This document shows, in pieces, positions 1 to 64,000 of a DNA stretch of 64,000 bases; positions within the stretch are counted from its first letter, which is position 1, and every line of letters begins with the position of its first letter. Source of the DNA: Sphingomonas sp. SUN039 (lineage in GTDB: Bacteria > Pseudomonadota > Alphaproteobacteria > Sphingomonadales > Sphingomonadaceae); the NCBI RefSeq assembly GCF_024758725.1, contig NZ_CP096972.1, positions 974,001 to 1,038,000 of the forward strand, given 5' to 3'. The position numbers were made by a program, and so were the translations under genes. The notes beneath the pieces are model-generated. The model saw only the letters and a program-made list of their open reading frames with translations. It searched no databases and was not told where the DNA came from.

Positions 1-333
1 GTCGTCACGGTCGCGCTTGCGCATCATCGCCGACGGACCGGCTTCGTGCGCGTCGACGCGCAGCGTCATGTAGCGGACGACGTCTTCGTTGATCTGGGTC
101 TGGCGTTCGAGTTCGACCACAACATTGCCGGGCGCTTCGAACTCGAGCATGACGTAATGCGCCTTGCGGTTCTTGGCGATCCGGTAAGCAAGGGTGCGAA
201 GGCCCCAGCTCTCGGTCTTGACGATCTTGCCGCCATGGTCGGTGATGATTTTGGTTGCGGTTTCCGCGAGCGCATCGACCTGGCTCTGGGCCACGTCCTG
301 ACGCACGAGAAACACATGCTCGTAAAGAGCCAT
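1..333 (-). CDS. rpsF: 30S ribosomal protein S6 (3' end outside window)
   Basis: The minus-strand reading frame starts at the ATG at 333 ([14 protein letters not shown]) and stays open to base 1, so 111 residues are visible and the C-terminus lies outside the window. The N-terminus, the segment [20 protein letters not shown] and the arginine-rich tail RKRDRD fit ribosomal protein S6, which binds the platform of the 30S subunit together with S18. A GGAAAGG-like ribosome binding site lies about ten bases upstream of the ATG. The gene is divergent from fabD. In relatives rpsR and rplI usually follow, which would place them to the left of this window; that is inference. Confidence 0.93.
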
Positions 334-644
334 GCGGTCTGTACCTTTCCTGCCGATCGCTGACGCCGCACCATGCGGAACGCCCCTCCGGCTTTCTTGA
401 GAGCGCGCCTATGGCGGGGTCCGGGCGAAAAGGCAAGTGTGGCGCACGCCGCAGGCTATCATTGGTTCACACGATGCTCACGAAGGCTCGAAGAAGGAAA
501 GGAAGAAAAGGAAGGGGCGAATTTTTCTTTTCTTCTTCCTTTGTGCCTTTGTGAGCTTCGTCTGAACCCATACCCTGCCGCAACGCGGGTTATGGTTGCG
601 CCTGCGGCGCGGTATCGCCTACCGGAAATACAAAGGGAGAGATC
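334..644. other. Divergent rpsF/fabD intergenic region
   Basis: These 311 bases separate the divergent starts of rpsF and fabD and hold no convincing gene; short reading frames on both strands do not resemble proteins. A purine-only run (about 490-517) is followed by a pyrimidine-only run (about 522-542), and bases 500-510 can pair with 527-537. A small GCGCC-TGC-GGCGC hairpin lies at 598-610, and an AAAGGGAGAGATC ribosome binding site precedes the fabD ATG. Promoters for both genes must lie here, but I cannot place them with confidence. Confidence 0.6.
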
Positions 645-1580
645 ATGCGCGCTTTCGTTTTTCCGGGGCAGGGCAGCCAAGCCGTTGGCATGGGGCGCGA
701 GTTGGCGGCAGCAAGTGCCGCCGCGCGCGCCGTGTTCCAAGAGGTCGACGATACGCTGGGGCAGGCGCTGTTCAGGCTGATGACCGACGGGCCGGAGGAC
801 GCGCTGACGCTGACCGCAAACGCGCAACCCGCGATCATGGCGAATGCGATCGCGACGTTGCGCGTGCTGACCCACGAAGGCGGCGTGCGGCTGGCGGACA
901 AGGCGGCTTTCGTCGCGGGGCATTCGCTGGGCGAGTATTCCGCCCTGTGCGCGGCGGAAAGCTTCGACTTGCCGACGACGACGCTACTGCTCCGTATGCG
1001 TGGCGACGCAATGCAGGCGGCTGTTCCGGTCGGAACGGGCGCGATGGCGGTGCTGCTCGGGCTCGATTTCGAAGCAGCGGCAGCGGTCGCGGCGGATGCG
1101 GCGCAGGGCGAGATCTGCCAAGCCGCGAACGACAATGGCGGTGGACAAGTCGTTATCTCCGGCCATGCCGCTGCCGTCGAACGTGCGATGGAACTGGCCA
1201 AGGAGCGCGGGGCAAAGCGCGCCCTGCCGCTTGCCGTGTCGGCCCCCTTTCATTGCGCGCTGATGGCCCCGGCGGCGGAAGTCATGTCGATGGCGCTCGG
1301 CGAAGCGAAGGTTCAGGCACCGCTTGTGCCGCTTTACGCCAATGTGACCGCCGCGCCGGTCGCCGACCCCGATACGATCCGCGAGCTGCTCGTCCGGCAG
1401 GTCACCGGCACCGTCCGCTGGCGCGAGAGTGTCGAGGCGATGGTCGCGGCAGGCGTGACCGAGTTTGTCGAATTCGGTGGCAAGGTACTCGGCCCGATGA
1501 TCAAGCGCATATCGCCCGATGCCACGACGCGAAGCGTCGTGACAATGGCGGATATCGAAGCTGTGGCGAAGGATTTGTGA
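645..1580 (+). CDS. fabD: Malonyl-CoA:ACP transacylase
   Basis: This 311-residue cytoplasmic enzyme moves malonyl groups from CoA to acyl carrier protein at the entry to fatty acid elongation. The N-terminal FPGQGSQ holds the oxyanion glutamine (Q9), GHSLGEYSA carries the nucleophile Ser94, and PFHCALM carries the catalytic His203, which is the full FabD set at normal family length. The ATG at 645 is preceded by a purine-rich AAAGGGAGAG site. Its TGA overlaps the ATG of fabG by one base, so the two are almost certainly co-transcribed and translationally coupled. Confidence 0.97.
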   Translation: MRAFVFPGQGSQAVGMGRELAAASAAARAVFQEVDDTLGQALFRLMTDGPEDALTLTANAQPAIMANAIATLRVLTHEGGVRLADKAAFVAGHSLGEYSALCAAESFDLPTTTLLLRMRGDAMQAAVPVGTGAMAVLLGLDFEAAAAVAADAAQGEICQAANDNGGGQVVISGHAAAVERAMELAKERGAKRALPLAVSAPFHCALMAPAAEVMSMALGEAKVQAPLVPLYANVTAAPVADPDTIRELLVRQVTGTVRWRESVEAMVAAGVTEFVEFGGKVLGPMIKRISPDATTRSVVTMADIEAVAKDL

Positions 1581-2317
1581 TGTTCGACCTTAATGGAATG
1601 ACCGCGCTCGTGACCGGTGCTTCGGGCGGAATCGGCTCTGCCGTCGCAAAGGCGCTGGCGGCACAAGGGGCGACGGTCGCATTGTCGGGCACGCGTGAGG
1701 ACGCGTTGAAGGCTGTCGCGGCGGATATTCCCGGCGCCGTTATCTTGCCATGCAACCTGTCCGATGCCGAAGCCGTCGACGGCCTTGTCCCCCGCGCCGT
1801 CGAAGCACTCGGCGGCAAGCTCGACATCCTCGTCAATAACGCCGGTGTCACACGCGACAACCTCGTCATGCGGATGAAGGACGAGGAATGGGACGCGGTG
1901 ATCCGTGTCAATCTCGAAGCCGCCTTCCGCCTCATCCGCGCGGCTGCAAAACCGATGATGAAGGCGCGTTTCGGCCGCATCGTCTCGGTGACCAGTGTCG
2001 TCGGGACGACCGGCAACCCCGGCCAGGCCAATTATGCCGCGTCGAAGGGCGCGCTGGTCGCGCTGACCAAGTCGGTCGCGCAAGAACTGGCGAGCCGTGG
2101 TGTTACGGCGAACTGCGTCGCCCCCGGGTTCATCGCCACGCCCATGACCGACGTGCTGCCCGACGCGCAGAAGGAGGCGTTGAATGCACGCATCCCGGCA
2201 GGCGCGATGGGCACCGGCGACGACATCGCCGCCGCTGTCGCTTTTCTCGCCAGCCGTGAGGCGGGGTACGTCACCGGCCAGACGCTGCACGTCAACGGCG
2301 GGATGGCGATGATCTAA
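1580..2317 (+). CDS. fabG: 3-oxoacyl-ACP reductase
   Basis: This 245-residue short-chain dehydrogenase reduces 3-oxoacyl-ACP with NADPH in each fatty acid elongation cycle. The Rossmann glycine motif TGASGGIG is at residues 12-19, NNAG at 86-89, and the catalytic tetrad is Asn111, Ser139, Tyr152 and Lys156 (NYAASKGA). The start overlaps the fabD stop (TGATG), which fixes the start codon. In many proteobacteria acpP and fabF come next, but here a convergent exporter gene follows and its stop codon overlaps the fabG stop. Confidence 0.96.
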   Translation: MFDLNGMTALVTGASGGIGSAVAKALAAQGATVALSGTREDALKAVAADIPGAVILPCNLSDAEAVDGLVPRAVEALGGKLDILVNNAGVTRDNLVMRMKDEEWDAVIRVNLEAAFRLIRAAAKPMMKARFGRIVSVTSVVGTTGNPGQANYAASKGALVALTKSVAQELASRGVTANCVAPGFIATPMTDVLPDAQKEALNARIPAGAMGTGDDIAAAVAFLASREAGYVTGQTLHVNGGMAMI

Positions 2318-2907
2318 AGCGCCACCGCCAGCGAACCCACCAGCAATACCGCCATACCCCAGTTGAAGACCCGCCGCCGCGTGTCATCGGTCATCCAGCG
2401 CCGCAGATACTGGCCCATCACCGCCCAGACGCCGACCGTGGGCAGGTTGATCGCTCCGAACACGGCGGCCACGCCCAGGACGGCGATGACGCTGCGCGAT
2501 CCGGCGTAAACCGCGATGGCGGTCAGCGCCATGGTCCACGCCTTGGGGTTGACCCATTGAAACAGTGCGGCCTGCATAAAGGTCATCGGCCTGCCGCTGC
2601 TATCTCCATCGACCGTCGCAGGGGCAGGCGACAGGGCGATCTTCCATGCCAGCCAGACCAGATACGCGGCGCTCACCACCTTCAGCACCATGAACGACGG
2701 CGGCCATGCCTCGAACAAGCCGACCAGTCCCACGCCGACCAGCACGATCATCACGGTAAAGCCGATCGCCACGCCCAGCATGTGCGGAATGGTCCGACGC
2801 AGCCCGTAATTTGCGCCTGACGCCATCAGCATCATGTTGTTCGGTCCCGGCGTGATCGACGAGACGAAAGCAAAGCCGAGCAGGCCGAGGAACTGTTGCG
2901 TGATCAT
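2314..2907 (-). CDS. LysE/RhtB-family amino-acid exporter
   Basis: This is a 197-residue inner-membrane protein with about five or six hydrophobic segments. The early TPGPNNMMLM motif and the central NPKAW are hallmarks of LysE/RhtB transporters, which export amino acids or small amines. I chose the ATG at 2907 (MITQQFLGLL); an in-frame ATG at 2943 would add twelve polar residues and leave only 17 bases to the divergent regulator. That neighbour is an Lrp/AsnC protein, a common pairing in which the regulator senses the exported amino acid. The substrate cannot be read from sequence. The stop overlaps that of convergent fabG. Confidence 0.85.
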   Translation of the reverse strand: MITQQFLGLLGFAFVSSITPGPNNMMLMASGANYGLRRTIPHMLGVAIGFTVMIVLVGVGLVGLFEAWPPSFMVLKVVSAAYLVWLAWKIALSPAPATVDGDSSGRPMTFMQAALFQWVNPKAWTMALTAIAVYAGSRSVIAVLGVAAVFGAINLPTVGVWAVMGQYLRRWMTDDTRRRVFNWGMAVLLVGSLAVAL

Positions 2908-2925
2908 ACGCGCATTGTTATTGCA

Positions 2926-2952
2926 ACTTTGATTGAAATACATTGTGAAAGT
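2926..2952. promoter_or_regulatory. Candidate Lrp-type operator between exporter and regulator
   Basis: In the short gap between the divergent lysE-type and lrp-type genes, ACTTT (2926-2930) and AAAGT (2948-2952) form an imperfect AT-rich dyad. Lrp/AsnC proteins often bind such sites in divergent promoter regions. The dyad is weak, so this is a suggestion based mainly on position. Confidence 0.3.
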
Positions 2953-2960
2953 GCGCTCAA

Positions 2961-3434
2961 ATGCCTCTATCGATGCAACTATCGGGCAAAATAGACGCCA
3001 TTGGAGCAAAGATATTGCATGAATTGTCGCAGGATGGTCGACTGACGAATATCGAGCTTGCCGATCGCGTCGGCTTGTCGCCGTCGGCCTGCCTTCGCCG
3101 GGTGCAGGAAATGGAGCGGCGCGGTCTCATCTGCGGCTATCGCGCGGTGCTCGACCGCGCCCAGCTCGGGATCGGCTTCGTCGCCTATGTCGCCGTCGGC
3201 CTCGCGCATCACACCAAGCAGGACCAGCAGGGGTTCGAGGCGGCGATGGAGGTGGCTCCCGAAGTGCGCGAATGCCATAATGTCACCGGGTCGTTCGAAT
3301 TCATTCTCCGGGTGGAGGCGGTCGATCTGGCTGCGTACAAGCATTTCCACACCGACGTGCTCGGCGTCCTGCCGCAGGTCAGCTCGATCCAGACCTATGT
3401 CGTTATGGAGTCGCCCAAGGATGAACGTGCCTGA
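2961..3434 (+). CDS. Lrp/AsnC-family transcriptional regulator
   Basis: This 157-residue protein has an N-terminal winged helix (ILHELSQDGRLTNIELADRVGLSPSACLRR, roughly residues 15-45 in part) followed by the alpha/beta ligand-binding RAM domain, where NVTGSFEFILRVE is typical. Such proteins bind amino acids and control transport or metabolism genes. It is divergent from a LysE-type exporter, which it most likely regulates. An alternative start is the ATG at 2973 (MQLSGKIDAIG), which would drop four residues. The gene ends seven bases before the convergent ccdA-like gene. Confidence 0.9.
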   Translation: MPLSMQLSGKIDAIGAKILHELSQDGRLTNIELADRVGLSPSACLRRVQEMERRGLICGYRAVLDRAQLGIGFVAYVAVGLAHHTKQDQQGFEAAMEVAPEVRECHNVTGSFEFILRVEAVDLAAYKHFHTDVLGVLPQVSSIQTYVVMESPKDERA

Positions 3435-3440
3435 CCCGCT

Positions 3441-4166
3441 CTAGATCATCGTTGTCAGCTCGGTGAGCCATTCGGGCGATGCACTGACAAGCACGCCTTC
3501 GAGAATGCGGTCGATACCCGTGAAGATCATGACACCGACGACGAGCAAGAGCCCGCCGAGCGCGCGCTTGCCGCCGCTGCCCGCCGCCATCAATTTGCTG
3601 CGCCAACGAGTGAAGACCGCGCGGGAGGTGAAAGCGATCAGCAGCAATACCGCCGCAATGCCCAATCCGAACGCAAACATGACGAGCGCGACTTGGCCAA
3701 GATTCTCCCCCTGCGCGGCGAGCACCGTTGCCGCACCCAGTGTCGGGCCGACACAAGGGCTCCAGACCATGCCGAGCAGCACGCCGATGGCGGCCTGCCC
3801 GGCAAGACCATATCGCACCAGCCCTGCCTGACGCTGACTCGCCCAATCGGCGAGGGGCGTTGCAGCACGGGTCAGATATGCCTGCGCGGCGGGGACGAGC
3901 AGGAAGATGCCGGCCAGCACCAACAAGACAGCTCCAAACAGCCGCACCACCTCGCCGTCGAAGCCGGTCGAAGCCCCAAGCGTCGCGACGACAAAGCCAA
4001 TGATCGTGAACGACGCAACCAGCCCCGCCGCCAGCGCCAGCGGCCCGAAGCGGTGCTGATGCGCCGCGCTGCCGAGCACGATCGGGACGAGCGGCAGGAC
4101 GCACGGCGACAAGATCGTCAAGGCGCCCGCGCCAAGCGCGAGGAGCGGCGAAAGCGTATCGGCCAT
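3441..4166 (-). CDS. CcdA/DsbD-type thiol-disulfide electron transporter
   Basis: This is a 241-residue polytopic membrane protein. Its first membrane segment has SPCVLPLVP with Cys22 and the fourth has WSPCVGPTLGA with Cys138, the two redox cysteines that carry electrons across the inner membrane in CcdA and the DsbD core. Family members pass cytoplasmic thioredoxin electrons to periplasmic thiol proteins. The gene just upstream encodes an exported thioredoxin-like protein with WCPVC, its likely partner. A role in cytochrome c maturation is possible because a ccm operon lies 4 kb away, but the pair could serve other thiol repair instead. Confidence 0.88.
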   Translation of the reverse strand: MADTLSPLLALGAGALTILSPCVLPLVPIVLGSAAHQHRFGPLALAAGLVASFTIIGFVVATLGASTGFDGEVVRLFGAVLLVLAGIFLLVPAAQAYLTRAATPLADWASQRQAGLVRYGLAGQAAIGVLLGMVWSPCVGPTLGAATVLAAQGENLGQVALVMFAFGLGIAAVLLLIAFTSRAVFTRWRSKLMAAGSGGKRALGGLLLVVGVMIFTGIDRILEGVLVSASPEWLTELTTMI

Positions 4167-4181
4167 CGTCGTTGTGTCTGC

Positions 4182-4571
4182 TCAGCGCGTCGTCAAAGCG
4201 AGCAGATCGCGGATTTTGGTCTTGTCGGTAATGTACGACACTCGGCCCAGTTCGCGTCCGCCCTTGAACGCGATCAGCGTCGATTGTTTGGTGACGTTGA
4301 ATGCCTGCCATTCGGCCTTTTGCTTGTCGAAATTGATGCGGAGGATGAGCAGCTTGGCGTATTCGGGCGCGCCGACGGTTGCCTTGATTGTGTTCGTTTG
4401 AGACGCACACACGGGGCACCACCAGGCATTCACTTCGACCAGGGTCGGCCGACCCGCCTTTTGCGCAGCGTCAAAAGTCGCGCGGTCGAACGGTTTGTAT
4501 TCGGCGGCAACTGCCGGCGCGCTCGCGCCGATCAGGGCTGCAACATAGGAAATAGCGGTCAAGGCACGCAT
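4182..4571 (-). CDS. Exported thioredoxin-like protein
   Basis: This 129-residue protein begins with a signal peptide (MRALTAISYVAALIGASAPA, cleavage probably after AVAA) and then a thioredoxin fold with the active site WCPVC at 51-55. It resembles the C-terminal domain of DsbD, the part that reduces periplasmic partners. The CcdA-like electron carrier starts 15 bases downstream, so the pair probably works as a split DsbD. The gene upstream encodes a KAS III-like enzyme, 82 bases away on the same strand; whether they share a transcript is not clear. Confidence 0.85.
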   Translation of the reverse strand: MRALTAISYVAALIGASAPAVAAEYKPFDRATFDAAQKAGRPTLVEVNAWWCPVCASQTNTIKATVGAPEYAKLLILRINFDKQKAEWQAFNVTKQSTLIAFKGGRELGRVSYITDKTKIRDLLALTTR

Positions 4572-4653
4572 CGGAAGTCTCCGTCAGGGTGGATCGATAC
4601 CCGTTCGGTCGCTTTCGGCGGCAGGTTACATTCCTCGCTTCGGCCCGTCGGAG

Positions 4654-5715
4654 TCAGGATCGGGGATGGTCGTAAACAAAACCGCCGTACATAAATTTTG
4701 TGGCCTCGGCGCCGAGCGCCAGAATGCGGGCTCCCTGTGCCAGTCCGTCGCGCCGAAGCTCTGACAGTGCCATCCACATCGCCGCCGAGCCGGTGTTGCC
4801 GAGGCGATTCGCGCACGTGAACGCATCCCCCGGCGCAAGGCCGAATCGCTGTTCGATCTGTGTGGCAACACGTCCACTGACCTGATGCGGCACGATGATA
4901 TCGGCACTCTCAAGCGAAATGCCTTGGAGCCGCGCGCTGGCAACGCCCGCGTCGAACAGTGCGGGGCCGGAGGCGAGGATCGCGGCATAGTCGTGGTCGA
5001 ATTCAGTCGCCCCATGTCGCACGTGCAGCCCCGGCGCTTTACCCAACCCCAGCGCCCCGAACCATGCCGCGTGCAGTACAGGGCCGGTGTCAGCCGCCGG
5101 ACCGAGCACGATGGCAGCCGCGCCATCGCCCATTTGCATGAGATTTACGAGCTGGGAGGTGTCGTCGATGGCGTGGGCCGGATCGAACCACAAGGATCCA
5201 GTTTCCGACCCGACCAGAACGACCGGCTTTGCATCCGGTACCGACAGCAGACCGAACGCAATCATCGACGCATTGGCAAATCCCGTGCACGCTTGACGAA
5301 GCTCGAGATGCGGGCCCCTGTACCCCAGCCGGTCGGCAGCCAGGGCAATGTTCGATGGGATCGGCTGGAGCGGGGTCGTGGTATGGCCGATCAGATAGCC
5401 GATATCGTCAACCGTCAGGCCGGCATCGTCGAGGGCCGACAGGACGGCGCTGGCGACGAGGTCGGGATTCGACTGGCCGGGGCGGGCGACTTCGTCGCGG
5501 GCGTCGAAAGGGCGGCAGAAATGGCGGCTGCGGATGGCCATCCGGCGGGAGATCGCGCGTGCTTCGCCTCGGCGATTCAGTCCGAAGCGGTTTGCCATGT
5601 GGTCGATCAGCGCGTCGGTTTCGACGGGAGCGCCGGGTAGAGCCGTGCCTGTCCCTAGCACGGCAAGTCGACCGGTCGACAGCCAAGGCGCGACGGTCGT
5701 CGGGGCAGACGTCAC
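4654..5715 (-). CDS. KAS III-like condensing enzyme (thiolase superfamily)
   Basis: This 353-residue protein resembles 3-oxoacyl-ACP synthase III. The catalytic triad is visible: Cys143 in LRQACTGFAN, His277 in IVPHQVSGR and Asn307 in CANRLGNTGSA. A FabH making fatty-acid primers would normally sit with plsX or other fab genes; here the partner is a diiron ferritin-like gene whose end overlaps this start by four bases. That pairing suggests a specialised acyl condensation or coupling reaction rather than the housekeeping step. The substrate is unknown. OleA-like or natural-product KAS III enzymes are alternatives. Confidence 0.8.
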   Translation of the reverse strand: MTSAPTTVAPWLSTGRLAVLGTGTALPGAPVETDALIDHMANRFGLNRRGEARAISRRMAIRSRHFCRPFDARDEVARPGQSNPDLVASAVLSALDDAGLTVDDIGYLIGHTTTPLQPIPSNIALAADRLGYRGPHLELRQACTGFANASMIAFGLLSVPDAKPVVLVGSETGSLWFDPAHAIDDTSQLVNLMQMGDGAAAIVLGPAADTGPVLHAAWFGALGLGKAPGLHVRHGATEFDHDYAAILASGPALFDAGVASARLQGISLESADIIVPHQVSGRVATQIEQRFGLAPGDAFTCANRLGNTGSAAMWMALSELRRDGLAQGARILALGAEATKFMYGGFVYDHPRS

Positions 5716-6395
5716 GCCTTGAGCAGCCCGTCAGGCAGTTGGCGGATGCCCCGGTCGAGTACCGCAGGATCGACCGCAAGGCGTTCGAAAGCATCGCCGA
5801 CCAGACCCAGCGTATCGGCCAGCGCGCATCTCGCCGCTGCCGCCGTATCGCGCAGCGCAGCGGGAGTGCCATGGCGCATCACAAGCTGTCGTGCGACCGC
5901 GACATGACGTGCCTCGTCGTTGCGGATGCGTCTAAGGACGCCACAGATGACAGGATCGCGCGCGACAGCTCCTTGCCTTTGGGTCAGGCGGCCCAGAATC
6001 AGACACACTGCCGCATCCAGCGCAGCAATCCGCGCGAGATGGGCGGTCGGCCCGCCCGACTGCAGGCGGATATGAAAGCGCCGCGCCGACACCAGCAATC
6101 GTTCGGTCCCGACCGGTACGGGGAGCGCTGCCCGTATGCCGCGCAGCAGGGCGTCATGGACACGTTCTTCGCTTGCAATCACCCCGAGCGCTTCCGACTC
6201 GATCTGAAACGCCGCGATATCCGAAAGAGCATCGAATGCCATTGCCGCAGCCTCTTCGCCGCATCCAAGCAGCGGGATGAGCATGGCAAGTGCTGCTGCC
6301 GCATCGTCGGTCAGCCGGGCGGACGGGGCGACGCGGACCGGCGTCGCGGGGAGGCTACTGTCGATTTCGAAACACAGCGGTACAATTGCTGCCAT
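5712..6395 (-). CDS. Ferritin-like diiron protein, probable oxidoreductase
   Basis: This is a 227-residue, mainly helical protein. Two ExxH motifs (Glu77-His80 in SEERVH and Glu161-His164 in NDEARH), with acidic residues near 48-49 and 127, are what a ferritin-like four-helix diiron site needs. Such proteins are often oxygen-activating enzymes such as N-oxygenases, desaturases or decarboxylases, but they may also be simple iron proteins. It overlaps the KAS III-like gene by four bases, so the two products probably act in one pathway, perhaps one modifying what the other condenses. I do not recognise a named family. Confidence 0.6.
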   Translation of the reverse strand: MAAIVPLCFEIDSSLPATPVRVAPSARLTDDAAAALAMLIPLLGCGEEAAAMAFDALSDIAAFQIESEALGVIASEERVHDALLRGIRAALPVPVGTERLLVSARRFHIRLQSGGPTAHLARIAALDAAVCLILGRLTQRQGAVARDPVICGVLRRIRNDEARHVAVARQLVMRHGTPAALRDTAAAARCALADTLGLVGDAFERLAVDPAVLDRGIRQLPDGLLKA

Positions 6396-6473
6396 GGCAA
6401 GCCTCCGCCCGAATAGCCAACACGCTGTTCGCGGAACGGAGGGAGGAGGTTACAAACCTAGCGGCGACGAGAT

Positions 6474-7457
6474 TTAGGCGCGGACCTTTGCGTCCAGCTC
6501 CATCTTGGCCGCACGGTATTCACGTTCCAGCTTGTCGACGAAATCGGCGACGCTCAGGCTCTCGTGGATCGCACCGATGCCCTGACCCGACCCCCAGATG
6601 TCGCGCCACGCCTTGGCAGGTGCGTTCGACGACTGGCTGAAATTCATCGTCTTGAAGTCGCCCTCGGGCAGATTGTCGGGGTCGAGGCCCGCCGCTTCGA
6701 TCGACTGGCGCAGGTAATTGCCATGCACGCCGGTGAACAGCGACGAATAGACAATATCTTCCGCGCGTCCCTCGACGATACCCTGTTTGTAATCGGGATC
6801 GGAGTTGGCTTCCTTCGTCGCGATAAAAGCGCTGCCCATATAGGCGAGGTCCGCCCCACACGCCTGCGCCGCGAGAATCGAGCGCCCGTTGCCGATCGCG
6901 CCCGACAGCGCGACCGGCCCGTCGAACCATTCGCGGATTTCGGAGATAAGCGCGAAGGGGGACTGGACCCCGGCATGACCGCCGGCACCCGCCGCGACCG
7001 GGATAAGGCCGTCGGCCCCTTTTTCGATCGCCTTGCGGGCGAACTTGTCGTTGATGACGTCATGGAGCGTTATGCCGCCCCAGGCATGGACCGCCGCGTT
7101 CAGGTCCTCGCGCGCGCCGAGCGACGTGATCGTCACCGGCACCTGCCACTTGGCGCAGGTCGCCAGATCGGCCTCGAGCCGGTCGTTCGATTTATGGACG
7201 ATCTGGTTTACCGCATAGGGCGCTGCGGGCCGGTCGGGATGGGCGCGGTTGTGCGCGGCCAGTTCCTCGGTGATCCGGTGCAGCCATTCGTCGAGCAGCC
7301 CCTGCGGCCGCGCGTTCAGCGCCGGAAACGCGCCGACGATCCCCGCCTTGCACTGGGCAATGACGAGTTCGGGGCCTGACACGATGAACAACGGCGAACC
7401 GATGAGCGGAAGACGAAGGTTCGAAAGAATGGCGGGCAGGGTCATGCAGGCGGTCAT
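6474..7457 (-). CDS. Nitronate monooxygenase / 2-nitropropane dioxygenase family
   Basis: This is a TIM-barrel FMN enzyme of about 327 residues. PLIGSPLFIVSGPELVIAQCKAGIVGAFPALN is the family's N-terminal region (seen in part), GAGGHAG binds the FMN phosphate region, and the segment ending GSAFIATKEA is typical. Members oxidise toxic nitronates, though many are of unknown substrate; some act as enoyl reductases. I chose the ATG at 7457; ATG 7445 is equally possible, and upstream codons do not resemble the family. The gene is divergent from ccmC and lies 79 bases upstream of the diiron gene. Confidence 0.82.
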   Translation of the reverse strand: MTACMTLPAILSNLRLPLIGSPLFIVSGPELVIAQCKAGIVGAFPALNARPQGLLDEWLHRITEELAAHNRAHPDRPAAPYAVNQIVHKSNDRLEADLATCAKWQVPVTITSLGAREDLNAAVHAWGGITLHDVINDKFARKAIEKGADGLIPVAAGAGGHAGVQSPFALISEIREWFDGPVALSGAIGNGRSILAAQACGADLAYMGSAFIATKEANSDPDYKQGIVEGRAEDIVYSSLFTGVHGNYLRQSIEAAGLDPDNLPEGDFKTMNFSQSSNAPAKAWRDIWGSGQGIGAIHESLSVADFVDKLEREYRAAKMELDAKVRA

Positions 7458-7625
7458 AGCGAGGGTGAAATGACGCGCAAGGCCGCGACTTCGGACGCTA
7501 CGGAATGCAGCTGCCTTTTGGCGGCAAACCGACGGGACGGGCCTGGCGCAGGATTTTTTGCCCGGGAATCGCCAGCGAAACGCATCTTCCCAAGCGGCGC
7601 GCGGCTGGCTAACACCCGCTGCAGC

Positions 7626-8342
7626 ATGCATGCCTTTGCAAATCCCGCCAAGTTCTTGCGCCTCGCGCGGCCGCTGACTGCGATCTTCGGGATCGGCGGA
7701 GCGTTATTGATCGCGATCGGATGTTATGCCGGGCTGGTGCTGACGCCGCCCGATTATTTGCAGGGAGATGCGGTCCGCATTCTCTACATCCATGTACCTG
7801 CCGCTTGGCTGTCGATGGCGGGGTGGAGCGGCATAGCGATTGCCAGCCTGGCGCAACTGGTGTGGCGGCATCCACTGTCGGGCGTGGCGGCGCGCGCAGT
7901 TGCCGTGCCGGGTGCCATGTTTACGGCGATCTGCCTGATAACCGGCGCCATCTGGGGCCGTCCGACCTGGGGCACCTATTGGCAATGGGACGGGCGCATG
8001 ACGTCGGTGCTCGTGCTGCTGTTCCTCTACATCGGCTATATCGCACTCGCTTCGAACAGCAGCGAGCGGGGCAGCGTGAGCCGCGTCACCGCGATCTACG
8101 GGCTGGTCGGCGCGATCAACCTGCCGATCATCAAATACAGTGTGCAATGGTGGAACACGCTGCATCAGGCACCGTCGATCACGCTCAAGGGGTCGGCCAT
8201 CTCGTCCGAGCTGCTCTGGCCGCTGGGCTTTACCGTACTTGGCTTCAGCTTTTTGTTCGGGGCCATCTTGCTGATGCGGATGCGCGCCATTTTGGCGGGC
8301 GCGAAGGTCGAGGCGCGGCTCGCAAGGCTGGCAGCCGCATGA
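7626..8342 (+). CDS. ccmC: Haem transporter/chaperone CcmC
   Basis: This is a 238-residue membrane protein with six hydrophobic segments. The periplasmic tryptophan motif WGTYWQWD (115-122) and the flanking histidines His56 (YIHVP) and His180 (NTLHQAP) are the haem-handling features of CcmC, which loads haem onto CcmE in the periplasm. It is the first gene of a ccmCDEFGHI operon; ccmA and ccmB, often located just upstream, are not in the window. Its stop overlaps the ccmD start. Confidence 0.96.
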   Translation: MHAFANPAKFLRLARPLTAIFGIGGALLIAIGCYAGLVLTPPDYLQGDAVRILYIHVPAAWLSMAGWSGIAIASLAQLVWRHPLSGVAARAVAVPGAMFTAICLITGAIWGRPTWGTYWQWDGRMTSVLVLLFLYIGYIALASNSSERGSVSRVTAIYGLVGAINLPIIKYSVQWWNTLHQAPSITLKGSAISSELLWPLGFTVLGFSFLFGAILLMRMRAILAGAKVEARLARLAAA

Positions 8343-8479
8343 ACCCCTGGCCGTTCGTCATTGCTGCCTATGTTATTACGCTGGGCGGGGCGGCGATCAT
8401 CGCAGCCTGGGCATGGTCCGCCATGCGCCGCGCCGAACGTGCCGTCGAAGACCTGAAAGACCCCCGGGGCAATCGATGA
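8339..8479 (+). CDS. ccmD: Small haem-exporter membrane protein CcmD
   Basis: This 46-residue protein starts at the ATG at 8339, which overlaps the ccmC stop (ATGA). It has one membrane helix (about residues 5-25, VIAAYVITLGGAAIIAAWAW) followed by a basic, charged tail (SAMRRAERAVEDLKD). This is the standard form of CcmD, which helps release holo-CcmE from the CcmABC complex. The identification rests on size, topology and its place between ccmC and ccmE. Confidence 0.9.
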   Translation: MNPWPFVIAAYVITLGGAAIIAAWAWSAMRRAERAVEDLKDPRGNR

Positions 8480-8910
8480 AACCCAAGCAGCAACGCCTGT
8501 TCCTCGGGCTGGCAGCGGTCGCAGCCATTGTCGGCTCGGGCTTCCTCGCCATGTCGGCGATCGGGGAAAAGGCGAGCTTCTTCTATTCGCCTGCCGACAT
8601 TGCCAAGGACGGTGTGCCGCAAGGTCAGGCGATCCGCTTAGGGGGAATGGTAACCGGCGGCAGCATCAAAAAGGCTGCCGACGGCGTCACTATCGATTTC
8701 CTCGTCCATGACGGCCCCGCGAAGGTGCCGGTGCGCTTCCGCGGGATTCCACCCGATCTCTTCAAGGAGAACTCGGGCGTCGTGGCGGAGGGACGCTTCG
8801 AAGGAGCGACCTTCGTCGCCAGCAATTTGCTCGCCAAGCATGACGAACGCTACATGCCGCCGCAGATGGACGGCAAGCAGCACAAGACGACGACGCTCGC
8901 GGCGCAATGA
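8476..8910 (+). CDS. ccmE: Haem chaperone CcmE
   Basis: This 144-residue protein has an N-terminal membrane anchor (residues 8-26) and a periplasmic OB-fold. The motif LLAKHDERYMPP holds His122, which binds haem covalently, and the conserved Tyr126. CcmE carries haem from CcmC to the CcmF/H ligase. The ATG overlaps the ccmD stop by four bases. The C-terminal tail is short and polar, normal for the family. Confidence 0.96.
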   Translation: MKPKQQRLFLGLAAVAAIVGSGFLAMSAIGEKASFFYSPADIAKDGVPQGQAIRLGGMVTGGSIKKAADGVTIDFLVHDGPAKVPVRFRGIPPDLFKENSGVVAEGRFEGATFVASNLLAKHDERYMPPQMDGKQHKTTTLAAQ

Positions 8911-10832
8911 TTGCCGAAGCCGGTCTTGCCGCCTTGTGGCTCGCCGCCGCGCTTGCGCTGCTCCAGTTCGCGCTGGCGTGCCTCGGCCTGAACGACGAGC
9001 GCACCCAATTGCGGCATGGCGTCCGCGCCGTTGCGGTCGTGCAAGGGCTGTTCGTCGCGCTCGCATTCGCCCTGCTGGTCATCTGCTTCCTGCGGTCCGA
9101 TATGTCGGTGCAGCTGGTCGTGACCAACAGCCATTCGGCGAAACCCTGGCTCTACAAGCTGGCGGGGACATGGGGGAACCATGAGGGGTCGATGCTCCTC
9201 TGGGTCACGATTCTGGGGGCAGCAGGCGGACTTGTTGCGCTGCTCGAACGGCGCGTCGTCGAACGGACGCTGACCGCGACGCTCGGCGCGCAGGCGCTGA
9301 TTTCTTTCGGCTTTTACGCCTTTCTGCTGTTCGCCTCGAACCCTTTCGCGCGCGCGTTTCCCGTGCCCGAGGACGGGCAGGGGCTGAATCCCTTGCTGCA
9401 AGACCCCGGCCTCGCCTTCCATCCACCGACGCTCTATATCGGCTATGTCGGCATGTCGGTCGCGTTCAGCTTTGCCGTCGGGGCGCTGGTGACGCGCGAC
9501 GTCGGGCGCGATTTCGCTCGCGCGATGCGGCCGTGGGTGCTCGGCGCCTGGATATTCCTGACGCTCGGCATCACGGCGGGCAGTTACTGGGCCTATTACG
9601 AGCTTGGCTGGGGCGGCTGGTGGTTCTGGGATCCAGTCGAGAACGCCTCGCTGATGCCGTGGCTCGCCGCGACGGCACTGCTCCATTCGGTGACTGTGCT
9701 GGCGACGCGCGACGGTCTGCGCGCCTGGACGATCATGCTCGCGGTGGTTGCGTTCAGCATGTCGATGATCGGCACCTTCCTTGTCCGTTCGGGCATTTTG
9801 ACCAGCGTCCACGCCTTCGCGGTCGATCCCGAACGCGGCAGCTTCATCCTCGCGCTGCTGGCGCTCTACATCGGCGGCGCGCTCGCACTGTTCGCAATCC
9901 GCATTTCAACTGTGAAGGAAGGGACGCAGTTCGACCTCGTCAGCCGCGAAGGCGCGCTTGTCGCCAATAATCTGCTGTTGTCCGCGATCCTCGGCATCGT
10001 CTTCGTCGGGACACTCTATCCGCTGTTTGCCGAGGCGGTGTCGGGCGACAAGCTCTCGGTCGGGCCGCCCTATTTCAACGCGACGGCGGGGCCGCTGACG
10101 CTCGCGCTGGTCATCGTCATGGCGCTGGGGCCGGTCAGCCGCTGGCGACGCGACGAACTGCGCGCGGTGGTCGGGCGCGTTGCCATCCCTGTGCTCCTGT
10201 CGGCGGCGGCATTGCTGGCGATGGTCGTGTTCGCGCCGCGCATCCATATCCTGTCGTTCCTCGGTATCGTGCTGGCGGTCGGAGTCGGGGCGGCAAGCCT
10301 CGCGCCGTTATGGGGCCGCAACCTCCGCCGCACGCCGATGATCACCTACGGCATGGTGCTCGCGCATTTCGGCGTCGCGGTCAGCCTTGCGGGCATGGCG
10401 ACCGAGAGCGCGTTCATCAAGGAGACGCTGGTCGCGTCGCAGATGGGCGAGACCCACACTGTCGGCCCGTACAAGATCACGCTGAAATCCATCGAGCCTG
10501 TTGCCGGACCGAATTGGACCGCGCTCGAGGCCGAACTGGTGGCGCAGCGCGGCGACAACACGCCATTCACCCTGCGTCCCCAATCGCGGATGTTCTCTAA
10601 CCCGCCGACGGAAACCAACGAGGCCGCGATTGCGACGAGGCTCGACGGGCAGCTCTACCTCGTGCTCGGTAAGCCCGACGGGCAGGGCCGTTGGCAGTTG
10701 CGGCTGTGGTGGAAGCCGATGGTGACGCTGATCTGGCTGGGCGGTGCCCTGATCGCGCTGGGCGGTCTGCTCTCGCTCATCGGGCGCAGCTTGCGCGAAC
10801 GCGGGCAGTCGCTGCGAAAGGCCTATGGGTGA
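8907..10832 (+). CDS. ccmF: Cytochrome c haem lyase subunit CcmF
   Basis: This 641-residue protein has many membrane segments. The tryptophan-rich motif WGGWWFWDPVEN at 235-246, with the preceding FHPP segment, is the CcmF signature for the periplasmic haem site. CcmF, with CcmH, attaches haem to the CXXCH motif of apocytochrome c. Its start overlaps ccmE by four bases and its TGA overlaps a GTG that opens ccmG. Confidence 0.97.
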   Translation: MIAEAGLAALWLAAALALLQFALACLGLNDERTQLRHGVRAVAVVQGLFVALAFALLVICFLRSDMSVQLVVTNSHSAKPWLYKLAGTWGNHEGSMLLWVTILGAAGGLVALLERRVVERTLTATLGAQALISFGFYAFLLFASNPFARAFPVPEDGQGLNPLLQDPGLAFHPPTLYIGYVGMSVAFSFAVGALVTRDVGRDFARAMRPWVLGAWIFLTLGITAGSYWAYYELGWGGWWFWDPVENASLMPWLAATALLHSVTVLATRDGLRAWTIMLAVVAFSMSMIGTFLVRSGILTSVHAFAVDPERGSFILALLALYIGGALALFAIRISTVKEGTQFDLVSREGALVANNLLLSAILGIVFVGTLYPLFAEAVSGDKLSVGPPYFNATAGPLTLALVIVMALGPVSRWRRDELRAVVGRVAIPVLLSAAALLAMVVFAPRIHILSFLGIVLAVGVGAASLAPLWGRNLRRTPMITYGMVLAHFGVAVSLAGMATESAFIKETLVASQMGETHTVGPYKITLKSIEPVAGPNWTALEAELVAQRGDNTPFTLRPQSRMFSNPPTETNEAAIATRLDGQLYLVLGKPDGQGRWQLRLWWKPMVTLIWLGGALIALGGLLSLIGRSLRERGQSLRKAYG

Positions 10833-11353
10833 AGCGCTTGTTGCTCTGGCTGCCCCTCGGGGCGTTTGTCGTCTTCTTCGGCATACTTGCACTCGGCCTG
10901 TACGCGCCCGACGACCGCACCCACCCTTCGAAACTGATCGGCAAGCCGATGCCAACGTTCAACCTGCCGCCTGCAGCCTCAGGGCGTCCGGGCCTGACCA
11001 GTGCCGACCTGCGCGGCCAGCCGCGCCTCGTCAACGTTTTCGCCAGCTGGTGCGTCCCTTGTGCGACCGAGGCACCGGTGCTCGGCATGATCGCGCAACA
11101 GGGCGTCATTGTCGACGGCATCGCCATCCGCGACCGCCCGCAGGATCTCGCCGGTTTCCTGACCCGCCACGGCAATCCGTTCCGCGCCATTGGTGACGAT
11201 CCCGCGTCGCAGGTCCAGATTGCGCTGGGGTCGTCGGGCGTGCCCGAAACATTCGTGGTCGATGGCGCGGGCATGATCCGGTACCAGCATATCGGGCCGA
11301 TCGGGCCGGGGGATGTCGATACGATATTGGCAAAACTGGGGGCCGCGCGATGA
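10829..11353 (+). CDS. ccmG: Thiol:disulfide oxidoreductase CcmG/DsbE
   Basis: This 174-residue periplasmic thioredoxin has an N-terminal membrane anchor (LLLWLPLGAFVVFFGILALG) and active site WCVPC with Cys75 and Cys78. The GVPETFVVD segment is the CcmG-type cis-proline region. It reduces the cysteines of apocytochrome c or CcmH before haem ligation. I place the start at GTG 10829, which overlaps the ccmF stop as GTGA; the only other in-frame starts lie inside ccmF, so this start fits the operon style. Confidence 0.94.
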   Translation: MKRLLLWLPLGAFVVFFGILALGLYAPDDRTHPSKLIGKPMPTFNLPPAASGRPGLTSADLRGQPRLVNVFASWCVPCATEAPVLGMIAQQGVIVDGIAIRDRPQDLAGFLTRHGNPFRAIGDDPASQVQIALGSSGVPETFVVDGAGMIRYQHIGPIGPGDVDTILAKLGAAR

Positions 11354-11757
11354 TCCGCCGTATCGCCCTCGTCGCGCTGCTGGCGATTGCCCAACCGGCG
11401 CTGGCCGACTCGCTGATGCCGCAGGCGCCGCTTGCCAACACCCAGCTTGCCGATCCGGTGAAAGAAGCCGCTGCACAGGAGTTGATGCTCTCGATCCGCT
11501 GCCTCGTGTGTCAGGGCCAGTCGATCGCCGACAGCGATGCCGAAATGGCCGCCGACATGCGTTCGTTGATCCGGACGCGGGTGCAGGCCGGGGAAAGGCC
11601 CGAAGCGATCCGTAGCTGGCTCGTCGAGCGTTACGGCAATTGGGTAACCTACGATCCGCCGCTCGACATGGCGACCGCACCCTTGTGGATCGCGCCGCTG
11701 CTGCTGCTTGGATTCGGGCTGTTTCTGGCGCGCGGTCGCTTCCGGAGGCGGCGCTGA
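11350..11757 (+). CDS. ccmH: Cytochrome c maturation protein CcmH (CcmL/CycL type)
   Basis: This 135-residue protein has a signal sequence, a short three-helix periplasmic domain with SIRCLVCQGQSIADS (Cys51 and Cys54), and a C-terminal membrane helix (TAPLWIAPLLLLGFGLFLARG). That is the short CcmH form, which takes part in reducing apocytochrome thiols within the haem lyase. Its start overlaps ccmG (ATGA) and its stop overlaps the next gene (TGATG). Confidence 0.95.
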   Translation: MIRRIALVALLAIAQPALADSLMPQAPLANTQLADPVKEAAAQELMLSIRCLVCQGQSIADSDAEMAADMRSLIRTRVQAGERPEAIRSWLVERYGNWVTYDPPLDMATAPLWIAPLLLLGFGLFLARGRFRRRR

Positions 11758-12407
11758 TGGCGTGGGTTTCCGCTCTCGGTTTTGTAGTCGTTGCGCTCGG
11801 CCTGATCTCGCGCTTCGCTAAATTGCCGCGTACCGGACTCGAACTGACGCTGGCCGCTGTCCTCGTCGGGATCGCAGGCTATGTCTGGCAAGGATCGCCA
11901 ACGCAGGCCGGATCGCCGGTGGAGGCGAAGGACAAGGGGTTTGTACCCCCCAATGTCGCGCTTCGCGCGTCGCGCGCTGCAACCGCCAACAATTACGGCG
12001 ATGCCGCCAAGGTTGCCGAATTCGCCGATACGCTCGACCGGATGGGACTGACCCGCGAAGGGGTGATCGCGGTCAAGACGGCAATGCGGAAAGACCCGGA
12101 CAATGTCGAACTCTGGGTGGCGCTGGGGAACACGCTCGTCGCGCACGGGGGCGGCACTCTGTCGCCTGCAGCCGAATTCGCCTTTCAGCGTGGCGCGCAA
12201 TTGTCCCCCGAACATCCGGGGCCCCCGTTCTTCATGGGACTGGCGCTCGCGAATGCCGGACGGGCCGAAGATGCGGGGCAGGTGTGGCGCGGTTTGCTCG
12301 CCCGCACGCCGAAGGATGCGCCGTGGCGTGCCGACCTCGAGGCGCGGTTGACCGCCATCGGCGGCATGCCCGAACCACAGGCACCGGAAGCCAAATTAGG
12401 CAATTGA
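11757..12407 (+). CDS. ccmI: CcmI/CycH-like TPR protein
   Basis: This 216-residue protein has two N-terminal hydrophobic segments (about 1-20 and 27-45) and a soluble part with TPR-like repeats (DNVELWVALGNTLVAHGG and PGPPFFMGLALANAGRAEDA). In cytochrome c maturation the CcmI TPR domain holds the apocytochrome tail near CcmF/H. It is shorter than the two-domain CcmI of many alphaproteobacteria. Its last codons (LGN and stop) overlap a palindrome identical in style to the LacI-type operators nearby. Confidence 0.82.
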   Translation: MAWVSALGFVVVALGLISRFAKLPRTGLELTLAAVLVGIAGYVWQGSPTQAGSPVEAKDKGFVPPNVALRASRAATANNYGDAAKVAEFADTLDRMGLTREGVIAVKTAMRKDPDNVELWVALGNTLVAHGGGTLSPAAEFAFQRGAQLSPEHPGPPFFMGLALANAGRAEDAGQVWRGLLARTPKDAPWRADLEARLTAIGGMPEPQAPEAKLGN

Positions 12408-12411
12408 TTGC
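12400..12411. promoter_or_regulatory. LacI-type operator A (upstream of lacI gene)
   Basis: GCAATTGATTGC differs at one base from the perfect palindrome GCAATCGATTGC at 18176-18187. It spans the last codons of ccmI and lies 44 bases before the LacI-type regulator start, so it probably serves autoregulation. The other sites share the sequence RCAATYGATTGC. Confidence 0.7.
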
Positions 12412-12455
12412 ACAAACGCTTGCGGTGCGGCGCTTTTTGCGTCCACATACCGCAA

Positions 12456-13487
12456 ATGAGTCACAGTTCGTCCGACGCGCCGCCCCGACGCATCCGCAAC
12501 ATCGCCGAACTGGCCGAACTGGCGGGAGTATCGCCGGGTACGGTATCGCGCGCACTGAGCGGCGCGGGCCTGATCAGCAGCAAAACCCGCGAGCGTATTC
12601 AGGCGCTAGCCCGCGAGCATGAATTCACGCCCAATGCGATGGCCCGCAACCTGCGCATCCAGCGGACCGGGGCAATCGGCGTTGTCATTCCGCTGGGGCA
12701 TGAGACCGGACAGCATATTTCCGATCCGTTCTTCATGACGATGCTCGGGCATCTGGCGGATGCGCTGACCGAACGCGGTTACGACCTGCTGCTGTCGCGC
12801 GTGATTCCGACCAATGGCGACTGGCTCGACCGCATCGTCGATTCCGGACGGACCGACGGCGTCATCGTCATCGGTCAGTCGGACCAGTCGGCAACGCTCG
12901 ACCGGGTCGCTGCACGCTATCGCCCGCTGGTCGTCTGGGGCGGACGCAGCGAGGGGCAGGTGCATTGCTCGGTCGGGTCCGACAACCGGCGCGGCGGGAT
13001 GCTGGCGACGCAGCACCTGATCGAGCGGGGCTGCAAGCGTATCGCCTTCTTCGGCGATCCGCGCGCGCAGGAAATCGAACAGCGTCTGGCGGGTTGCCGC
13101 GAGGCGATGGCCGCAGCGGGTCTGAGCGATGCGTTGACTGTCTTTCCCGCGCATCTGGTGGCCGAAGACGCCCAGCCCGACATCGCCCGCTTTCTGTCGG
13201 GCAGCGGCGACCGACCGCAGGGGATTGTCGCCGCGTCGGACATCATCGCGATGAGCGCGATCCAGGCGATGGTCGAGCGCGCGATACCCGTCCCCGACGA
13301 AGTCCGCGTCGTGGGCTATGACGATTTGCCCATTGCCCAGCAGACCCTGCCGCGCCTGACCACGATCCGGCAGGATATTGCGGGCGGCGCGGGGCATCTC
13401 GTCGACTTGCTGCTGCGCCGGATTGCGGGCGAGGACACCGACGGCGTGGTGATGGCGCCCGAACTGGTCGTGCGCGGGTCGAGCTAG
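12456..13487 (+). CDS. LacI-family sugar-responsive repressor
   Basis: This 343-residue regulator has the LacI helix-turn-helix near residues 12-40 (NIAELAELAGVSPGTVSRAL) and hinge LARNLR-like segment, then a periplasmic-binding-protein-like sensor domain (GAIGVVIP to the C-terminus). The ATG at 12456 (MSHSSSDAPP) is the best start; a TTG at 12408 would add sixteen residues over the operator. Five palindromic sites of LacI type lie across this locus, in front of genes for sucrose and galactoside use, so it is most likely their repressor. The inducer, perhaps sucrose, raffinose or a product, is inference. Its stop overlaps that of the convergent GH68 gene. Confidence 0.9.
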   Translation: MSHSSSDAPPRRIRNIAELAELAGVSPGTVSRALSGAGLISSKTRERIQALAREHEFTPNAMARNLRIQRTGAIGVVIPLGHETGQHISDPFFMTMLGHLADALTERGYDLLLSRVIPTNGDWLDRIVDSGRTDGVIVIGQSDQSATLDRVAARYRPLVVWGGRSEGQVHCSVGSDNRRGGMLATQHLIERGCKRIAFFGDPRAQEIEQRLAGCREAMAAAGLSDALTVFPAHLVAEDAQPDIARFLSGSGDRPQGIVAASDIIAMSAIQAMVERAIPVPDEVRVVGYDDLPIAQQTLPRLTTIRQDIAGGAGHLVDLLLRRIAGEDTDGVVMAPELVVRGSS

Positions 13488-14626
13488 GGAACGACTCGAG
13501 TTTCGTCGCCGTTGAGCGCCAGCGTGAATACCGGCGCTGGCGTTCCGCCGAATTGCGTCGCCAAGGTCTCGGGATGGCTGTCGCGCGTGCGTCCCTTCAT
13601 GCCCCACAGATCGATAAAGCTCACCACGTCGAGCGATTTCGTGACCAGCCAGCTGTAGCCCTGAAACGGTTCGGCGACCGGGTTGGCGGCGACGAGTCCC
13701 GTCCCGTTGAGCGGCCGGTAAGGCCCGAGAATGTTGTCGGCGACCATGCCGTACAGTCCGTTCGGTCCCGACGGCCCTCCGGGGGCGAAGACATGGCGTT
13801 GGGTCGACCAGAACAGGTAATAACGCCCGTCGCGATGGACGAGATGCGGCCGTTCGAATTCGTTGTTGATGCCGTCACCGGAGATCAACGGCGGGTGTAG
13901 CTGCCACGCGCCATCGACCTTCTCTGCGATACCGATGACGCCATTGTGGCTGTGCGGCGACCGTCCGTCCGATCCAGTGAACAGCATATAGTCGCGACCG
14001 TCGGCAGGATCGCGGAAAAACCCCGGATCGCGGAACCCCTTGATCAGCCCCGGCCCGCCTGCAGTGCGGCAGGTATCGATATAATGGTCGCCGTCGCTGG
14101 TGAAGAGTTGCGCTGGTGGCGACCAGTCGCCGACGCTCACCGCGTCGCCCTCGACCGCAAGCGGTGCGCTTACCGCAAACATCCGCTGCTCGAAACTGAA
14201 CGGATCGCCGCGCCTTCCGGTCGAGGTGAAATACAGCATGAGCAGAGCGCTTGCCGGATCGAATACTGCCGACCCGGCCCATTCGCGCGTCCCCGGGGCA
14301 AAGCCATCGGGCAGGAGATTGCCATGGTCGCGCCAGACTTTGTCCTTTTGCGACATCAGGCGGATCCGCGCGACATCGTGGCGCAGATCCGGATTGGGAT
14401 CGGTCGCGGCCGACAGGATCATCCACAAAGTGCGACCGTCGAACGCGGCGGTCGTCCCGTCGGTGAGGCACACCGGCCACATGTCCCAGAGATCGATACC
14501 GTCGAGGACGCGCGCGGCTTGCGCGGCTCCGATAACCGGGATCTCGGGAAGGGGGAGGGCGTCGATCCGCGCGATGTCCGCAGCGCGCCAGTGCGTTGTC
14601 ACGCCCAAGTCCTGCGCTGCCTGCAA
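13484..14626 (-). CDS. GH68 sucrose-cleaving enzyme (levansucrase/beta-fructofuranosidase type)
   Basis: This protein of about 380 residues has the GH68 catalytic set: nucleophile Asp48 in DLWDMWP, the transition-state stabiliser Asp200 in GFRDPGF, and the acid/base Glu258 in NEFERPHLV. GH68 enzymes cleave sucrose and transfer the fructosyl group to water or to a growing fructan. No signal peptide is visible, so it may act in the cytoplasm as a sucrose hydrolase, although some GH68 enzymes are exported without a classical signal. The start is TTG 14626 or GTG 14602; both have purine-rich sites upstream. Operator B lies 55 bases upstream. Confidence 0.88.
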   Translation of the reverse strand: MQAAQDLGVTTHWRAADIARIDALPLPEIPVIGAAQAARVLDGIDLWDMWPVCLTDGTTAAFDGRTLWMILSAATDPNPDLRHDVARIRLMSQKDKVWRDHGNLLPDGFAPGTREWAGSAVFDPASALLMLYFTSTGRRGDPFSFEQRMFAVSAPLAVEGDAVSVGDWSPPAQLFTSDGDHYIDTCRTAGGPGLIKGFRDPGFFRDPADGRDYMLFTGSDGRSPHSHNGVIGIAEKVDGAWQLHPPLISGDGINNEFERPHLVHRDGRYYLFWSTQRHVFAPGGPSGPNGLYGMVADNILGPYRPLNGTGLVAANPVAEPFQGYSWLVTKSLDVVSFIDLWGMKGRTRDSHPETLATQFGGTPAPVFTLALNGDETRVVP

Positions 14627-14677
14627 CTGCTATCCCCGTCCTGCTAATTGCCCCTCATACGCATAGCTGACAGGATT

Positions 14678-16738
14678 TCAACAATCGATTGCAAAAATCT
14701 GGAATGCCGCAGCGCGCTCCGCTTTCAGGTCGGGCATTGGCAGGCCGCCAGCGATGAGCCAGCTGCCCTCGAACATTGACACGGCACCCTTGGGGAACAG
14801 TCCTTCGACCCGGTAGCACCGCGACGGATCGAGCATCGGTAGGGGCAGGTCCACTGTGTAACGCTGCGTCGCGGGGTCGAGGCGATAAACGAAGAGCAGC
14901 AGCGAACCGGCGTCGCCTTGTGCCTGCCAGTGGATCGAGTCCGGCGCCTGACCCGCCCAGGTCCGCCCGTAGTGCAGCGCTTCGCGCCAGTCCTTGTAGC
15001 GCGATATCCACCCCGCCAGCTTATCGCGCTCGGCAGGGTCGAGGGTGCGCGGGTCCATTTCGACCCCGAGATGACCCGGCATCGCCACCAGCGCGCGGAA
15101 ATCGAGCGATTGCCGCCGCCCCGTCGCATGGGCGGGACTCGCGCCGATATGCGCGCCCATCAGCTCTGGCGGCATGAATTGCAGGAACCCGCGCTGGATG
15201 ACCACACGCGACACCGCGTCGTTGTTGTCGCTGGTCCAGAAGCGGTGCGTGCGGGTCGCAATACCCGCATCGATTCGCCCGCCGCCGCCGGCGCAACTCT
15301 CGATCTCGACATGGGGGAAGGCCGCGCGAACTCGATCCAGCAGCGCGTAAGTGCCGAGCACCTGCTTGCGGTACGAGGATCGCCCGTCGGCTCCGGCAGC
15401 GGGCGCAAGCGCGCGGTTGTGATCCCATTTCAGATAAGAGATCGGCAGATCGGTCAGCAGCACCGATAACGCCTCGAACAGGTAATCTGTCACTTCGGGG
15501 CGCGCCATGTCGAGCACGAGCTGGTTCCGAGCCGTTGGCTGCTCGCGACCGGCGATCTGCAACGCCCAATCGGGGTGCGCGCGGTACAGCTCGCTGTCGG
15601 GATTGACCATTTCGGGTTCGACCCACAGCCCGAATTCCATACCGAGCGCCGTCACATGATCGGCGAGCGGTTTTAGCCCCTGCGGGTATTTCAGCAGATT
15701 GACCGTCCAGTCGCCGAGCGAGGAGGTGTCGTCGTTGCGCCCCCTGAACCACCCATCGTCGAGGACGAAGCGTTCGATGCCGACTGCCGCTGCCGCATCG
15801 GCGAGCGATTTCAAGTCGTCGGGATTGTGATTGAAATACAAGGCTTCCCAGGTGTTCAGATGCACCGGGCGCGGGCGCATTTTCCCGCCCGGCCAGTCCA
15901 TCCGCGCGCGCACCGCAGTATGGAAATTCTGCGCGACGCCGTTTGTGCCTTCGGGCGAGAAGGTCGCCAGCACGTCGGGGCTGTTCAGCGTCTCGCCCGG
16001 GGCAAGTCGCACTTCACCCGGTGCAAGCCACTCGCCGATCTGCCACTGCCGTCGCCCATCGTCGAGCGGCTCTATGATTTGCGCATGATTGCCGCTCCAC
16101 GCGAGCTGTGCCCCCCATGCCGCGCCGCCATCGCCGAGAACGACGGCACCGGGAAAGTCCTCGTGGCTCGTCAGTCCGCGCCGGTTCTCGCGCCGCCACA
16201 TCGAACCGCCCAGCGTGTCTTCGCACTCGACAAACTCGTTATTGTGCCGCCCGCCCCAAGACCGGACGCTGCGGGCCAAGGGGGGCAGGGGCAGGCACCC
16301 TGCCGCCAGCCATTGCACGTCGAGAGATGCGTCTCCCGTGTTCGCTAACGCACTCGAGATCGTTAAAACGTCGGTGGCGGGGTCGAGTACCAGCTTAATA
16401 GCGACCTCGATACGCGCAACGGCGTCGGACAGCTTTAGTCGGACCTCGCCCGTACCGGTCCGCTCGACGGTGCACCCGGTAAACTCCTGTGCAAAATCGA
16501 AGCCTTCGCGGTGCGCAAGCAGCGCGCTTTGCCCGAACCAGCCGATGCCGAAGGTCGGGAAAACCGACAGCGGCATATCATGATCGAGCGAGAAGGAGGG
16601 CAGGGGCCGCACCAGCGGGTCCATCTCGACCCTATCGGCCAACCGCGCGCCCCAGTGCCGCCACAGCAACGTGTTGCCCGAACGCTCGAGCACCAGCGAG
16701 GTCGCACGGCCATGGAGAACGATGAAGCGGTCGGACAT
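14678..16738 (-). CDS. GH36 alpha-galactosidase
   Basis: This 686-residue enzyme has an N-terminal beta-sandwich, a central TIM barrel and a C-terminal beta domain. The nucleophile is Asp439 in YLKWDHNR and the acid/base Asp504 in RFWTSDNND; VLDDGWF (325-331) and ESCAGGGGR are further GH36 markers. It should release galactose from raffinose-type sugars or melibiose. It has no signal peptide, so the substrate must enter the cell first. It starts one base after the stop of the sugar symporter gene, so the two form one operon. Its last codons (FAIDC, stop) contain operator B for the next gene. Confidence 0.95.
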   Translation of the reverse strand: MSDRFIVLHGRATSLVLERSGNTLLWRHWGARLADRVEMDPLVRPLPSFSLDHDMPLSVFPTFGIGWFGQSALLAHREGFDFAQEFTGCTVERTGTGEVRLKLSDAVARIEVAIKLVLDPATDVLTISSALANTGDASLDVQWLAAGCLPLPPLARSVRSWGGRHNNEFVECEDTLGGSMWRRENRRGLTSHEDFPGAVVLGDGGAAWGAQLAWSGNHAQIIEPLDDGRRQWQIGEWLAPGEVRLAPGETLNSPDVLATFSPEGTNGVAQNFHTAVRARMDWPGGKMRPRPVHLNTWEALYFNHNPDDLKSLADAAAAVGIERFVLDDGWFRGRNDDTSSLGDWTVNLLKYPQGLKPLADHVTALGMEFGLWVEPEMVNPDSELYRAHPDWALQIAGREQPTARNQLVLDMARPEVTDYLFEALSVLLTDLPISYLKWDHNRALAPAAGADGRSSYRKQVLGTYALLDRVRAAFPHVEIESCAGGGGRIDAGIATRTHRFWTSDNNDAVSRVVIQRGFLQFMPPELMGAHIGASPAHATGRRQSLDFRALVAMPGHLGVEMDPRTLDPAERDKLAGWISRYKDWREALHYGRTWAGQAPDSIHWQAQGDAGSLLLFVYRLDPATQRYTVDLPLPMLDPSRCYRVEGLFPKGAVSMFEGSWLIAGGLPMPDLKAERAAAFQIFAIDC
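14681..14692. promoter_or_regulatory. LacI-type operator B (upstream of GH68 gene)
   Basis: ACAATCGATTGC lies 55 bases upstream of the GH68 start and overlaps the final codons of the alpha-galactosidase gene. It matches the shared palindrome at 11 of 12 positions. It implies that the GH68 gene has its own repressible promoter besides any read-through from upstream. Confidence 0.75.
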
Positions 16739-16739
16739 G

Positions 16740-18083
16740 CTACCCCAGTTCGCTGTCCTTGACGCGCATCACCGCCAATGCGGCGCACAGCAACAGCACC
16801 CCCGCCAATGTCAGAACATTGCGCGCATCGCCACCCAGCAACGGCCCGTAGTAAAACGGCAGGGTCGCGGCGTTGAGCAGCATGGGCACGACGATCATCA
16901 TGTTGAATATACCCATGTAAACCCCCGTCCGCCGCGGCGGAATGCAACTGGCGAGCATCACATAAGGCGTTCCCATGATGCTGCCCCAGGCAATGCCGAC
17001 GCCGATTGCCGCACCGAACAACCAGGCCTTGTCCTGGATCATCGGGATCAGCGCCATGCCGATGCCGCCGCAAACGAGCGCGATCGCATGCGTCCGGCGT
17101 GGGCCGATTTTTCGAATGATCGGCACCATCGCCAGCGCCGAGGCAAAGGCGATGAAATTGTAGAACGCCGCCATTTCGCCATTGGTCAGCACCGCCGAAC
17201 GGAACCCGTCCGACACAGGGTCGCTGGTGCCATAGACCGACCGGCTGATCGAATAAGTGACATAGGTCCAGTAGCTGCCGAAGGCATACCATTGGAACAG
17301 CATCATGATGCCGAGCTTCTTCATCGGTGCCGGCATCTCGCGCATCGCCTCGAAGATTTCGGCGAAGGTCGAACCCGCCGATTTCGGCATGGCGGCGATT
17401 TCGGCGCGCTGTTCGGGCGTCAGCGGCAGTTCGGGTACGCGGATCACCGACCACAGGATCGTCGACAGCGACAGGACTGCGCCGATCATGAAGACGACGT
17501 GCACGGTATAGGGGATATTGTGCGCGTCGACTGCATCCTTGTTCATGCCGAACAGCCCGACGAGCAATGATGGCGTCCCGAGTGCGAGGCATTGCGCGAT
17601 GCCGGTGAACGCACTCTGGGTCAGGAATCCGGCGTTGTGCTGTTCGGGATTGAGCCGGTCGCTGACATAGGCGCGATAGGGCTCCATCGTGATGTTGTTG
17701 CCCGCGTCGAGCAGCCACAACAGGCTCGCCGCCATCAACAGGCTCGATGAAAACGGCATGACAAGCAGGCCGAGGCTGCACATGACGGCCCCGACGAGGA
17801 AATAAGGGGTACGGCGACCCCATTTGCTGTCGGTGCGGTCGCTCATCGCCCCGATGATCGGCTGGATAATCAGGCCGGTCATCGGACCCGCAAGCTGGAG
17901 CAACGGCAGCGCCGCTTCGTTCGCGCCGAGATAGCTGTAGATCGGTCCCATATTGCCCTGTTGCAGGCCGAACGAGAACTGCAGGCCGAGGAAGCCGAGA
18001 TTCATCTGCACGATCCGCCAGAGCGACAGATGCGGTTTTTGGGCGGCGCCGCTGGGCGCGATGCTCATGGTTGCACTGGTCAC
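16740..18083 (-). CDS. SUT-like sugar/proton symporter (GPH/MFS)
   Basis: This inner-membrane carrier has about twelve membrane segments over 447 residues. FSFGLQQGNMGPIYSYLGA and GPMTGLIIQPIIGAMSDRT resemble the first loops of plant sucrose transporters and bacterial sucrose or maltose carriers of this family, and WGRRTPY is the MFS loop motif. It likely imports sucrose or raffinose-type sugar with protons. I prefer the GTG start at 18083 because AGGGAGG lies six bases upstream; ATG 18068 is the alternative. The gene leads an operon with the alpha-galactosidase and is divergent from the TonB-dependent receptor, with two operators between. Confidence 0.9.
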   Translation of the reverse strand: MTSATMSIAPSGAAQKPHLSLWRIVQMNLGFLGLQFSFGLQQGNMGPIYSYLGANEAALPLLQLAGPMTGLIIQPIIGAMSDRTDSKWGRRTPYFLVGAVMCSLGLLVMPFSSSLLMAASLLWLLDAGNNITMEPYRAYVSDRLNPEQHNAGFLTQSAFTGIAQCLALGTPSLLVGLFGMNKDAVDAHNIPYTVHVVFMIGAVLSLSTILWSVIRVPELPLTPEQRAEIAAMPKSAGSTFAEIFEAMREMPAPMKKLGIMMLFQWYAFGSYWTYVTYSISRSVYGTSDPVSDGFRSAVLTNGEMAAFYNFIAFASALAMVPIIRKIGPRRTHAIALVCGGIGMALIPMIQDKAWLFGAAIGVGIAWGSIMGTPYVMLASCIPPRRTGVYMGIFNMMIVVPMLLNAATLPFYYGPLLGGDARNVLTLAGVLLLCAALAVMRVKDSELG

Positions 18084-18152
18084 GACGATCCTCCCTGGCC
18101 CTTTATGCAAGGCTTCTGGATTAGGGACGTAACAGGCGGACGGCGCAATGCA

Positions 18153-18164
18153 ACAATCGATTGC
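18153..18164. promoter_or_regulatory. LacI-type operator C (divergent transporter/receptor region)
   Basis: ACAATCGATTGC lies in the 172-base gap between the divergent symporter and TonB receptor genes. It is centred 23 bp, about two helical turns, from operator D, so one repressor tetramer or two dimers could occupy the same face of the DNA and shut both promoters. Confidence 0.8.
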
Positions 18165-18175
18165 AGATTCATGTT

Positions 18176-18187
18176 GCAATCGATTGC
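18176..18187. promoter_or_regulatory. LacI-type operator D (perfect palindrome)
   Basis: GCAATCGATTGC is the only perfect 12-base palindrome of the five sites and is extended by TT on the left. The central CG is typical of LacI-family operators. It lies about 70 bases upstream of the TonB receptor ATG. Confidence 0.82.
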
Positions 18188-18255
18188 TAGACGTGCGACT
18201 CAGGATGCGGACTTGCGTCAAGCAAGCATGCTCAATGTATATCCGGGGAGGATTT

Positions 18256-20763
18256 ATGAAGAATTCGGTTCGCCAAAGCGCTGCTTCTTTGGGCGCGATC
18301 GCGGTCATGATGGCGGTTTCCGCCCCGGCGTTTGCCCAAACCCCGGCTGCACCTGCTGCATCCGCAGAGCCGGGCCTCGACGAAATCGTTGTTACCGCCT
18401 CGGGTCGCGATAAGTCGCGTCTGCAAAGCGCGGTTGCGGTCACCAGCGTCGATGCGGCGACGATTGCGAACTTCAAGCCAGTGTCGGAATCCGAAATCTA
18501 CCGCTTGATCCCCGGCATTCAGGCTGCCGGTACAGCGGGTCCGGGCGGCAACTCGAACATCGCTGTGCGCGGCCTTCCGGTCGCAACCGGCGGCTCGCCG
18601 TTTGTCCAACTGCAGGAGGACGGCCTCCCCACCGTCCTGTTCGGCGACATCCAGTTCGGCAACAACGACTATTTCACGCGCTACGATGCCAGCGTCGAGC
18701 GTCTCGAATCGGTGCGCGGCGGCGGGGCGACGACCTATGCGTCGCAGGCGCCGGGCGCGATCATCAACTATATCAGCAATACCGGCGAGAAAGCGGGCGG
18801 GTTCTTCGGGATCAACCAGGGCCTCGATTTCCGCGAGGCGCGGGTCGATTTCCGCTATGGTGCACCCATCGGTGAAAACACGCGGTTCCACATCGGCGGC
18901 TTTTACAAGGTAGGTAACGGCCCGCTGAACAATTTCCGGGTCAGCAACAGCATCCAGATCAAGGCGAACCTCACGCAGGAATTCGGCGACGGCAAGGGCT
19001 ATGTCCGCCTGCTCGCCAAATTCGCCAACACCAAGGATCCGAACTACACCGGCGCGCCGGCGCTGGCGACGCGGAACGGCAACACCGTCAGCAACATCAC
19101 GCCATTCGCCGGGTTCGACGGGCGCAGCCAGAACAATTATTCAGTCTACAACACGACCGGGCTGTTTCTCAACCGCGCGGGCACGGCACTGGAGCGCCGC
19201 GACATCGATGGCATCACCACCAAGCAGTTCTCGATCGGCGCGCAGTTCCATTACGAATTCGGCGACAATTTCACCGTCGATAACAACTTCCGCTGGAGCG
19301 ACATCAGCGGCGCGTTCGCGGCGCCGTTCCTCAACCTGACGCGGACCACGGGCATCATCGGTTCGACCGTGAACGGCGGCGTCGTGGCCTCGCTGCGCTA
19401 TGCAGCGGGTCCGCGCGCCGGACAGGTCTACACCGGCACCTATGTCGACAATAACGTCAACGTGCGGACCAACATCCGCGATGCGGGTTCGATCGCCAAC
19501 GACCTAGCGCTGTCGGGCAAGTTCGATGCGGGCTTTGCCAAGGTCACCGCGCGCGCTGGCCTGTTCGTGATGAGGCAGAACATCGGGATGGACTGGCACG
19601 TCAACCAGTCGACCCGCGAAGTCAGCGGCGACAATCCGGCGCAGCTCGACCTTTACACGGCGGCGGGCGCGCGGCTGACCAACGAAGGCATCTCGGGCTA
19701 CAACAACAACTGGGGCACGTGCTGCGCACGCGATTACGATCTGAGCTACACCAACACCGCGCCATTCCTGTCGCTCGATCTCGACGGCGAAGCTTTTGCG
19801 CTCGACGGCAGTGTCCGCTTCGAGAACGTGAAGGCCAAGGGCGGCGGCACGCAAGGCGGCACGACGATCACGGTGAGTTCGGGTGGCGTGAACCTGCCCG
19901 CGCTGCTCAGCAACAGCGTCCGCGAGGTGGTCGATTATTCGCGCAGCTACACCAGCTGGACCGCGGGTGCGCTGTGGAAGGCGAATGCTAACACCAGCAT
20001 CTTCATCCGTGCGTCGAAGGGCGGACGTTTCAACGGCGACCGTCAGACTTTCGGCGGCAAGTTCACGACGACCGGCGCGCTGTGCACCAGTGCCCAGGCA
20101 CGGGCCGCGACCAACGGTTGCACGGCCGATGGTGTCACCCCCTCGGTCGATTTTGTGAACCAGTATGAGATCGGGATAAAGAACCGTGGCAACATCGGAA
20201 CCGGGCGTTATTCGGTCGAATTCTCGCTGCTGAAGGCCGATTTCAAGCAGAGCACGTTCGAACTGTCGGCCACGCGCTGCGGCGGTGCGGCGGGCGGGTG
20301 CATCATCGACTCGAAGTATCGCTCGACGGGTGCGGAGTTCTTCGGAACCTTGTCGTTCGGCGCTTTCTCGCTGGTCGCCAACGCCACCTATTCGGACTCG
20401 CAACAGCTCGACGGCACGACCTATCGCCGCGCCTCGTATCTGCCGAGCCTGACCTATACGGTGTCGACCAACTATGACATCGGCGATATGGTGACTTTGG
20501 GCCTTGCCGCCACCGGCCAGTCGAGCGTGCGCGACGATCCGGGCAATGTCTATCCGGGCGGAATCATCGTGAATTCGACGATCTCGGTGCGGCCGGTCGA
20601 ACATCTGGAAGTCGGGTTGCAGGCGTACAACCTGTTCAACAAGCTCGATTTCCGCGGCAACGGCAGCAATGTCGCCGATGTGACCGGGGCGAATTCGGTC
20701 GTGCTGACGGGCACGCCGGTTGTCGGCCAGACGTTCCTCGGCACGCTGAAATACAGCTTCTGA
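18256..20763 (+). CDS. TonB-dependent outer-membrane receptor, probable sugar importer
   Basis: This 835-residue protein has a signal peptide cleaved after AFA (about residue 27), a stretch DEIVVTASGR typical of the start of the plug or TonB box region, a plug domain (IPGIQAAGTAG, NIAVRGLP, ESVRGGG) and a beta barrel ending in a terminal phenylalanine (LGTLKYSF). Such receptors import nutrients across the outer membrane with energy from TonB. Its operators and neighbours indicate a sucrose or raffinose-type sugar rather than a siderophore. GGGGAGG precedes the ATG at 18256. A strong terminator follows the gene. Confidence 0.93.
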   Translation: MKNSVRQSAASLGAIAVMMAVSAPAFAQTPAAPAASAEPGLDEIVVTASGRDKSRLQSAVAVTSVDAATIANFKPVSESEIYRLIPGIQAAGTAGPGGNSNIAVRGLPVATGGSPFVQLQEDGLPTVLFGDIQFGNNDYFTRYDASVERLESVRGGGATTYASQAPGAIINYISNTGEKAGGFFGINQGLDFREARVDFRYGAPIGENTRFHIGGFYKVGNGPLNNFRVSNSIQIKANLTQEFGDGKGYVRLLAKFANTKDPNYTGAPALATRNGNTVSNITPFAGFDGRSQNNYSVYNTTGLFLNRAGTALERRDIDGITTKQFSIGAQFHYEFGDNFTVDNNFRWSDISGAFAAPFLNLTRTTGIIGSTVNGGVVASLRYAAGPRAGQVYTGTYVDNNVNVRTNIRDAGSIANDLALSGKFDAGFAKVTARAGLFVMRQNIGMDWHVNQSTREVSGDNPAQLDLYTAAGARLTNEGISGYNNNWGTCCARDYDLSYTNTAPFLSLDLDGEAFALDGSVRFENVKAKGGGTQGGTTITVSSGGVNLPALLSNSVREVVDYSRSYTSWTAGALWKANANTSIFIRASKGGRFNGDRQTFGGKFTTTGALCTSAQARAATNGCTADGVTPSVDFVNQYEIGIKNRGNIGTGRYSVEFSLLKADFKQSTFELSATRCGGAAGGCIIDSKYRSTGAEFFGTLSFGAFSLVANATYSDSQQLDGTTYRRASYLPSLTYTVSTNYDIGDMVTLGLAATGQSSVRDDPGNVYPGGIIVNSTISVRPVEHLEVGLQAYNLFNKLDFRGNGSNVADVTGANSVVLTGTPVVGQTFLGTLKYSF

Positions 20764-20793
20764 GTTTAATCCATCGGGTCGCGCCGGTTAGGG

Positions 20794-20825
20794 AGGGGAG
20801 CGGTCATCGACCGCTCCCCTTTTTC
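20794..20825 (+). terminator. Rho-independent terminator after TonB receptor
   Basis: A perfect 12-bp stem (20794-20805 with 20809-20820) with a three-base loop is followed by a run of T. It lies 30 bases after the TonB receptor stop and should end or reduce transcription before the TPR/oxygenase gene. Confidence 0.88.
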
Positions 20826-20859
20826 CGTTCAAAGCGCGGAAGATGGAGCGGGGGAGGCA

Positions 20860-22317
20860 ATGACCGGCATTGCGGCAGCACGACAGGCGATGCAGGCGGG
20901 GCGCGCCGACCTCGCCGTGCCGATGCTTGACGCGCTGCACCGTGACCGGCCCAGCGACATCGATATTGCGCGGCTTCTAGGCTTCGCGTTGCGGCAGGAG
21001 CAGCGACTGGTCGAGGCCGAGTCCGTGTTTGCGGCGGCGACCGGAACCTCCGATCCCGGATGCAGTTTCGGACTGGCCCAAACGCGCTACGAGCTGGGCC
21101 TTCCGTCGGCGACATTGTTCGAGCAAGCTGGTCGCCTCGATCCAGCCAACCCCGATATCGTGAAGAACCGCGCGGCAGCCATGGCGGCAGAGGGCGATAC
21201 GGCAGGTGCAGAGCGCCTGCTGGGAACCGCGCTGGCGCAGCACCCGGCTTGGCTCGACGGCCACAAGGGGCTGGCGACCTTGCGCTGGACTCGCGGCGAC
21301 CAGACGCGCTTTGTCGACAGCTACGCGACGGCATGCCGCGCGCAGCCGGAGAAGGCCGCGCTGTGGCTTGCGTGGTTTGCGGCGGTTACGCAGACGCGTG
21401 ACTGGGCAGCGGCGGGCGCAATCCTCGACCAGGCCGAGCAACATCTGGGTACGACAGCGGGTATCGCTGCCAGTCGTTTTTTTCTCGCCAGCGAGTCGGG
21501 CGACACCGCAACTGCCGACGCACTATTCGCCGCAACCGGCAACATAACAGGCGATGCGACCAACCTGACCCGCATCCGCTACCTGCTGAGGCGCGGGAGA
21601 TTTGCCGAGGCGCAGGATCTGGCGTTGCCGCTGACCCGAACCACATCAGCGACCCTGTTCTGGCCGTATCTCTCGCTGATCTGGCGACTGACCGGAGACG
21701 CGCGCCACGAATGGCTCGACCGGCCCGAAACTTCGATCAAATCCGTCGATGTCGATCTTACGGCGAGCGAGTACATCGAACTCGCCGAGGTGCTGCGCGG
21801 GCTGCACGACATGGCGCGGCCCTATGTCGAACAGTCGGTGCGCGGGGGCACCCAGACCGACCGTTCGGTCATGCTGCGGCACGAACCGATCCTGCAAAGG
21901 ACGCGCGCGGCGTGGATCGACGCCATCCGGGGCTATGTCGCGGACCTGCCGCCGCTCGAGGAAGGCCACCCGCTGCTCGGCACCCCGCGCACCCAATTGC
22001 TGATCGAGGGCAGCTGGTCGGTACGACTGCTGAGACAGGGGCATAATGTGCCGCACACCCATCCGATGGGCTGGCTGAGTACGGCGTTCTACATTGCGCT
22101 GCCCGACACTGCCGCGATGGGGCCGCCGCCAGCCGGACATATCGCGTTCGGCACGCCGCCTGCCGATCTCGGCCTCGACCTGAAGCCGTATCGCACTATT
22201 GTCCCGCGCGTCGGGCAATCGGCAGTGTTCCCCTCGACGATGTGGCACAGCACTTTGCCGTTCGATGACGGCGAGCGGCTGGTGCTGGCGCTCGATGTTC
22301 GCCGTCCGGCGTATTGA
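20860..22317 (+). CDS. TPR protein with C-terminal 2OG-Fe(II) oxygenase domain
   Basis: This 485-residue protein has two parts. Residues 1 to about 300 form alpha-helical TPR-like repeats, and the last hundred residues look like a 2-oxoglutarate/Fe(II) oxygenase: His399 and His401 in PHTHPMGW, His463 in STMWHSTLPF and an arginine near 473 (DDGERLVL) for 2-oxoglutarate. It has no signal peptide. Genes of this kind often sit beside TonB receptors and halogenase-type genes in sphingomonads and Caulobacter relatives; that is my recollection. It follows the receptor after a terminator, so it may be transcribed by read-through or a weak promoter. The substrate is unknown. Confidence 0.72.
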   Translation: MTGIAAARQAMQAGRADLAVPMLDALHRDRPSDIDIARLLGFALRQEQRLVEAESVFAAATGTSDPGCSFGLAQTRYELGLPSATLFEQAGRLDPANPDIVKNRAAAMAAEGDTAGAERLLGTALAQHPAWLDGHKGLATLRWTRGDQTRFVDSYATACRAQPEKAALWLAWFAAVTQTRDWAAAGAILDQAEQHLGTTAGIAASRFFLASESGDTATADALFAATGNITGDATNLTRIRYLLRRGRFAEAQDLALPLTRTTSATLFWPYLSLIWRLTGDARHEWLDRPETSIKSVDVDLTASEYIELAEVLRGLHDMARPYVEQSVRGGTQTDRSVMLRHEPILQRTRAAWIDAIRGYVADLPPLEEGHPLLGTPRTQLLIEGSWSVRLLRQGHNVPHTHPMGWLSTAFYIALPDTAAMGPPPAGHIAFGTPPADLGLDLKPYRTIVPRVGQSAVFPSTMWHSTLPFDDGERLVLALDVRRPAY

Positions 22318-22331
22318 GTGATGTCCGACTT

Positions 22332-22415
22332 CCCTGAGCTTGTCGAAGGGCTTTTCTTCTTTCTCCAAGCATGAATGCAAAGAAGTGGGGCTTCGACAAG
22401 CTCAGCCAAGTCGGC
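22332..22415. repeat. Copies of sphingomonad CTTCGACAAGCTCAG repeat
   Basis: CTGAGCTTGTCGAAG (22334-22348) and its inverse CTTCGACAAGCTCAG (22391-22405) flank a 42-base gap and could pair. The right-hand copy continues into CCAAGTCGG, as do the copies at 28805 and 33446. It lies between the oxygenase and halogenase-type genes and may act as a hairpin terminator or a REP-like element. Confidence 0.75.
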
Positions 22416-22441
22416 AGGGGGAGAGCGCTATTGACTGCGCC

Positions 22442-22453
22442 ACAATCGATTGC
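22442..22453. promoter_or_regulatory. LacI-type operator E (upstream of halogenase-type gene)
   Basis: ACAATCGATTGC lies 12 bases before the ATG of the flavin halogenase-type gene. It matches the shared palindrome at 11 of 12 positions. A repressor bound here would block transcription or the start region directly, so the halogenase-type gene appears to belong to the sugar regulon. Confidence 0.78.
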
Positions 22454-22465
22454 GATGCCAGCCCT

Positions 22466-23974
22466 ATGAAGCAGACTAACCCCCGTGCGATCCGCTCTAT
22501 CGTCATCGTCGGCGGCGGCACTGCGGGCTGGATGACGGCAGCGGCGCTGGCCAATGCGTTGAAGGCGCACTGTACCGTCACGCTGATCGAAAGCGACGAA
22601 ATCGGCACTGTCGGCGTCGGCGAGGCGACGATCCCGCCGATCCGCACCTTCAACGCGACGCTCGGCATCGACGAGAACGAGTTCGTCCGCGCGACGCAGG
22701 GTTCGTTCAAACTGGGCATCGAGTTCGTCGATTGGGGGCGGCGCGACCACCGCTATTTCCACCCCTTCGGCACCTATGGCCGCGATTTCGACATGGTGCC
22801 ACTGCACCAATACTGGCTCGACGCGCAGCGCAAAGGCGAGGCACCGCCGCTCGACGATCTGTGCATGGCGTGGGCTGCGGCAAGTCGCGGCAAGTTCGCA
22901 CAACCGTCTGCGGACCCGCGCAGCGTCGCGTCCACCTTCGACTATGCCTATCATTTCGACGCCGGGCTCTATGCACGTTTCCTGCGGACCTATGCCGAGG
23001 CGCGGGGCGTCGTGCGGATCGAGGGCAAGATCGCCGATTACGAGCAAACCGCCGAAACCGGGTTCATCCGCTCGGTCACGCTGGAGGACGGGCGCGGGTT
23101 TGCCGGCGACCTGTTCATCGATTGCTCGGGCTTTCGCGGGCTGCTGATCGAGGGCGCGCTGGAGACGGGCTATCAGGACTGGACGCACTGGCTGCCCTGC
23201 GACCGCGCGCTGGCGGTGCCGTGCGAACGCGCGAGCGAGTTCACCCCCTACACCCGCTCGACCGCGCGCGAGGCGGGCTGGCAATGGCGCATCCCGCTGC
23301 AACACCGCACTGGCAATGGCTATGTCTATTGCAGCAAGTTCATCGACGAGGCGGCGGCGGCCGAAAAACTGCTCGCCAATCTCGACGGCAAGGCGCTCGC
23401 CGATCCGAAGCCGCTGCGCTTCGTCACCGGGCGGCGGAACCTGTTCTGGAACAAGAATGTCGTCGCCATCGGCCTGTCGGGCGGGTTCATGGAGCCGCTC
23501 GAATCGACCAGCATCCATTTGATCCAGGCCGGGATTGCCAAGCTGCTCGCGCTGTTCCCCGACCGCGACTTCGATCCATTGGTAACCGACGAATACAACC
23601 GCCTCGGCATCGCCGAGTTCGAGCGCATCCGCGACTTTATCATCCTGCACTACAAGCTGACGACGCGCACCGACACCGAGCTATGGCGCTATTGCGGCGC
23701 GATGGACGTGCCCGACAGCGTGACCTGGAAGATCGACCATTTCCGCCGCTACGGCCGCTTGCTGGCGCGCGAAGCCGATCTGTTCGGCCCGCCGAGCTGG
23801 TTGGCGGTGCATGTCGGGCAGGGGAATATGCCGGAGGCCACTGACCCGCTGCTGGCGCATCGGGGACAGGACAGTGCGGTGTTTCTTCGCAAGCTCGCCG
23901 ATGCGCTGGCGCGGGCAGGGGAAGGTATGCCGACACATGCGGGGTATATCGAGGCGAATTGCCGGGCGGGATGA
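22466..23974 (+). CDS. Flavin-dependent tryptophan-halogenase-family protein
   Basis: This 502-residue FAD enzyme has the GGGTAGW dinucleotide motif (16-22), the halogenase hallmark WQWRIP (272-277), the active-site lysine Lys82 in SFKLGIEF and Glu346 in EPLESTSI, equivalent to Lys79 and Glu346 of PrnA. All residues needed for hypohalite-type chemistry are therefore present. Family members halogenate tryptophan, indoles or phenols, but the many copies found next to TonB receptors have no proven natural substrate. The ATG at 22466 lies just after operator E, which ties it to the sucrose/raffinose genes. It may act on an aromatic sugar conjugate or do something else; that is speculation. Confidence 0.9.
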
Positions 23975-24017
23975 CAAACTCCTCCCCAGCGCAGCGCAGG
24001 GGGGGGGTGAGGCGTGC

Positions 24018-24107
24018 TGGCGGACAGGGTGGGATTCGAACCCACGGTGAGCTTGCACCCACGACGGTTTTCAAGACCGTAGCCTTAAACCACTCGGCCA
24101 CCTGTCC
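24018..24107 (-). tRNA. tRNA-Ser(UGA)
   Basis: This 90-base tRNA on the minus strand has a seven-pair acceptor stem (GGACAGG with CCTGTCC), discriminator G and encoded CCA. The anticodon loop CTTGAAA gives anticodon TGA. The long variable arm (CGTGGGTGCAAGCTCACC) is typical of tRNA-Ser, and the T loop GGTTCGAATCC is canonical. Confidence 0.97.
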
Positions 24108-24200
24108 GCACACGATCCGGTTACGGATGCAAGGCGCGCCGTGCAAGCCGCGCGACGAAACGGGATTCGCAAAGCGGCCCGCCTGTGCCATGGTCGGGCG

Positions 24201-25247
24201 ATGCGGGGGTTCAGACAGTTCGGATATGCGGTCGCGATGGCGGTGCTGGTGGTGCCGGTGGCGCAGCTCGGCGGCGGACGGGCGTTTGCCCAGTCCGAGG
24301 ATGCCGGATTTCAGGCCTATCTTCAGCAGGTTGCCGGGATCGCCCGCGCGCAGGGCGTGTCGCAGGGGACGATCGACAGTGTCCTGCCGACGCTGACCTT
24401 CAACGCCCGCGTCGTCGAATTCGACCGGCAACAGCCCGAAACCAATCCCAATGCGCCGATCCCCAAATTCGCGCCCTATCGCGCGCAGCATGTCGATAGC
24501 GCGCGGATTACGCGGGGTCGTGCCAAATACGCCGCGCTCCGGCCGCTGCTCCAGCGCGTCGAGCGCGAGACCGGGGTGCCCGAGGGCATCATGATCTCGA
24601 TTTACGGCAACGAGACCAATTACGGCGCGTTCACCGGCAATTTCGACCTCGCCCGCGCGCTGGCGAGCCTGGCCTATGAGGGGCGGCGGCGCGCGCTGTT
24701 CCAGCAGGAATTCATCGATACGCTGAAACTGATGGACCGGGGATACCGGCGCGACCAGCTGGTCGGCAGCTGGGCGGGGGCGACGGGCTATCCGCAATTT
24801 CTGCCGTCGGTCGTGCTGCGGCTGGCGCGCGACGGCGATGGCGATGGGCGTGCCGACATCTGGCGGAGCGAAGCCGATGCGCTCGCCAGTATCGCCAATT
24901 ATTTCCGCGATGCGGGCTGGCGACCGGGGCAGCCTTGGGGCGTGGCAGCGAGCGTACCCGCGTCGCTCGACCGCAATGCCATCGCCAACCGCACCAACAG
25001 CCCACGCTGCCCGCGCGTCCATGCCCGTCACAGCATGTGGAAAACCGTCGGCGAATGGCGCGCGCTGGGCGTGACACCAGTGTCGTCGAAGCTGCGCGAC
25101 AGCGATATGGCTTCGCTGCTCGAACCCGACGGGCCGGGGGCGACCGCCTATCTGCTGACCGGCAATTACCGGGTGATCCTCGACTACAATTGTTCGAATT
25201 TCTACGGCCTGTCGGTCGGGCTGCTGGCCGATGCGGTTGCGGGCTGA
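24201..25247 (+). CDS. Lytic murein transglycosylase, MltB family
   Basis: This 348-residue exported protein starts with a signal peptide (VAMAVLVVPVAQLGGG...RAFAQ). SIYGNETNYG holds the catalytic Glu138, and the GSWAGATGYPQFLPS stretch is a GH103/MltB hallmark. It cleaves the peptidoglycan glycan chain with formation of anhydro-muropeptides. No lipobox is visible, so it should be a soluble periplasmic form. It overlaps rlpA by 17 bases, and a PBP5-like gene follows, forming a small cell-wall group. Confidence 0.92.
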   Translation: MRGFRQFGYAVAMAVLVVPVAQLGGGRAFAQSEDAGFQAYLQQVAGIARAQGVSQGTIDSVLPTLTFNARVVEFDRQQPETNPNAPIPKFAPYRAQHVDSARITRGRAKYAALRPLLQRVERETGVPEGIMISIYGNETNYGAFTGNFDLARALASLAYEGRRRALFQQEFIDTLKLMDRGYRRDQLVGSWAGATGYPQFLPSVVLRLARDGDGDGRADIWRSEADALASIANYFRDAGWRPGQPWGVAASVPASLDRNAIANRTNSPRCPRVHARHSMWKTVGEWRALGVTPVSSKLRDSDMASLLEPDGPGATAYLLTGNYRVILDYNCSNFYGLSVGLLADAVAG

Positions 25248-26013
25248 ACCCCTGCTGGCGGGCCTGTTACTCGCCAGTTGCGTCGGAGCGCCCGAGCCGC
25301 GCACCGCATCGCGCCCGCCGGTTTATCGCGCACCCGCCAGCGACAATTTCGTCAAGGTCGGCGCGACCTATAGCGCGGGCGGTAACAGCTACACCCCGCG
25401 CGACGACCGCGATTACGACGAGACCGGCATGGCGAGCTGGTACGGCGAGGAACTGCGCGGCAGCCGCACCGCCAATGGCGAACCCTTCGACCCCGACGGC
25501 TTTACCGCCGCGCACCGGACGCTGCCACTGCCGTCCTATGTCGAGGTAACGTCGCTCGAATCGGGGCGGGCGATATTGGTGCGGATCAACGATCGCGGCC
25601 CGTTCCACGGCAACCGGATCATCGACCTGTCGCTGGGTGCGGCGCGGCAATTGGGGATCACCGCGCGCGGCGCGCATCAGGTGCGGGTCCGCAGGGTCGA
25701 ACCCGACGAGCGTGACAAGCTCAGTCTGCGGCGCGGGCAACCGGTCATGCTGCGCGGCGGGAGGATCGAGCCGCAGCGTGCGCTGGCCACGGCGAAAATG
25801 CCGGTCGGGCCGGGGCCGTTCTTCCTGCAAGTCGCGAGCTTTTCGAGCGAGCAGCGTGCGCGGACGATGGCCGAACGGCTCGGTGCGGACGTCTCGCAGA
25901 TCGCGGGGACATGGCGGGTGCGGCTCGGGCCGTATAATTCGGCCGAACGGGCGATGGCGGCACTGGCACCGCTGGCGGCAAGGGGCTATCCGGACGCCGT
26001 CATCACCCGCTGA
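25231..26013 (+). CDS. rlpA: Septal ring lytic transglycosylase RlpA-like lipoprotein
   Basis: This 260-residue protein has a lipoprotein signal with lipobox LLASC (Cys17), a double-psi beta-barrel domain (about 64-150, with GMASWYGEELRG and NDRGPF) and a C-terminal SPOR domain (about 188-260, FFLQVASFSSEQRA). RlpA cuts denuded glycan strands at the division septum, to which SPOR targets it. It overlaps the MltB-like gene and ends 18 bases before the next start. Confidence 0.93.
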   Translation: MRLRAEPLLAGLLLASCVGAPEPRTASRPPVYRAPASDNFVKVGATYSAGGNSYTPRDDRDYDETGMASWYGEELRGSRTANGEPFDPDGFTAAHRTLPLPSYVEVTSLESGRAILVRINDRGPFHGNRIIDLSLGAARQLGITARGAHQVRVRRVEPDERDKLSLRRGQPVMLRGGRIEPQRALATAKMPVGPGPFFLQVASFSSEQRARTMAERLGADVSQIAGTWRVRLGPYNSAERAMAALAPLAARGYPDAVITR

Positions 26014-26031
26014 ACCGTGTCGGAGTCGTTC

Positions 26032-27198
26032 GTGAAGCCCTATCTGCCTGTCCTCGCCCTGTTGCTTGCTACGACGCCGGTCACTGCCGCCGCACCGCCG
26101 TTCGAGACCGCCGCGCCGGTTGCCTATCTGATCGACATGTCGTCCGGAGCCGTGCTTTACCGCAAGGACGAGAACCGTCGGATGCCGCCGGCGTCGATGG
26201 CCAAGATGATGACGGTCTATGTCGCGTTCGACATGATCAAAAAGGGCGAGCTGAAGCGCGACCAGATGATGACTGTGCGGCCCGAAACCTGGGCGAAATG
26301 GCATGGTCCGGCGGCGGGATCGACGATGTTCCTGTCGGCGGGCGAGCAAGTGAGCGTCGACAATTTGCTCAAGGGCATTGTCACGCTTTCGGGCAATGAT
26401 GCCTGCGTCGTGCTGGCCGAGGGGATTTCGGGTACCGAGGAAGCCTTTGCCGCGCGGATGAACGACGCGGCGAAGAAGCTGGGCCTCGCCAACAGTCAGT
26501 TCGGCAATTCGAACGGCTGGCCCGACGAGGGGCGCACCTATGTGACCGCCCACGACCTCGCGACACTGGCGGCGGCGACGATCCAGGATCACCCGCAGCT
26601 CTATAAGGCGTATTACTCGCTGCCGTCGTTCACCTGGGGCAAGACGCTGGGAGCGGGGGCGGACATTACGCAGGCCAACCGCGATCCGTTGCTGGGCCGT
26701 GTCGCGGGTGCCGACGGGTTGAAGACCGGACATACCGAGGAAGCGGGGTACGGTTTCACCGGGTCTGCCGAGCAGAACGGCCGACGGTTGGTCATGGTCG
26801 TCGCGGGCCTTGGCAGTTTCAACCAGCGGATCGAGGAATCGGTGCGGTTCATCGACTGGGGCTTCAAGGCGTGGAGCACCAAGCCGCTGTTCGCCAAGGG
26901 CGCGAAGGTCGAGACGGCGGAAGTGCAACTGGGCGATGCGGGGTCGGTCAACCTGATCGCGCCGCGCAATCTGGCGGTGACGATGCCGGCGGGCGCGTTC
27001 ACCGGCATGAAGGTCAAGGTTGTCTATGACGGCCCGGTCAAGGCACCGATCGCCAAGGGGCAGCATATCGCCGATCTGGTCGTCGAAACGCCGTCGACCC
27101 CGCCGCAAGTCATGCCGCTGGTCGCCGAAGAGGCAGTCGGTGAGGCCGGGTTCTTCCGCCGCGCTTGGGCGGGGTTGCTGTCGTTCTTCGGAGCCTGA
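26032..27198 (+). CDS. D-alanyl-D-alanine carboxypeptidase (PBP5/DacC-like)
   Basis: This 388-residue penicillin-binding protein trims D-alanine from peptidoglycan. The three active-site motifs are SMAK (Ser55-Lys58), SGN (120-122) and KTG (231-233). A beta-sandwich domain follows and the C-terminal FFRRAWAGLLSFFG is the amphipathic membrane anchor. I choose GTG 26032 because GGAG lies six bases upstream and it starts a clean signal peptide (MKPYLPVLALLLATTPVTAA); GTG 26017 would add MSESF. The gene overlaps or touches tmk. Confidence 0.93.
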   Translation: MKPYLPVLALLLATTPVTAAAPPFETAAPVAYLIDMSSGAVLYRKDENRRMPPASMAKMMTVYVAFDMIKKGELKRDQMMTVRPETWAKWHGPAAGSTMFLSAGEQVSVDNLLKGIVTLSGNDACVVLAEGISGTEEAFAARMNDAAKKLGLANSQFGNSNGWPDEGRTYVTAHDLATLAAATIQDHPQLYKAYYSLPSFTWGKTLGAGADITQANRDPLLGRVAGADGLKTGHTEEAGYGFTGSAEQNGRRLVMVVAGLGSFNQRIEESVRFIDWGFKAWSTKPLFAKGAKVETAEVQLGDAGSVNLIAPRNLAVTMPAGAFTGMKVKVVYDGPVKAPIAKGQHIADLVVETPSTPPQVMPLVAEEAVGEAGFFRRAWAGLLSFFGA

Positions 27199-27824
27199 CG
27201 CTGGCGGGGCGGTTCATCACGCTGGAAGGCGGCGAGGGCGTCGGGAAATCGACGCAGGCGGCGCGGCTGGCGGAGGCATTGCGGGCGCTGGGGCGGACGG
27301 TCGTGCTGACCCGCGAACCGGGTGGCACGCCGGGGGCAGAGGCCATCCGCGCGCTGCTCATGACGGGCGAGGCCGAGCGCTGGGACGCGCGCGCCGAGGC
27401 GTTGCTTTTTGCTGCCGCCCGCGCCGATCATGTCGCGTGTGTCATCCGGCCGGCGCTCGCGCGCGGCGACTGGGTGATCTGCGACCGATTCATCGATTCG
27501 ACACGGGCGTATCAGGGCGGCGCGGGCGGCGTGTCGGACGCCGATATCATGGCGCTGCATAGGGTGGGCAGCGAGGGATTGCTGCCCGACCGGACGTTGC
27601 TGTTCGAATTCCCGGTCGAACTCGGCATGGAACGCACCTATGGCCGCGACCTGCTCAGCCCCGACCGCATGGGCAGCCGCGACGCCGCCTATTACGCCGA
27701 TGTCGCCGCGCGGTTCCGGCGCTTTGCCGAGGCGGGCGAGGCGCGGTTCCGGATCGTCGACGCCTCGGGTTCGGTCGATGAGGTCGCCGCGCGGGTACTC
27801 GCTGCCGCGACCGATGCGCCATGA
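27165..27824 (+). CDS. tmk: Thymidylate kinase
   Basis: This kinase phosphorylates dTMP to dTDP. The P-loop GGEGVGKST, the DRF segment (CDRFIDST) and the LID region (TYGRDLLSPDR) identify it. There is no ATG or GTG near the expected start: the frame opens with TTG 27165 inside dacC, or possibly CTG 27195 or 27201, which would give the usual N-terminus just before GRFITLEGG. The reported start is thus uncertain. The stop overlaps the holB ATG (ATGA). Confidence 0.92.
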   Translation: MGGVAVVLRSLTLAGRFITLEGGEGVGKSTQAARLAEALRALGRTVVLTREPGGTPGAEAIRALLMTGEAERWDARAEALLFAAARADHVACVIRPALARGDWVICDRFIDSTRAYQGGAGGVSDADIMALHRVGSEGLLPDRTLLFEFPVELGMERTYGRDLLSPDRMGSRDAAYYADVAARFRRFAEAGEARFRIVDASGSVDEVAARVLAAATDAP

Positions 27825-28798
27825 CCGCGATCCTCGGCCATGACGCGCAGTTCGATGCGATGCGCGCCGCCATCGACAGCGGGCGGATGCATCATGCGTG
27901 GCTGTTGCATGGGCCGAAGGGTGTGGGGAAGGGGAGCTTCGCGCAGATCGTCGCGGCGCGGTTGCTGGCCGAGGCTTCGGCGACGCCGCCTGCCGATACC
28001 AGCTTTGCGCTGGATGAGAATAACTCGACCGCGCGGCTGATCGCCGCGGGATCGCATCCCGATCTCGTCACGCTCGCCCGCCTCGAGAACGAAAAGACCG
28101 GCAACCTCGCGCGCAATATCACTGTCGATCAGGTTCGCACCTTGAAGGGTGTATTCAGCGGCACCCCGTCGCAAGGCGACCGCCGTGTCGTCGTGGTCGA
28201 CAGCATCGATGACATGGAACGCGGCGCGGCCAATGCGCTGCTCAAAAGTCTGGAAGAGCCGCCCGCCAGCACGACATTCCTGCTGGTCAGCCACGCGCCG
28301 GGCCGCTTGCTGCCGACGATCCGTTCGCGCTGCCGCAGCCTCGCGTTCGCGCGGCTGGGCGATGACGTCATGACGGCAGTTCTTGCCGAACACGCCGCGC
28401 ACCTCGACGACATGACTCGCGCGGTGGTGATTGCGGTGGCGGGCGGCGCACCGGGAGCGGCGCTGTCGGTGATCGAGGCCGATGTGCCCGGCATCGACGC
28501 GGCGTTGCGCGAGATCGCGACGACCGGCGATCCGCATAATGTCCTGCGCCTCGATCTGGCGGGCAAGCTCGCGCTGAAGGCCGCGCTGCCGCGTTACGAG
28601 GCGTTCCTGCGCCGTGCGCCGGCCTTCATTGCGGCGCAGGCGCGGACGCGAACGGGGCGGGAGCTCGCGACCGCCATCGATGCGTGGGAAAAAGCGCGTC
28701 AACTCGCCGATGTCGCGATCCCGCAGTCGTTGCCGCAGGAAAGTGTGGTGTTCGAGATCGCGGGGCGGGTGGCTTCGCTCGGCGCGGCGGCCAGGTAG
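27821..28798 (+). CDS. holB: DNA polymerase III delta-prime subunit
   Basis: This 325-residue clamp-loader subunit has a Walker A-like stretch GPKGVGKGSFA near residue 31, the LLKSLEEPPASTTFLLVS segment and the SRC motif (RSRCRSLAF). These are delta-prime/DnaX family features. The four cysteines of the E. coli zinc module are absent. It follows tmk with a four-base overlap, a common gene order. A 26-bp inverted repeat lies just downstream. Confidence 0.93.
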   Translation: MTAILGHDAQFDAMRAAIDSGRMHHAWLLHGPKGVGKGSFAQIVAARLLAEASATPPADTSFALDENNSTARLIAAGSHPDLVTLARLENEKTGNLARNITVDQVRTLKGVFSGTPSQGDRRVVVVDSIDDMERGAANALLKSLEEPPASTTFLLVSHAPGRLLPTIRSRCRSLAFARLGDDVMTAVLAEHAAHLDDMTRAVVIAVAGGAPGAALSVIEADVPGIDAALREIATTGDPHNVLRLDLAGKLALKAALPRYEAFLRRAPAFIAAQARTRTGRELATAIDAWEKARQLADVAIPQSLPQESVVFEIAGRVASLGAAAR

Positions 28799-28804
28799 GA
28801 AAGG

Positions 28805-28876
28805 GGCTTCGACAAGCTCAGCCAAGTCGGCGGGAGAGGCAGTCCTCCACCCGACTTGGCTGAGCTTGTCGAAGCC
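28805..28876. repeat. Perfect 26-bp inverted repeat of the sphingomonad element
   Basis: Arms at 28805-28830 and 28851-28876 are perfect reverse complements around a 20-base loop; each contains CTTCGACAAGCTCAG. It lies between holB and metG and could form a long hairpin that ends holB transcription. Confidence 0.85.
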
Positions 28877-28917
28877 TCCCCCTTCGCAACACGCGATTCG
28901 CCCATTAGGGGCAATCC

Positions 28918-30534
28918 ATGCCCTCCGACCCCTTCTACATCACCACTGCGATCAGCTATCCCAACGGACGCCCGCATATCGGCCATGCCTATGAGGCGAT
29001 AGCGGCGGACGCGATTGCGCGGTTCCAGCGGATGCAGGGGCGCGAGGTGCGGTTCCAGACCGGCACCGACGAACACGGCCTGAAAATGGTCCAGACCGCG
29101 CGCGAACGCGGCGTCGAAGTCGCTGACTTGGCGCGCGAGATGTCCGACCAGTTCCAGGCGATGTGCGACGCGCTGAACGTCAGCTACGACAATTTCCAGC
29201 GCACCACCGACCCCGCGCATCACCGCGCCAGCGTCGCCATCTGGGAAGCGATGAAGGCCAGCGGCGACCTGTACCTCGACCGGTACGAAGGCTGGTACTC
29301 GGTCCGCGACGAGGCCTATTACGAAGAGAAGGAACTGACCGAGGGCGAGGGCGGCGCGAAGCTGTCACCGCAGGGCACCCCGGTCGAATGGACGGTCGAG
29401 GAAAGCTGGTTCTTCAAGCTCTCGAAATACGAGAAGCCCCTGCTCGAACTCTATGCAAACCAACCCGATTTTATCCGGCCCGAGAGCCGCCGCAACGAGG
29501 TGGTGCGCTTTGTCGAAGGCGGCTTGCGCGACCTCAGCATGTCGCGGACCAGCTTCGACTGGGGCGTCAAGGTTCCCGGGTCGCCCGACCATGTGATGTA
29601 CGTCTGGGTCGATGCGCTGACCAACTATCTGACCGGTCTGGGATATCCCGATGCAACGCCCGATATGGCGAAATTCTGGCCCGCAAGCCTTCACCTGATC
29701 GGCAAGGACATCGTGCGGTTCCACGCCGTGTACTGGCCCGCGTTCCTCATGTCGGCGGGGATCGCGCTGCCCAAACAGGTCTTCGGCCACGGCTTCCTGC
29801 TGGCGCGCGACGGGGCGAAAATGTCGAAATCGGCGGGCAATGTCGTCGATCCGATGGCGCTGGCCGAGCGGTATGGCGTCGATGCGTTCCGGTACTTCCT
29901 GCTGCGAGAAGTGAGCTTCGGGTCGGACGGGACGTGGAGCGAGGAAGCCATTGTCGCACGGTGCAATGCCGAACTCGCGAACAGCTTCGGGAACTTGGCG
30001 CAACGCGTGTTGAGCATGGTTGCAAGCAATCTCGGTGGGAAAATTCCCGTACTACAGGGGCTTAGTCTAGCCGATCGACGAGAGGCGGCAAACGATCATG
30101 ACCGGCGCCACGCAACTCTAGGAACCGGATTTCTGTGCGATAGCCTTCGGGCTGCTCATGAATACCGTGAGGCGTTTGCTTCTCTTGATTGGCAGAGGGC
30201 GTTTAACGCGTGGCTCAAGGTCGTGTTTCAAGCGAACAGCTACGTGGATGAGACTTCGCCTTGGAAACTGAAGGCGACAGATCCCGATTTGATGGCATCG
30301 GTCCTCGCTCATCTCATGATCGTTTTGCATGATCTAGCGATCATGCTCCGCCCAATCGCCCCAACAGCATGTGATCGACTGTTGGACGCAATTGGAATAC
30401 CGGAAGCGGAAAGGGACTTTGGCAGCATCGATGACATGGAGTGGTACGATAGGTTGCTGTCGTCCGGTCAATTTATTGCGAAGCCGACCCCTATCTTCCC
30501 CCGTCTCGAACTGCCCGCCGAAGATCCGGCCTGA
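28918..30534 (+). CDS. metG: Methionyl-tRNA synthetase
   Basis: This 538-residue class I synthetase charges tRNA-Met. The HIGH motif is at residues 20-23 (PHIGHAY) and KMSKS at 301-305, followed by the anticodon-binding domain (SYVDETSPWKLK). No zinc-knuckle cysteines are seen and there is no C-terminal tRNA-binding extension, so it is a short form. From about base 30000 to 30480 the base composition drops clearly below that of the first part of the gene and codon choice changes (more A/T in third positions), while the reading frame stays intact. This suggests a recombined 3' part; see findings. The stop overlaps tatD. Confidence 0.95.
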   Translation: MPSDPFYITTAISYPNGRPHIGHAYEAIAADAIARFQRMQGREVRFQTGTDEHGLKMVQTARERGVEVADLAREMSDQFQAMCDALNVSYDNFQRTTDPAHHRASVAIWEAMKASGDLYLDRYEGWYSVRDEAYYEEKELTEGEGGAKLSPQGTPVEWTVEESWFFKLSKYEKPLLELYANQPDFIRPESRRNEVVRFVEGGLRDLSMSRTSFDWGVKVPGSPDHVMYVWVDALTNYLTGLGYPDATPDMAKFWPASLHLIGKDIVRFHAVYWPAFLMSAGIALPKQVFGHGFLLARDGAKMSKSAGNVVDPMALAERYGVDAFRYFLLREVSFGSDGTWSEEAIVARCNAELANSFGNLAQRVLSMVASNLGGKIPVLQGLSLADRREAANDHDRRHATLGTGFLCDSLRAAHEYREAFASLDWQRAFNAWLKVVFQANSYVDETSPWKLKATDPDLMASVLAHLMIVLHDLAIMLRPIAPTACDRLLDAIGIPEAERDFGSIDDMEWYDRLLSSGQFIAKPTPIFPRLELPAEDPA

Positions 30535-31307
30535 TGTTCGTCGATTCGCATTGTCACCTGAATTACAAGGGGTTGGTCGAAGATCAGGCTGCCGTCCTCG
30601 ACCGCGCACGCGGGGCAGGCGTCGACACGATGCTCAACATTTCGACACGCGAGCGTGAATGGGACGAGATTGTTGCCACGGCCGAGAACAACCGCGACGT
30701 GTGGGCCTCGATCGGCATCCACCCGCACGAGGCCGACGCGCATCCGGATGTCGATACCGCCAAGCTCGTCGCGCGCGCCACGCACCCGCGTGTCATCGGG
30801 ATCGGTGAAACGGGGCTCGACTATTATTACGACCACAGCGACCGCGAGCGGCAGCGGGCGTCGTTCCGCAGTCACATAGCGGCGTCGCGCGCCACGCAGT
30901 TGCCGCTAATCGTCCATACGCGCGATGCCGAGGACGATACCGCTGCGATCCTGACCGAGGAAATGGGGAAGGGGGCCTTCCCCGGCGTGATCCATTGCTT
31001 CACCGCAAGCGACGCTTTCGCCCGCATCGCGCTCGACCTCGGCCTTTATATCTCGATCTCGGGCATTGTGACCTTCAAGAATGCCAAGGACTTGCAGGCA
31101 ACGGCGTCCACGATTCCCCAGGATCGGCTGCTGATCGAAACCGATGCGCCGTTCCTGTCGCCGGTCCCGCATCGCGGCAAGACCGGCGAACCCGCGTTCG
31201 TTGCCGACACCGCGCGGTTCCTGAGCGGTTTGCGCGGCGTTTCGGTCGAGGCGCTGGGTGCAACGACATCCGCAAACTTCCACCGCTTGTTTGCGAAGGC
31301 CGCGTGA
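30534..31307 (+). CDS. tatD: TatD-family metal-dependent hydrolase (DNase)
   Basis: This 257-residue TIM-barrel protein has the metal ligands of the family: DSHCHLN at the N-terminus, GIGETGLDYY, LIVHTRDAE and ETDAPFLSP. TatD proteins are 3'-5' exonucleases or related hydrolases. The start overlaps the metG stop by one base and the stop overlaps the GTG of the next gene, giving a metG-tatD-MBL operon. Confidence 0.93.
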   Translation: MFVDSHCHLNYKGLVEDQAAVLDRARGAGVDTMLNISTREREWDEIVATAENNRDVWASIGIHPHEADAHPDVDTAKLVARATHPRVIGIGETGLDYYYDHSDRERQRASFRSHIAASRATQLPLIVHTRDAEDDTAAILTEEMGKGAFPGVIHCFTASDAFARIALDLGLYISISGIVTFKNAKDLQATASTIPQDRLLIETDAPFLSPVPHRGKTGEPAFVADTARFLSGLRGVSVEALGATTSANFHRLFAKAA

Positions 31308-32068
31308 AGGTCACAGTCCTTGGTTCCGGCACGTCGTCCGGCGTACCGCGCGTCGATGGCAATTGGGGGACTTGCGATCCGGATGAGCCGCGCAACCGGC
31401 GGCGGCGGGTGTCGATCCTCGTCGAGCATGACGGCACGCGCATCCTGGTCGACACATCGCCCGATCTGCGCGAGCAATTGATCGGCGAAGGTGGCGGACG
31501 GCCTTCGGCGGTGATCTGGACGCACGAGCACGCCGATCATTGCCACGGCATCGACGACCTGCGGCCGTTCTATTTCTATGGCAAGGAGCCGATAACGGGC
31601 TTTGCGCGGCCGCGCGCCAGGGCCGAACTGACCCTGCGCTTCGCCTTCGCCTTTGCCGGGCATCAGGCCTATCCGCCGTATATTACCTGCGGCGATCTGG
31701 GCGATGACAGCGAGATCGGCGGCATCCGGGTGCGCGCGGTCGATTTGCCGCATGGCGAAATCACCAGCGCGGGCCTGCGTTTCGACGCGGGGGGCAGCTC
31801 GCTGGCGTATTTCACCGATTTCAATGTTTTGCCCGATGAAGCTGCGGCACTCGTGCAGGATATCGACCTGTGGATCGTCGATGCGTGCCGCCACGCGCCG
31901 CACCCGACGCACCCGCATCTGGCGAAGACGCTGGCGTGGATCGAGGCGCTGAAGCCGAAGCGTGCGGTTCTGACGCATATGGACCAGACGATGGATTACC
32001 GTAGCCTGTGTGCGACGCTGCCCGAGGGCGTCGAGCCGGGCTATGACGGGATGGAGATCGTGCTGTGA
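31304..32068 (+). CDS. PhnP-like metallo-beta-lactamase-fold hydrolase
   Basis: This 254-residue protein has the metal motif THEHADHCHGID (His74, His76, Asp78, His79) and later LPHGE, FTDFN and HMDQTMD. The opening VTVLGSGTSSGVPR is typical of the PhnP/RNase Z-like branch, which hydrolyses cyclic phosphodiesters. The natural substrate is not clear. Translation starts at GTG 31304, overlapping the tatD stop; its own stop overlaps the GTG of the protease gene. Confidence 0.9.
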   Translation: MKVTVLGSGTSSGVPRVDGNWGTCDPDEPRNRRRRVSILVEHDGTRILVDTSPDLREQLIGEGGGRPSAVIWTHEHADHCHGIDDLRPFYFYGKEPITGFARPRARAELTLRFAFAFAGHQAYPPYITCGDLGDDSEIGGIRVRAVDLPHGEITSAGLRFDAGGSSLAYFTDFNVLPDEAAALVQDIDLWIVDACRHAPHPTHPHLAKTLAWIEALKPKRAVLTHMDQTMDYRSLCATLPEGVEPGYDGMEIVL

Positions 32069-32658
32069 GCGGCGACGATACCGCGCGGCTGGTCGCTGCG
32101 GGCCTGATGATTGCGCTCGTCGCCAGCAGCCTGTTCGGTCGCGGGCTCAAGCTCGGCGCAACCCTGCGGATGGTATTGGCATGGTGCGCGATTTTTGCGA
32201 TTGTCTTTGTTGCGTTTTTGTTCCGTGACGAGGCGAGGGTGGTGTGGTCGCGGATCAAGGCCGAAGTCGGCGGTGAAACCGCTACAGTCTCGGGGGGCGT
32301 CACACGCGTTACCATGCGCGCAGACGGCCATTTCCATGTTCTGGCCAAGATCAACGGTCAGGCGTACGATTTTCTGATCGATACAGGTGCTACGTCGACC
32401 GGGCTGACTGAGCGCACGGCGCGGCAGGCGAATGTGCAGCCCGATTCTTCGATCCAGATGCCGGTCGATACCGCCAATGGCACCGTGATGGTCTCGACCG
32501 CGCGGATCGGCTTGCTCGAGGTCGGCAACGTCCGACAGACCGACGCGCGCGCAGTGATCGGCAAGAGTTTCGGCGACACCAATGTGCTGGGGATGAACTT
32601 TTTGTCGCAGCTCAAGAGCTGGAAGGTCGAGGGGCGCACTCTCACTCTGGAGCCTTAG
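32065..32658 (+). CDS. Membrane-anchored retropepsin-like aspartic protease
   Basis: This 197-residue protein has two N-terminal hydrophobic segments (about 8-22 and 33-53) and a single aspartic protease domain with catalytic Asp106 in FLIDTGATST and the later LGMNFLSQL segment. This is the 'clan AA' TIGR02281-type family, thought to work as a dimer in the periplasm; its function is not well known. The GTG at 32065 overlaps the MBL gene stop. It completes the four-gene run metG to protease. Confidence 0.87.
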   Translation: MSGDDTARLVAAGLMIALVASSLFGRGLKLGATLRMVLAWCAIFAIVFVAFLFRDEARVVWSRIKAEVGGETATVSGGVTRVTMRADGHFHVLAKINGQAYDFLIDTGATSTGLTERTARQANVQPDSSIQMPVDTANGTVMVSTARIGLLEVGNVRQTDARAVIGKSFGDTNVLGMNFLSQLKSWKVEGRTLTLEP

Positions 32659-32705
32659 CGTATTTTACATAATGTATATTATCGGGCTTTAAGACAGGAA
32701 GAACG

Positions 32706-33443
32706 ATGAAGCCGATCCCGACCCCCCTCGACCGCATCATCGCCATTGTCGAGCGCCTGCGTGATCCGGTCGACGGGTGCGACTGGGACCGTGTCCAGAC
32801 CTTTGCGACCATCGCGCCGTACACGATCGAGGAAGCCTATGAAGTCGCCGACGCGATTGCGCGCGACGATATGGCGGCGCTCAAGGACGAGCTCGGCGAC
32901 CTGTTGTTCCAGGTCGTGCTCCACAGCCGCATTGCGGAGCAACTCGGCGCGTTCTCGCTCGGCGATGTCGCGGCGGCGATTGCCGACAAGATGGAACGCC
33001 GCCACCCGCATCTGTTCGGCGATGCCGAGGCGCGACCCGACTGGGAAACCCTCAAGGCGGCTGAACGGTCCGACGCGGCGAGTGCGCTCGACGGCGTGGC
33101 ACTTGCGCTGCCCGCCCTGATGCGCGCCGAGAAACTCCAGAAGCGCGCGGCGCGAACCGGTTTCGATTGGCCCGACGCTTCGGGTCCGCGTGCGAAAATC
33201 GACGAGGAACTCGTTGAAATCGAAGCGGCGAGCACGCCTGCAGAGCACGAGGACGAGGTCGGCGACCTGCTGTTCGCGGTGGTCAACTATGCCCGGCACC
33301 TCGGCGTCGATCCCGAAGTCGCGCTACGCGGGGCCAATGCGAAGTTCGAGGGGCGGTTTCGGTCGATCGAGACGGTGCCGGGGTTTGCGGGAATGTCTCT
33401 CGATGAGAAAGAGCGGTTGTGGGTGGCGGTCAAGAAGAAGTGA
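32706..33443 (+). CDS. mazG: Nucleoside triphosphate pyrophosphohydrolase
   Basis: This 245-residue protein has two MazG domains. The first has EEAYEV (Glu42, Glu43, Glu46) and DELGDLLFQ (Glu62, Asp65), the metal-binding set; the second has DEELVEIE and EDEVGDLLFAV. MazG hydrolyses non-canonical or excess NTPs to NMPs. The ATG at 32706 is preceded by CAGGAAGA. The stop is followed within three bases by the inverted repeat element. Confidence 0.94.
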   Translation: MKPIPTPLDRIIAIVERLRDPVDGCDWDRVQTFATIAPYTIEEAYEVADAIARDDMAALKDELGDLLFQVVLHSRIAEQLGAFSLGDVAAAIADKMERRHPHLFGDAEARPDWETLKAAERSDAASALDGVALALPALMRAEKLQKRAARTGFDWPDASGPRAKIDEELVEIEAASTPAEHEDEVGDLLFAVVNYARHLGVDPEVALRGANAKFEGRFRSIETVPGFAGMSLDEKERLWVAVKKK

Positions 33444-33445
33444 GA

Positions 33446-33518
33446 GGCTTCGACAAGCTCAGCCAAGTCGGTTTGGGAACAATGCTTTCCACCCGACTTG
33501 GCTGAGCCTGTCGAAGCC
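33446..33518. repeat. Inverted repeat of the sphingomonad element, terminator-like
   Basis: Arms 33446-33471 and 33493-33518 are 26-base reverse complements with one mismatch, the left arm being identical to that at 28805-28830. A CTCTTTTT run follows the right arm, so it probably ends mazG transcription. Confidence 0.85.
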
Positions 33519-34043
33519 CCCTCTTTTTAAAATTCTCCAACATTTGCGGACGCGCCCGTCCACCGGCTGGAGCATTCCCCGCGACAATGCGACCGGCGCG
33601 TCCTGCCACGGGCATCCGGGCGGGACGACTTTGTGGGTCGTTCCAGTCAGGCACGCTTGGTTAGAGGGTGCCGTATCGCCATTGTGCCCGGCTTCGCATT
33701 GGATGTGGCTGCGCCGTGGATGCCTATAGAGACGAACTGTTGTGCGGATCGTTGCCGCAAGGCCAGTCTTGTCGCTTATGCCGCCTTGAGCGATCTTAAG
33801 TCCCGCAGGACCGCGAAAGAAGTTTCGAGCTCTGTACACCCCGGACAGCCGGGCAACTCGGCGATCCGACGGCGATGCATCGGCTTTGTTAAACCGGATG
33901 GCTCCGCGCCGGTCGCATGTCACGGGCGAGGCTTTCGCCCTTTCCGCGCTGCCAGCCGTTGCGTTGATCGGACGCTCGGGTAGGCAGAAGCGCGACATAA
34001 CCGATACGGTTAAATGTGTCAAGAACAAAATGGCAACTGGTCG
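33519..34043. other. Gene-poor region between mazG and hflX
   Basis: This stretch of about 525 bases lies between the 3' ends of convergent mazG and hflX. The open frame of 189 codons on the minus strand runs into the repeat element, has no recognisable domain and would start inside the promoter described below, so I do not call it a gene. Several short hairpins are visible (for example GGGCGA with TCGCCC near 33930, and GTCC-CGCA-GGAC near 33805). With a promoter-like sequence at its hflX end reading leftward, it could encode a non-coding RNA or be a decayed gene. I do not recognise RNase P, tmRNA or 6S RNA motifs. Confidence 0.5.
33994..34022 (-). promoter_or_regulatory. Promoter-like sequence with palindromic spacer
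   Basis: On the minus strand TTGACA (34022-34017) is followed after exactly 17 bases by TATGTC (33999-33994), a plausible housekeeping promoter with a weak -10. The spacer contains the palindrome TAACCG-TAT-CGGTTA (34012-33998), placed where a repressor would block RNA polymerase. It reads into the gene-poor region. Confidence 0.5.
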
Positions 34044-35345
34044 TTACCTTGCCAAATAGCGGGCGAAATCCTCGTCGGTCAGGCGCACGGTGACGGTGCG
34101 CTCGTCCCCTTCCCCGCTTTCGCGCTCTACGCTGCCGTGCGCGTGGAGCCAGGCAAGCGCGGCGCCGTCGTTGGCCGCGACCCGCAGGTCATGCGGCTTG
34201 CGCGCGGCGGTCAGAATGGCCGAGGCGCGCAACGACAGGGTATCGATCCCCTCCCCGTCGATTGCCGACAGCATGACCACGTCGTCGCGCCGCGCCGCTT
34301 CATTCGCGACGAAAGCGCGCGCGTCGTCGTCGAGCAGGTCGATCTTGTTCCACGCCTCGATCATCGGCGTCGCCGACGCATCGCCGAGAACCCCGAGATC
34401 GGTCAGCACCTGCACGACGTCCGCCGCCTGCGCCTCGCTGTCAGGGTGGGCGATGTCGCGGACATGGACGATGAGGTCGGCGGAAACGACCTCTTCGAGC
34501 GTGGCGCGGAAGGCGGCGACGAGTTGCGTCGGAAGGTCGGAGACGAATCCGACGGTGTCGCTCAGGATCGCCTTGCTGATACCTGGCAACGAGACTTCGC
34601 GCATCGTCGGGTCGAGGGTCGCGAACAACAGATCCTCGGCCATGACCTTCGCGCCGGTCATCCGGTTGAACAGCGTCGACTTGCCCGCATTGGTGTACCC
34701 CACGAGCGCGACCACCGGCCAGGGCGCGCGCCGCCGCCGGTCGCGGTGCAGGCCGCGGGTGCGGACGACCTGGTCGAGCTCTTTCTTCAGCTTTGCCATG
34801 CGGTCGCGGATCAGGCGGCGGTCGGCCTCGATCTGGGTTTCGCCGGGGCCGCCGAGAAAGCCGAAGCCGCCGCGCTGGCGTTCCAAGTGGGTCCAGCTCC
34901 GCACGAGCCGCCCCGCCTGATAGTCGAGATGCGCGAGTTCGACCTGCAATCGCCCCTCGGCACTCGCCGCGCGTTCGCCGAAGATTTCGAGGATCAGCCC
35001 GGTGCGGTCGATGACTTTCGTTTTGGTCTCGGTTTCGAGGTTCCGCTGCTGCACCGGGGTCAGCGCGCCATCGACGATGGTCAGTTCGGCCTCGACCGCT
35101 CTTCCCCGCGCGGCGATGGTTTCTACCTGCCCGCTGCCGAACAACGTCGCGGGTTTGGGATCGCGGACCTTGATCGCGACCCGGTCGACGACCTGGATGC
35201 CGATCGCCGCCGCAAGCCCCGCCGCCTCGTCGAGGCGTGCGTCGGCGTCGCGCGATGCGCCGGCACTCTGGCGGTCGGGATAGACCACCAGCGCCCGGGC
35301 GCCGCGCGAGACACCTTCTTCGCGCTGGAGCTGGAATTCGGCCAA
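34044..35345 (-). CDS. hflX: Ribosome-associated GTPase HflX
   Basis: This 433-residue protein has the HflX N-terminal domain (GGPGETQIE at 165-173 is a family signature) and a Ras-like GTPase domain with the P-loop GYTNAGKST (216-224), DTVGFVSDLP and NKIDLL. HflX splits stalled or hibernating ribosomes. It follows hfq directly on the minus strand, the usual hfq-hflX order, and ends the ntr-hfq-hflX operon. Confidence 0.96.
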   Translation of the reverse strand: MAEFQLQREEGVSRGARALVVYPDRQSAGASRDADARLDEAAGLAAAIGIQVVDRVAIKVRDPKPATLFGSGQVETIAARGRAVEAELTIVDGALTPVQQRNLETETKTKVIDRTGLILEIFGERAASAEGRLQVELAHLDYQAGRLVRSWTHLERQRGGFGFLGGPGETQIEADRRLIRDRMAKLKKELDQVVRTRGLHRDRRRRAPWPVVALVGYTNAGKSTLFNRMTGAKVMAEDLLFATLDPTMREVSLPGISKAILSDTVGFVSDLPTQLVAAFRATLEEVVSADLIVHVRDIAHPDSEAQAADVVQVLTDLGVLGDASATPMIEAWNKIDLLDDDARAFVANEAARRDDVVMLSAIDGEGIDTLSLRASAILTAARKPHDLRVAANDGAALAWLHAHGSVERESGEGDERTVTVRLTDEDFARYLAR

Positions 35346-35837
35346 TCAGTCCTCGCTGTCTTCGACCGTTTCCTCGGCGAGGTTCAGCGGGTGCGCGGGC
35401 TGCACCGTCGAGACGGCGTGCTTGTACACGAGCTGGACCATGCCGTCGCGCTGGAGCAGCATGCAGAACAGGTCATAGGCCGCAATCTCGCCCTGCAACA
35501 TCACCCCGTTGACGAGGAACATCGTCACCGGGTTGTTCTGGCGGCGCACGGCCGTCAGGAAAATGTCCTGCAATTGCTTGGGCTTGGCGTTGTCCTCGGC
35601 AAAGGCCGCCGCGACGGGGGCCAGATCGAGCGGGTTCGACGGCATCACGGTCGAAATCGCGTGCTTGTAGATCAGCTGCGACTGGCCGTCGCGGCGCAGC
35701 AGCACCGAAAAATTGTCGAACCAGGTGATGATGCCCTGCAGCTTGACGCCCTTGACGAGAAACATCGTCACCGGGGTCTTTGCCTTGCGGACCGAATTCA
35801 AGAACAAATCCTGAAGGTTATTGGGCTTTTCTGCCAT
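35346..35837 (-). CDS. hfq: RNA chaperone Hfq with two fused Sm domains
   Basis: This 163-residue protein is a tandem Hfq: residues 1 to about 75 ([24 protein letters not shown]) and about 85 to 150 ([24 protein letters not shown]) each form a complete Sm domain with the YKH nucleotide-binding motif. Hfq normally has 70 to 100 residues and forms hexamers; this one should form a trimer with six Sm units. Hfq mediates small RNA and mRNA pairing. A two-domain Hfq is, to my recollection, known from Novosphingobium. It lies between ntrX and hflX. Confidence 0.95.
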
Positions 35838-35938
35838 GTCGTCAGACCTTTTGCTTTTGGCCCGCGTAGGCGGGCAGTTGCTCTTGGCGTTACGGAACGC
35901 AGCTCCAAGATAGCGCAGCCGTGCGGCGCTGCAAGCGG

Positions 35939-37314
<1,376 letters not shown>

Positions 37315-37315
<1 letters not shown>

Positions 37316-39510
37316 CAGGCTGCTGCCTCCGCAGGTTCGGATTCCATCGCGGCGAGTGCTGCGGTGTCGAAATCGATGGTCACGACGGTGCCGCCACCGT
37401 CGCGGTCGGCGAAGCGCATCGTCGCGAAATGCTCCTCGACGATCTTTTTGACGATGGCGAGGCCAAGCCCGGTCCCGCGCGCGCGGGTGGTCACATAGGG
37501 TTCGACAAGCCGCTCGCGGTCGGCCGGGAGGCCGATTCCGGTATCGCTGACCGACAGTTGGACGGCGTTGGGCGTTGTCGTGATCGTCAAAACGATCTCG
37601 CCACCCTCTTGCCCTTCGACAGCCTCGACCGCCTCGACCGCATTCTTGACGATGTTGGTCAGCGCCTGCCCGAGCTGGCGGCGGTCGCATATCAGGTCGG
37701 GGTGGATATCGGGCGCAACCATGCGGAACTTGATCGCGGGGTGCGCGACTTCATGCAGGAACAAGGTCTGGCGCGCGATATCGACGAGCGATTCCGGCCG
37801 GAACGACGGCTTCGGCATCCGCGCGAACGACGAGAATTCGTCGACCATCCGCCGCAGATCGCCGACCTGGCGGACGATGGTGTCGGTCAGTTTGGTAAAA
37901 GTGCCGGGATCGCTGGTGATTTCGGCACCATAGCGGCGCTTCAGCCGTTCGGCGGCAAGCTGGATCGGGGTCAGCGGGTTCTTGATCTCGTGCGCGATTC
38001 GCCGCGCGATATCGGACCAGGCGGCGCGGCGCTGGTCCGAGAGCTGCTGAGTCATGTCGTCGAAGGTCAGGACATGGCCGCTGTCGTCGCGCGCGACCTT
38101 CACCGCCAGCGTGCGCGTATCGCCGTCGCGGGCAAGTTCGATCACCGATTCGCGCTTGCCGCTGGCGATCAGCTCGGCGAGCTCGGGCGAGATGGCGGCA
38201 AGGGGCTGGCCGACAAGCGGCCCGTCCGCCGAGGACAGCAGCGCCGCCGCAGAGGCATTGGTCAGCCGGACTTCGCCCGTCTTGTCGATCGACACCACGC
38301 CCGCGCTGACTCCCGACAGCACGGCTTCGATCAGCGCACGGCGGCGGTCGATCTGGTCGTTGGCGGCGATCAGGTCGCCGGTCTGTTCCTGCAAGCGCCC
38401 GGTCATGCGGTTAAAGGCGGTCGCCAGGGTGCCGACCTCGTCGCGACTATGCGGCCCGGCGACACGTGCCGACAGGTCGCCGCCGGTGACGCGCCGCGCC
38501 GCATCCACCAGCGCGCCGACGGGCTGCACAAGGCGGTCGGCGACGCCGAGCGCGATCCACACCGCCGCGCCGACGATCAGCAGCGAGATGACGAGCAGCG
38601 CCGCGTTGAAGCGCAATTGCAAAGAGCGCGAGCGGGCAGAAAGTTCGCGGTAATCGGTGAGGACAGCGCGGGCGCGCTGTATTTGTTCGCTGTAACTCGG
38701 ATCGAAACGCGCGGCGTAGAGATAGTTGTCCGTTCCCATCGGTAGCCGCGTCAAAGCGCCAATGCCATTTTCGCTTGGCACGGTCACACTGGCAGCGCCC
38801 GCGCGCAGTTTTTGCAACATGACCGGCGTTATGAACTTGTTGAGATCGCGTGACCTTGGATCGAGCAGGACCAGCGCCTGGATGTCCCTGCCTGGGGCTG
38901 CATGAAAAATCATGCCTTCGGACATTTCGCGCTGGACGAGTTGTCCGCCGAAATTGCCGAGGAATTCGCGGCTATCGATAGGGAGATAGGTCAGGAAACG
39001 TGCCATGTCGCCTGCCATCGTCGTCGTGTTTGAAACAATGCGCGCCTGTTCGAAATCATAGCTCGATTGCACGACGCTGGCCGCGCCTTCGAGCGTTGCC
39101 TTGGCGCGGTCGGAGAACCAGAACTGCACCCCGACCTGAAATAGCAGCGAGGCGAAGACCACGACGAGCAGCGTGGGGATGCTCGCGACCAGCGAGAAGA
39201 TCGCGACAAGCCGCACATGCAGCCGCCCGTCGCCGCCGACAATGGACCGTGCCGCCCTGCCCTTGGCAATGCGGCGCCCGATCAGCACGAGCAGCGCGAT
39301 GGCGGGAATGAGATTGCCGAGCAGCAACGCGGCAACCACCGGTGGGGTCAACAGGCGCTGGGTATCCGTGCCGGTCAGTGTGGCCCAGGTAATAAGCGCC
39401 ATCGCCACCGACAGCGAGAAGGTGCCGATCTCAACGAACGGCACCCAGCGGCGCCGACGCAGCCACAGCGCGGTTCGGATCCGGATCTGGCGAAGGGGAG
39501 ACGCCGTCAT
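37315..39510 (-). CDS. ntrY: Sensor histidine kinase NtrY
   Basis: This 731-residue membrane kinase has several N-terminal membrane helices, a periplasmic loop, a second helix block, a HAMP-like linker (ADRLVQPVGALVDAARRVTGGDLSARV), a PAS region and the kinase core with the phosphorylated histidine in [12 protein letters not shown], plus N-box and G-box (DTGIGLP, GTGLGLAI). It senses nitrogen or redox state and phosphorylates NtrX. The ATG at 39510 (MTASPLRQ) is the chosen start. It overlaps ntrX by one base and lies 68 bases downstream of ntrC. Confidence 0.93.
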
Positions 39511-39578
39511 TGTTGCCGCAATACAACAATGCCGTGGCATTTCAAGCACAGCTGCGGCGGGGTCACCCGTGGCTGCGC

Positions 39579-41003
39579 CTAGTCGCGGCTGCGGCGGCCG
39601 GGTTCGATGCCGAGTTCGGTCAATCGCTTGCGCAGCGTATTGCGGTTGATACCAAGCAACTCGGCGGCGCGGAGCTGGTTCCCCTTCACTGCCGCGAGGG
39701 TTGCGCGGAACAGCGGGCGTTCGACGTCGGCGAGAACGCGATCATAGAGTCCCGGTGGCGGCAGGGCGTCGCCGAAGCCGACGAAATAGCGCGCGAGGTG
39801 GAGGTCGAGGGCATCGGAAAGGGTCTCGGCGACCAGGGCGCGTTCCGGAACGGCAGAACCGAGTTGCGCGTCGATCAGCGCGGCGGGCACGACCGGATCG
39901 CGGCTGATCGCGGCCAGCCGCCGCATGAGGTTGTCGAGTTCGCGGACATTACCCGGCCAGCCGTGCGCGCGCAGGCGGCCTTCAGCATCGCCCGACAGGC
40001 GGCGACGCGGCAGCCCGTCGGCCGCCGCGCGCTCGAGGAATGAATTGGCGAGCAGCAGGATGTCGTCGCCGCGCTCGCGCAACGGCGGCAGCGGAATGGG
40101 CACGACGTTGAGGCGGTAGTAGAGGTCTTCGCGGAACTGCCCCGCCTCGATCAGCGCGGGCAGATTCTGGTGCGTGGCGGCAACGATGCGGACGTCGACG
40201 CTGACCGTGCGCCCGCCGACGGTGGTGAACGCGTTCGATTGAAGCACGCGCAACAGTCGCGTCTGCGCCTCCATCGGCATGTCGCCGATTTCGTCGAGGA
40301 ACAATGTGCCGCCATTGGCTTCCTCGAACCGCCCGGTTGCGCGCGCATTGGCGCCGGTGAACGCGCCGCGTTCGTGGCCGAACAATTCGGCCTCGATCAG
40401 CTCGCGCGGGATCGCGGCCATGTTAACCGGCACGAACGGCTTTTTGCGCCGTCCGCCCATGTCATGGATCGCGCGGGCGACAAGTTCCTTGCCCGTGCCC
40501 GATTCGCCGAGCACCAGCACGCTCAAATCGTTGCCGACGACGCGCGCGATCATCCGGTAGACGTCCTGCATCGGCGGCGAGCGCCCGATGAGGGGCAGCG
40601 CCGCGTCGGATTCGGCAAGGTCGCCCTCCCCGCTGCCGGCGCGCGCCAGCCCGCTGCGGACGGCCTGCGTCAGCGCATCGAGATCGAACGGTTTGGGCAG
40701 ATAGTCGAACGCGCCCTGCTCGGTCGCGCGCACCGCCGTGCTCAGCGTATTCTGCGCCGACAGCACGATCACCGGCAGCTCGTGATGCTTCGCCAATATG
40801 TCGGGAACGACGTCCAACCCGTTGCCATCGGGCAGAATAACATCGGTAATCAGCAGATCGGGGGTGAACTTCTCGAGCGCCGCTGCCTGCGCGGCGAGGC
40901 TGCCGACCGCCTGCACATTATAGCCCTCGCGGCGCAATGCCTCGCCCACGACCGTGCGGATCGCGGCGTCGTCATCGACAACCAGGATGCGTGCGCCCCT
41001 CAT
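39579..41003 (-). CDS. ntrC: Nitrogen regulation response regulator NtrC
   Basis: This 474-residue sigma-54 activator has a receiver domain with Asp54 ([11 protein letters not shown]), an AAA+ domain with Walker A GESGTGKE and the intact sigma-54 contact loop GAFTGA ([13 protein letters not shown]), and a C-terminal Fis helix-turn-helix ([19 protein letters not shown]). It activates nitrogen-assimilation promoters when phosphorylated by NtrB. Its start overlaps the ntrB stop by four bases. Confidence 0.96.
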
Positions 41004-42097
41004 GCCGCTCTCGGCAAAAGGATACGGAACACCGATTTCGCCGGGCTGCCGTCGCGGGCGAACTGGACGATGCCGCCATTGTCGCGGACAAGCTTGTCGA
41101 CCAGCGCCAGCCCGAGGCCGCGCCCCGAGGATTTCGACGAAACAAAGGGTTCGAACAAATGATCGACGATTTCATCCGGCGGGCCGGGGCCGTCATCGAC
41201 AATCCCGACTTCGATCGGCAGCGCGCGGCGCTCGCTACCGCCGCCGACCGAAACCCCGTGGCGATAGCGCGTGGTCAGCGTGACGGTGCCGCGCTGTCCC
41301 TCAGGCACGGCTTCGGCAGAATTCTTGATCAGGTTGAGCAGCACTTGAACGAGCGAATCCCTGTGGACGAAAACCGGCGGCAGCGACGGATCATAGGCGT
41401 CGTGGATATCGATGCGGTCGCCGAACCCCGCCGCCGCGACCGCGCGGGCGTGTTCGAGGATCGCGTACAGGTTCTGCGCACTGCGTTCGACCGGTCGGCT
41501 GTCGGTAAAGGCCTCCATCCGGTCGATCAGGCCCGTCACGCGGTCGACCTCGTCGCGGATCAGGCGGGTCAGGTCGGCCCCCTCCCCGCCCGCGTGGCGT
41601 TCGAGCAGTTGCGCGGCGCCGCGGATGCCCGACAGCGGGTTCTTGATCTCGTGCGCGAGCATCGCCGCCGCGCCGATGGCCGAACGGCTGCGGTCGCGCC
41701 GGTCGAACTGCTGGCCCATGGCTTGGGCAGCGGTGGCACTTTGCAGGGTGACCAGCCGCCACCCCGGATGGTCGGTGAGCGGCGTCGCATGGAAATCCGC
41801 GCGCAGCCGCACCCCGCGCGCGGTTTCGAGCTGGCAATCATAGGCGGCGAAGACCGATTCCTCGCGCAGCCCGTCATAGCAGGACGGCGGCACCCGCAGG
41901 ACGATGCCGAGCGGCTTGTGCAGCAGGTGCGCGGCGCTGGCGTTGAGCAGCATTTCCGCCGCCGCATTGACGCTGGCGATGCACCCTTCCCCGTCGAGCA
42001 CGAGCAAGGCGGTAGGCAGCGCCGCGACCAGCGCCTCGGCCGAAGGCGGGCCGACAAGGCTCACGCGCGGGGTCAGGCCGCTGCGCGCGAGCGCCAC
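41000..42097 (-). CDS. ntrB: Nitrogen sensor kinase NtrB
   Basis: This 365-residue cytoplasmic kinase has an N-terminal PAS domain, the phospho-accepting His149 in [15 protein letters not shown], and the ATP-binding N box ([10 protein letters not shown]) and G boxes ([15 protein letters not shown]). It controls NtrC according to nitrogen status, usually via PII protein. The start lies inside the end of dusB (25-base overlap), showing co-transcription. Confidence 0.95.
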
Positions 42098-43071
42098 GGC
42101 GCATAAAACTGGTCGAGCATCGACAACACGGTTTTCGGATCGGGAATGCGGTTCACGTCGTTGCGGAACTCCGCCGAACCGTGCAGCCCCTTGGTGTACC
42201 AGCCGATGTGCTTGCGCGCCATGTTGACACCGGTCATCTCGCCATAGTGATCGAGCATCATCGCGTAATGCTCGATAATCAGGTGATATTGTTCCTCGAT
42301 ACTCGGCTCGGCGACGCGCCGCCCGTCGGTGAGGAACGCCATCGTCTGCGCGAGCAGCCAGGGGCGTCCGTACGCCCCGCGCCCGATCATCACCCCGTCC
42401 GCGCCCGACTGGTCGAGCGCGGTCACCGCGTCTTCGGGCGAGCAGATATCGCCGTTGACGATGACGGGAATGCCGACCGCGTCCTTCACCCGGCGCACGA
42501 AAGCCCAGTCGGCGCTGTCACGGTACATCTGGTTGCGGGTGCGACCGTGGACGGTGATGAGCTTCGCGCCCAGATCCTCGGCGATATGCGCGAGTTCGGG
42601 CGCGTTGAGCCGCGTGTGGTCCCACCCCATCCGCATCTTGACCGTCACCGGCACATCGACCGCCTTCACCGTCGCGTCGATCAGCGAGGCGGCAAGCGGC
42701 AAGTCGCGCATCAGCGCCGACCCCGCGTCGCCGTTGACGACCTTCTTCACCGGGCAGCCCATGTTGATGTCGATGATCGCCGCGCCGCGATCGGCATTCA
42801 GCTTTGCCGCCTCGGCCATCTCGTACGGGGTGCAGCCAGCGAGTTGCATCGACACCGGCTCCTCGGTCGCATGCCACGCCGCCTTTTGCAGCGACTGCCG
42901 CGTCTCGCGGATCATCGCCTGCGACGCGATCATCTCGGTGACGTTAAGGCCGGACCCGAACCGCCGCACGATCCTGCGGAACGGCATGTCGGTGACGCCC
43001 GTCATCGGCGCGAGGATGACCGGCGTCTCGATACGGATCGGGCCGATGTTGATGGGGCGGAGGGGGGTCAT
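42073..43071 (-). CDS. dusB: tRNA-dihydrouridine synthase (DusB-type)
   Basis: This 332-residue FMN TIM-barrel enzyme reduces uridine to dihydrouridine in tRNA D-loops. [26 protein letters not shown] and [11 protein letters not shown] are family motifs, with a catalytic cysteine expected in the GCTPYEM/MGCP area. I take the ATG at 43071 ([10 protein letters not shown]). In many alphaproteobacteria this gene (nifR3) opens the ntr operon, as here. It is the first gene of the seven-gene minus-strand run to hflX. Confidence 0.95.
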
Positions 43072-43143
43072 GGGGATGCTGCCTGTTTTTTGGGCAGTAG
43101 CTGAGGTGGGGCGTGGGGGCAAGGGTCGGGGCCTCCAGAGCCG

Positions 43144-44415
43144 TCAATCCACCCAGTTGAAGTCCTGCGGCATACCATCCCAAGGAGTGAAGAGGCGTCG
43201 ACCATCCCAATAGTGAACGCGACCTTCGTTTTGTTTGCGTCGAACGCGCCAAACACATTGCGCTGTGAGCATAGGCAATGCGGTTTGATCCATAACGGGA
43301 ACCTCAGTGCCGATTTGCCCGTAACCGTCGTCGGAGACAGTGAACTTGGGCAGCGACATCAGTAACGCCGCGTACTTTGTCTCCTTTAGGACGAGGGCAA
43401 AGTCGTTGATTGTAACATTGTAGCCCCATCTTGCGTGCACGATACGCGGGTCTTTCCTGCCGCCAATTTCATGCAACATGCGCTCAAGATGTTGTGGCGA
43501 TACAAGGATCGACTTGTCCGCAATGATACCGTCAGAGGCCTGTTTGCACCATGTGATGACATCATGCGTCACGCTCAACTGCATTGATCCTGAGGTTCGG
43601 CCAGCGAAATTATGGGCGACTGGCAAATAAGCTGAGGTAGTGACGAATAATGTTCGATCCGCCCCCTCTACATTGGCCACGCCATGCAACGCCGCCACAG
43701 CTTCGAGGCCAATCTTTCGATTAGGTGCATACTTTTTTGCTTGGACAAGCGTCAGGAGATCACCCAGCGGGTCGCGCTGTAACAATCGAATGTCCACACC
43801 GCCATCGCCTGAACCGGGACCGAGTTCGGTCTCGAATCCTTGGGCCTGAAAGATCCGTGCCAGCAACTTTTCGTACTCGCGCCAGGATAGACGATGCAGG
43901 TCTTCTGGTCGCCCAGCAAAGTGGCTATAAAGCTCTTCGTAAACGTCGCCGAAATCAGGTTCGAGCAAGCCGCATATCCATTGCCACCGGAAGTAGCTGT
44001 CATATGCGACCGCTAGAGGACCGTCTTCTTCAGCGTAAATGTGGACCGTGTGGGCATTGTAAGACTCATGCCAGAAGCCGTGGTTCCGCACGAGCTGGTC
44101 GAATTGCTCGTACAGCTCTGCGTCGTCTTCGACCACGCGCAGAAGGTCGCCATCCGAAATCAGGATGGTGACAACTGCAGGGCTGCCCGGTTCAGCATCG
44201 ACATGCTCAGCAAAGGTCTTGAAAAGGGAATCGTACCAAAGCTGGTGAGATTGTGCCCATGTCTGGATTGCTTGCTGTAGGTCGAAAATCTTACCGGCAA
44301 GGTAGTCATCGGTGTGTTGAAGCTCGACCATCAATGCGTTCCGTGATCCTTTGCGTTTATACGATAGACGCATTGCAGCCAGTCGATCCACGCATACTAG
44401 TATGAACGGGACCAT
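43144..44415 (-). CDS. Mrr-like (PD-(D/E)XK) restriction-type endonuclease
   Basis: This protein of up to 423 residues has a central domain (about residues 175-290) with GFETELGPGSGDGGVDIRL and LTLVQAKKY, which matches the D-(Q/E)xK metal site of the Mrr/PD-(D/E)XK family. The rest (about 170 N-terminal and 130 C-terminal residues) is not recognised and may bind DNA or another trigger. No methylase or partner gene lies nearby, so it could be a solitary anti-phage or modification-dependent nuclease. Its base composition is visibly lower in GC than its neighbours, suggesting transfer. Start codons at 44415, 44373 and 44331 are all possible; none has a clear ribosome site. Confidence 0.7.
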   Translation of the reverse strand: MVPFILVCVDRLAAMRLSYKRKGSRNALMVELQHTDDYLAGKIFDLQQAIQTWAQSHQLWYDSLFKTFAEHVDAEPGSPAVVTILISDGDLLRVVEDDAELYEQFDQLVRNHGFWHESYNAHTVHIYAEEDGPLAVAYDSYFRWQWICGLLEPDFGDVYEELYSHFAGRPEDLHRLSWREYEKLLARIFQAQGFETELGPGSGDGGVDIRLLQRDPLGDLLTLVQAKKYAPNRKIGLEAVAALHGVANVEGADRTLFVTTSAYLPVAHNFAGRTSGSMQLSVTHDVITWCKQASDGIIADKSILVSPQHLERMLHEIGGRKDPRIVHARWGYNVTINDFALVLKETKYAALLMSLPKFTVSDDGYGQIGTEVPVMDQTALPMLTAQCVWRVRRKQNEGRVHYWDGRRLFTPWDGMPQDFNWVD

Positions 44416-44575
44416 GCGGGGGGAAGTTGCCCAAGCTGCATGTCCAGTACGGTGGCGTGCCGGTGGTAGCTCGGGCCGTAGCGGCGTTCGGCACGCTACG
44501 TCGATAGAAAGCCATCGACCCTAGCAGCGCTTACCAGCAACCTGTATATGGCGAGCCAACTGGTTAGGAAGCGCA

Positions 44576-44785
44576 ATGAGCACGGTTAGACCGGTCGATG
44601 CCGCAGAGGGCGGCGGATCGGTCGCAATAAACCCGCAGGGCAACAAGGCCACGCAGTTCGCCTCGGTCGAGAAGCGCCGCGCGGTCGATATCGACAGTCT
44701 TCGCGCCCTGACGTCCGCGATGCCGCGCCAGAAAGAAAGCGCGCAGGCGTTCGTCCGGGCGATGCGCGACGGCGACCGCTATTGA
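44576..44785 (+). CDS. Small hypothetical protein (69 residues)
   Basis: This short frame opens with ATG at 44576 after a good AGGAAG ribosome binding site. The product is polar and charged (MSTVRPVDAAEG, ending FVRAMRDGDRY), has no signal or membrane helix, and matches no family I know. The codon use looks like a real gene of the host. It lies 52 bases before ispDF on the same strand, so the two may share a transcript. A small inverted repeat (GTCGAT 44500-44505 with ATCGAC 44514-44519) lies upstream. Its role is unknown. Confidence 0.55.
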   Translation: MSTVRPVDAAEGGGSVAINPQGNKATQFASVEKRRAVDIDSLRALTSAMPRQKESAQAFVRAMRDGDRY

Positions 44786-44837
44786 TGCATTACCTCGACA
44801 CGTCGCGCGCGCTCGGTGTCATGACGCGAGCCGTCGC

Positions 44838-45983
44838 GTGACCGATACCGCCGTCCTGATCGTTGCTGCCGGACGCGGGGAGCGTGCGGGTGGGGCGGTG
44901 CCCAAGCAATTTGCCTTGCTCGGCGGGGCGGCGGTGGTGGCGCGGGCGGTGGGGGCGTTCGGGGACTTGCCGGTGTTTGTTGTGATCGGGGCGGGTCAGG
45001 AGGAGGCGCTGGCCTCTGCATTGGGCGGGCGTAGCGTCGCGGGTGTCGTGACCGGGGGGGCGAGCCGCCAGGAGTCGGTCCGCAATGGCCTGTCCGCGAT
45101 TGCGGCGGCGGGCGGCGCGAGCCGCGTGCTGGTGCACGATGCGGCGCGGCCGTTGTTGCCGCGCGCGGTGCTGGAAGCGTTGATGGCGGCGCTCGAGACG
45201 CATGACGCGGCGGTGCCGGTGCTGGCGGTGGCGGATACGCTTGCGCGCGGCGACGATATGCTCGGCGATACCGTGCCGCGCGACGCGCTTTACCGCGTGC
45301 AGACCCCGCAGGCGTTCCGCTGGGATGCCCTCATGACGTCGCTCGACCGCTGGACCGGCGGCGATGCGACCGACGAGGCGCAGGTGGTTCGGGCTTGCGG
45401 TTTCGGCGTGGCGATGGTTCGGGGGGATGCGATGCTCGACAAGATCACCCACCCGCAAGACTTTGCGCGCGCCGAGGCGATGCTGGCGAGCCGCATGATC
45501 TCGCGTTCGGCCACTGGCTACGACGTCCACCGGCTGGCCGAGGGCGAGGAATTGTGGCTCGGGGGTGTGAAGATCGAGCATACCCACGGGCTGTCGGGGC
45601 ATTCGGACGCCGATGTCGCGCTCCACGCGATCACCGATGCGGTGCTCGGGTGTATCGGCGCAGGCGATATCGGCAGCCATTTTCCGCCGAGCGACGCGCA
45701 GTGGCGGGGGGCGTCGTCCGACCGGTTTCTCGCCCATGCCGCGTCGCTGGTCGCGGCGCGCGGCGGGATCATCGATTTCGTCGACCTGACCCTGATCTGC
45801 GAAGCGCCGAAGATCGGGCCGCACCGCGAGGCGATACGCGCGCGCGTTGCCGATATCTTGCAGGTGCCGCCGCGCCGCATTAGTATCAAGGCAACGACGA
45901 CCGAGCGACTGGGCTTTACGGGGCGTGGCGAGGGGATCGCCGCACAGGCCATCGCGACGGTTCGTGTTCCGGAGGATATGTGA
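44838..45983 (+). CDS. ispDF: Bifunctional IspD/IspF (MEP pathway)
   Basis: This 381-residue protein fuses two enzymes of isoprenoid synthesis. Residues 1 to about 222 are the cytidylyltransferase IspD (VAAGRGERAGG, PKQF, HDAARP), and about 226 to 381 are the MECDP synthase IspF (TGYDVHRL, GHSDADVALHAITDA). IspE, which acts between them, is elsewhere. Fusion is common in alphaproteobacteria. Translation starts at GTG 44838. The stop overlaps the GTG of pncC. Confidence 0.95.
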   Translation: MTDTAVLIVAAGRGERAGGAVPKQFALLGGAAVVARAVGAFGDLPVFVVIGAGQEEALASALGGRSVAGVVTGGASRQESVRNGLSAIAAAGGASRVLVHDAARPLLPRAVLEALMAALETHDAAVPVLAVADTLARGDDMLGDTVPRDALYRVQTPQAFRWDALMTSLDRWTGGDATDEAQVVRACGFGVAMVRGDAMLDKITHPQDFARAEAMLASRMISRSATGYDVHRLAEGEELWLGGVKIEHTHGLSGHSDADVALHAITDAVLGCIGAGDIGSHFPPSDAQWRGASSDRFLAHAASLVAARGGIIDFVDLTLICEAPKIGPHREAIRARVADILQVPPRRISIKATTTERLGFTGRGEGIAAQAIATVRVPEDM

Positions 45984-46528
45984 GCGAGACTGCCGAAGCC
46001 GGTGCTGCACCGCACCGCGACTACTTATTGCCCGACGAGCTGGTCGAGATGGCCAAGCGCGTGATCGAGGCCAATCGCGCGGCGGGCCGGACCGTGTCGG
46101 TCGCCGAAAGCTGCACCGGCGGGCTGGTCGGCGCGGCGCTGACCGAGATTCCGGGCTCGTCCGACGTGCTGCTCGCCAGCATTGTGTCCTATGCCAACGA
46201 AGCGAAGATTTCACTGCTCGGCGTGGGCAGCGATATCGTCGAAACCTTCGGATCGGTGTCGGTCGCGACGGCCTGGGCGATGGCGCGCGGGATGATGGAG
46301 CGCAGCGGCGCCGATGTCGCGGTCGCGATTACGGGCGTTGCGGGGCCGAATGGCGGCACCGAGAAAAAGCCGGTCGGGACGGTGGTGTTCGCCAAGGCGC
46401 TGCGCGGCGGCAATCCCGACGATATCGATGCCCAGAAACGCCATTTCCCCGACAACGGGCGCGGCGGGGTGCGGCTTCAGGCGGCGCTGTGTGCGCTCGA
46501 ACTGCTGATGCCCGAGGAAGCTGCATAG
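45980..46528 (+). CDS. pncC: Nicotinamide-nucleotide amidase (CinA C-terminal type)
   Basis: This 182-residue protein corresponds to the CinA C-terminal domain alone. AESCTGGLVGAALTEIPGSSD and ITGVAGPNGGTEKKPVGTV are family motifs. It converts NMN to NaMN and recycles nicotinamide. It starts with GTG overlapping the ispDF stop. Its last 52 bases overlap the convergent ratA-like gene. Confidence 0.92.
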   Translation: MSETAEAGAAPHRDYLLPDELVEMAKRVIEANRAAGRTVSVAESCTGGLVGAALTEIPGSSDVLLASIVSYANEAKISLLGVGSDIVETFGSVSVATAWAMARGMMERSGADVAVAITGVAGPNGGTEKKPVGTVVFAKALRGGNPDDIDAQKRHFPDNGRGGVRLQAALCALELLMPEEAA

Positions 46529-46947
46529 AGTTCGTGCGCGCGCGCCTCGAACGCGCCGATCATCTTGCGGAGCGCCTGATCGAAGAATTGCCCGGCAATC
46601 GCCTCGAACAACCGGTTCTTGAACGCGAAATCGACAGTGAAGTCGACGGTACAGCCGGTGGGTGTCGGTTCGAACACCCATTCGTTGCGGAGATGCTTGA
46701 GCGGGCCGTCGAGATAATCGACATGGATGGTGCGGGGGCGTGCCTTGACCACGCGCGAGGTGAATTTCTCGCGCAATTGCTTGAAGCCGACGAGCAGGTC
46801 GGCGACCATTTCGGTGTCGCTGTCCGATTTGACACGCACTGCCGACACCCAAGGCAGGAACTCATGATAACGCGCGACATCGGCGACCAGATCGAACATC
46901 GCTTCTGCGCCATAGGGCAGGCTGCGGCGTTCGTGGTGACGGGGCAT
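46477..46947 (-). CDS. RatA/COQ10-like START-domain protein
   Basis: This 156-residue protein has the compact SRPBCC/START fold: RRSLPYGAEAMFDLVADVARYHEFLPW and the C-terminal FEARAHELY region are typical of bacterial RatA and of COQ10. Members bind ubiquinone or act on ribosome subunit association; which applies here is unknown, and 'toxin' names should not be taken literally. The last fifteen or so residues (serine-rich) are encoded on the strand opposite the end of pncC and may be a natural tail. Its ATG overlaps the lipA stop by one base. Confidence 0.88.
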   Translation of the reverse strand: MPRHHERRSLPYGAEAMFDLVADVARYHEFLPWVSAVRVKSDSDTEMVADLLVGFKQLREKFTSRVVKARPRTIHVDYLDGPLKHLRNEWVFEPTPTGCTVDFTVDFAFKNRLFEAIAGQFFDQALRKMIGAFEARAHELYAASSGISSSSAHSAA

Positions 46948-47873
46948 CAGCCGAGCCTTGCCCCGAGCTTTGCCTCTCGCGCCGCCTTCAGCTTCGCGAA
47001 GTCATCGCCCGCGTGATAGCTCGACCGCGTCAGCGGCGTCGAGGCGACGAGCAGGAACCCCTTGGCGCGGGCGATGGCGGCATAGGCGCTGAAGGTCGCG
47101 GGGGTGACGAATTCCTCGACCTTGGCGTGGCGCGGGGTCGGCTGGAGATACTGGCCGAGGGTCAGGAAATCGACATCGGCCGAGCGCATGTCGTCCATCA
47201 CCTGATGCACTTCCATGCGCGCCTCGCCGAGCCCCATCATCATGCCCGATTTGGTGAAGATCGTCGGATCGTGGCGCTTGACGCTCTCGAGCAGGCGCAG
47301 CGAGGCATAATATCGCGCGCCGGGGCGGATCGTCGGATAGAGGCGCGGCACGGTTTCGAGATTGTGGTTGTACACATCGGGTCGCGCCGAAACGATAGAT
47401 TCTACAGCCGCTTGCGACTTGTTCCTGAAATCGGGTGTCAGGATTTCAATCGTCGTTTTCGGCGTGGTCCGCCGCAGTGCTTCGATCACCTTCACGAACT
47501 GCGACGCGCCGCCATCGGGCAGGTCGTCGCGGTCGACCGAGGTGACGACGATATGTTCGAGGCCGAGTTCGGCGGCGGCATCGGCGGTATGCTGCGGCTC
47601 CATCGCATCGACCGCGCGCGGCATCCCCGTCTTCACATTGCAGAACGCGCACGCCCGCGTGCACGTGTCGCCGAGAATCATCACCGTCGCGTGCTTCTTG
47701 GTCCAGCATTCACCGATGTTGGGGCACGCCGCTTCCTCGCACACGGTGGCAAGGTTGAGGCGGCGCATCAGCGCCTTGGTCTCGGCAAAGGCCGCGCCCA
47801 TCGGCGCTTTCACGCGAATCCAGTCGGGCTTGCGGGGACGCGGGGGGACGATTGCGGGGTCGGCTTCGCTCAT
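46947..47873 (-). CDS. lipA: Lipoyl synthase
   Basis: This 308-residue radical SAM enzyme inserts sulfur into octanoyl groups to form lipoate. The auxiliary cluster motif [12 protein letters not shown] and the SAM-cluster motif CTRACAFC are both intact. The chosen ATG at 47873 gives [11 protein letters not shown]. It is divergent from the carbonic anhydrase gene, with 65 bases between. It is followed by the ratA-like gene with a one-base overlap, a common arrangement. Confidence 0.97.
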
Positions 47874-47938
47874 GGCGTGCAGATAGCGTCGCGCGCGCTG
47901 TCTTGCCACCCCCTGCCCTGCCGCGTTACGGGCGTGGC

Positions 47939-48565
47939 ATGACCGACAAGATGATCGAAGGCTATCGCAAGTTCCGCGACACCGGTTGGGTGCGTGAAAA
48001 AGCCAGGTGGGAGGAACTGGCCCAGGGCCAGAGTCCGCGGACGATGATTGTCGCCTGTTCGGACAGCCGCGTCGATCCGACGATCATTTTTCAGGCGGCC
48101 CCGGGCGAATTGTTCGTCGTCCGCAATGTCGCCGCGCTCGTGCCGCCCTTCGAGACCGGCGGCGGGCGTCACGGTGTCTCGGCGGCGCTGGAATTTGCGG
48201 TGACCCAGCTCGAAGTCGCCGAGGTCATGGTGATGGGGCACGGCGCGTGCGGCGGCTGTGCAGCGGCGCTGTCGCGGACCTTCGAGCACGCTCGCGCCGG
48301 CGAAGGCGGGTTCATCGCGCACTGGATCGACCTGCTCGACGAGGCGCGCGACCGGGTGAGTGCCGAACATGGCACCGGTGCCGAAGCCCAGCGCGCGCTG
48401 GAGATGGAGGGCGTGAAGGTCAGCCTCGCCAATCTGCGGACCTTCCCCTGCATTCCGGTTCGCGAAGCCGCGGGCACATTGCAGCTCAGGGGCAGCTATT
48501 TCGCGCTGACCGAGGGGGTGTTGTACCTGTTGGATGAGGCGACAGGAGAGTTTTCGCCGGCTTGA
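47939..48565 (+). CDS. Beta-class carbonic anhydrase
   Basis: This 208-residue zinc enzyme interconverts CO2 and bicarbonate. The zinc ligands are Cys40 and the Asp42-Arg44 dyad in ACSDSR, and His101 and Cys104 in GHGACGGC. The C-terminus is typical of the bacterial form. It should be cytoplasmic. The gene is convergent with kup, and hairpins lie between them. Confidence 0.95.
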
Positions 48566-48574
48566 ATCGCCCGC

Positions 48575-48659
48575 CGCGGCAAAGCCGCGTCGTCGGTCGG
48601 CGAGCCGCCGTCCGGGCTTGCGCGAGGGTGCGCTAACGTAGCGCAGCCCCGCGCTGCGC
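48575..48659. terminator. Hairpins between convergent carbonic anhydrase and kup genes
   Basis: CGCGGC-AAA-GCCGCG (48575-48589) and GCGCAG with CTGCGC (48641-48646 and 48654-48659) are GC-rich hairpins in the 94-base gap between convergent gene ends. Neither has a clear run of T, so terminator function is likely from position only. Confidence 0.4.
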
Positions 48660-50582
48660 CTAAATCTCCACCTGGCTCCCCAGTTCCACCACCCGGTTCG
48701 TCGGCAGGCGGAAGAACTCCATCGCGCTTTCCGAATTGTTGAGCATCCAGGCGAACAGCTTTTCGCGCCATATCGCCATGCCGGGGCGTGACGACGGCAG
48801 CAGCGTCTGGCGCGCGAGGAAGAAGCTGGTGTCCATCATCTTGAACGCGGGGCCGCAACCGGTGAGGCGCGCGAGGGCGGCCGGCACATCGGGTTCCTGC
48901 ATGAAGCCGTATTTGACGACAAGCCGGTGGAACCCCTCGCCCAGATCTTCGAGGCGGCAACGTGTGTCCTCCTCGACGAACGGCATGTCGGCGATCTTGA
49001 CCGTCAGCAGGATAACCCGGTCGTGGATGACCTTGTTGTGTTTGAGGTTGTGGAGCAGCGCGTGCGGTACGCCGTCCGAGGCCGAGGTCATGAACACCGC
49101 CGTGCCCCCCACGCGCGTTGCCGAACTGGCCGCCGACTGGATGAAGACTTTTACCGGCATCGCCGCTTCGCGCAGGCGCGCGATCATCAGTTCGCGGCCC
49201 TTGGCCCAGGTCGTCAGTAGGACGAAGATGATCGCCGCGACCAGCAGCGGCAGCCAGCCGCCCTCCGGCACTTTCAACAGGTTGGACGACAGATACGATC
49301 CATCGATGATGAGGAACGTGCCGGTGACCAGATACACGCGCCATTTCGGCCAGTTCCAGACCTTCGCCGTCAGCACGCCGATCATCATCGTCGAAATGAA
49401 CATCGTGCCCATCACGGCAATGCCATAGGCTGCGGCAAGGTTGCTCGATTTCTGGAACGTCAGCACGAGCAGCAGGACCAGGACCATCAACACCCAGTTG
49501 ACCACCGGCACATAGATCTGGCCGTACGCGCTGGCGCTGGTGTGCATGATCTTCAGGCGGGGCATCATGCCAAGCTGGACCGATTGCTGGACGACCGAGA
49601 ACGCGCCGGTAATCATGGCCTGGCTTGCGATGATCGTTGCGAGCGTCGCGAGAATGACGAGCGGCAGCCGCATCTCGTCGGGGGCCATCAGGAAGAACGG
49701 GTTCTCCGCCGCCTCGGGCATCCGCATCAGCAACGCCGCCTGCCCGAAATAGTTGATCGTCAGCGCGGGCAGCACGACCCACAGCCAGGCTACACCGATG
49801 GGCTTGCGGCCGAAATGCCCCATGTCCGCGTAGAGCGCTTCGGCACCCGTCACCGCAAGGACGATCGAGCCGAGCGCCAGGAACGCGAGCAGCGGGTCGT
49901 TTTCGAAGAACAGGAAGGCATAATGCGGCGACAGCGCGGCGAGGACTTGCGGGTGCTGGAGCAGCTGGATCACGCCCAGCACCGTGAGCGTCGCGAAATA
50001 GACGAGCACGATGGGGCCGAAGAATTTGCTGATCGTCTCGGTTCCGCGCGACTGGACCATGAACAGCCCGACGAGGATTCCGACCGCAATCGGCAGGACG
50101 AGCCGGTTGAACCGCTCATCGACGACGCCGAGACCCTCGACCGCCGACAGCACCGACATGGCCGGCGTAATCATCGCATCGCCGAAGAACAGGGCAGTGG
50201 CCGTGACCGCCAGCATCACCAGCAGGCCCGAGCGTTTCCCCGCACCGGTCTTGCGCGTGATCAGCGCGAGCAGGGCCATGCTGCCCCCCTCGCCCTTATT
50301 GTCGGCACGGGTGACCAGCATGACGTATTTGAGTGTCACGATCATCATCAGCGACCAGAAAATCAGGCTGAGCACGCCGAATACGTGGAGCTGATCGACC
50401 GGCAGCGGGTGATGGCCGCGAAAGGTTTCCTTGACAGCGTAGAGCGGCGACGTGCCGATATCGCCGAACACGACGCCGATCGCCCCGACGGCCAGCTTGG
50501 GCAGGCTGCCCTCGATGCGGTGCCCCTCATGGTTCTCGTCGTCGCTGTGCGGTTGCGCTAAATTGGTGTCGGCGCTGGTCAT
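48660..50582 (-). CDS. kup: Low-affinity potassium uptake protein Kup
   Basis: This 640-residue membrane protein has about twelve membrane segments and a C-terminal cytoplasmic domain. [20 protein letters not shown] near the N-terminus, [12 protein letters not shown] and [12 protein letters not shown] are Kup/HAK/KUP hallmarks. It imports potassium with protons. The gene is alone on the minus strand and divergent from ald, with 139 bases between the two starts. Confidence 0.96.
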
Positions 50583-50721
50583 CGACGGTCGGAACCTGCC
50601 AAAAAGATACGGCTTGCTGCCGGACGCGCGCCCCTAGCACCGTGGAAAGTGCCGTGCAATCGAGACAAGTTCGGGGAATCATGTTACGGCTGAGAGCAAT
50701 ATTATTACGAGGAGAGTCGGA

Positions 50722-51819
50722 ATGCGCGTCGGTGTCCCGAAGGAAATCAAGAACCACGAATATCGTGTCGGGCTGACCCCGGCGTCGGTCGCCGAACTGA
50801 CGGCGGCGGGCCATGAAGTGCTGGTCGAGGCGCTGGCGGGCAATGGCATCGATTTCAGCGACCGCGATTATATGGACGCGGGCGCGCGCATCCTGCCCAA
50901 TGCGGCCGAAGTATTCGCCGCCGCCGAGATGATCGTGAAGGTGAAGGAGCCGCAACCCTCTGAAATCGCGATGCTTCGGCCCCACCACACGTTGTTTACC
51001 TACCTCCACCTCGCCCCCGATCCTGCCCAGGCGAAGGGGCTGATGGCGTCGGGTGCGACGTGCATCGCCTATGAAACGGTGACCTCGAAGTCGGGCGCGC
51101 TGCCGCTGCTGAAACCCATGTCGGAGGTCGCGGGGCGCATGTCGGTACAGGTCGGCGCGCATTATCTGGAAAAGGAACAGGGCGGGCGTGGCGTCCTGCT
51201 CGGCGGCGTTCCCGGCGTGGCTCCGGCGCGGGTCGCGATCCTCGGCGGCGGCATTTCGGGCGTCAATGCCGCGCAGATGGCGGTCGGGATGCGTGCCGAT
51301 GTGACAATTTATGACATTAACAACGACCGGCTCGCCGAACTCGACATGTTTTTCTCGTCGCAGATCAAGACGCAATACGCGTCGCGTGCGGCGATTGCGG
51401 CGGCGGTCGAGCGCGCGCATCTGGTGATCGGTGCGGTGCTGGTGCCGGGGGCTGCCGCGCCCAAGCTGGTGACCCGCGAGATGCTCAAGACGATGAAGCG
51501 CGGATCGGTGCTGGTCGACATCGCCATCGACCAGGGCGGCTGTTTCGAGACATCACGCCCGACGACCCACGACGATCCGGTGTTCGTCGAGGAAGGCGTC
51601 ATCCATTATTGCGTCGCCAATATGCCGGGCGCGGTCGCGCGCACGTCGGCTTTCGCGCTCAACAATGCCACCCTGCCCTTCGTCGTGCGCCTTGCCAATC
51701 TGGGCGCTGCGGGCGCGATGGCGGCGGACCCGCATCTGGCGGCAGGGCTGAACGTCATGGGTGGGCAAATCCGGCACAAGGCCGTGGCGGAAGCACTCGA
51801 TCTGCCGTTTGTCGCCTAG
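50722..51819 (+). CDS. ald: Alanine dehydrogenase
   Basis: This 365-residue enzyme interconverts alanine and pyruvate with NAD. The N-terminus MRVGVPKEIKNHEYRVGLTP is the classical signature, LGGGISGVNAAQMA is the NAD-binding site, and KVKEPQ and TYLHLAP hold the substrate-binding residues. AGGAGAG precedes the ATG at 50722. It is convergent with the unknown gene at 51816, whose stop overlaps its own. Confidence 0.96.
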   Translation: MRVGVPKEIKNHEYRVGLTPASVAELTAAGHEVLVEALAGNGIDFSDRDYMDAGARILPNAAEVFAAAEMIVKVKEPQPSEIAMLRPHHTLFTYLHLAPDPAQAKGLMASGATCIAYETVTSKSGALPLLKPMSEVAGRMSVQVGAHYLEKEQGGRGVLLGGVPGVAPARVAILGGGISGVNAAQMAVGMRADVTIYDINNDRLAELDMFFSSQIKTQYASRAAIAAAVERAHLVIGAVLVPGAAAPKLVTREMLKTMKRGSVLVDIAIDQGGCFETSRPTTHDDPVFVEEGVIHYCVANMPGAVARTSAFALNNATLPFVVRLANLGAAGAMAADPHLAAGLNVMGGQIRHKAVAEALDLPFVA

Positions 51820-52457
51820 AACCTGATCTGCACCACCGGCTCGGGCACCGCGCGCGGGACCAAAGTTACCGACCCGCGCGGGGTCTCCGGCGCTGGATAG
51901 GCAGTTTCGGCAAGCACCGGTCCATTGAGCAGCATGTCGTGCGCCAGGCGCACCACCATGCGCGCACAGACCAGCCTCAGCGATTCTTCGGGCGGCCATG
52001 CCGCGACGTCTTGCCCGACCAGCGCCGCAAGGCCGAACGACCGCGCGCCGGGCGGGTCGCCGCGGGTGGCGAAATCGAAGGCGATCAGGCTGTGCACGGG
52101 CACGCTGTCGTCGGACCATTCGGCAAGTGCGGTTTCGAGCTGTCCGGCATCGAGCACCACGCCCGAATGCGTCAGCGTCATGTGGGCATCCGCGACCCCC
52201 TGCATCAGCGCTGCCGCCGCCGTCATCAGGCGTTTCAGCTGGACGAGCGGCGCGACCGCGCCGACCGCGTCGTCGCACTCGAGCACCAGCGATTCTGCGT
52301 CGGTGTCCACTCGACTCGCGATGCCGGACATGGCAGTATAATCGGCCGACCCTGAGGATCGACCTGCCGACGACCAGGGCGCGATCGACACGGTCAACCC
52401 GACCGGATCGCCATTCGGGGCGAGGATGGTTTCGTTCATGGAATGTTCTGATACCAT
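51816..52457 (-). CDS. Hypothetical protein, possibly DUF4261-like
   Basis: This protein has 207 or 213 residues, starting at ATG 52439 or 52457. The frame stays open far upstream, antisense to dnaG, but that part is a shadow. The region THSGVVLDAGQLETAL and a later SFGLAALVGQDV segment resemble the DUF4261 fold in outline. There is no signal or membrane helix. The role is unknown. It is divergent from dnaG. Confidence 0.55.
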   Translation of the reverse strand: MVSEHSMNETILAPNGDPVGLTVSIAPWSSAGRSSGSADYTAMSGIASRVDTDAESLVLECDDAVGAVAPLVQLKRLMTAAAALMQGVADAHMTLTHSGVVLDAGQLETALAEWSDDSVPVHSLIAFDFATRGDPPGARSFGLAALVGQDVAAWPPEESLRLVCARMVVRLAHDMLLNGPVLAETAYPAPETPRGSVTLVPRAVPEPVVQIRF

Positions 52458-52523
52458 GATTTGGACCGTATGGCGCGCCGTTGCATCCGTTTCGGACAAG
52501 GTTGAACGCACGACGATGAACCA

Positions 52524-54404
52524 ATGCGTCCGCTGCGGGCTGTCCAAATCTTGAGCCGCTTCTCGCCCCAGTTCCTCGACGAGTTGCGCGGTCGCACGCT
52601 GTTGTCCGCGCTGGTGGGACGCAGCCTGAAGCTGACCCGCGCGGGGCGGGAGTGGAAGGCGTGCTGCCCGTTCCACCACGAGAAATCGCCGAGCTTCTAT
52701 GTCAACGACGACAAGGGCTTCTACCATTGCTTCGGCTGCTCGGCGCATGGCGATGCCATTCGCTGGATGACCGACCAGCGCGGGCTGTCGTTCGTCGATG
52801 CGGTCAAGGAACTGGCCGATGGCGCGGGGCTTGCCCTGCCCGCCCCCGACCCGCGCGCCGCCGAGCGCGACGAGCGCGCGTCGAAGCAACATGACGTCAT
52901 GGCGGCAGCGGCGGAATGGTTTGCGGGGCAGTTGCGCGAGGAGGGCGGCGCGGAAGCGCGGGCGTATCTGGCGAAGCGCGGGATTGCCCCCGCCACGGTC
53001 GATACATTCGGCATGGGCTTTGCGCCCGACCGCCGCGATGCGCTGAAGACCGCACTCGCACGCTTCGGCGACGCGGCGCTGATCGAGGCCGGACTGCTGA
53101 TCCAAGTCGAGGAAAAAACGCCGTATGACCGGTTCCGGGGGCGGCTGATGATCCCCATCCGCGATCCGCGCAGTCGCGTGATCGCGTTCGGCGGACGGAT
53201 ATTGGGTGCGGGCGAGCCGAAATACCTCAATTCGCCCGACACCCCGCTCTTCGACAAGGGGCGCACGCTGTACAACCTCGACCGCGCCGCACCCGTGGCG
53301 CGCAAGGCCGGACGGCTGATCGTCGTCGAGGGTTATATGGACGTGATCGCGCTCGCCCAGGCGGGGATATCGGAAGCGGTCGCGCCGCTCGGTACCGCCT
53401 TGACCGAAGCGCAGCTCGAACGTCTGTGGCGTGTGGTCGATGTGCCGGTGCTGTGCTTCGACGGCGATAGTGCCGGGAAAAAGGCGGCAGTGCGGGCCGC
53501 AGAACGCGCGCTGCCGTTGCTCGCGCCAGGACGGTCGCTGTCGATTGCGATGCTCCCTGCGGGCAAAGACCCCGACGATATGGTCCGCAGCGGCGGACCG
53601 GCAGCATTCGAGCCGCTGGTCGAGAGCGCCTTGTCGCTCGTCGATCTGTTGTGGGACCATGAGGTAGCCGCGCTGCCGCTCAAGACGCCCGAGGCGCGGG
53701 CCGGGCTGAAGCGGCGGCTGGCGGAGTTATCGGCACTGATTGCCGACGGCGACGTCCGCCAGCAATATCAGGAGGAATTGCGCCAGCGGTTCGAGGCGGC
53801 GTTCTTCGCGCCGCGCGGGGACCGTCGCCCCGCTCCCGTTCGTGGGAATCGTCCGGCGGGCAAGAAATGGTTCGACCCCGCCCCTGCCCTGCCGGGCGAA
53901 AATGCGCGGCGGATCGGTGGCGGCGGCGTCGATGCGTTGTACGGACGCGCGATCATGGCCGGGCTGCTCCGCCACCCCACCATGGTGTCGACCTGTGCCG
54001 AGGCGCTATCGATGCTCGTGATCGGGGACGGTGCGCTCGACCGGCTGCGCTCGGTGCTGCTCGACGCGGCCTACGACCCGCCCTCGGTTGAATCGGGCGG
54101 AATCGATACCATATTCGCCCAGACGGGCCTTTCGGCGCTCGTCGAGTCGCTGCGGCGTGCGAACGGGCTTGCCTTTTCGTTCGCACGCAGCGAAGCGGAC
54201 GCCGAGGTGGCGCGCAGGGATTTGGCACTGGCAATCGAGGCACTGGCATCGCGGCCCGAACTAGACGCGGCGCTGGAGGCGGCGACGGCACGGCTGGCGA
54301 TGGGGCCGGATGCCGATGGTTTTGCCGAGCAGATGCGGCTGATTGCCGCGCGCGCCGAAGCCGATCGCGCCCTTGCGGCGTTATCGGCGGATGAAGACGA
54401 ATGA
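52524..54404 (+). CDS. dnaG: DNA primase
   Basis: This 626-residue primase makes RNA primers for replication. The zinc-binding set CCPFHHEKSPSFYV...YHCFGC is near residues 46-72, the TOPRIM core has VVEGYMDVIAL and CFDGDSAGKKAA, and a helicase-binding domain follows. The start could be ATG 52524 or TTG 52551 (LSRFSPQFLDELR), the latter closer to the family norm. With rpoD 17 bases downstream this is the classical dnaG-rpoD pair of the macromolecular synthesis operon. Confidence 0.95.
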   Translation: MRPLRAVQILSRFSPQFLDELRGRTLLSALVGRSLKLTRAGREWKACCPFHHEKSPSFYVNDDKGFYHCFGCSAHGDAIRWMTDQRGLSFVDAVKELADGAGLALPAPDPRAAERDERASKQHDVMAAAAEWFAGQLREEGGAEARAYLAKRGIAPATVDTFGMGFAPDRRDALKTALARFGDAALIEAGLLIQVEEKTPYDRFRGRLMIPIRDPRSRVIAFGGRILGAGEPKYLNSPDTPLFDKGRTLYNLDRAAPVARKAGRLIVVEGYMDVIALAQAGISEAVAPLGTALTEAQLERLWRVVDVPVLCFDGDSAGKKAAVRAAERALPLLAPGRSLSIAMLPAGKDPDDMVRSGGPAAFEPLVESALSLVDLLWDHEVAALPLKTPEARAGLKRRLAELSALIADGDVRQQYQEELRQRFEAAFFAPRGDRRPAPVRGNRPAGKKWFDPAPALPGENARRIGGGGVDALYGRAIMAGLLRHPTMVSTCAEALSMLVIGDGALDRLRSVLLDAAYDPPSVESGGIDTIFAQTGLSALVESLRRANGLAFSFARSEADAEVARRDLALAIEALASRPELDAALEAATARLAMGPDADGFAEQMRLIAARAEADRALAALSADEDE

Positions 54405-54421
54405 TTGGGAACGGGTTTTAG

Positions 54422-56458
<2,037 letters not shown>

Positions 56459-56470
56459 GTCCGGTACGCC

Positions 56471-57148
56471 GTGCTGTTCGACGACGTTATCCTCGGTCGC
56501 CGGAGCATCAGAGGCTATAAGCCCGATGCGGTGCCCCGCGCGCTGATCGAGGAGGTGATCGGCCTTGCCATGCGCGCGCCGTCGTCGATGAACACACAGC
56601 CGTGGAATTTTACGGTTGTCACCGGCGAACCGCTGAATCGCATCCGCGCGGGCAACACCGAGCGCATGGTCGCGGGCGTGCCGCAATCGCGCGAGTTTCG
56701 CACCGGCGAGGCGTTTGCCGGACCGCATCGCGACCGCCAGATCGGCGTCGCCAAGCAATTGTTCGCCGCGATGGGCATTGCCCGCGACGATGCGGCGGCC
56801 CGTCAGGATTGGGTGCTGCGCGGCTTTCGCCAGTTCGACGCGCCGGTTTGCGTCATCATCACCTACGACCGCGCCTGCGACGGCAGCGACGACACCCCGT
56901 TCGATTGCGGCGCGGTGGCGACGGCGCTTGTCAACGCAGCCTGGTCACGCGGGCTGGGGGCGGTCATCAACAGCCAAGGCATCATGCAATCGCCGGTCGT
57001 GCGCGAACATGCGGGCATTGCCGGGGATCAGGTCATCATGAAAAGCATCGCGCTCGGCTGGCCCGACGAGAGCTTTCCGGCAAATGCGGTCGTATCTCCG
57101 CGCAAGTCGGTCGACGAGGCGACGGTGTTCGTCGGTTTCTACGATTAA
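56471..57148 (+). CDS. Nitroreductase-family protein
   Basis: This 225-residue FMN protein of the nitroreductase fold has the FMN-binding N-terminus RRSIRGYKPD and the segment PSSMNTQPWNF. Members reduce nitroaromatics, quinones or other acceptors with NAD(P)H; the substrate is not clear. The start is GTG 56471, 13 bases after rpoD, and it may be read with rpoD. It is convergent with the 2OG oxygenase gene. Confidence 0.88.
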   Translation: MLFDDVILGRRSIRGYKPDAVPRALIEEVIGLAMRAPSSMNTQPWNFTVVTGEPLNRIRAGNTERMVAGVPQSREFRTGEAFAGPHRDRQIGVAKQLFAAMGIARDDAAARQDWVLRGFRQFDAPVCVIITYDRACDGSDDTPFDCGAVATALVNAAWSRGLGAVINSQGIMQSPVVREHAGIAGDQVIMKSIALGWPDESFPANAVVSPRKSVDEATVFVGFYD

Positions 57149-57164
57149 GGCGGGGTAACCCGCG

Positions 57165-57821
57165 CTACACGTCCAGATTGGCGACCCGGCGCAATTCGGA
57201 TCGCAAGCGCTGCTCGTCGAAGGCATGCTGCGCGAATTCGCCGTGGCGCTCGACCCAGAACAGAAAGAGATGCGCCGACCAGCGATTGGGATTGGGCTGC
57301 GTCCGGCCATGACGCAGGTCGATCCCGCGATAGAGGACCGCGTCCCCCGGCTGCATTGCGACCGCGCTATGCGGTTCGTCGCCGAAATCCTCGACGCAAG
57401 GCCGCTCCTCGTCGACCCGCTCCGATCCCATTTCGAGCGGCCAGGGCAGGTCATCGCTATAGGCCAGCGTGAGCGACAGGCTATGTTCGCACGACGGGCG
57501 ATCCGAATGGACGCGGCAGATATCGTCCTTTCGGTAGATGCGGAAATAGTCGTAGCTGGGCAGCACATCCGCTTCGGTCAGGTTGGCGATCGTCGGCGTC
57601 AGCGCCCAGAGAAAAGTGGTCAACGGCCGGTAGAAATGGCCCGAAATCTCGACGGTCGGATGCCGCGAAAGCGGTTGCGGCCGGGCAAAGGTGTCGAACG
57701 ACTTGCCCGCACTTTCCAGGTCCATGTGCAGCTGTTTGAACAGATTTGCCGCAACCTCCGGCGGGACAAGCCCCCGGATCGTCGCATAACCGTCTTCGCG
57801 GTAATTGCCCTCGACGTGCAT
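57165..57821 (-). CDS. 2OG-Fe(II) oxygenase-like protein
   Basis: This 218-residue protein has an HxD pair (VHSD in CRVHSDRPSCEHSLSL) and a later His with a conserved Arg about ten residues on (LRHGRTQPNPNRWSAHLFLFW), the usual iron and 2-oxoglutarate ligands. It lacks a signal peptide. Such enzymes hydroxylate proteins, amino acids or small molecules; no substrate can be named. The gene stands alone between the nitroreductase and leuB genes. Confidence 0.65.
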   Translation of the reverse strand: MHVEGNYREDGYATIRGLVPPEVAANLFKQLHMDLESAGKSFDTFARPQPLSRHPTVEISGHFYRPLTTFLWALTPTIANLTEADVLPSYDYFRIYRKDDICRVHSDRPSCEHSLSLTLAYSDDLPWPLEMGSERVDEERPCVEDFGDEPHSAVAMQPGDAVLYRGIDLRHGRTQPNPNRWSAHLFLFWVERHGEFAQHAFDEQRLRSELRRVANLDV

Positions 57822-58096
57822 CGGGGGCTCAGCGCGACGGGGCGCACCGGCAGGCGCGCAAGTCGTTCAGGGTGGACATGGATCTATCCCGGCTACTCGG
57901 CGACCGCTCCAAGGCTGTCGGTCCGCCGTTTTGAAACTCGACAACACGCAGCGCGCTCAAAAGGGACGCGAAGCGGATCGTCGCGTATTATTTGAAGGCA
58001 TTCTCCTCGATTTTCAACCCGTTGACGCAGCTGTCGTCGCGCGCACGAGCGACCTGCCCTTGCCCGCTTGTCTTTCAGCCTTTAGCGGCGCTCGCC

Positions 58097-59152
58097 ATGC
58101 AAATGCTCCTCCTGCTCCCCGGCGACGGCATCGGCCCCGAAGTTTGTGCCGAGGTCCGCCGCGTCGCCGCCGCCCTGACGCCCGATATCGTTATCGACGA
58201 GGCGATTTACGGCGGCGCGAGTTTCGATGCGCACGGGACGCCGCTGACCGACGACGTGCTGGCGCGCGCCCTGTCGAGCACCGCTGTGCTGTTGGGTGCG
58301 GTCGGCGGGCCGCAATGGGCGAATGCCCCGCGGGCGCTGCGCCCCGAGGCAGGACTGCTGAAACTCCGCAAGGAAATGCAGGTCTTCGCCAATCTGCGCC
58401 CGGCGCTCTGCTTCGATGCACTCGCCGATGCGTCGAGCCTGAAGCGCGAGGTCGTCGCGGGCCTCGACATCATGATCGTGCGCGAGCTGACCGGCGGGGT
58501 TTATTTCGGCGAGCCGCGCGGGATCGAGACGCTCGCCGACGGGCAACAGCGCGGGTTCGACACGCAGGTATATACCACCGGCGAGATCGAGCGGGTGGCG
58601 CGGGTCGCTTTCGAGCTGGCGCGGGGACGCAGCAATCGGGTGACGAGCGCCGAAAAGTCCAATGTCATGGAGTCGGGCGTCCTGTGGAAGCAGGTCGTGA
58701 CCGCGCTCCACGCGCGCGACTACACCGATGTGCAGCTCGACCATATGCTGGCGGACAATGCCGCCATGCAGATCGTCCGCGCGCCGACGCAGTTCGACGT
58801 GCTGCTGACCGACAATCTGTTCGGTGACATCCTGTCCGACGCGGCGGCGCAGGCGACGGGGTCGCTGGGGATGCTGCCCTCGGCGGCGCTGGGCGAAGCG
58901 GGTAAGCCGGGGCTGTACGAGCCGATCCACGGGTCCGCGCCTGATATTGCGGGCAAGGGCGTGGCCAATCCGCTGGCGGCGATCCTGTCGTTCGAGATGG
59001 CGCTGCGCTGGTCGTTCGGGCGGGCGGACACGGCGGACCGGCTGTTCGCGGCGGTGACGCGCGCGCTCGACGGTGGCGCACTCACGCGCGATATCGGGGG
59101 CACGCACTCCACTACCGCGATGGGCGATGCGGTGATTGCCGCACTCGGTTAA
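58097..59152 (+). CDS. leuB: 3-isopropylmalate dehydrogenase
   Basis: This 351-residue enzyme of leucine synthesis oxidatively decarboxylates 3-isopropylmalate with [14 protein letters not shown] at the N-terminus, [22 protein letters not shown] and [13 protein letters not shown] are diagnostic of the beta-decarboxylating dehydrogenases, with the leuB-type ELTGG. The start is ATG 58097; there is no strong ribosome site. leuC and leuD are not beside it. About 275 bases upstream contain no other gene that I can support. Confidence 0.95.
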
Positions 59153-59204
59153 CGGGTCGGCAAGACCTGTAATCTAGCGTGTTTCCGCAGACGGGAACGC
59201 ACGC

Positions 59205-60614
59205 ATGATCGAAACACGTATCGAGGCAGCCAAGCCCGCCGATCCGGCGGCGGTCGACCGCGTGGCCAAGGCCTGCGGCGAAGTCGCCGTGGGTTGTACC
59301 GATGCGGGCGGGCTTGTCGACCGGGTCGCGACGAGCATTACCGGGCAGATCGGGGTGCTGGACGAACTACAGGCAGTGATGGCCAGTCTGGAGACCGATC
59401 AGCGTCAGGTGACCGACGCGACCGACGAAGCGCGGTTGCTCGCCGAGAGCGCCCGTGCGCGGTTGACCGAGGGCGGACGCACGATTTCCGCCGCTGTCGG
59501 CGAGTTCGGCGAGCTGACGGCGCTCGTCCTGCGGTTGGGGCAACAGATCACCAGCTTTGCCGCCGCCATGCAGCAGGTTCGCCGCACCGCCGACACGATC
59601 GATACGATCGCGCGGACGACCAACATGCTCGCGCTCAACGCCGCGATCGAGGCCGAACGCGCGGGCGACGCGGGCCGCACCTTTGCCGTGGTCGCGGCCG
59701 AGGTGAAAAAGCTCGCGCTCGACACACGCGCCGCGACCGAGGAGATCGGCGCGACGATGGACTCGCTGAACCGCGAAGGCGACGCGTTCATGGTCGAGCT
59801 GCAGGACGGCATGGCGCGCAGCCGTGCCGCCGAAAAGGGGCTGGCGCGCGTCACCGAAACCGTCGGCGAAGTCACGCATCTGGTCGAACAGGTCGACGCG
59901 CAGGCCGCCGATATCGCGCGCGCGACCAGCCTGATTCACCAGAGCGTGTGCCGTGTCGGCGACGAGCTGGACGGCTTTTCGGACGCCGCGCGTGCGAACA
60001 GCACTTTGCTCGGCGAAACCCACCGCACCGTACGCGGGCTGGAGCGGCAGGCGCACGAGATGCTCGACACGATTGTTCATTCGGGCTTTGCAGTCGCCGA
60101 CCGGCGACTGGTCGATATCGCGGTGGGATTGCGCGACCGCTTCGTTGCGCTGACGACAGCGGCGCTGCGCGACGGGCGGCTCGATACGGCCAGCCTGTTC
60201 GATACCGGCTATCGCGAGATTACAGGGTCTAACCCGCCGCGCTTCGATACGGCGCTCAACGCCTTTGCCGATGCCGAGTGGCGGCCCGAACTCGACCGCA
60301 TCGTGAAATCCGACCCCGCGATCATCTCGACGGCGTGCACCGACATCAACGGCTATTTGCCGACCCACACCACGCGGTACAGCCGCACACCGACCGGCGA
60401 ACCGGCGCATGACGCCGCGTGGTGCCGCAACCGGCGCATTCTGGCGGACGACACCGACCGGATCGCCAAGGCCTCGACCAAGCCCTTCCACATCGCGGTC
60501 TTTCGCCGCGACCGTGACGATGGCGGATACGATGTGGTGCGGAATGTCTATGTGCCAATGGTCATCGACGGACGGCGCTGGGGCGATTTCGAGATCGCTT
60601 ACCGGATCGATTGA
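59205..60614 (+). CDS. Soluble chemoreceptor-like (MCP) protein
   Basis: This 469-residue protein has the conserved MCP hairpin ([34 protein letters not shown]) at about residues 140-180 and coiled coils around it, but no membrane segment. A C-terminal sensor-like domain ([19 protein letters not shown], then [24 protein letters not shown]) follows, so signalling part and sensor part are in reverse order relative to classical MCPs. It probably senses a cytoplasmic signal and works with CheA/CheW or a related kinase located elsewhere. Its end overlaps the convergent DUF817-like gene by 16 bases. Confidence 0.82.
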
Positions 60615-61456
60615 GCCTCGACGGGCCGCTGGACGAGCGACACCAGTACGAACGAGATGATCATCAGCAAATACCAGGCGCCAAGCTTCATCGGCGACAC
60701 GAGGGTCCAGCCGTGCTTCTGGCTCGGGTAGAGCCAGGCATTGGAGAAGGTCGCCAGATTTTCGGCGAACCAGATGAACAGCGCCACGAGCAGAAAGCCG
60801 AGCAGCAAGGGCATCCGCCGATGGGTGCGGAACGGGTGGAACCAGACGGTGGTGCGCCAGAACAGTACGGCAATCGCCGCAAACAGCGCGATGCGGATAT
60901 CCGGCAGCCAGTGGTGCGCGAAGAAGTTCACATAAATGAGCGTGGCGAGCACGATCAGCAGTTTGCGCGCGGGAAAATGGTCGAAACGGAAATCGAATAT
61001 CCGCCAGACCCGCGAGAGGTAGCTACCAACGCTGGCGTACATGAACCCCGAGAACAGCGGCACATCGCCGATGCGGAGCAGCGAGGGCTCGGGATAGGTC
61101 CATGAACCCGCTGCCGTCTTGAACAGCTCCATGACAGTGCCGATGACGTGAAAGGCGAGGATCACCTTGGCTTCATCCCAGCTCTCGAGCTTGAAGCGCA
61201 ACATCGCGATCTGGATCGCGAGCGCGGCAAGTGTCAGGAAATCATAGCGCGCGAGCGGTGCATCCTTCGCGTAGAAGAGATGCGTGCCCATCAGCAGCGC
61301 GAGCATCAGTCCGCCGAACAGGCACGCCCAGCCCTGCTTGAATCCGAACAACAGAAACTCATAGGCGAACGCCTGAAAACCGGGTTTCGGCTCCCAGCTT
61401 TCAAGCTGCACGCGGATAGCGGCGAAACGGGTGGCACCCTGCCCCGGCACCGCCAC
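60599..61456 (-). CDS. DUF817-like integral membrane protein
   Basis: This protein of about 285 residues has some seven or eight hydrophobic segments (for example [35 protein letters not shown]). The conserved GSWTYPEPS and the overall layout recall DUF817 proteins. Function is unknown. The start is a GTG at 61456 (VAVPGQGA), though starts a few codons later are possible. It lies four bases downstream of the MoxR-type ATPase gene on the same strand. Confidence 0.7.
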
Positions 61457-61460
61457 AAGG

Positions 61461-62312
61461 CTAGACCTTCGCGCCCTGCCGTCGTGCCATGAATGCCAGC
61501 CTCTCGAACAGCATCACATCCTGTTCGTTCTTGAGCAGCGCGCCGTGCAGGGGGGGGATCGCCTTGCTCGGGTCACGCGATTGCAGCACGTCGAGCGGCA
61601 TGTCTTCGGCGAGCAGCAGTTTCAGCCAGTCGAGCAGTTCGCTGGTCGAGGGCTTTTTCTTGAGGCCCGGCACCTCGCGGACGTCGTAGAAAATATCCAT
61701 CGCCTTGTTGACGAGAATTTTCTGGATGCCGGGGAAGTGCACGTCGACGATGGCCTGCATCGTGTCGCGGTCGGGGAATTTGATGTAGTGGAAGAAGCAC
61801 CGGCGCAGGAACGCGTCGGGCAGTTCCTTTTCGTTGTTCGACGTGATGACGACGATGGGGCGTTCCTTCGCCGCGATAGTCTCGTGTGTCTCGTAAACGT
61901 CGAAGCTCATCCGGTCGAGTTCCTGCAACAGGTCGTTGGGGAATTCGATGTCGGCCTTGTCGATTTCATCGATCAGCAGGACGGGGAGCTGCGGCGAGGT
62001 GAAGGCCTCCCACAATTTGCCCTTGCGGATGTAGTTGCGGATGTCGTGGACGCGCTCATCGCCAAGCTGCCCGTCGCGCAGGCGGGCGACGGCGTCGTAC
62101 TCGTACAACCCCTGATGGGCCTTGGTCGTCGATTTGACGTGCCATTCGATGAGCGGGGCGTTCGCGGCCTTGGCGATCTCGTGGGCGAGGACGGTTTTGC
62201 CCGTTCCCGGCTCGCCCTTGACCAGCAGCGGGCGGCGCAGGGTGACGGCGGCGTTGACCGCGACTTTCAGATCGTCGGTCGCGACATAATCGGATGTGCC
62301 GGTAAATTTCAT
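61461..62312 (-). CDS. MoxR-type AAA+ ATPase
   Basis: This 283-residue ATPase has the Walker A GEPGTGKT (33-40), Walker B VLLIDEIDKAD, sensor 1 (ITSNNEKELPD) and the arginine finger region (FLRRCFFHYIKFPD). MoxR proteins act as chaperones that help metal insertion or activation of partner proteins, usually with a VWA protein. A VWA/CoxE-like gene lies 0.9 kb away on the other strand and is the likely partner. Confidence 0.9.
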   Translation of the reverse strand: MKFTGTSDYVATDDLKVAVNAAVTLRRPLLVKGEPGTGKTVLAHEIAKAANAPLIEWHVKSTTKAHQGLYEYDAVARLRDGQLGDERVHDIRNYIRKGKLWEAFTSPQLPVLLIDEIDKADIEFPNDLLQELDRMSFDVYETHETIAAKERPIVVITSNNEKELPDAFLRRCFFHYIKFPDRDTMQAIVDVHFPGIQKILVNKAMDIFYDVREVPGLKKKPSTSELLDWLKLLLAEDMPLDVLQSRDPSKAIPPLHGALLKNEQDVMLFERLAFMARRQGAKV

Positions 62313-62396
62313 CTGCGCGCTCGCCCTGACGTTTACGTAAAGTCAGGGCTGGCGTTAGGACAGGTCGGCGCGGACGCCAAGCAATTTAGAGCGCGC

Positions 62397-63068
62397 TCAG
62401 TCGTCCACGCGCGACAACGCGCGCGCTTCGAGCAAATCCCATAGACCCCGGTGCTGGGTAACGATCTGTTGCGCGCCAAACAGCGCCGCACGTTCGATGG
62501 CAGGCGATGTTGCCGCCGCTTCTGCCGCCGCGCCGAGCGTCGTAACGGGCGGCAGGGTGCTGATCGCCAGATCGACCCCGAAACGCTTTGCCGCCGCATC
62601 GATGACACAGCGGATCGCATGCCAGTCGAGCGCAAGCGCAATGGCGGCGCCGAGTGCACAGCCCTGACGGTCGGACTGGGCCAGCATGTCGATGGCGTGG
62701 TGCTGGGCAATGACGCTGGCTTCGGTCTGAGCCTGTCCTGGCGTGCTCGGGATCGGGCCGGCGGCGACGACGACACGACCGAGCGCCTCGCGCTCCGCCG
62801 CAAAAGCATCGGCCAGCGCGAACAAGGTTTTCCGTGCGGCGGAATCGAGCGTCCGGACCGCAGCATGATCGATTACGCCCGGGTGCCGACCATGGAGCAT
62901 CGACAAATGATGGAGCGCGTCAGCGGCGTTGCGCGTATCGCGCGCGCTGTCGAGCGAAAGCAGCGACCGGACATGCGGGTGCGACGCCGAGGCCTCACGA
63001 ACCACCAGCGCGGTAAGCGCAGATGTCGCCGGGCCTTTTGCCGTCACCGGTGCTGTCTGGGTCGCCAT
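62397..63068 (-). CDS. Hypothetical protein
   Basis: This 223-residue protein is alanine-rich and mostly helical. It has no signal peptide, no membrane segment, no cysteine pairs and no motif I know. The start is ATG 63068 (MATQTAPVTAKG). It lies between the MoxR-type and VWA genes, which might suggest a link to that chaperone pair, but the orientation differs from the VWA gene. Its codon use fits the genome, so it is probably a real gene. Confidence 0.6.
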   Translation of the reverse strand: MATQTAPVTAKGPATSALTALVVREASASHPHVRSLLSLDSARDTRNAADALHHLSMLHGRHPGVIDHAAVRTLDSAARKTLFALADAFAAEREALGRVVVAAGPIPSTPGQAQTEASVIAQHHAIDMLAQSDRQGCALGAAIALALDWHAIRCVIDAAAKRFGVDLAISTLPPVTTLGAAAEAAATSPAIERAALFGAQQIVTQHRGLWDLLEARALSRVDD

Positions 63069-63205
63069 ACTCGAACCTTCCTGACCGAACGCCGGTCAAT
63101 TCCTGAACCATCTCCCTAACCGAAGCGCGTAAAGACTGGGTTGAGACGGCGTTAGGTATCTGGGAAGGATTGCGGGTTCGGCGCGGATCGGGCACGCCCT
63201 GCCCC

Positions 63206-64000
63206 ATGTTCCTCAATTTTCTCGACGAGCTGCGCGCAGCGGGCATCCCTGCCAGCCTGAAAGAGCATCTGGTGTTGCTGGAGGCGCTCGACGGCGAGGT
63301 GATCGACCGGACACCTGAAGAGTTCTATTATCTCGCCCGCGCGACCTATGTGAAGGACGAGGGGCTGATCGACCGGTTCGACCAGGTTTTCGCCAAGGTG
63401 TTCAGGGGGATTGCCACGACTTTCGGCGAACCGGGGGCGGAGGTTCCGGCCGACTGGTTGCGCGCGGTCGCCGAGAAATTCCTGACGCCCGAGGAAATGG
63501 CCGAGATCGAGAAGCTCGGGACATGGGACGAGCTGATGGAGACGCTGAAACAGCGGCTCGAGGAACAGAAGGAACGCCACGAGGGCGGCAACAAGTGGAT
63601 CGGCACCGGCGGCACATCGCCGTTCGGCAACAGCGGCTACAACCCCGAAGGCGTGCGGATCGGCGGCGAATCGAAGCACAAGCAGGCGGTCAAGGTCTGG
63701 GACAAGCGCGAATTCAGGAACCTCGATTCGACCAAGGAACTGGGCACCCGCAACATCAAGATCGCACTGCGTCGCCTGCGCCGGTTCGCGCGCGAAGGAG
63801 CAGCGGACGAACTCGACCTTGACGCGACGGTCAGCGGCACGGCGCGGCAGGGCTGGCTCGACATCCATATGCGGCCCGAGCGGCACAATGCGGTCAAGCT
63901 GTTGCTGTTCCTCGACGTCGGCGGGTCGATGGATCCGCATATCAAGCTGTGCGAGGAATTGTTCAGCGCGGCGACCGCCGAATTCAAGAACATGGAATTC
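63206..64000 (+). CDS. CoxE-like VWA-domain protein (3' end outside window)
   Basis: The frame opens at ATG 63206 (MFLNFLDELRAAG) and is open to the window end, giving 265 visible residues. The LLLFLDVGGSMDPHI segment near residue 235 is a VWA domain with a degenerate MIDAS (DxGGS in place of DxSxS), as in CoxE/YehP-like proteins. The N-terminal half is helical and charged. It is probably the partner of the MoxR-type ATPase at 61461, in a protein-activation or metal-insertion system. Confidence 0.85.
   Translation, partial: MFLNFLDELRAAGIPASLKEHLVLLEALDGEVIDRTPEEFYYLARATYVKDEGLIDRFDQVFAKVFRGIATTFGEPGAEVPADWLRAVAEKFLTPEEMAEIEKLGTWDELMETLKQRLEEQKERHEGGNKWIGTGGTSPFGNSGYNPEGVRIGGESKHKQAVKVWDKREFRNLDSTKELGTRNIKIALRRLRRFAREGAADELDLDATVSGTARQGWLDIHMRPERHNAVKLLLFLDVGGSMDPHIKLCEELFSAATAEFKNMEF

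Follow-up and report, generated by a model that had tools for sequence, protein, structure and literature searches.

The sux CUT locus of Xanthomonas campestris consists of suxR, suxC and suxAB; according to the portions of the original report used here, it is induced by sucrose, and its expression is higher in a suxR mutant (PMC1790865). The same portions note that Sphingomonas SKA58 and Erythrobacter have a conserved MFS gene of the sux type, and describe the amylosucrase gene suxB as well conserved only in Caulobacter (PMC1790865). For LacI regulons, excerpts of the RegPrecise survey report frequent autoregulation and sites located for the most part 140-30 bp upstream of start codons, and the main text does not mention sphingomonads (PMC4052901). 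Among the indole halogenases, 6frl is BrvH (PMC7336383), and excerpts of the relevant papers state that the native substrates of BrvH and Xcc4156 are unknown (PMC5945002, PMC7336383). The combination that characterizes the sux locus in the cited portions, a LacI-family regulator, an MFS permease, a TonB-dependent receptor and a sucrose enzyme together (PMC1790865), is also seen in the DNA analyzed here, a window of 64,000 nucleotides from Sphingomonas sp. SUN039 (NZ_CP096972.1, positions 974,001 to 1,038,000).

Pattern searches of the 64-kb window found the candidate operator word RCAATYGATTGC at five places (6 strand-matches), 12400, 14681, 18153, 18176 and 22442, all of which had been named in a preceding sequence-only reading. 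Dinucleotide-preserving shuffles of the window (n=100) contained 0.15 on average and 2 at most. The R and Y positions of the word were written so as to cover the copy at 12400, which reads CAATTGATTG and has TG, not CG, at its center; the central-CG palindrome proposed by that reading is present in the other four sites. Its statement that the window holds no further copy was borne out, since nothing beyond the five places matches GCAATCGATTGC at 0 or 1 mismatch; 2-mismatch matches occur at two places, 39620 and 53537. When the genome was scanned by pattern searches (one contig, 3,528,835 bases), RCAATYGATTGC was observed at 8 places, with 5 clustered in the sugar locus, and its reversed control at none in the same 3,528,835 bases. 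The random scatter that the earlier reading had set against its prediction was not seen. The strict core CAATCGATTG has 5 genome places, all except one in the locus, and the wider CAAWCGWTTG has 11, including 4 in the locus, compared to 3 for its reversed control. Additionally, a sigma-70-like promoter search gave 0 matches at the operators and 3 elsewhere, against 2.1 expected.

A LacI-family repressor of 343 aa is encoded at 12456..13487 on the plus strand (PF00356 1.3e-13, PF13377 1.3e-32). It possesses the HTH and sugar-binding-type domain that mark membership in local LacI sugar regulons, and no C-terminal tetramerisation extension was seen when the sequence was read by eye. The site GCAATTGATTGC (12400..12411, plus strand), a probable weak operator for lacI, is centered ~50 bp before the lacI ATG. 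It shares bases with the stop codon of the preceding TPR gene, the last of a ccm block. To the left of the tandem sites at 18153 and 18176, an MFS sugar permease (16740..18068; PF07690 2.9e-24, PF13347 1.4e-10), a GH36 alpha-galactosidase of 686 aa (14678..16738; PF02065 1.8e-123) and a GH68 sucrose-acting enzyme of ~372 aa with an assumed GTG start (13484..14602; PF02435 4.6e-57) are encoded on the minus strand and probably form a single operon, because the MFS stop abuts the GH36 start. GH36, with solved relatives 4fnq (AgaB) and 2yfn (AgaSK), has a melibiase domain, catalytic aspartates and the motifs KWDHNR and TSDNNDAVSR, the roles of these motifs and residues being presumed. GH68 contains WDMWP, FRDP and FERPH motifs, and an Asp/Asp/Glu triad was read from its sequence; we assume the roles of these elements. 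By eye, no signal peptide was seen on GH36 or on GH68, and GH68 is therefore probably an intracellular sucrase. The putative operator ACAATCGATTGC lies ~90 bp before the MFS start as one of the tandem pair (18153..18164), and again ~84 bp before the GH68 start (14681..14692, plus strand), where it coincides with the final four GH36 codons.

The other member of the tandem pair, 23 bp away, is the putative operator GCAATCGATTGC (18176..18187), a perfect palindrome situated ~74 bp before a plus-strand TonB-dependent receptor (18256..20763; PF07715 9.1e-11) whose N terminus is signal-like by eye. Site pairs spaced 21-24 bp recur in 9 of the 71 relative loci described below. Downstream, a TPR protein with a 2-oxoglutarate/Fe(II) oxygenase domain (20860..22317, plus strand; PF13759 1.2e-14) is probably co-transcribed with the receptor. 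A REP-like inverted repeat hairpin (22334..22405) separates it from the halogenase gene, and the stretch 22318-22440 has a folding energy of -54.5 kcal/mol (z -4.0). Another putative ACAATCGATTGC operator (22442..22453, plus strand) is centered ~18 bp before the ATG of a flavin-dependent (tryptophan) halogenase family enzyme, BrvH-like (22466..23974, plus strand; PF04820 9.3e-196). Its best solved relative is 6frl, and it contains GGGTAGWM and WQWRIP motifs, which presumably have their familiar roles. The proposal that each copy lies upstream of a gene of the set holds, with the qualification that 14681 falls inside the end of GH36 and 22442 very near the halogenase start. The earlier gene list omitted GH36 and the oxygenase; no exact site stands directly before either, and both genes are presumably members of the two operons.

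Relatives of the LacI protein were examined as the best 80 of 125 loci, reduced to 77 by removal of three from distant phyla (L090-L092) and to 71 by removal of six near-duplicates. CAAWCGWTTG was found at 119 places in 60 of these 71 dereplicated loci, whereas each of six control patterns gave 0-15 places, spread over 0-14 loci; 11 of the 71 are without a site. GCAATCGATTGC is the commonest 12-bp palindrome (18/71 loci; next best 13), and CAATCGATTG ranks fourth by loci among 10-bp palindromes (29/71), behind three GC-rich ones. With gene starts projected by homology, and after exclusion of five genes with an interval extending beyond the locus (LacI 1, MFS 2, halogenase 2), a CAAWCGWTTG site was observed within 300 bp upstream of MFS genes in 27/33 cases (at 51-119 bp), of receptors in 27/31, of LacI in 31/70 (26 of the 31 at 51-92 bp), of ROK kinases in 15/35, of GH68 in 11/39 (8 of the 11 at 79-112 bp) and of halogenases in 7/23, where 5 of the 7 are common to a divergent receptor. 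GH36 has its own upstream site in 1/6 loci and the oxygenase in 0/8. Matching intragenic control intervals contained none for any gene kind (LacI 0/70, GH68 0/39, MFS 0/33, receptor 0/31, halogenase 0/23, ROK 0/35, GH36 0/6, oxygenase 0/8). The motif thus stands upstream of the same gene kinds around LacI relatives, and footprinting across relatives indicates, at the level of sequence, that the sites are operators. No clear difference was visible by eye between recognition-helix residues of CAAT- and CAAA-type operator loci. A LacI tree was built from the window and 67 of the 77 loci, leaving out the six near-duplicates and four loci in which a simple ORF caller missed LacI (L015, L027, L048, L068); it was flagged for long branches, and the clade holding the window LacI is weakly supported (80/79), so that no conclusion is drawn from its exact position.

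A second sample of 18 regions was found through GH36, independently of the LacI route. GH68 and 2-5 sites accompany the LacI relative in all 5 regions that contain one; the 12 regions with neither a LacI nor an MFS homologue show no site, and a single site is present on a truncated contig carrying GH36 and MFS. Among the ten loci of highest LacI identity (L013-L022), GH68 is present in 10/10 versus 4/10 for GH36, so that sucrose, not melibiose, looks like the constant part. The predicted regulon is a sucrose core, extended to raffinose-family sugars. Since a galT search of this genome found none, galactose would need another route (DgoK was checked); one ROK kinase and two DgoK kinases are present. 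The prediction of a LacI-controlled sucrose/raffinose regulon is supported by the GH68, GH36 melibiase, MFS and TonB-dependent receptor content, and by motif placement in LacI relatives and motif absence from those 12 GH36 regions.

It is very probable that a local LacI repressor with CAATCGATTG-type operators runs the uptake and digestion genes for sucrose and raffinose-family sugars. The LacI protein (12456-13487) would bind CAATCGATTG-type operators and, at the tandem pair, shut two divergent units, MFS-GH36-GH68 to the left and receptor-oxygenase, perhaps with the halogenase, to the right. Additional operators would act before GH68 and the halogenase, and more weakly before lacI. Sucrose or a raffinose-family sugar is predicted to enter through the TonB-dependent receptor and then the MFS permease; in the cytoplasm, the presumed location of both enzymes, GH36 would strip galactose caps and GH68 would cleave the sucrose core. 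A sucrose-like inducer would free the repressor from DNA.

With the same repressor and sites, the locus could instead serve alpha-galactosides such as raffinose and melibiose first and be induced by galactose or melibiose, in which case GH68 would be an accessory. The abutment of GH36 and MFS in this genome, and the presence of galT with GH36 in several relatives, point in this direction; however, 6 of the ten loci of highest LacI identity have GH68 without GH36 (one of them on a contig truncated to 14.7 kb). Moreover, GH36 is confined on the LacI tree to the window and five scattered relatives, a label requiring 6 changes for 6 rows, at least as many as in 500 of 500 shuffles. This reading is unlikely. 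Still less likely is that GH68 makes levan or fructo-oligosaccharides instead of feeding the cell. Levansucrases are found among GH68 enzymes, the closest solved PDB relative, 7bj4, is one, and some GH68 enzymes are exported without a classical signal; against this, no signal peptide was seen by eye, uptake genes share the locus, and a ROK kinase lies beside GH68 in several relatives.

Two doubts concern the sites themselves. The sites at 12400 and 22442 are the weakest of the five, and there is an appreciable, if lesser, chance that they are chance or decayed matches and that only 14681, 18153 and 18176 are used. The central-TG form at 12400 has no support upstream of lacI among relatives, and 22442 is unusually near the start codon, with a counterpart before none of the 7 halogenases in the nearest loci. 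Yet both stand just upstream of set genes in a window without other matches at 0 or 1 mismatch, and in one relative (L063) the halogenase is preceded by a site at a distance of 22 bp. It is highly improbable that the sites serve another LacI of the genome or a global sugar regulator, leaving the neighboring LacI as a passenger: a first look gave 19 LacI-like candidates in the genome, but the motif tracks this LacI lineage, is missing from the 12 GH36 regions mentioned above, and has a single strict-core place outside the locus. Control of the sugar genes by the neighboring LacI protein is the preferred reading.

Three exact RCAATYGATTGC places lie outside the locus. The one at 2,719,060 lies within the terminal part of a GH13 gene and precedes a GH97 gene by ~50 bp, and its geometry fits an operator; at E 1e-60, that GH97 occurs in only this genome and one other (G004) among 7 genus genomes, and G004 is without this LacI and without the site, a single comparison compatible with chance as well as with membership in the regulon. 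The place at 3,031,924 has a PEP-utilising (ptsP-like) gene on one side and a RodZ-type gene on the other. That at 1,038,578 is bordered by a VWA/CoxE-type gene and by the end of a NamZ gene, and no likely target start was seen there. Six CAATCGTTTG-type places occur elsewhere, three of them (494,956; 3,009,344; 3,244,277) less than 100 bp before an ORF start; of two ORFs scanned among those three, one has no family and the other is an SH3/glycine-zipper protein. All six were treated, without proof, as outside the regulon. The sugar locus is flanked on one side by the ccm block (CcmE, CcmF, redoxin, CcmH, TPR) and on the other by an SLT-RlpA/DPBB-S11 peptidase-thymidylate kinase-DnaX-type delta' block. 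In two genomes (G001, G005) these blocks are ~23 kb apart with 0/7 sugar-locus proteins between them (E 1e-12), and the arrangement is not a simple insertion into a clean empty site. On this comparison, the predicted sugar island is variable.

A wider view can be held only tentatively, at slightly less than an even chance: one LacI lineage with CAATCGATTG may govern sucrose-core regulons, mostly in sphingomonads, in which uncapping modules are swapped and the halogenase is a sugar-induced receptor partner. One separate repressor clade is accompanied by esterases of tannase/feruloyl-esterase and alpha/beta-hydrolase types; Sphingobium SYK-6 (L057) is one of the relatives bearing esterases. GH36 would serve galactosyl-sucroses, and the esterases acylated, perhaps phenylpropanoid, sucroses. 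The analysis names a precise operator and the genes predicted to serve sucrose/raffinose use, places a BrvH-like halogenase family and a TPR/2-oxoglutarate oxygenase in a locus predicted to be sugar-controlled, and draws attention to a related regulon with a possible role in handling acylated plant sucroses.

Compared with described systems, this appears to be a known kind of gene control with no new mechanism. As in the local LacI regulons of the RegPrecise excerpts, an even palindrome with central CG and sugar-gene targets are found (PMC4052901); the locus combines a regulator with HTH and sugar domain, a central-CG palindrome in 4/5 sites and conserved upstream placement. The halogenase shares its enzyme family with the indole halogenases BrvH and Xcc4156, and, unlike those enzymes as described in the cited excerpts, has a sugar-type putative operator in front (PMC5945002, PMC7336383). 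The Xanthomonas sux locus, in the portions cited, has an amylosucrase, whereas GH68 and GH36, an oxygenase and a halogenase are present here (PMC1790865). By predicted gene content, this is a sux-like CUT locus with a local LacI regulator, and it is named sux-like, not sux, because GH68 and GH36 replace the amylosucrase SuxB.

The locus comprises, by Pfam domains, genes for a LacI regulator (12456-13487, + strand), GH68 (13484-14602, -), a GH36 melibiase (14678-16738, -), an MFS permease (16740-18068, -), a TonB-dependent receptor (18256-20763, +), a TPR protein with a 2-oxoglutarate oxygenase domain (20860-22317, +), and a tryptophan-halogenase family enzyme (22466-23974, +). The structurally solved relatives of these proteins are LacI-family repressors for the regulator, levansucrases for GH68, the alpha-galactosidases AgaB, AgaA, and AgaSK for GH36, and flavin-dependent halogenases (top match 6frl) for the halogenase. 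Because the MFS stop codon directly adjoins the beginning of GH36, MFS, GH36, and GH68 probably form one operon; the receptor and oxygenase genes lie consecutively on the opposite strand. The oxygenase gene is separated from the halogenase gene by a REP-like sequence that folds into a strong hairpin (-54.5 kcal/mol, z -4.0), which would fit independent control of the halogenase. Words resembling GCTTCGACAAGCTCAG form three inverted pairs in the window, at 22334-22405, 28806-28875, and 33447-33517, and the pair at 22334-22405 folds into a strong hairpin.

The sequence-only reading placed RCAATYGATTGC at 12400, 14681, 18153, 18176, and 22442. A pattern search of the 64 kb confirmed these five places and found no copy in the rest of the window; in shuffled windows the average was 0.15 matches and the highest count 2. 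Likewise, GCAATCGATTGC at up to 1 mismatch had no further place anywhere in the window. In the whole genome (a single contig of 3,528,835 bases), where that reading had proposed to search, 5 of the 8 places fall inside these 10 kb, and the reversed control pattern has none. The claim of a central CG holds for four copies, while the odd one at 12400 has a central TG. The strict core CAATCGATTG occurs at 5 places in the genome, 4 of them in the locus. The only one beyond it (G000:C1:2719060; 7061-7072 of locus L010) falls within the end of a GH13 gene, about 50 bp upstream of a GH97 gene, and could be a remote regulon member or a chance match.

The LacI protein was scanned against a collection of 84,980 species genomes, yielding 125 relatives, of which the best 80 were kept; after removal of three distant relatives and six near-duplicates, 71 loci were analysed. 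Of the 71, 60 carry the wider pattern CAAWCGWTTG, with 119 places in all, compared with 0-15 places in 0-14 loci for six control patterns. GCAATCGATTGC is the commonest 12-bp palindrome (18/71 loci; runner-up 13), and CAATCGATTG ranks fourth by loci among 10-bp palindromes (29/71), behind three GC-rich ones. With gene starts projected by homology, the 300 bp before the start contained a site for MFS in 27/33, the receptor in 27/31, LacI in 31/70, ROK kinase in 15/35, GH68 in 11/39, halogenase in 7/23, GH36 in 1/6, and the oxygenase in 0/8. Equal-length intervals inside the same genes, available for every counted gene, contained no sites. In the window, the distances from site to start for LacI, GH68, MFS, and the receptor (50, 84, 90, and 74 bp) are within, or one base from, the ranges of relatives, and tandem sites like the window pair (23 bp apart) are spaced 21-24 bp in 9/71 loci.

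The halogenase site lies only 18 bp before its start, a short distance (22 bp in the counterpart at L063). Since 5 of the 7 halogenase sites are common to a divergent receptor, these 7 tell little about the halogenase by itself, and among the loci of high LacI identity L013-L021, 0/7 halogenases have a site upstream. Native substrates of its characterised relatives are called unknown in two reports (PMC7336383, PMC5945002). The predicted operators at 14681, 18153, and 18176 are supported as well as computation allows, and those at 12400 and 22442 less so. Overall, the earlier regulon finding was right in substance.

The sugar island (12400-23974) is flanked by the ccm block and a SLT/DPBB/S11-peptidase/thymidylate-kinase block. 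No LacI match at 1e-60 was found in six genus relatives, two of them just 83-84% complete; in two relatives (G001 and G005), the flanking blocks are separated by about 23 kb that do not include the island. In the Sphingomonas-type loci L028, L035, L042-L044, L046, L048, L051, L054, L055, L058, and L068, a site is common to LacI and a ROK kinase homologue, and GH68 was not found. The L055 record (RPSH01000002.1) is titled Bacillus sp. 2B10; its LacI nests in a Sphingomonas clade, and the record is probably mislabelled or contaminated.

A second sample was drawn through GH36, which matched in 48 of 199 family genomes, counting this one. Regions were fetched around the best 18 of the 47 other matches (67%-47% identical). 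Five contained a LacI relative (52-75% identical), all with GH68 and 2-5 sites; 12 had no LacI or MFS homologue and no sites; and one, a short contig carrying just GH36 and MFS, had a single site before MFS. Across the 18 regions, the motif thus tracks the locus of the repressor, not the alpha-galactosidase.

As to the sugar, the ten loci of highest LacI identity all have GH68, and 4 have GH36. On the LacI tree (68 rows), placing the GH36 label on its six rows takes six changes, which is no improvement on shuffled labels and fits gains as well as losses. In several relatives, a ROK kinase adjoins GH68 and galT adjoins GH36. From these distributions and neighbours, the regulon is taken to centre on sucrose, with raffinose-family sugars as an extension in this genome. 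The genome has one ROK kinase, two DgoK kinases, and no match to galT, suggesting that galactose may pass through the De Ley-Doudoroff route, of which DgoK is the sole step examined.

A further lead lies outside the window. In a repressor clade (L024, L025, L026, L029, and L057; support 100/100), and in L027 outside the tree, GH68 occurs together with esterases. Each of these six loci has alpha/beta hydrolases, and L024, L029, and L057 have members of the tannase/feruloyl-esterase family. All six also have a homologue of one MFS and a TonB-dependent receptor, and sites precede esterase genes in L024, L027, and L029. This suggests, as a prediction only, a regulon for acylated sucroses, Sphingobium SYK-6 included.

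The sugar regulon is ordinary in kind. LacI regulons are described as using mostly even palindromes with a central CG, and more than 75% of their sites are found between 140 and 30 bp upstream of start codons (PMC4052901). In the portions of the open-licence literature covered, no sphingomonad or raffinose version of such a regulon was found. The same plan of LacI-type repressor, permease, receptor, and sucrose enzyme is described for the Xanthomonas sux CUT locus, which is induced by sucrose and derepressed in suxR mutants (PMC1790865).
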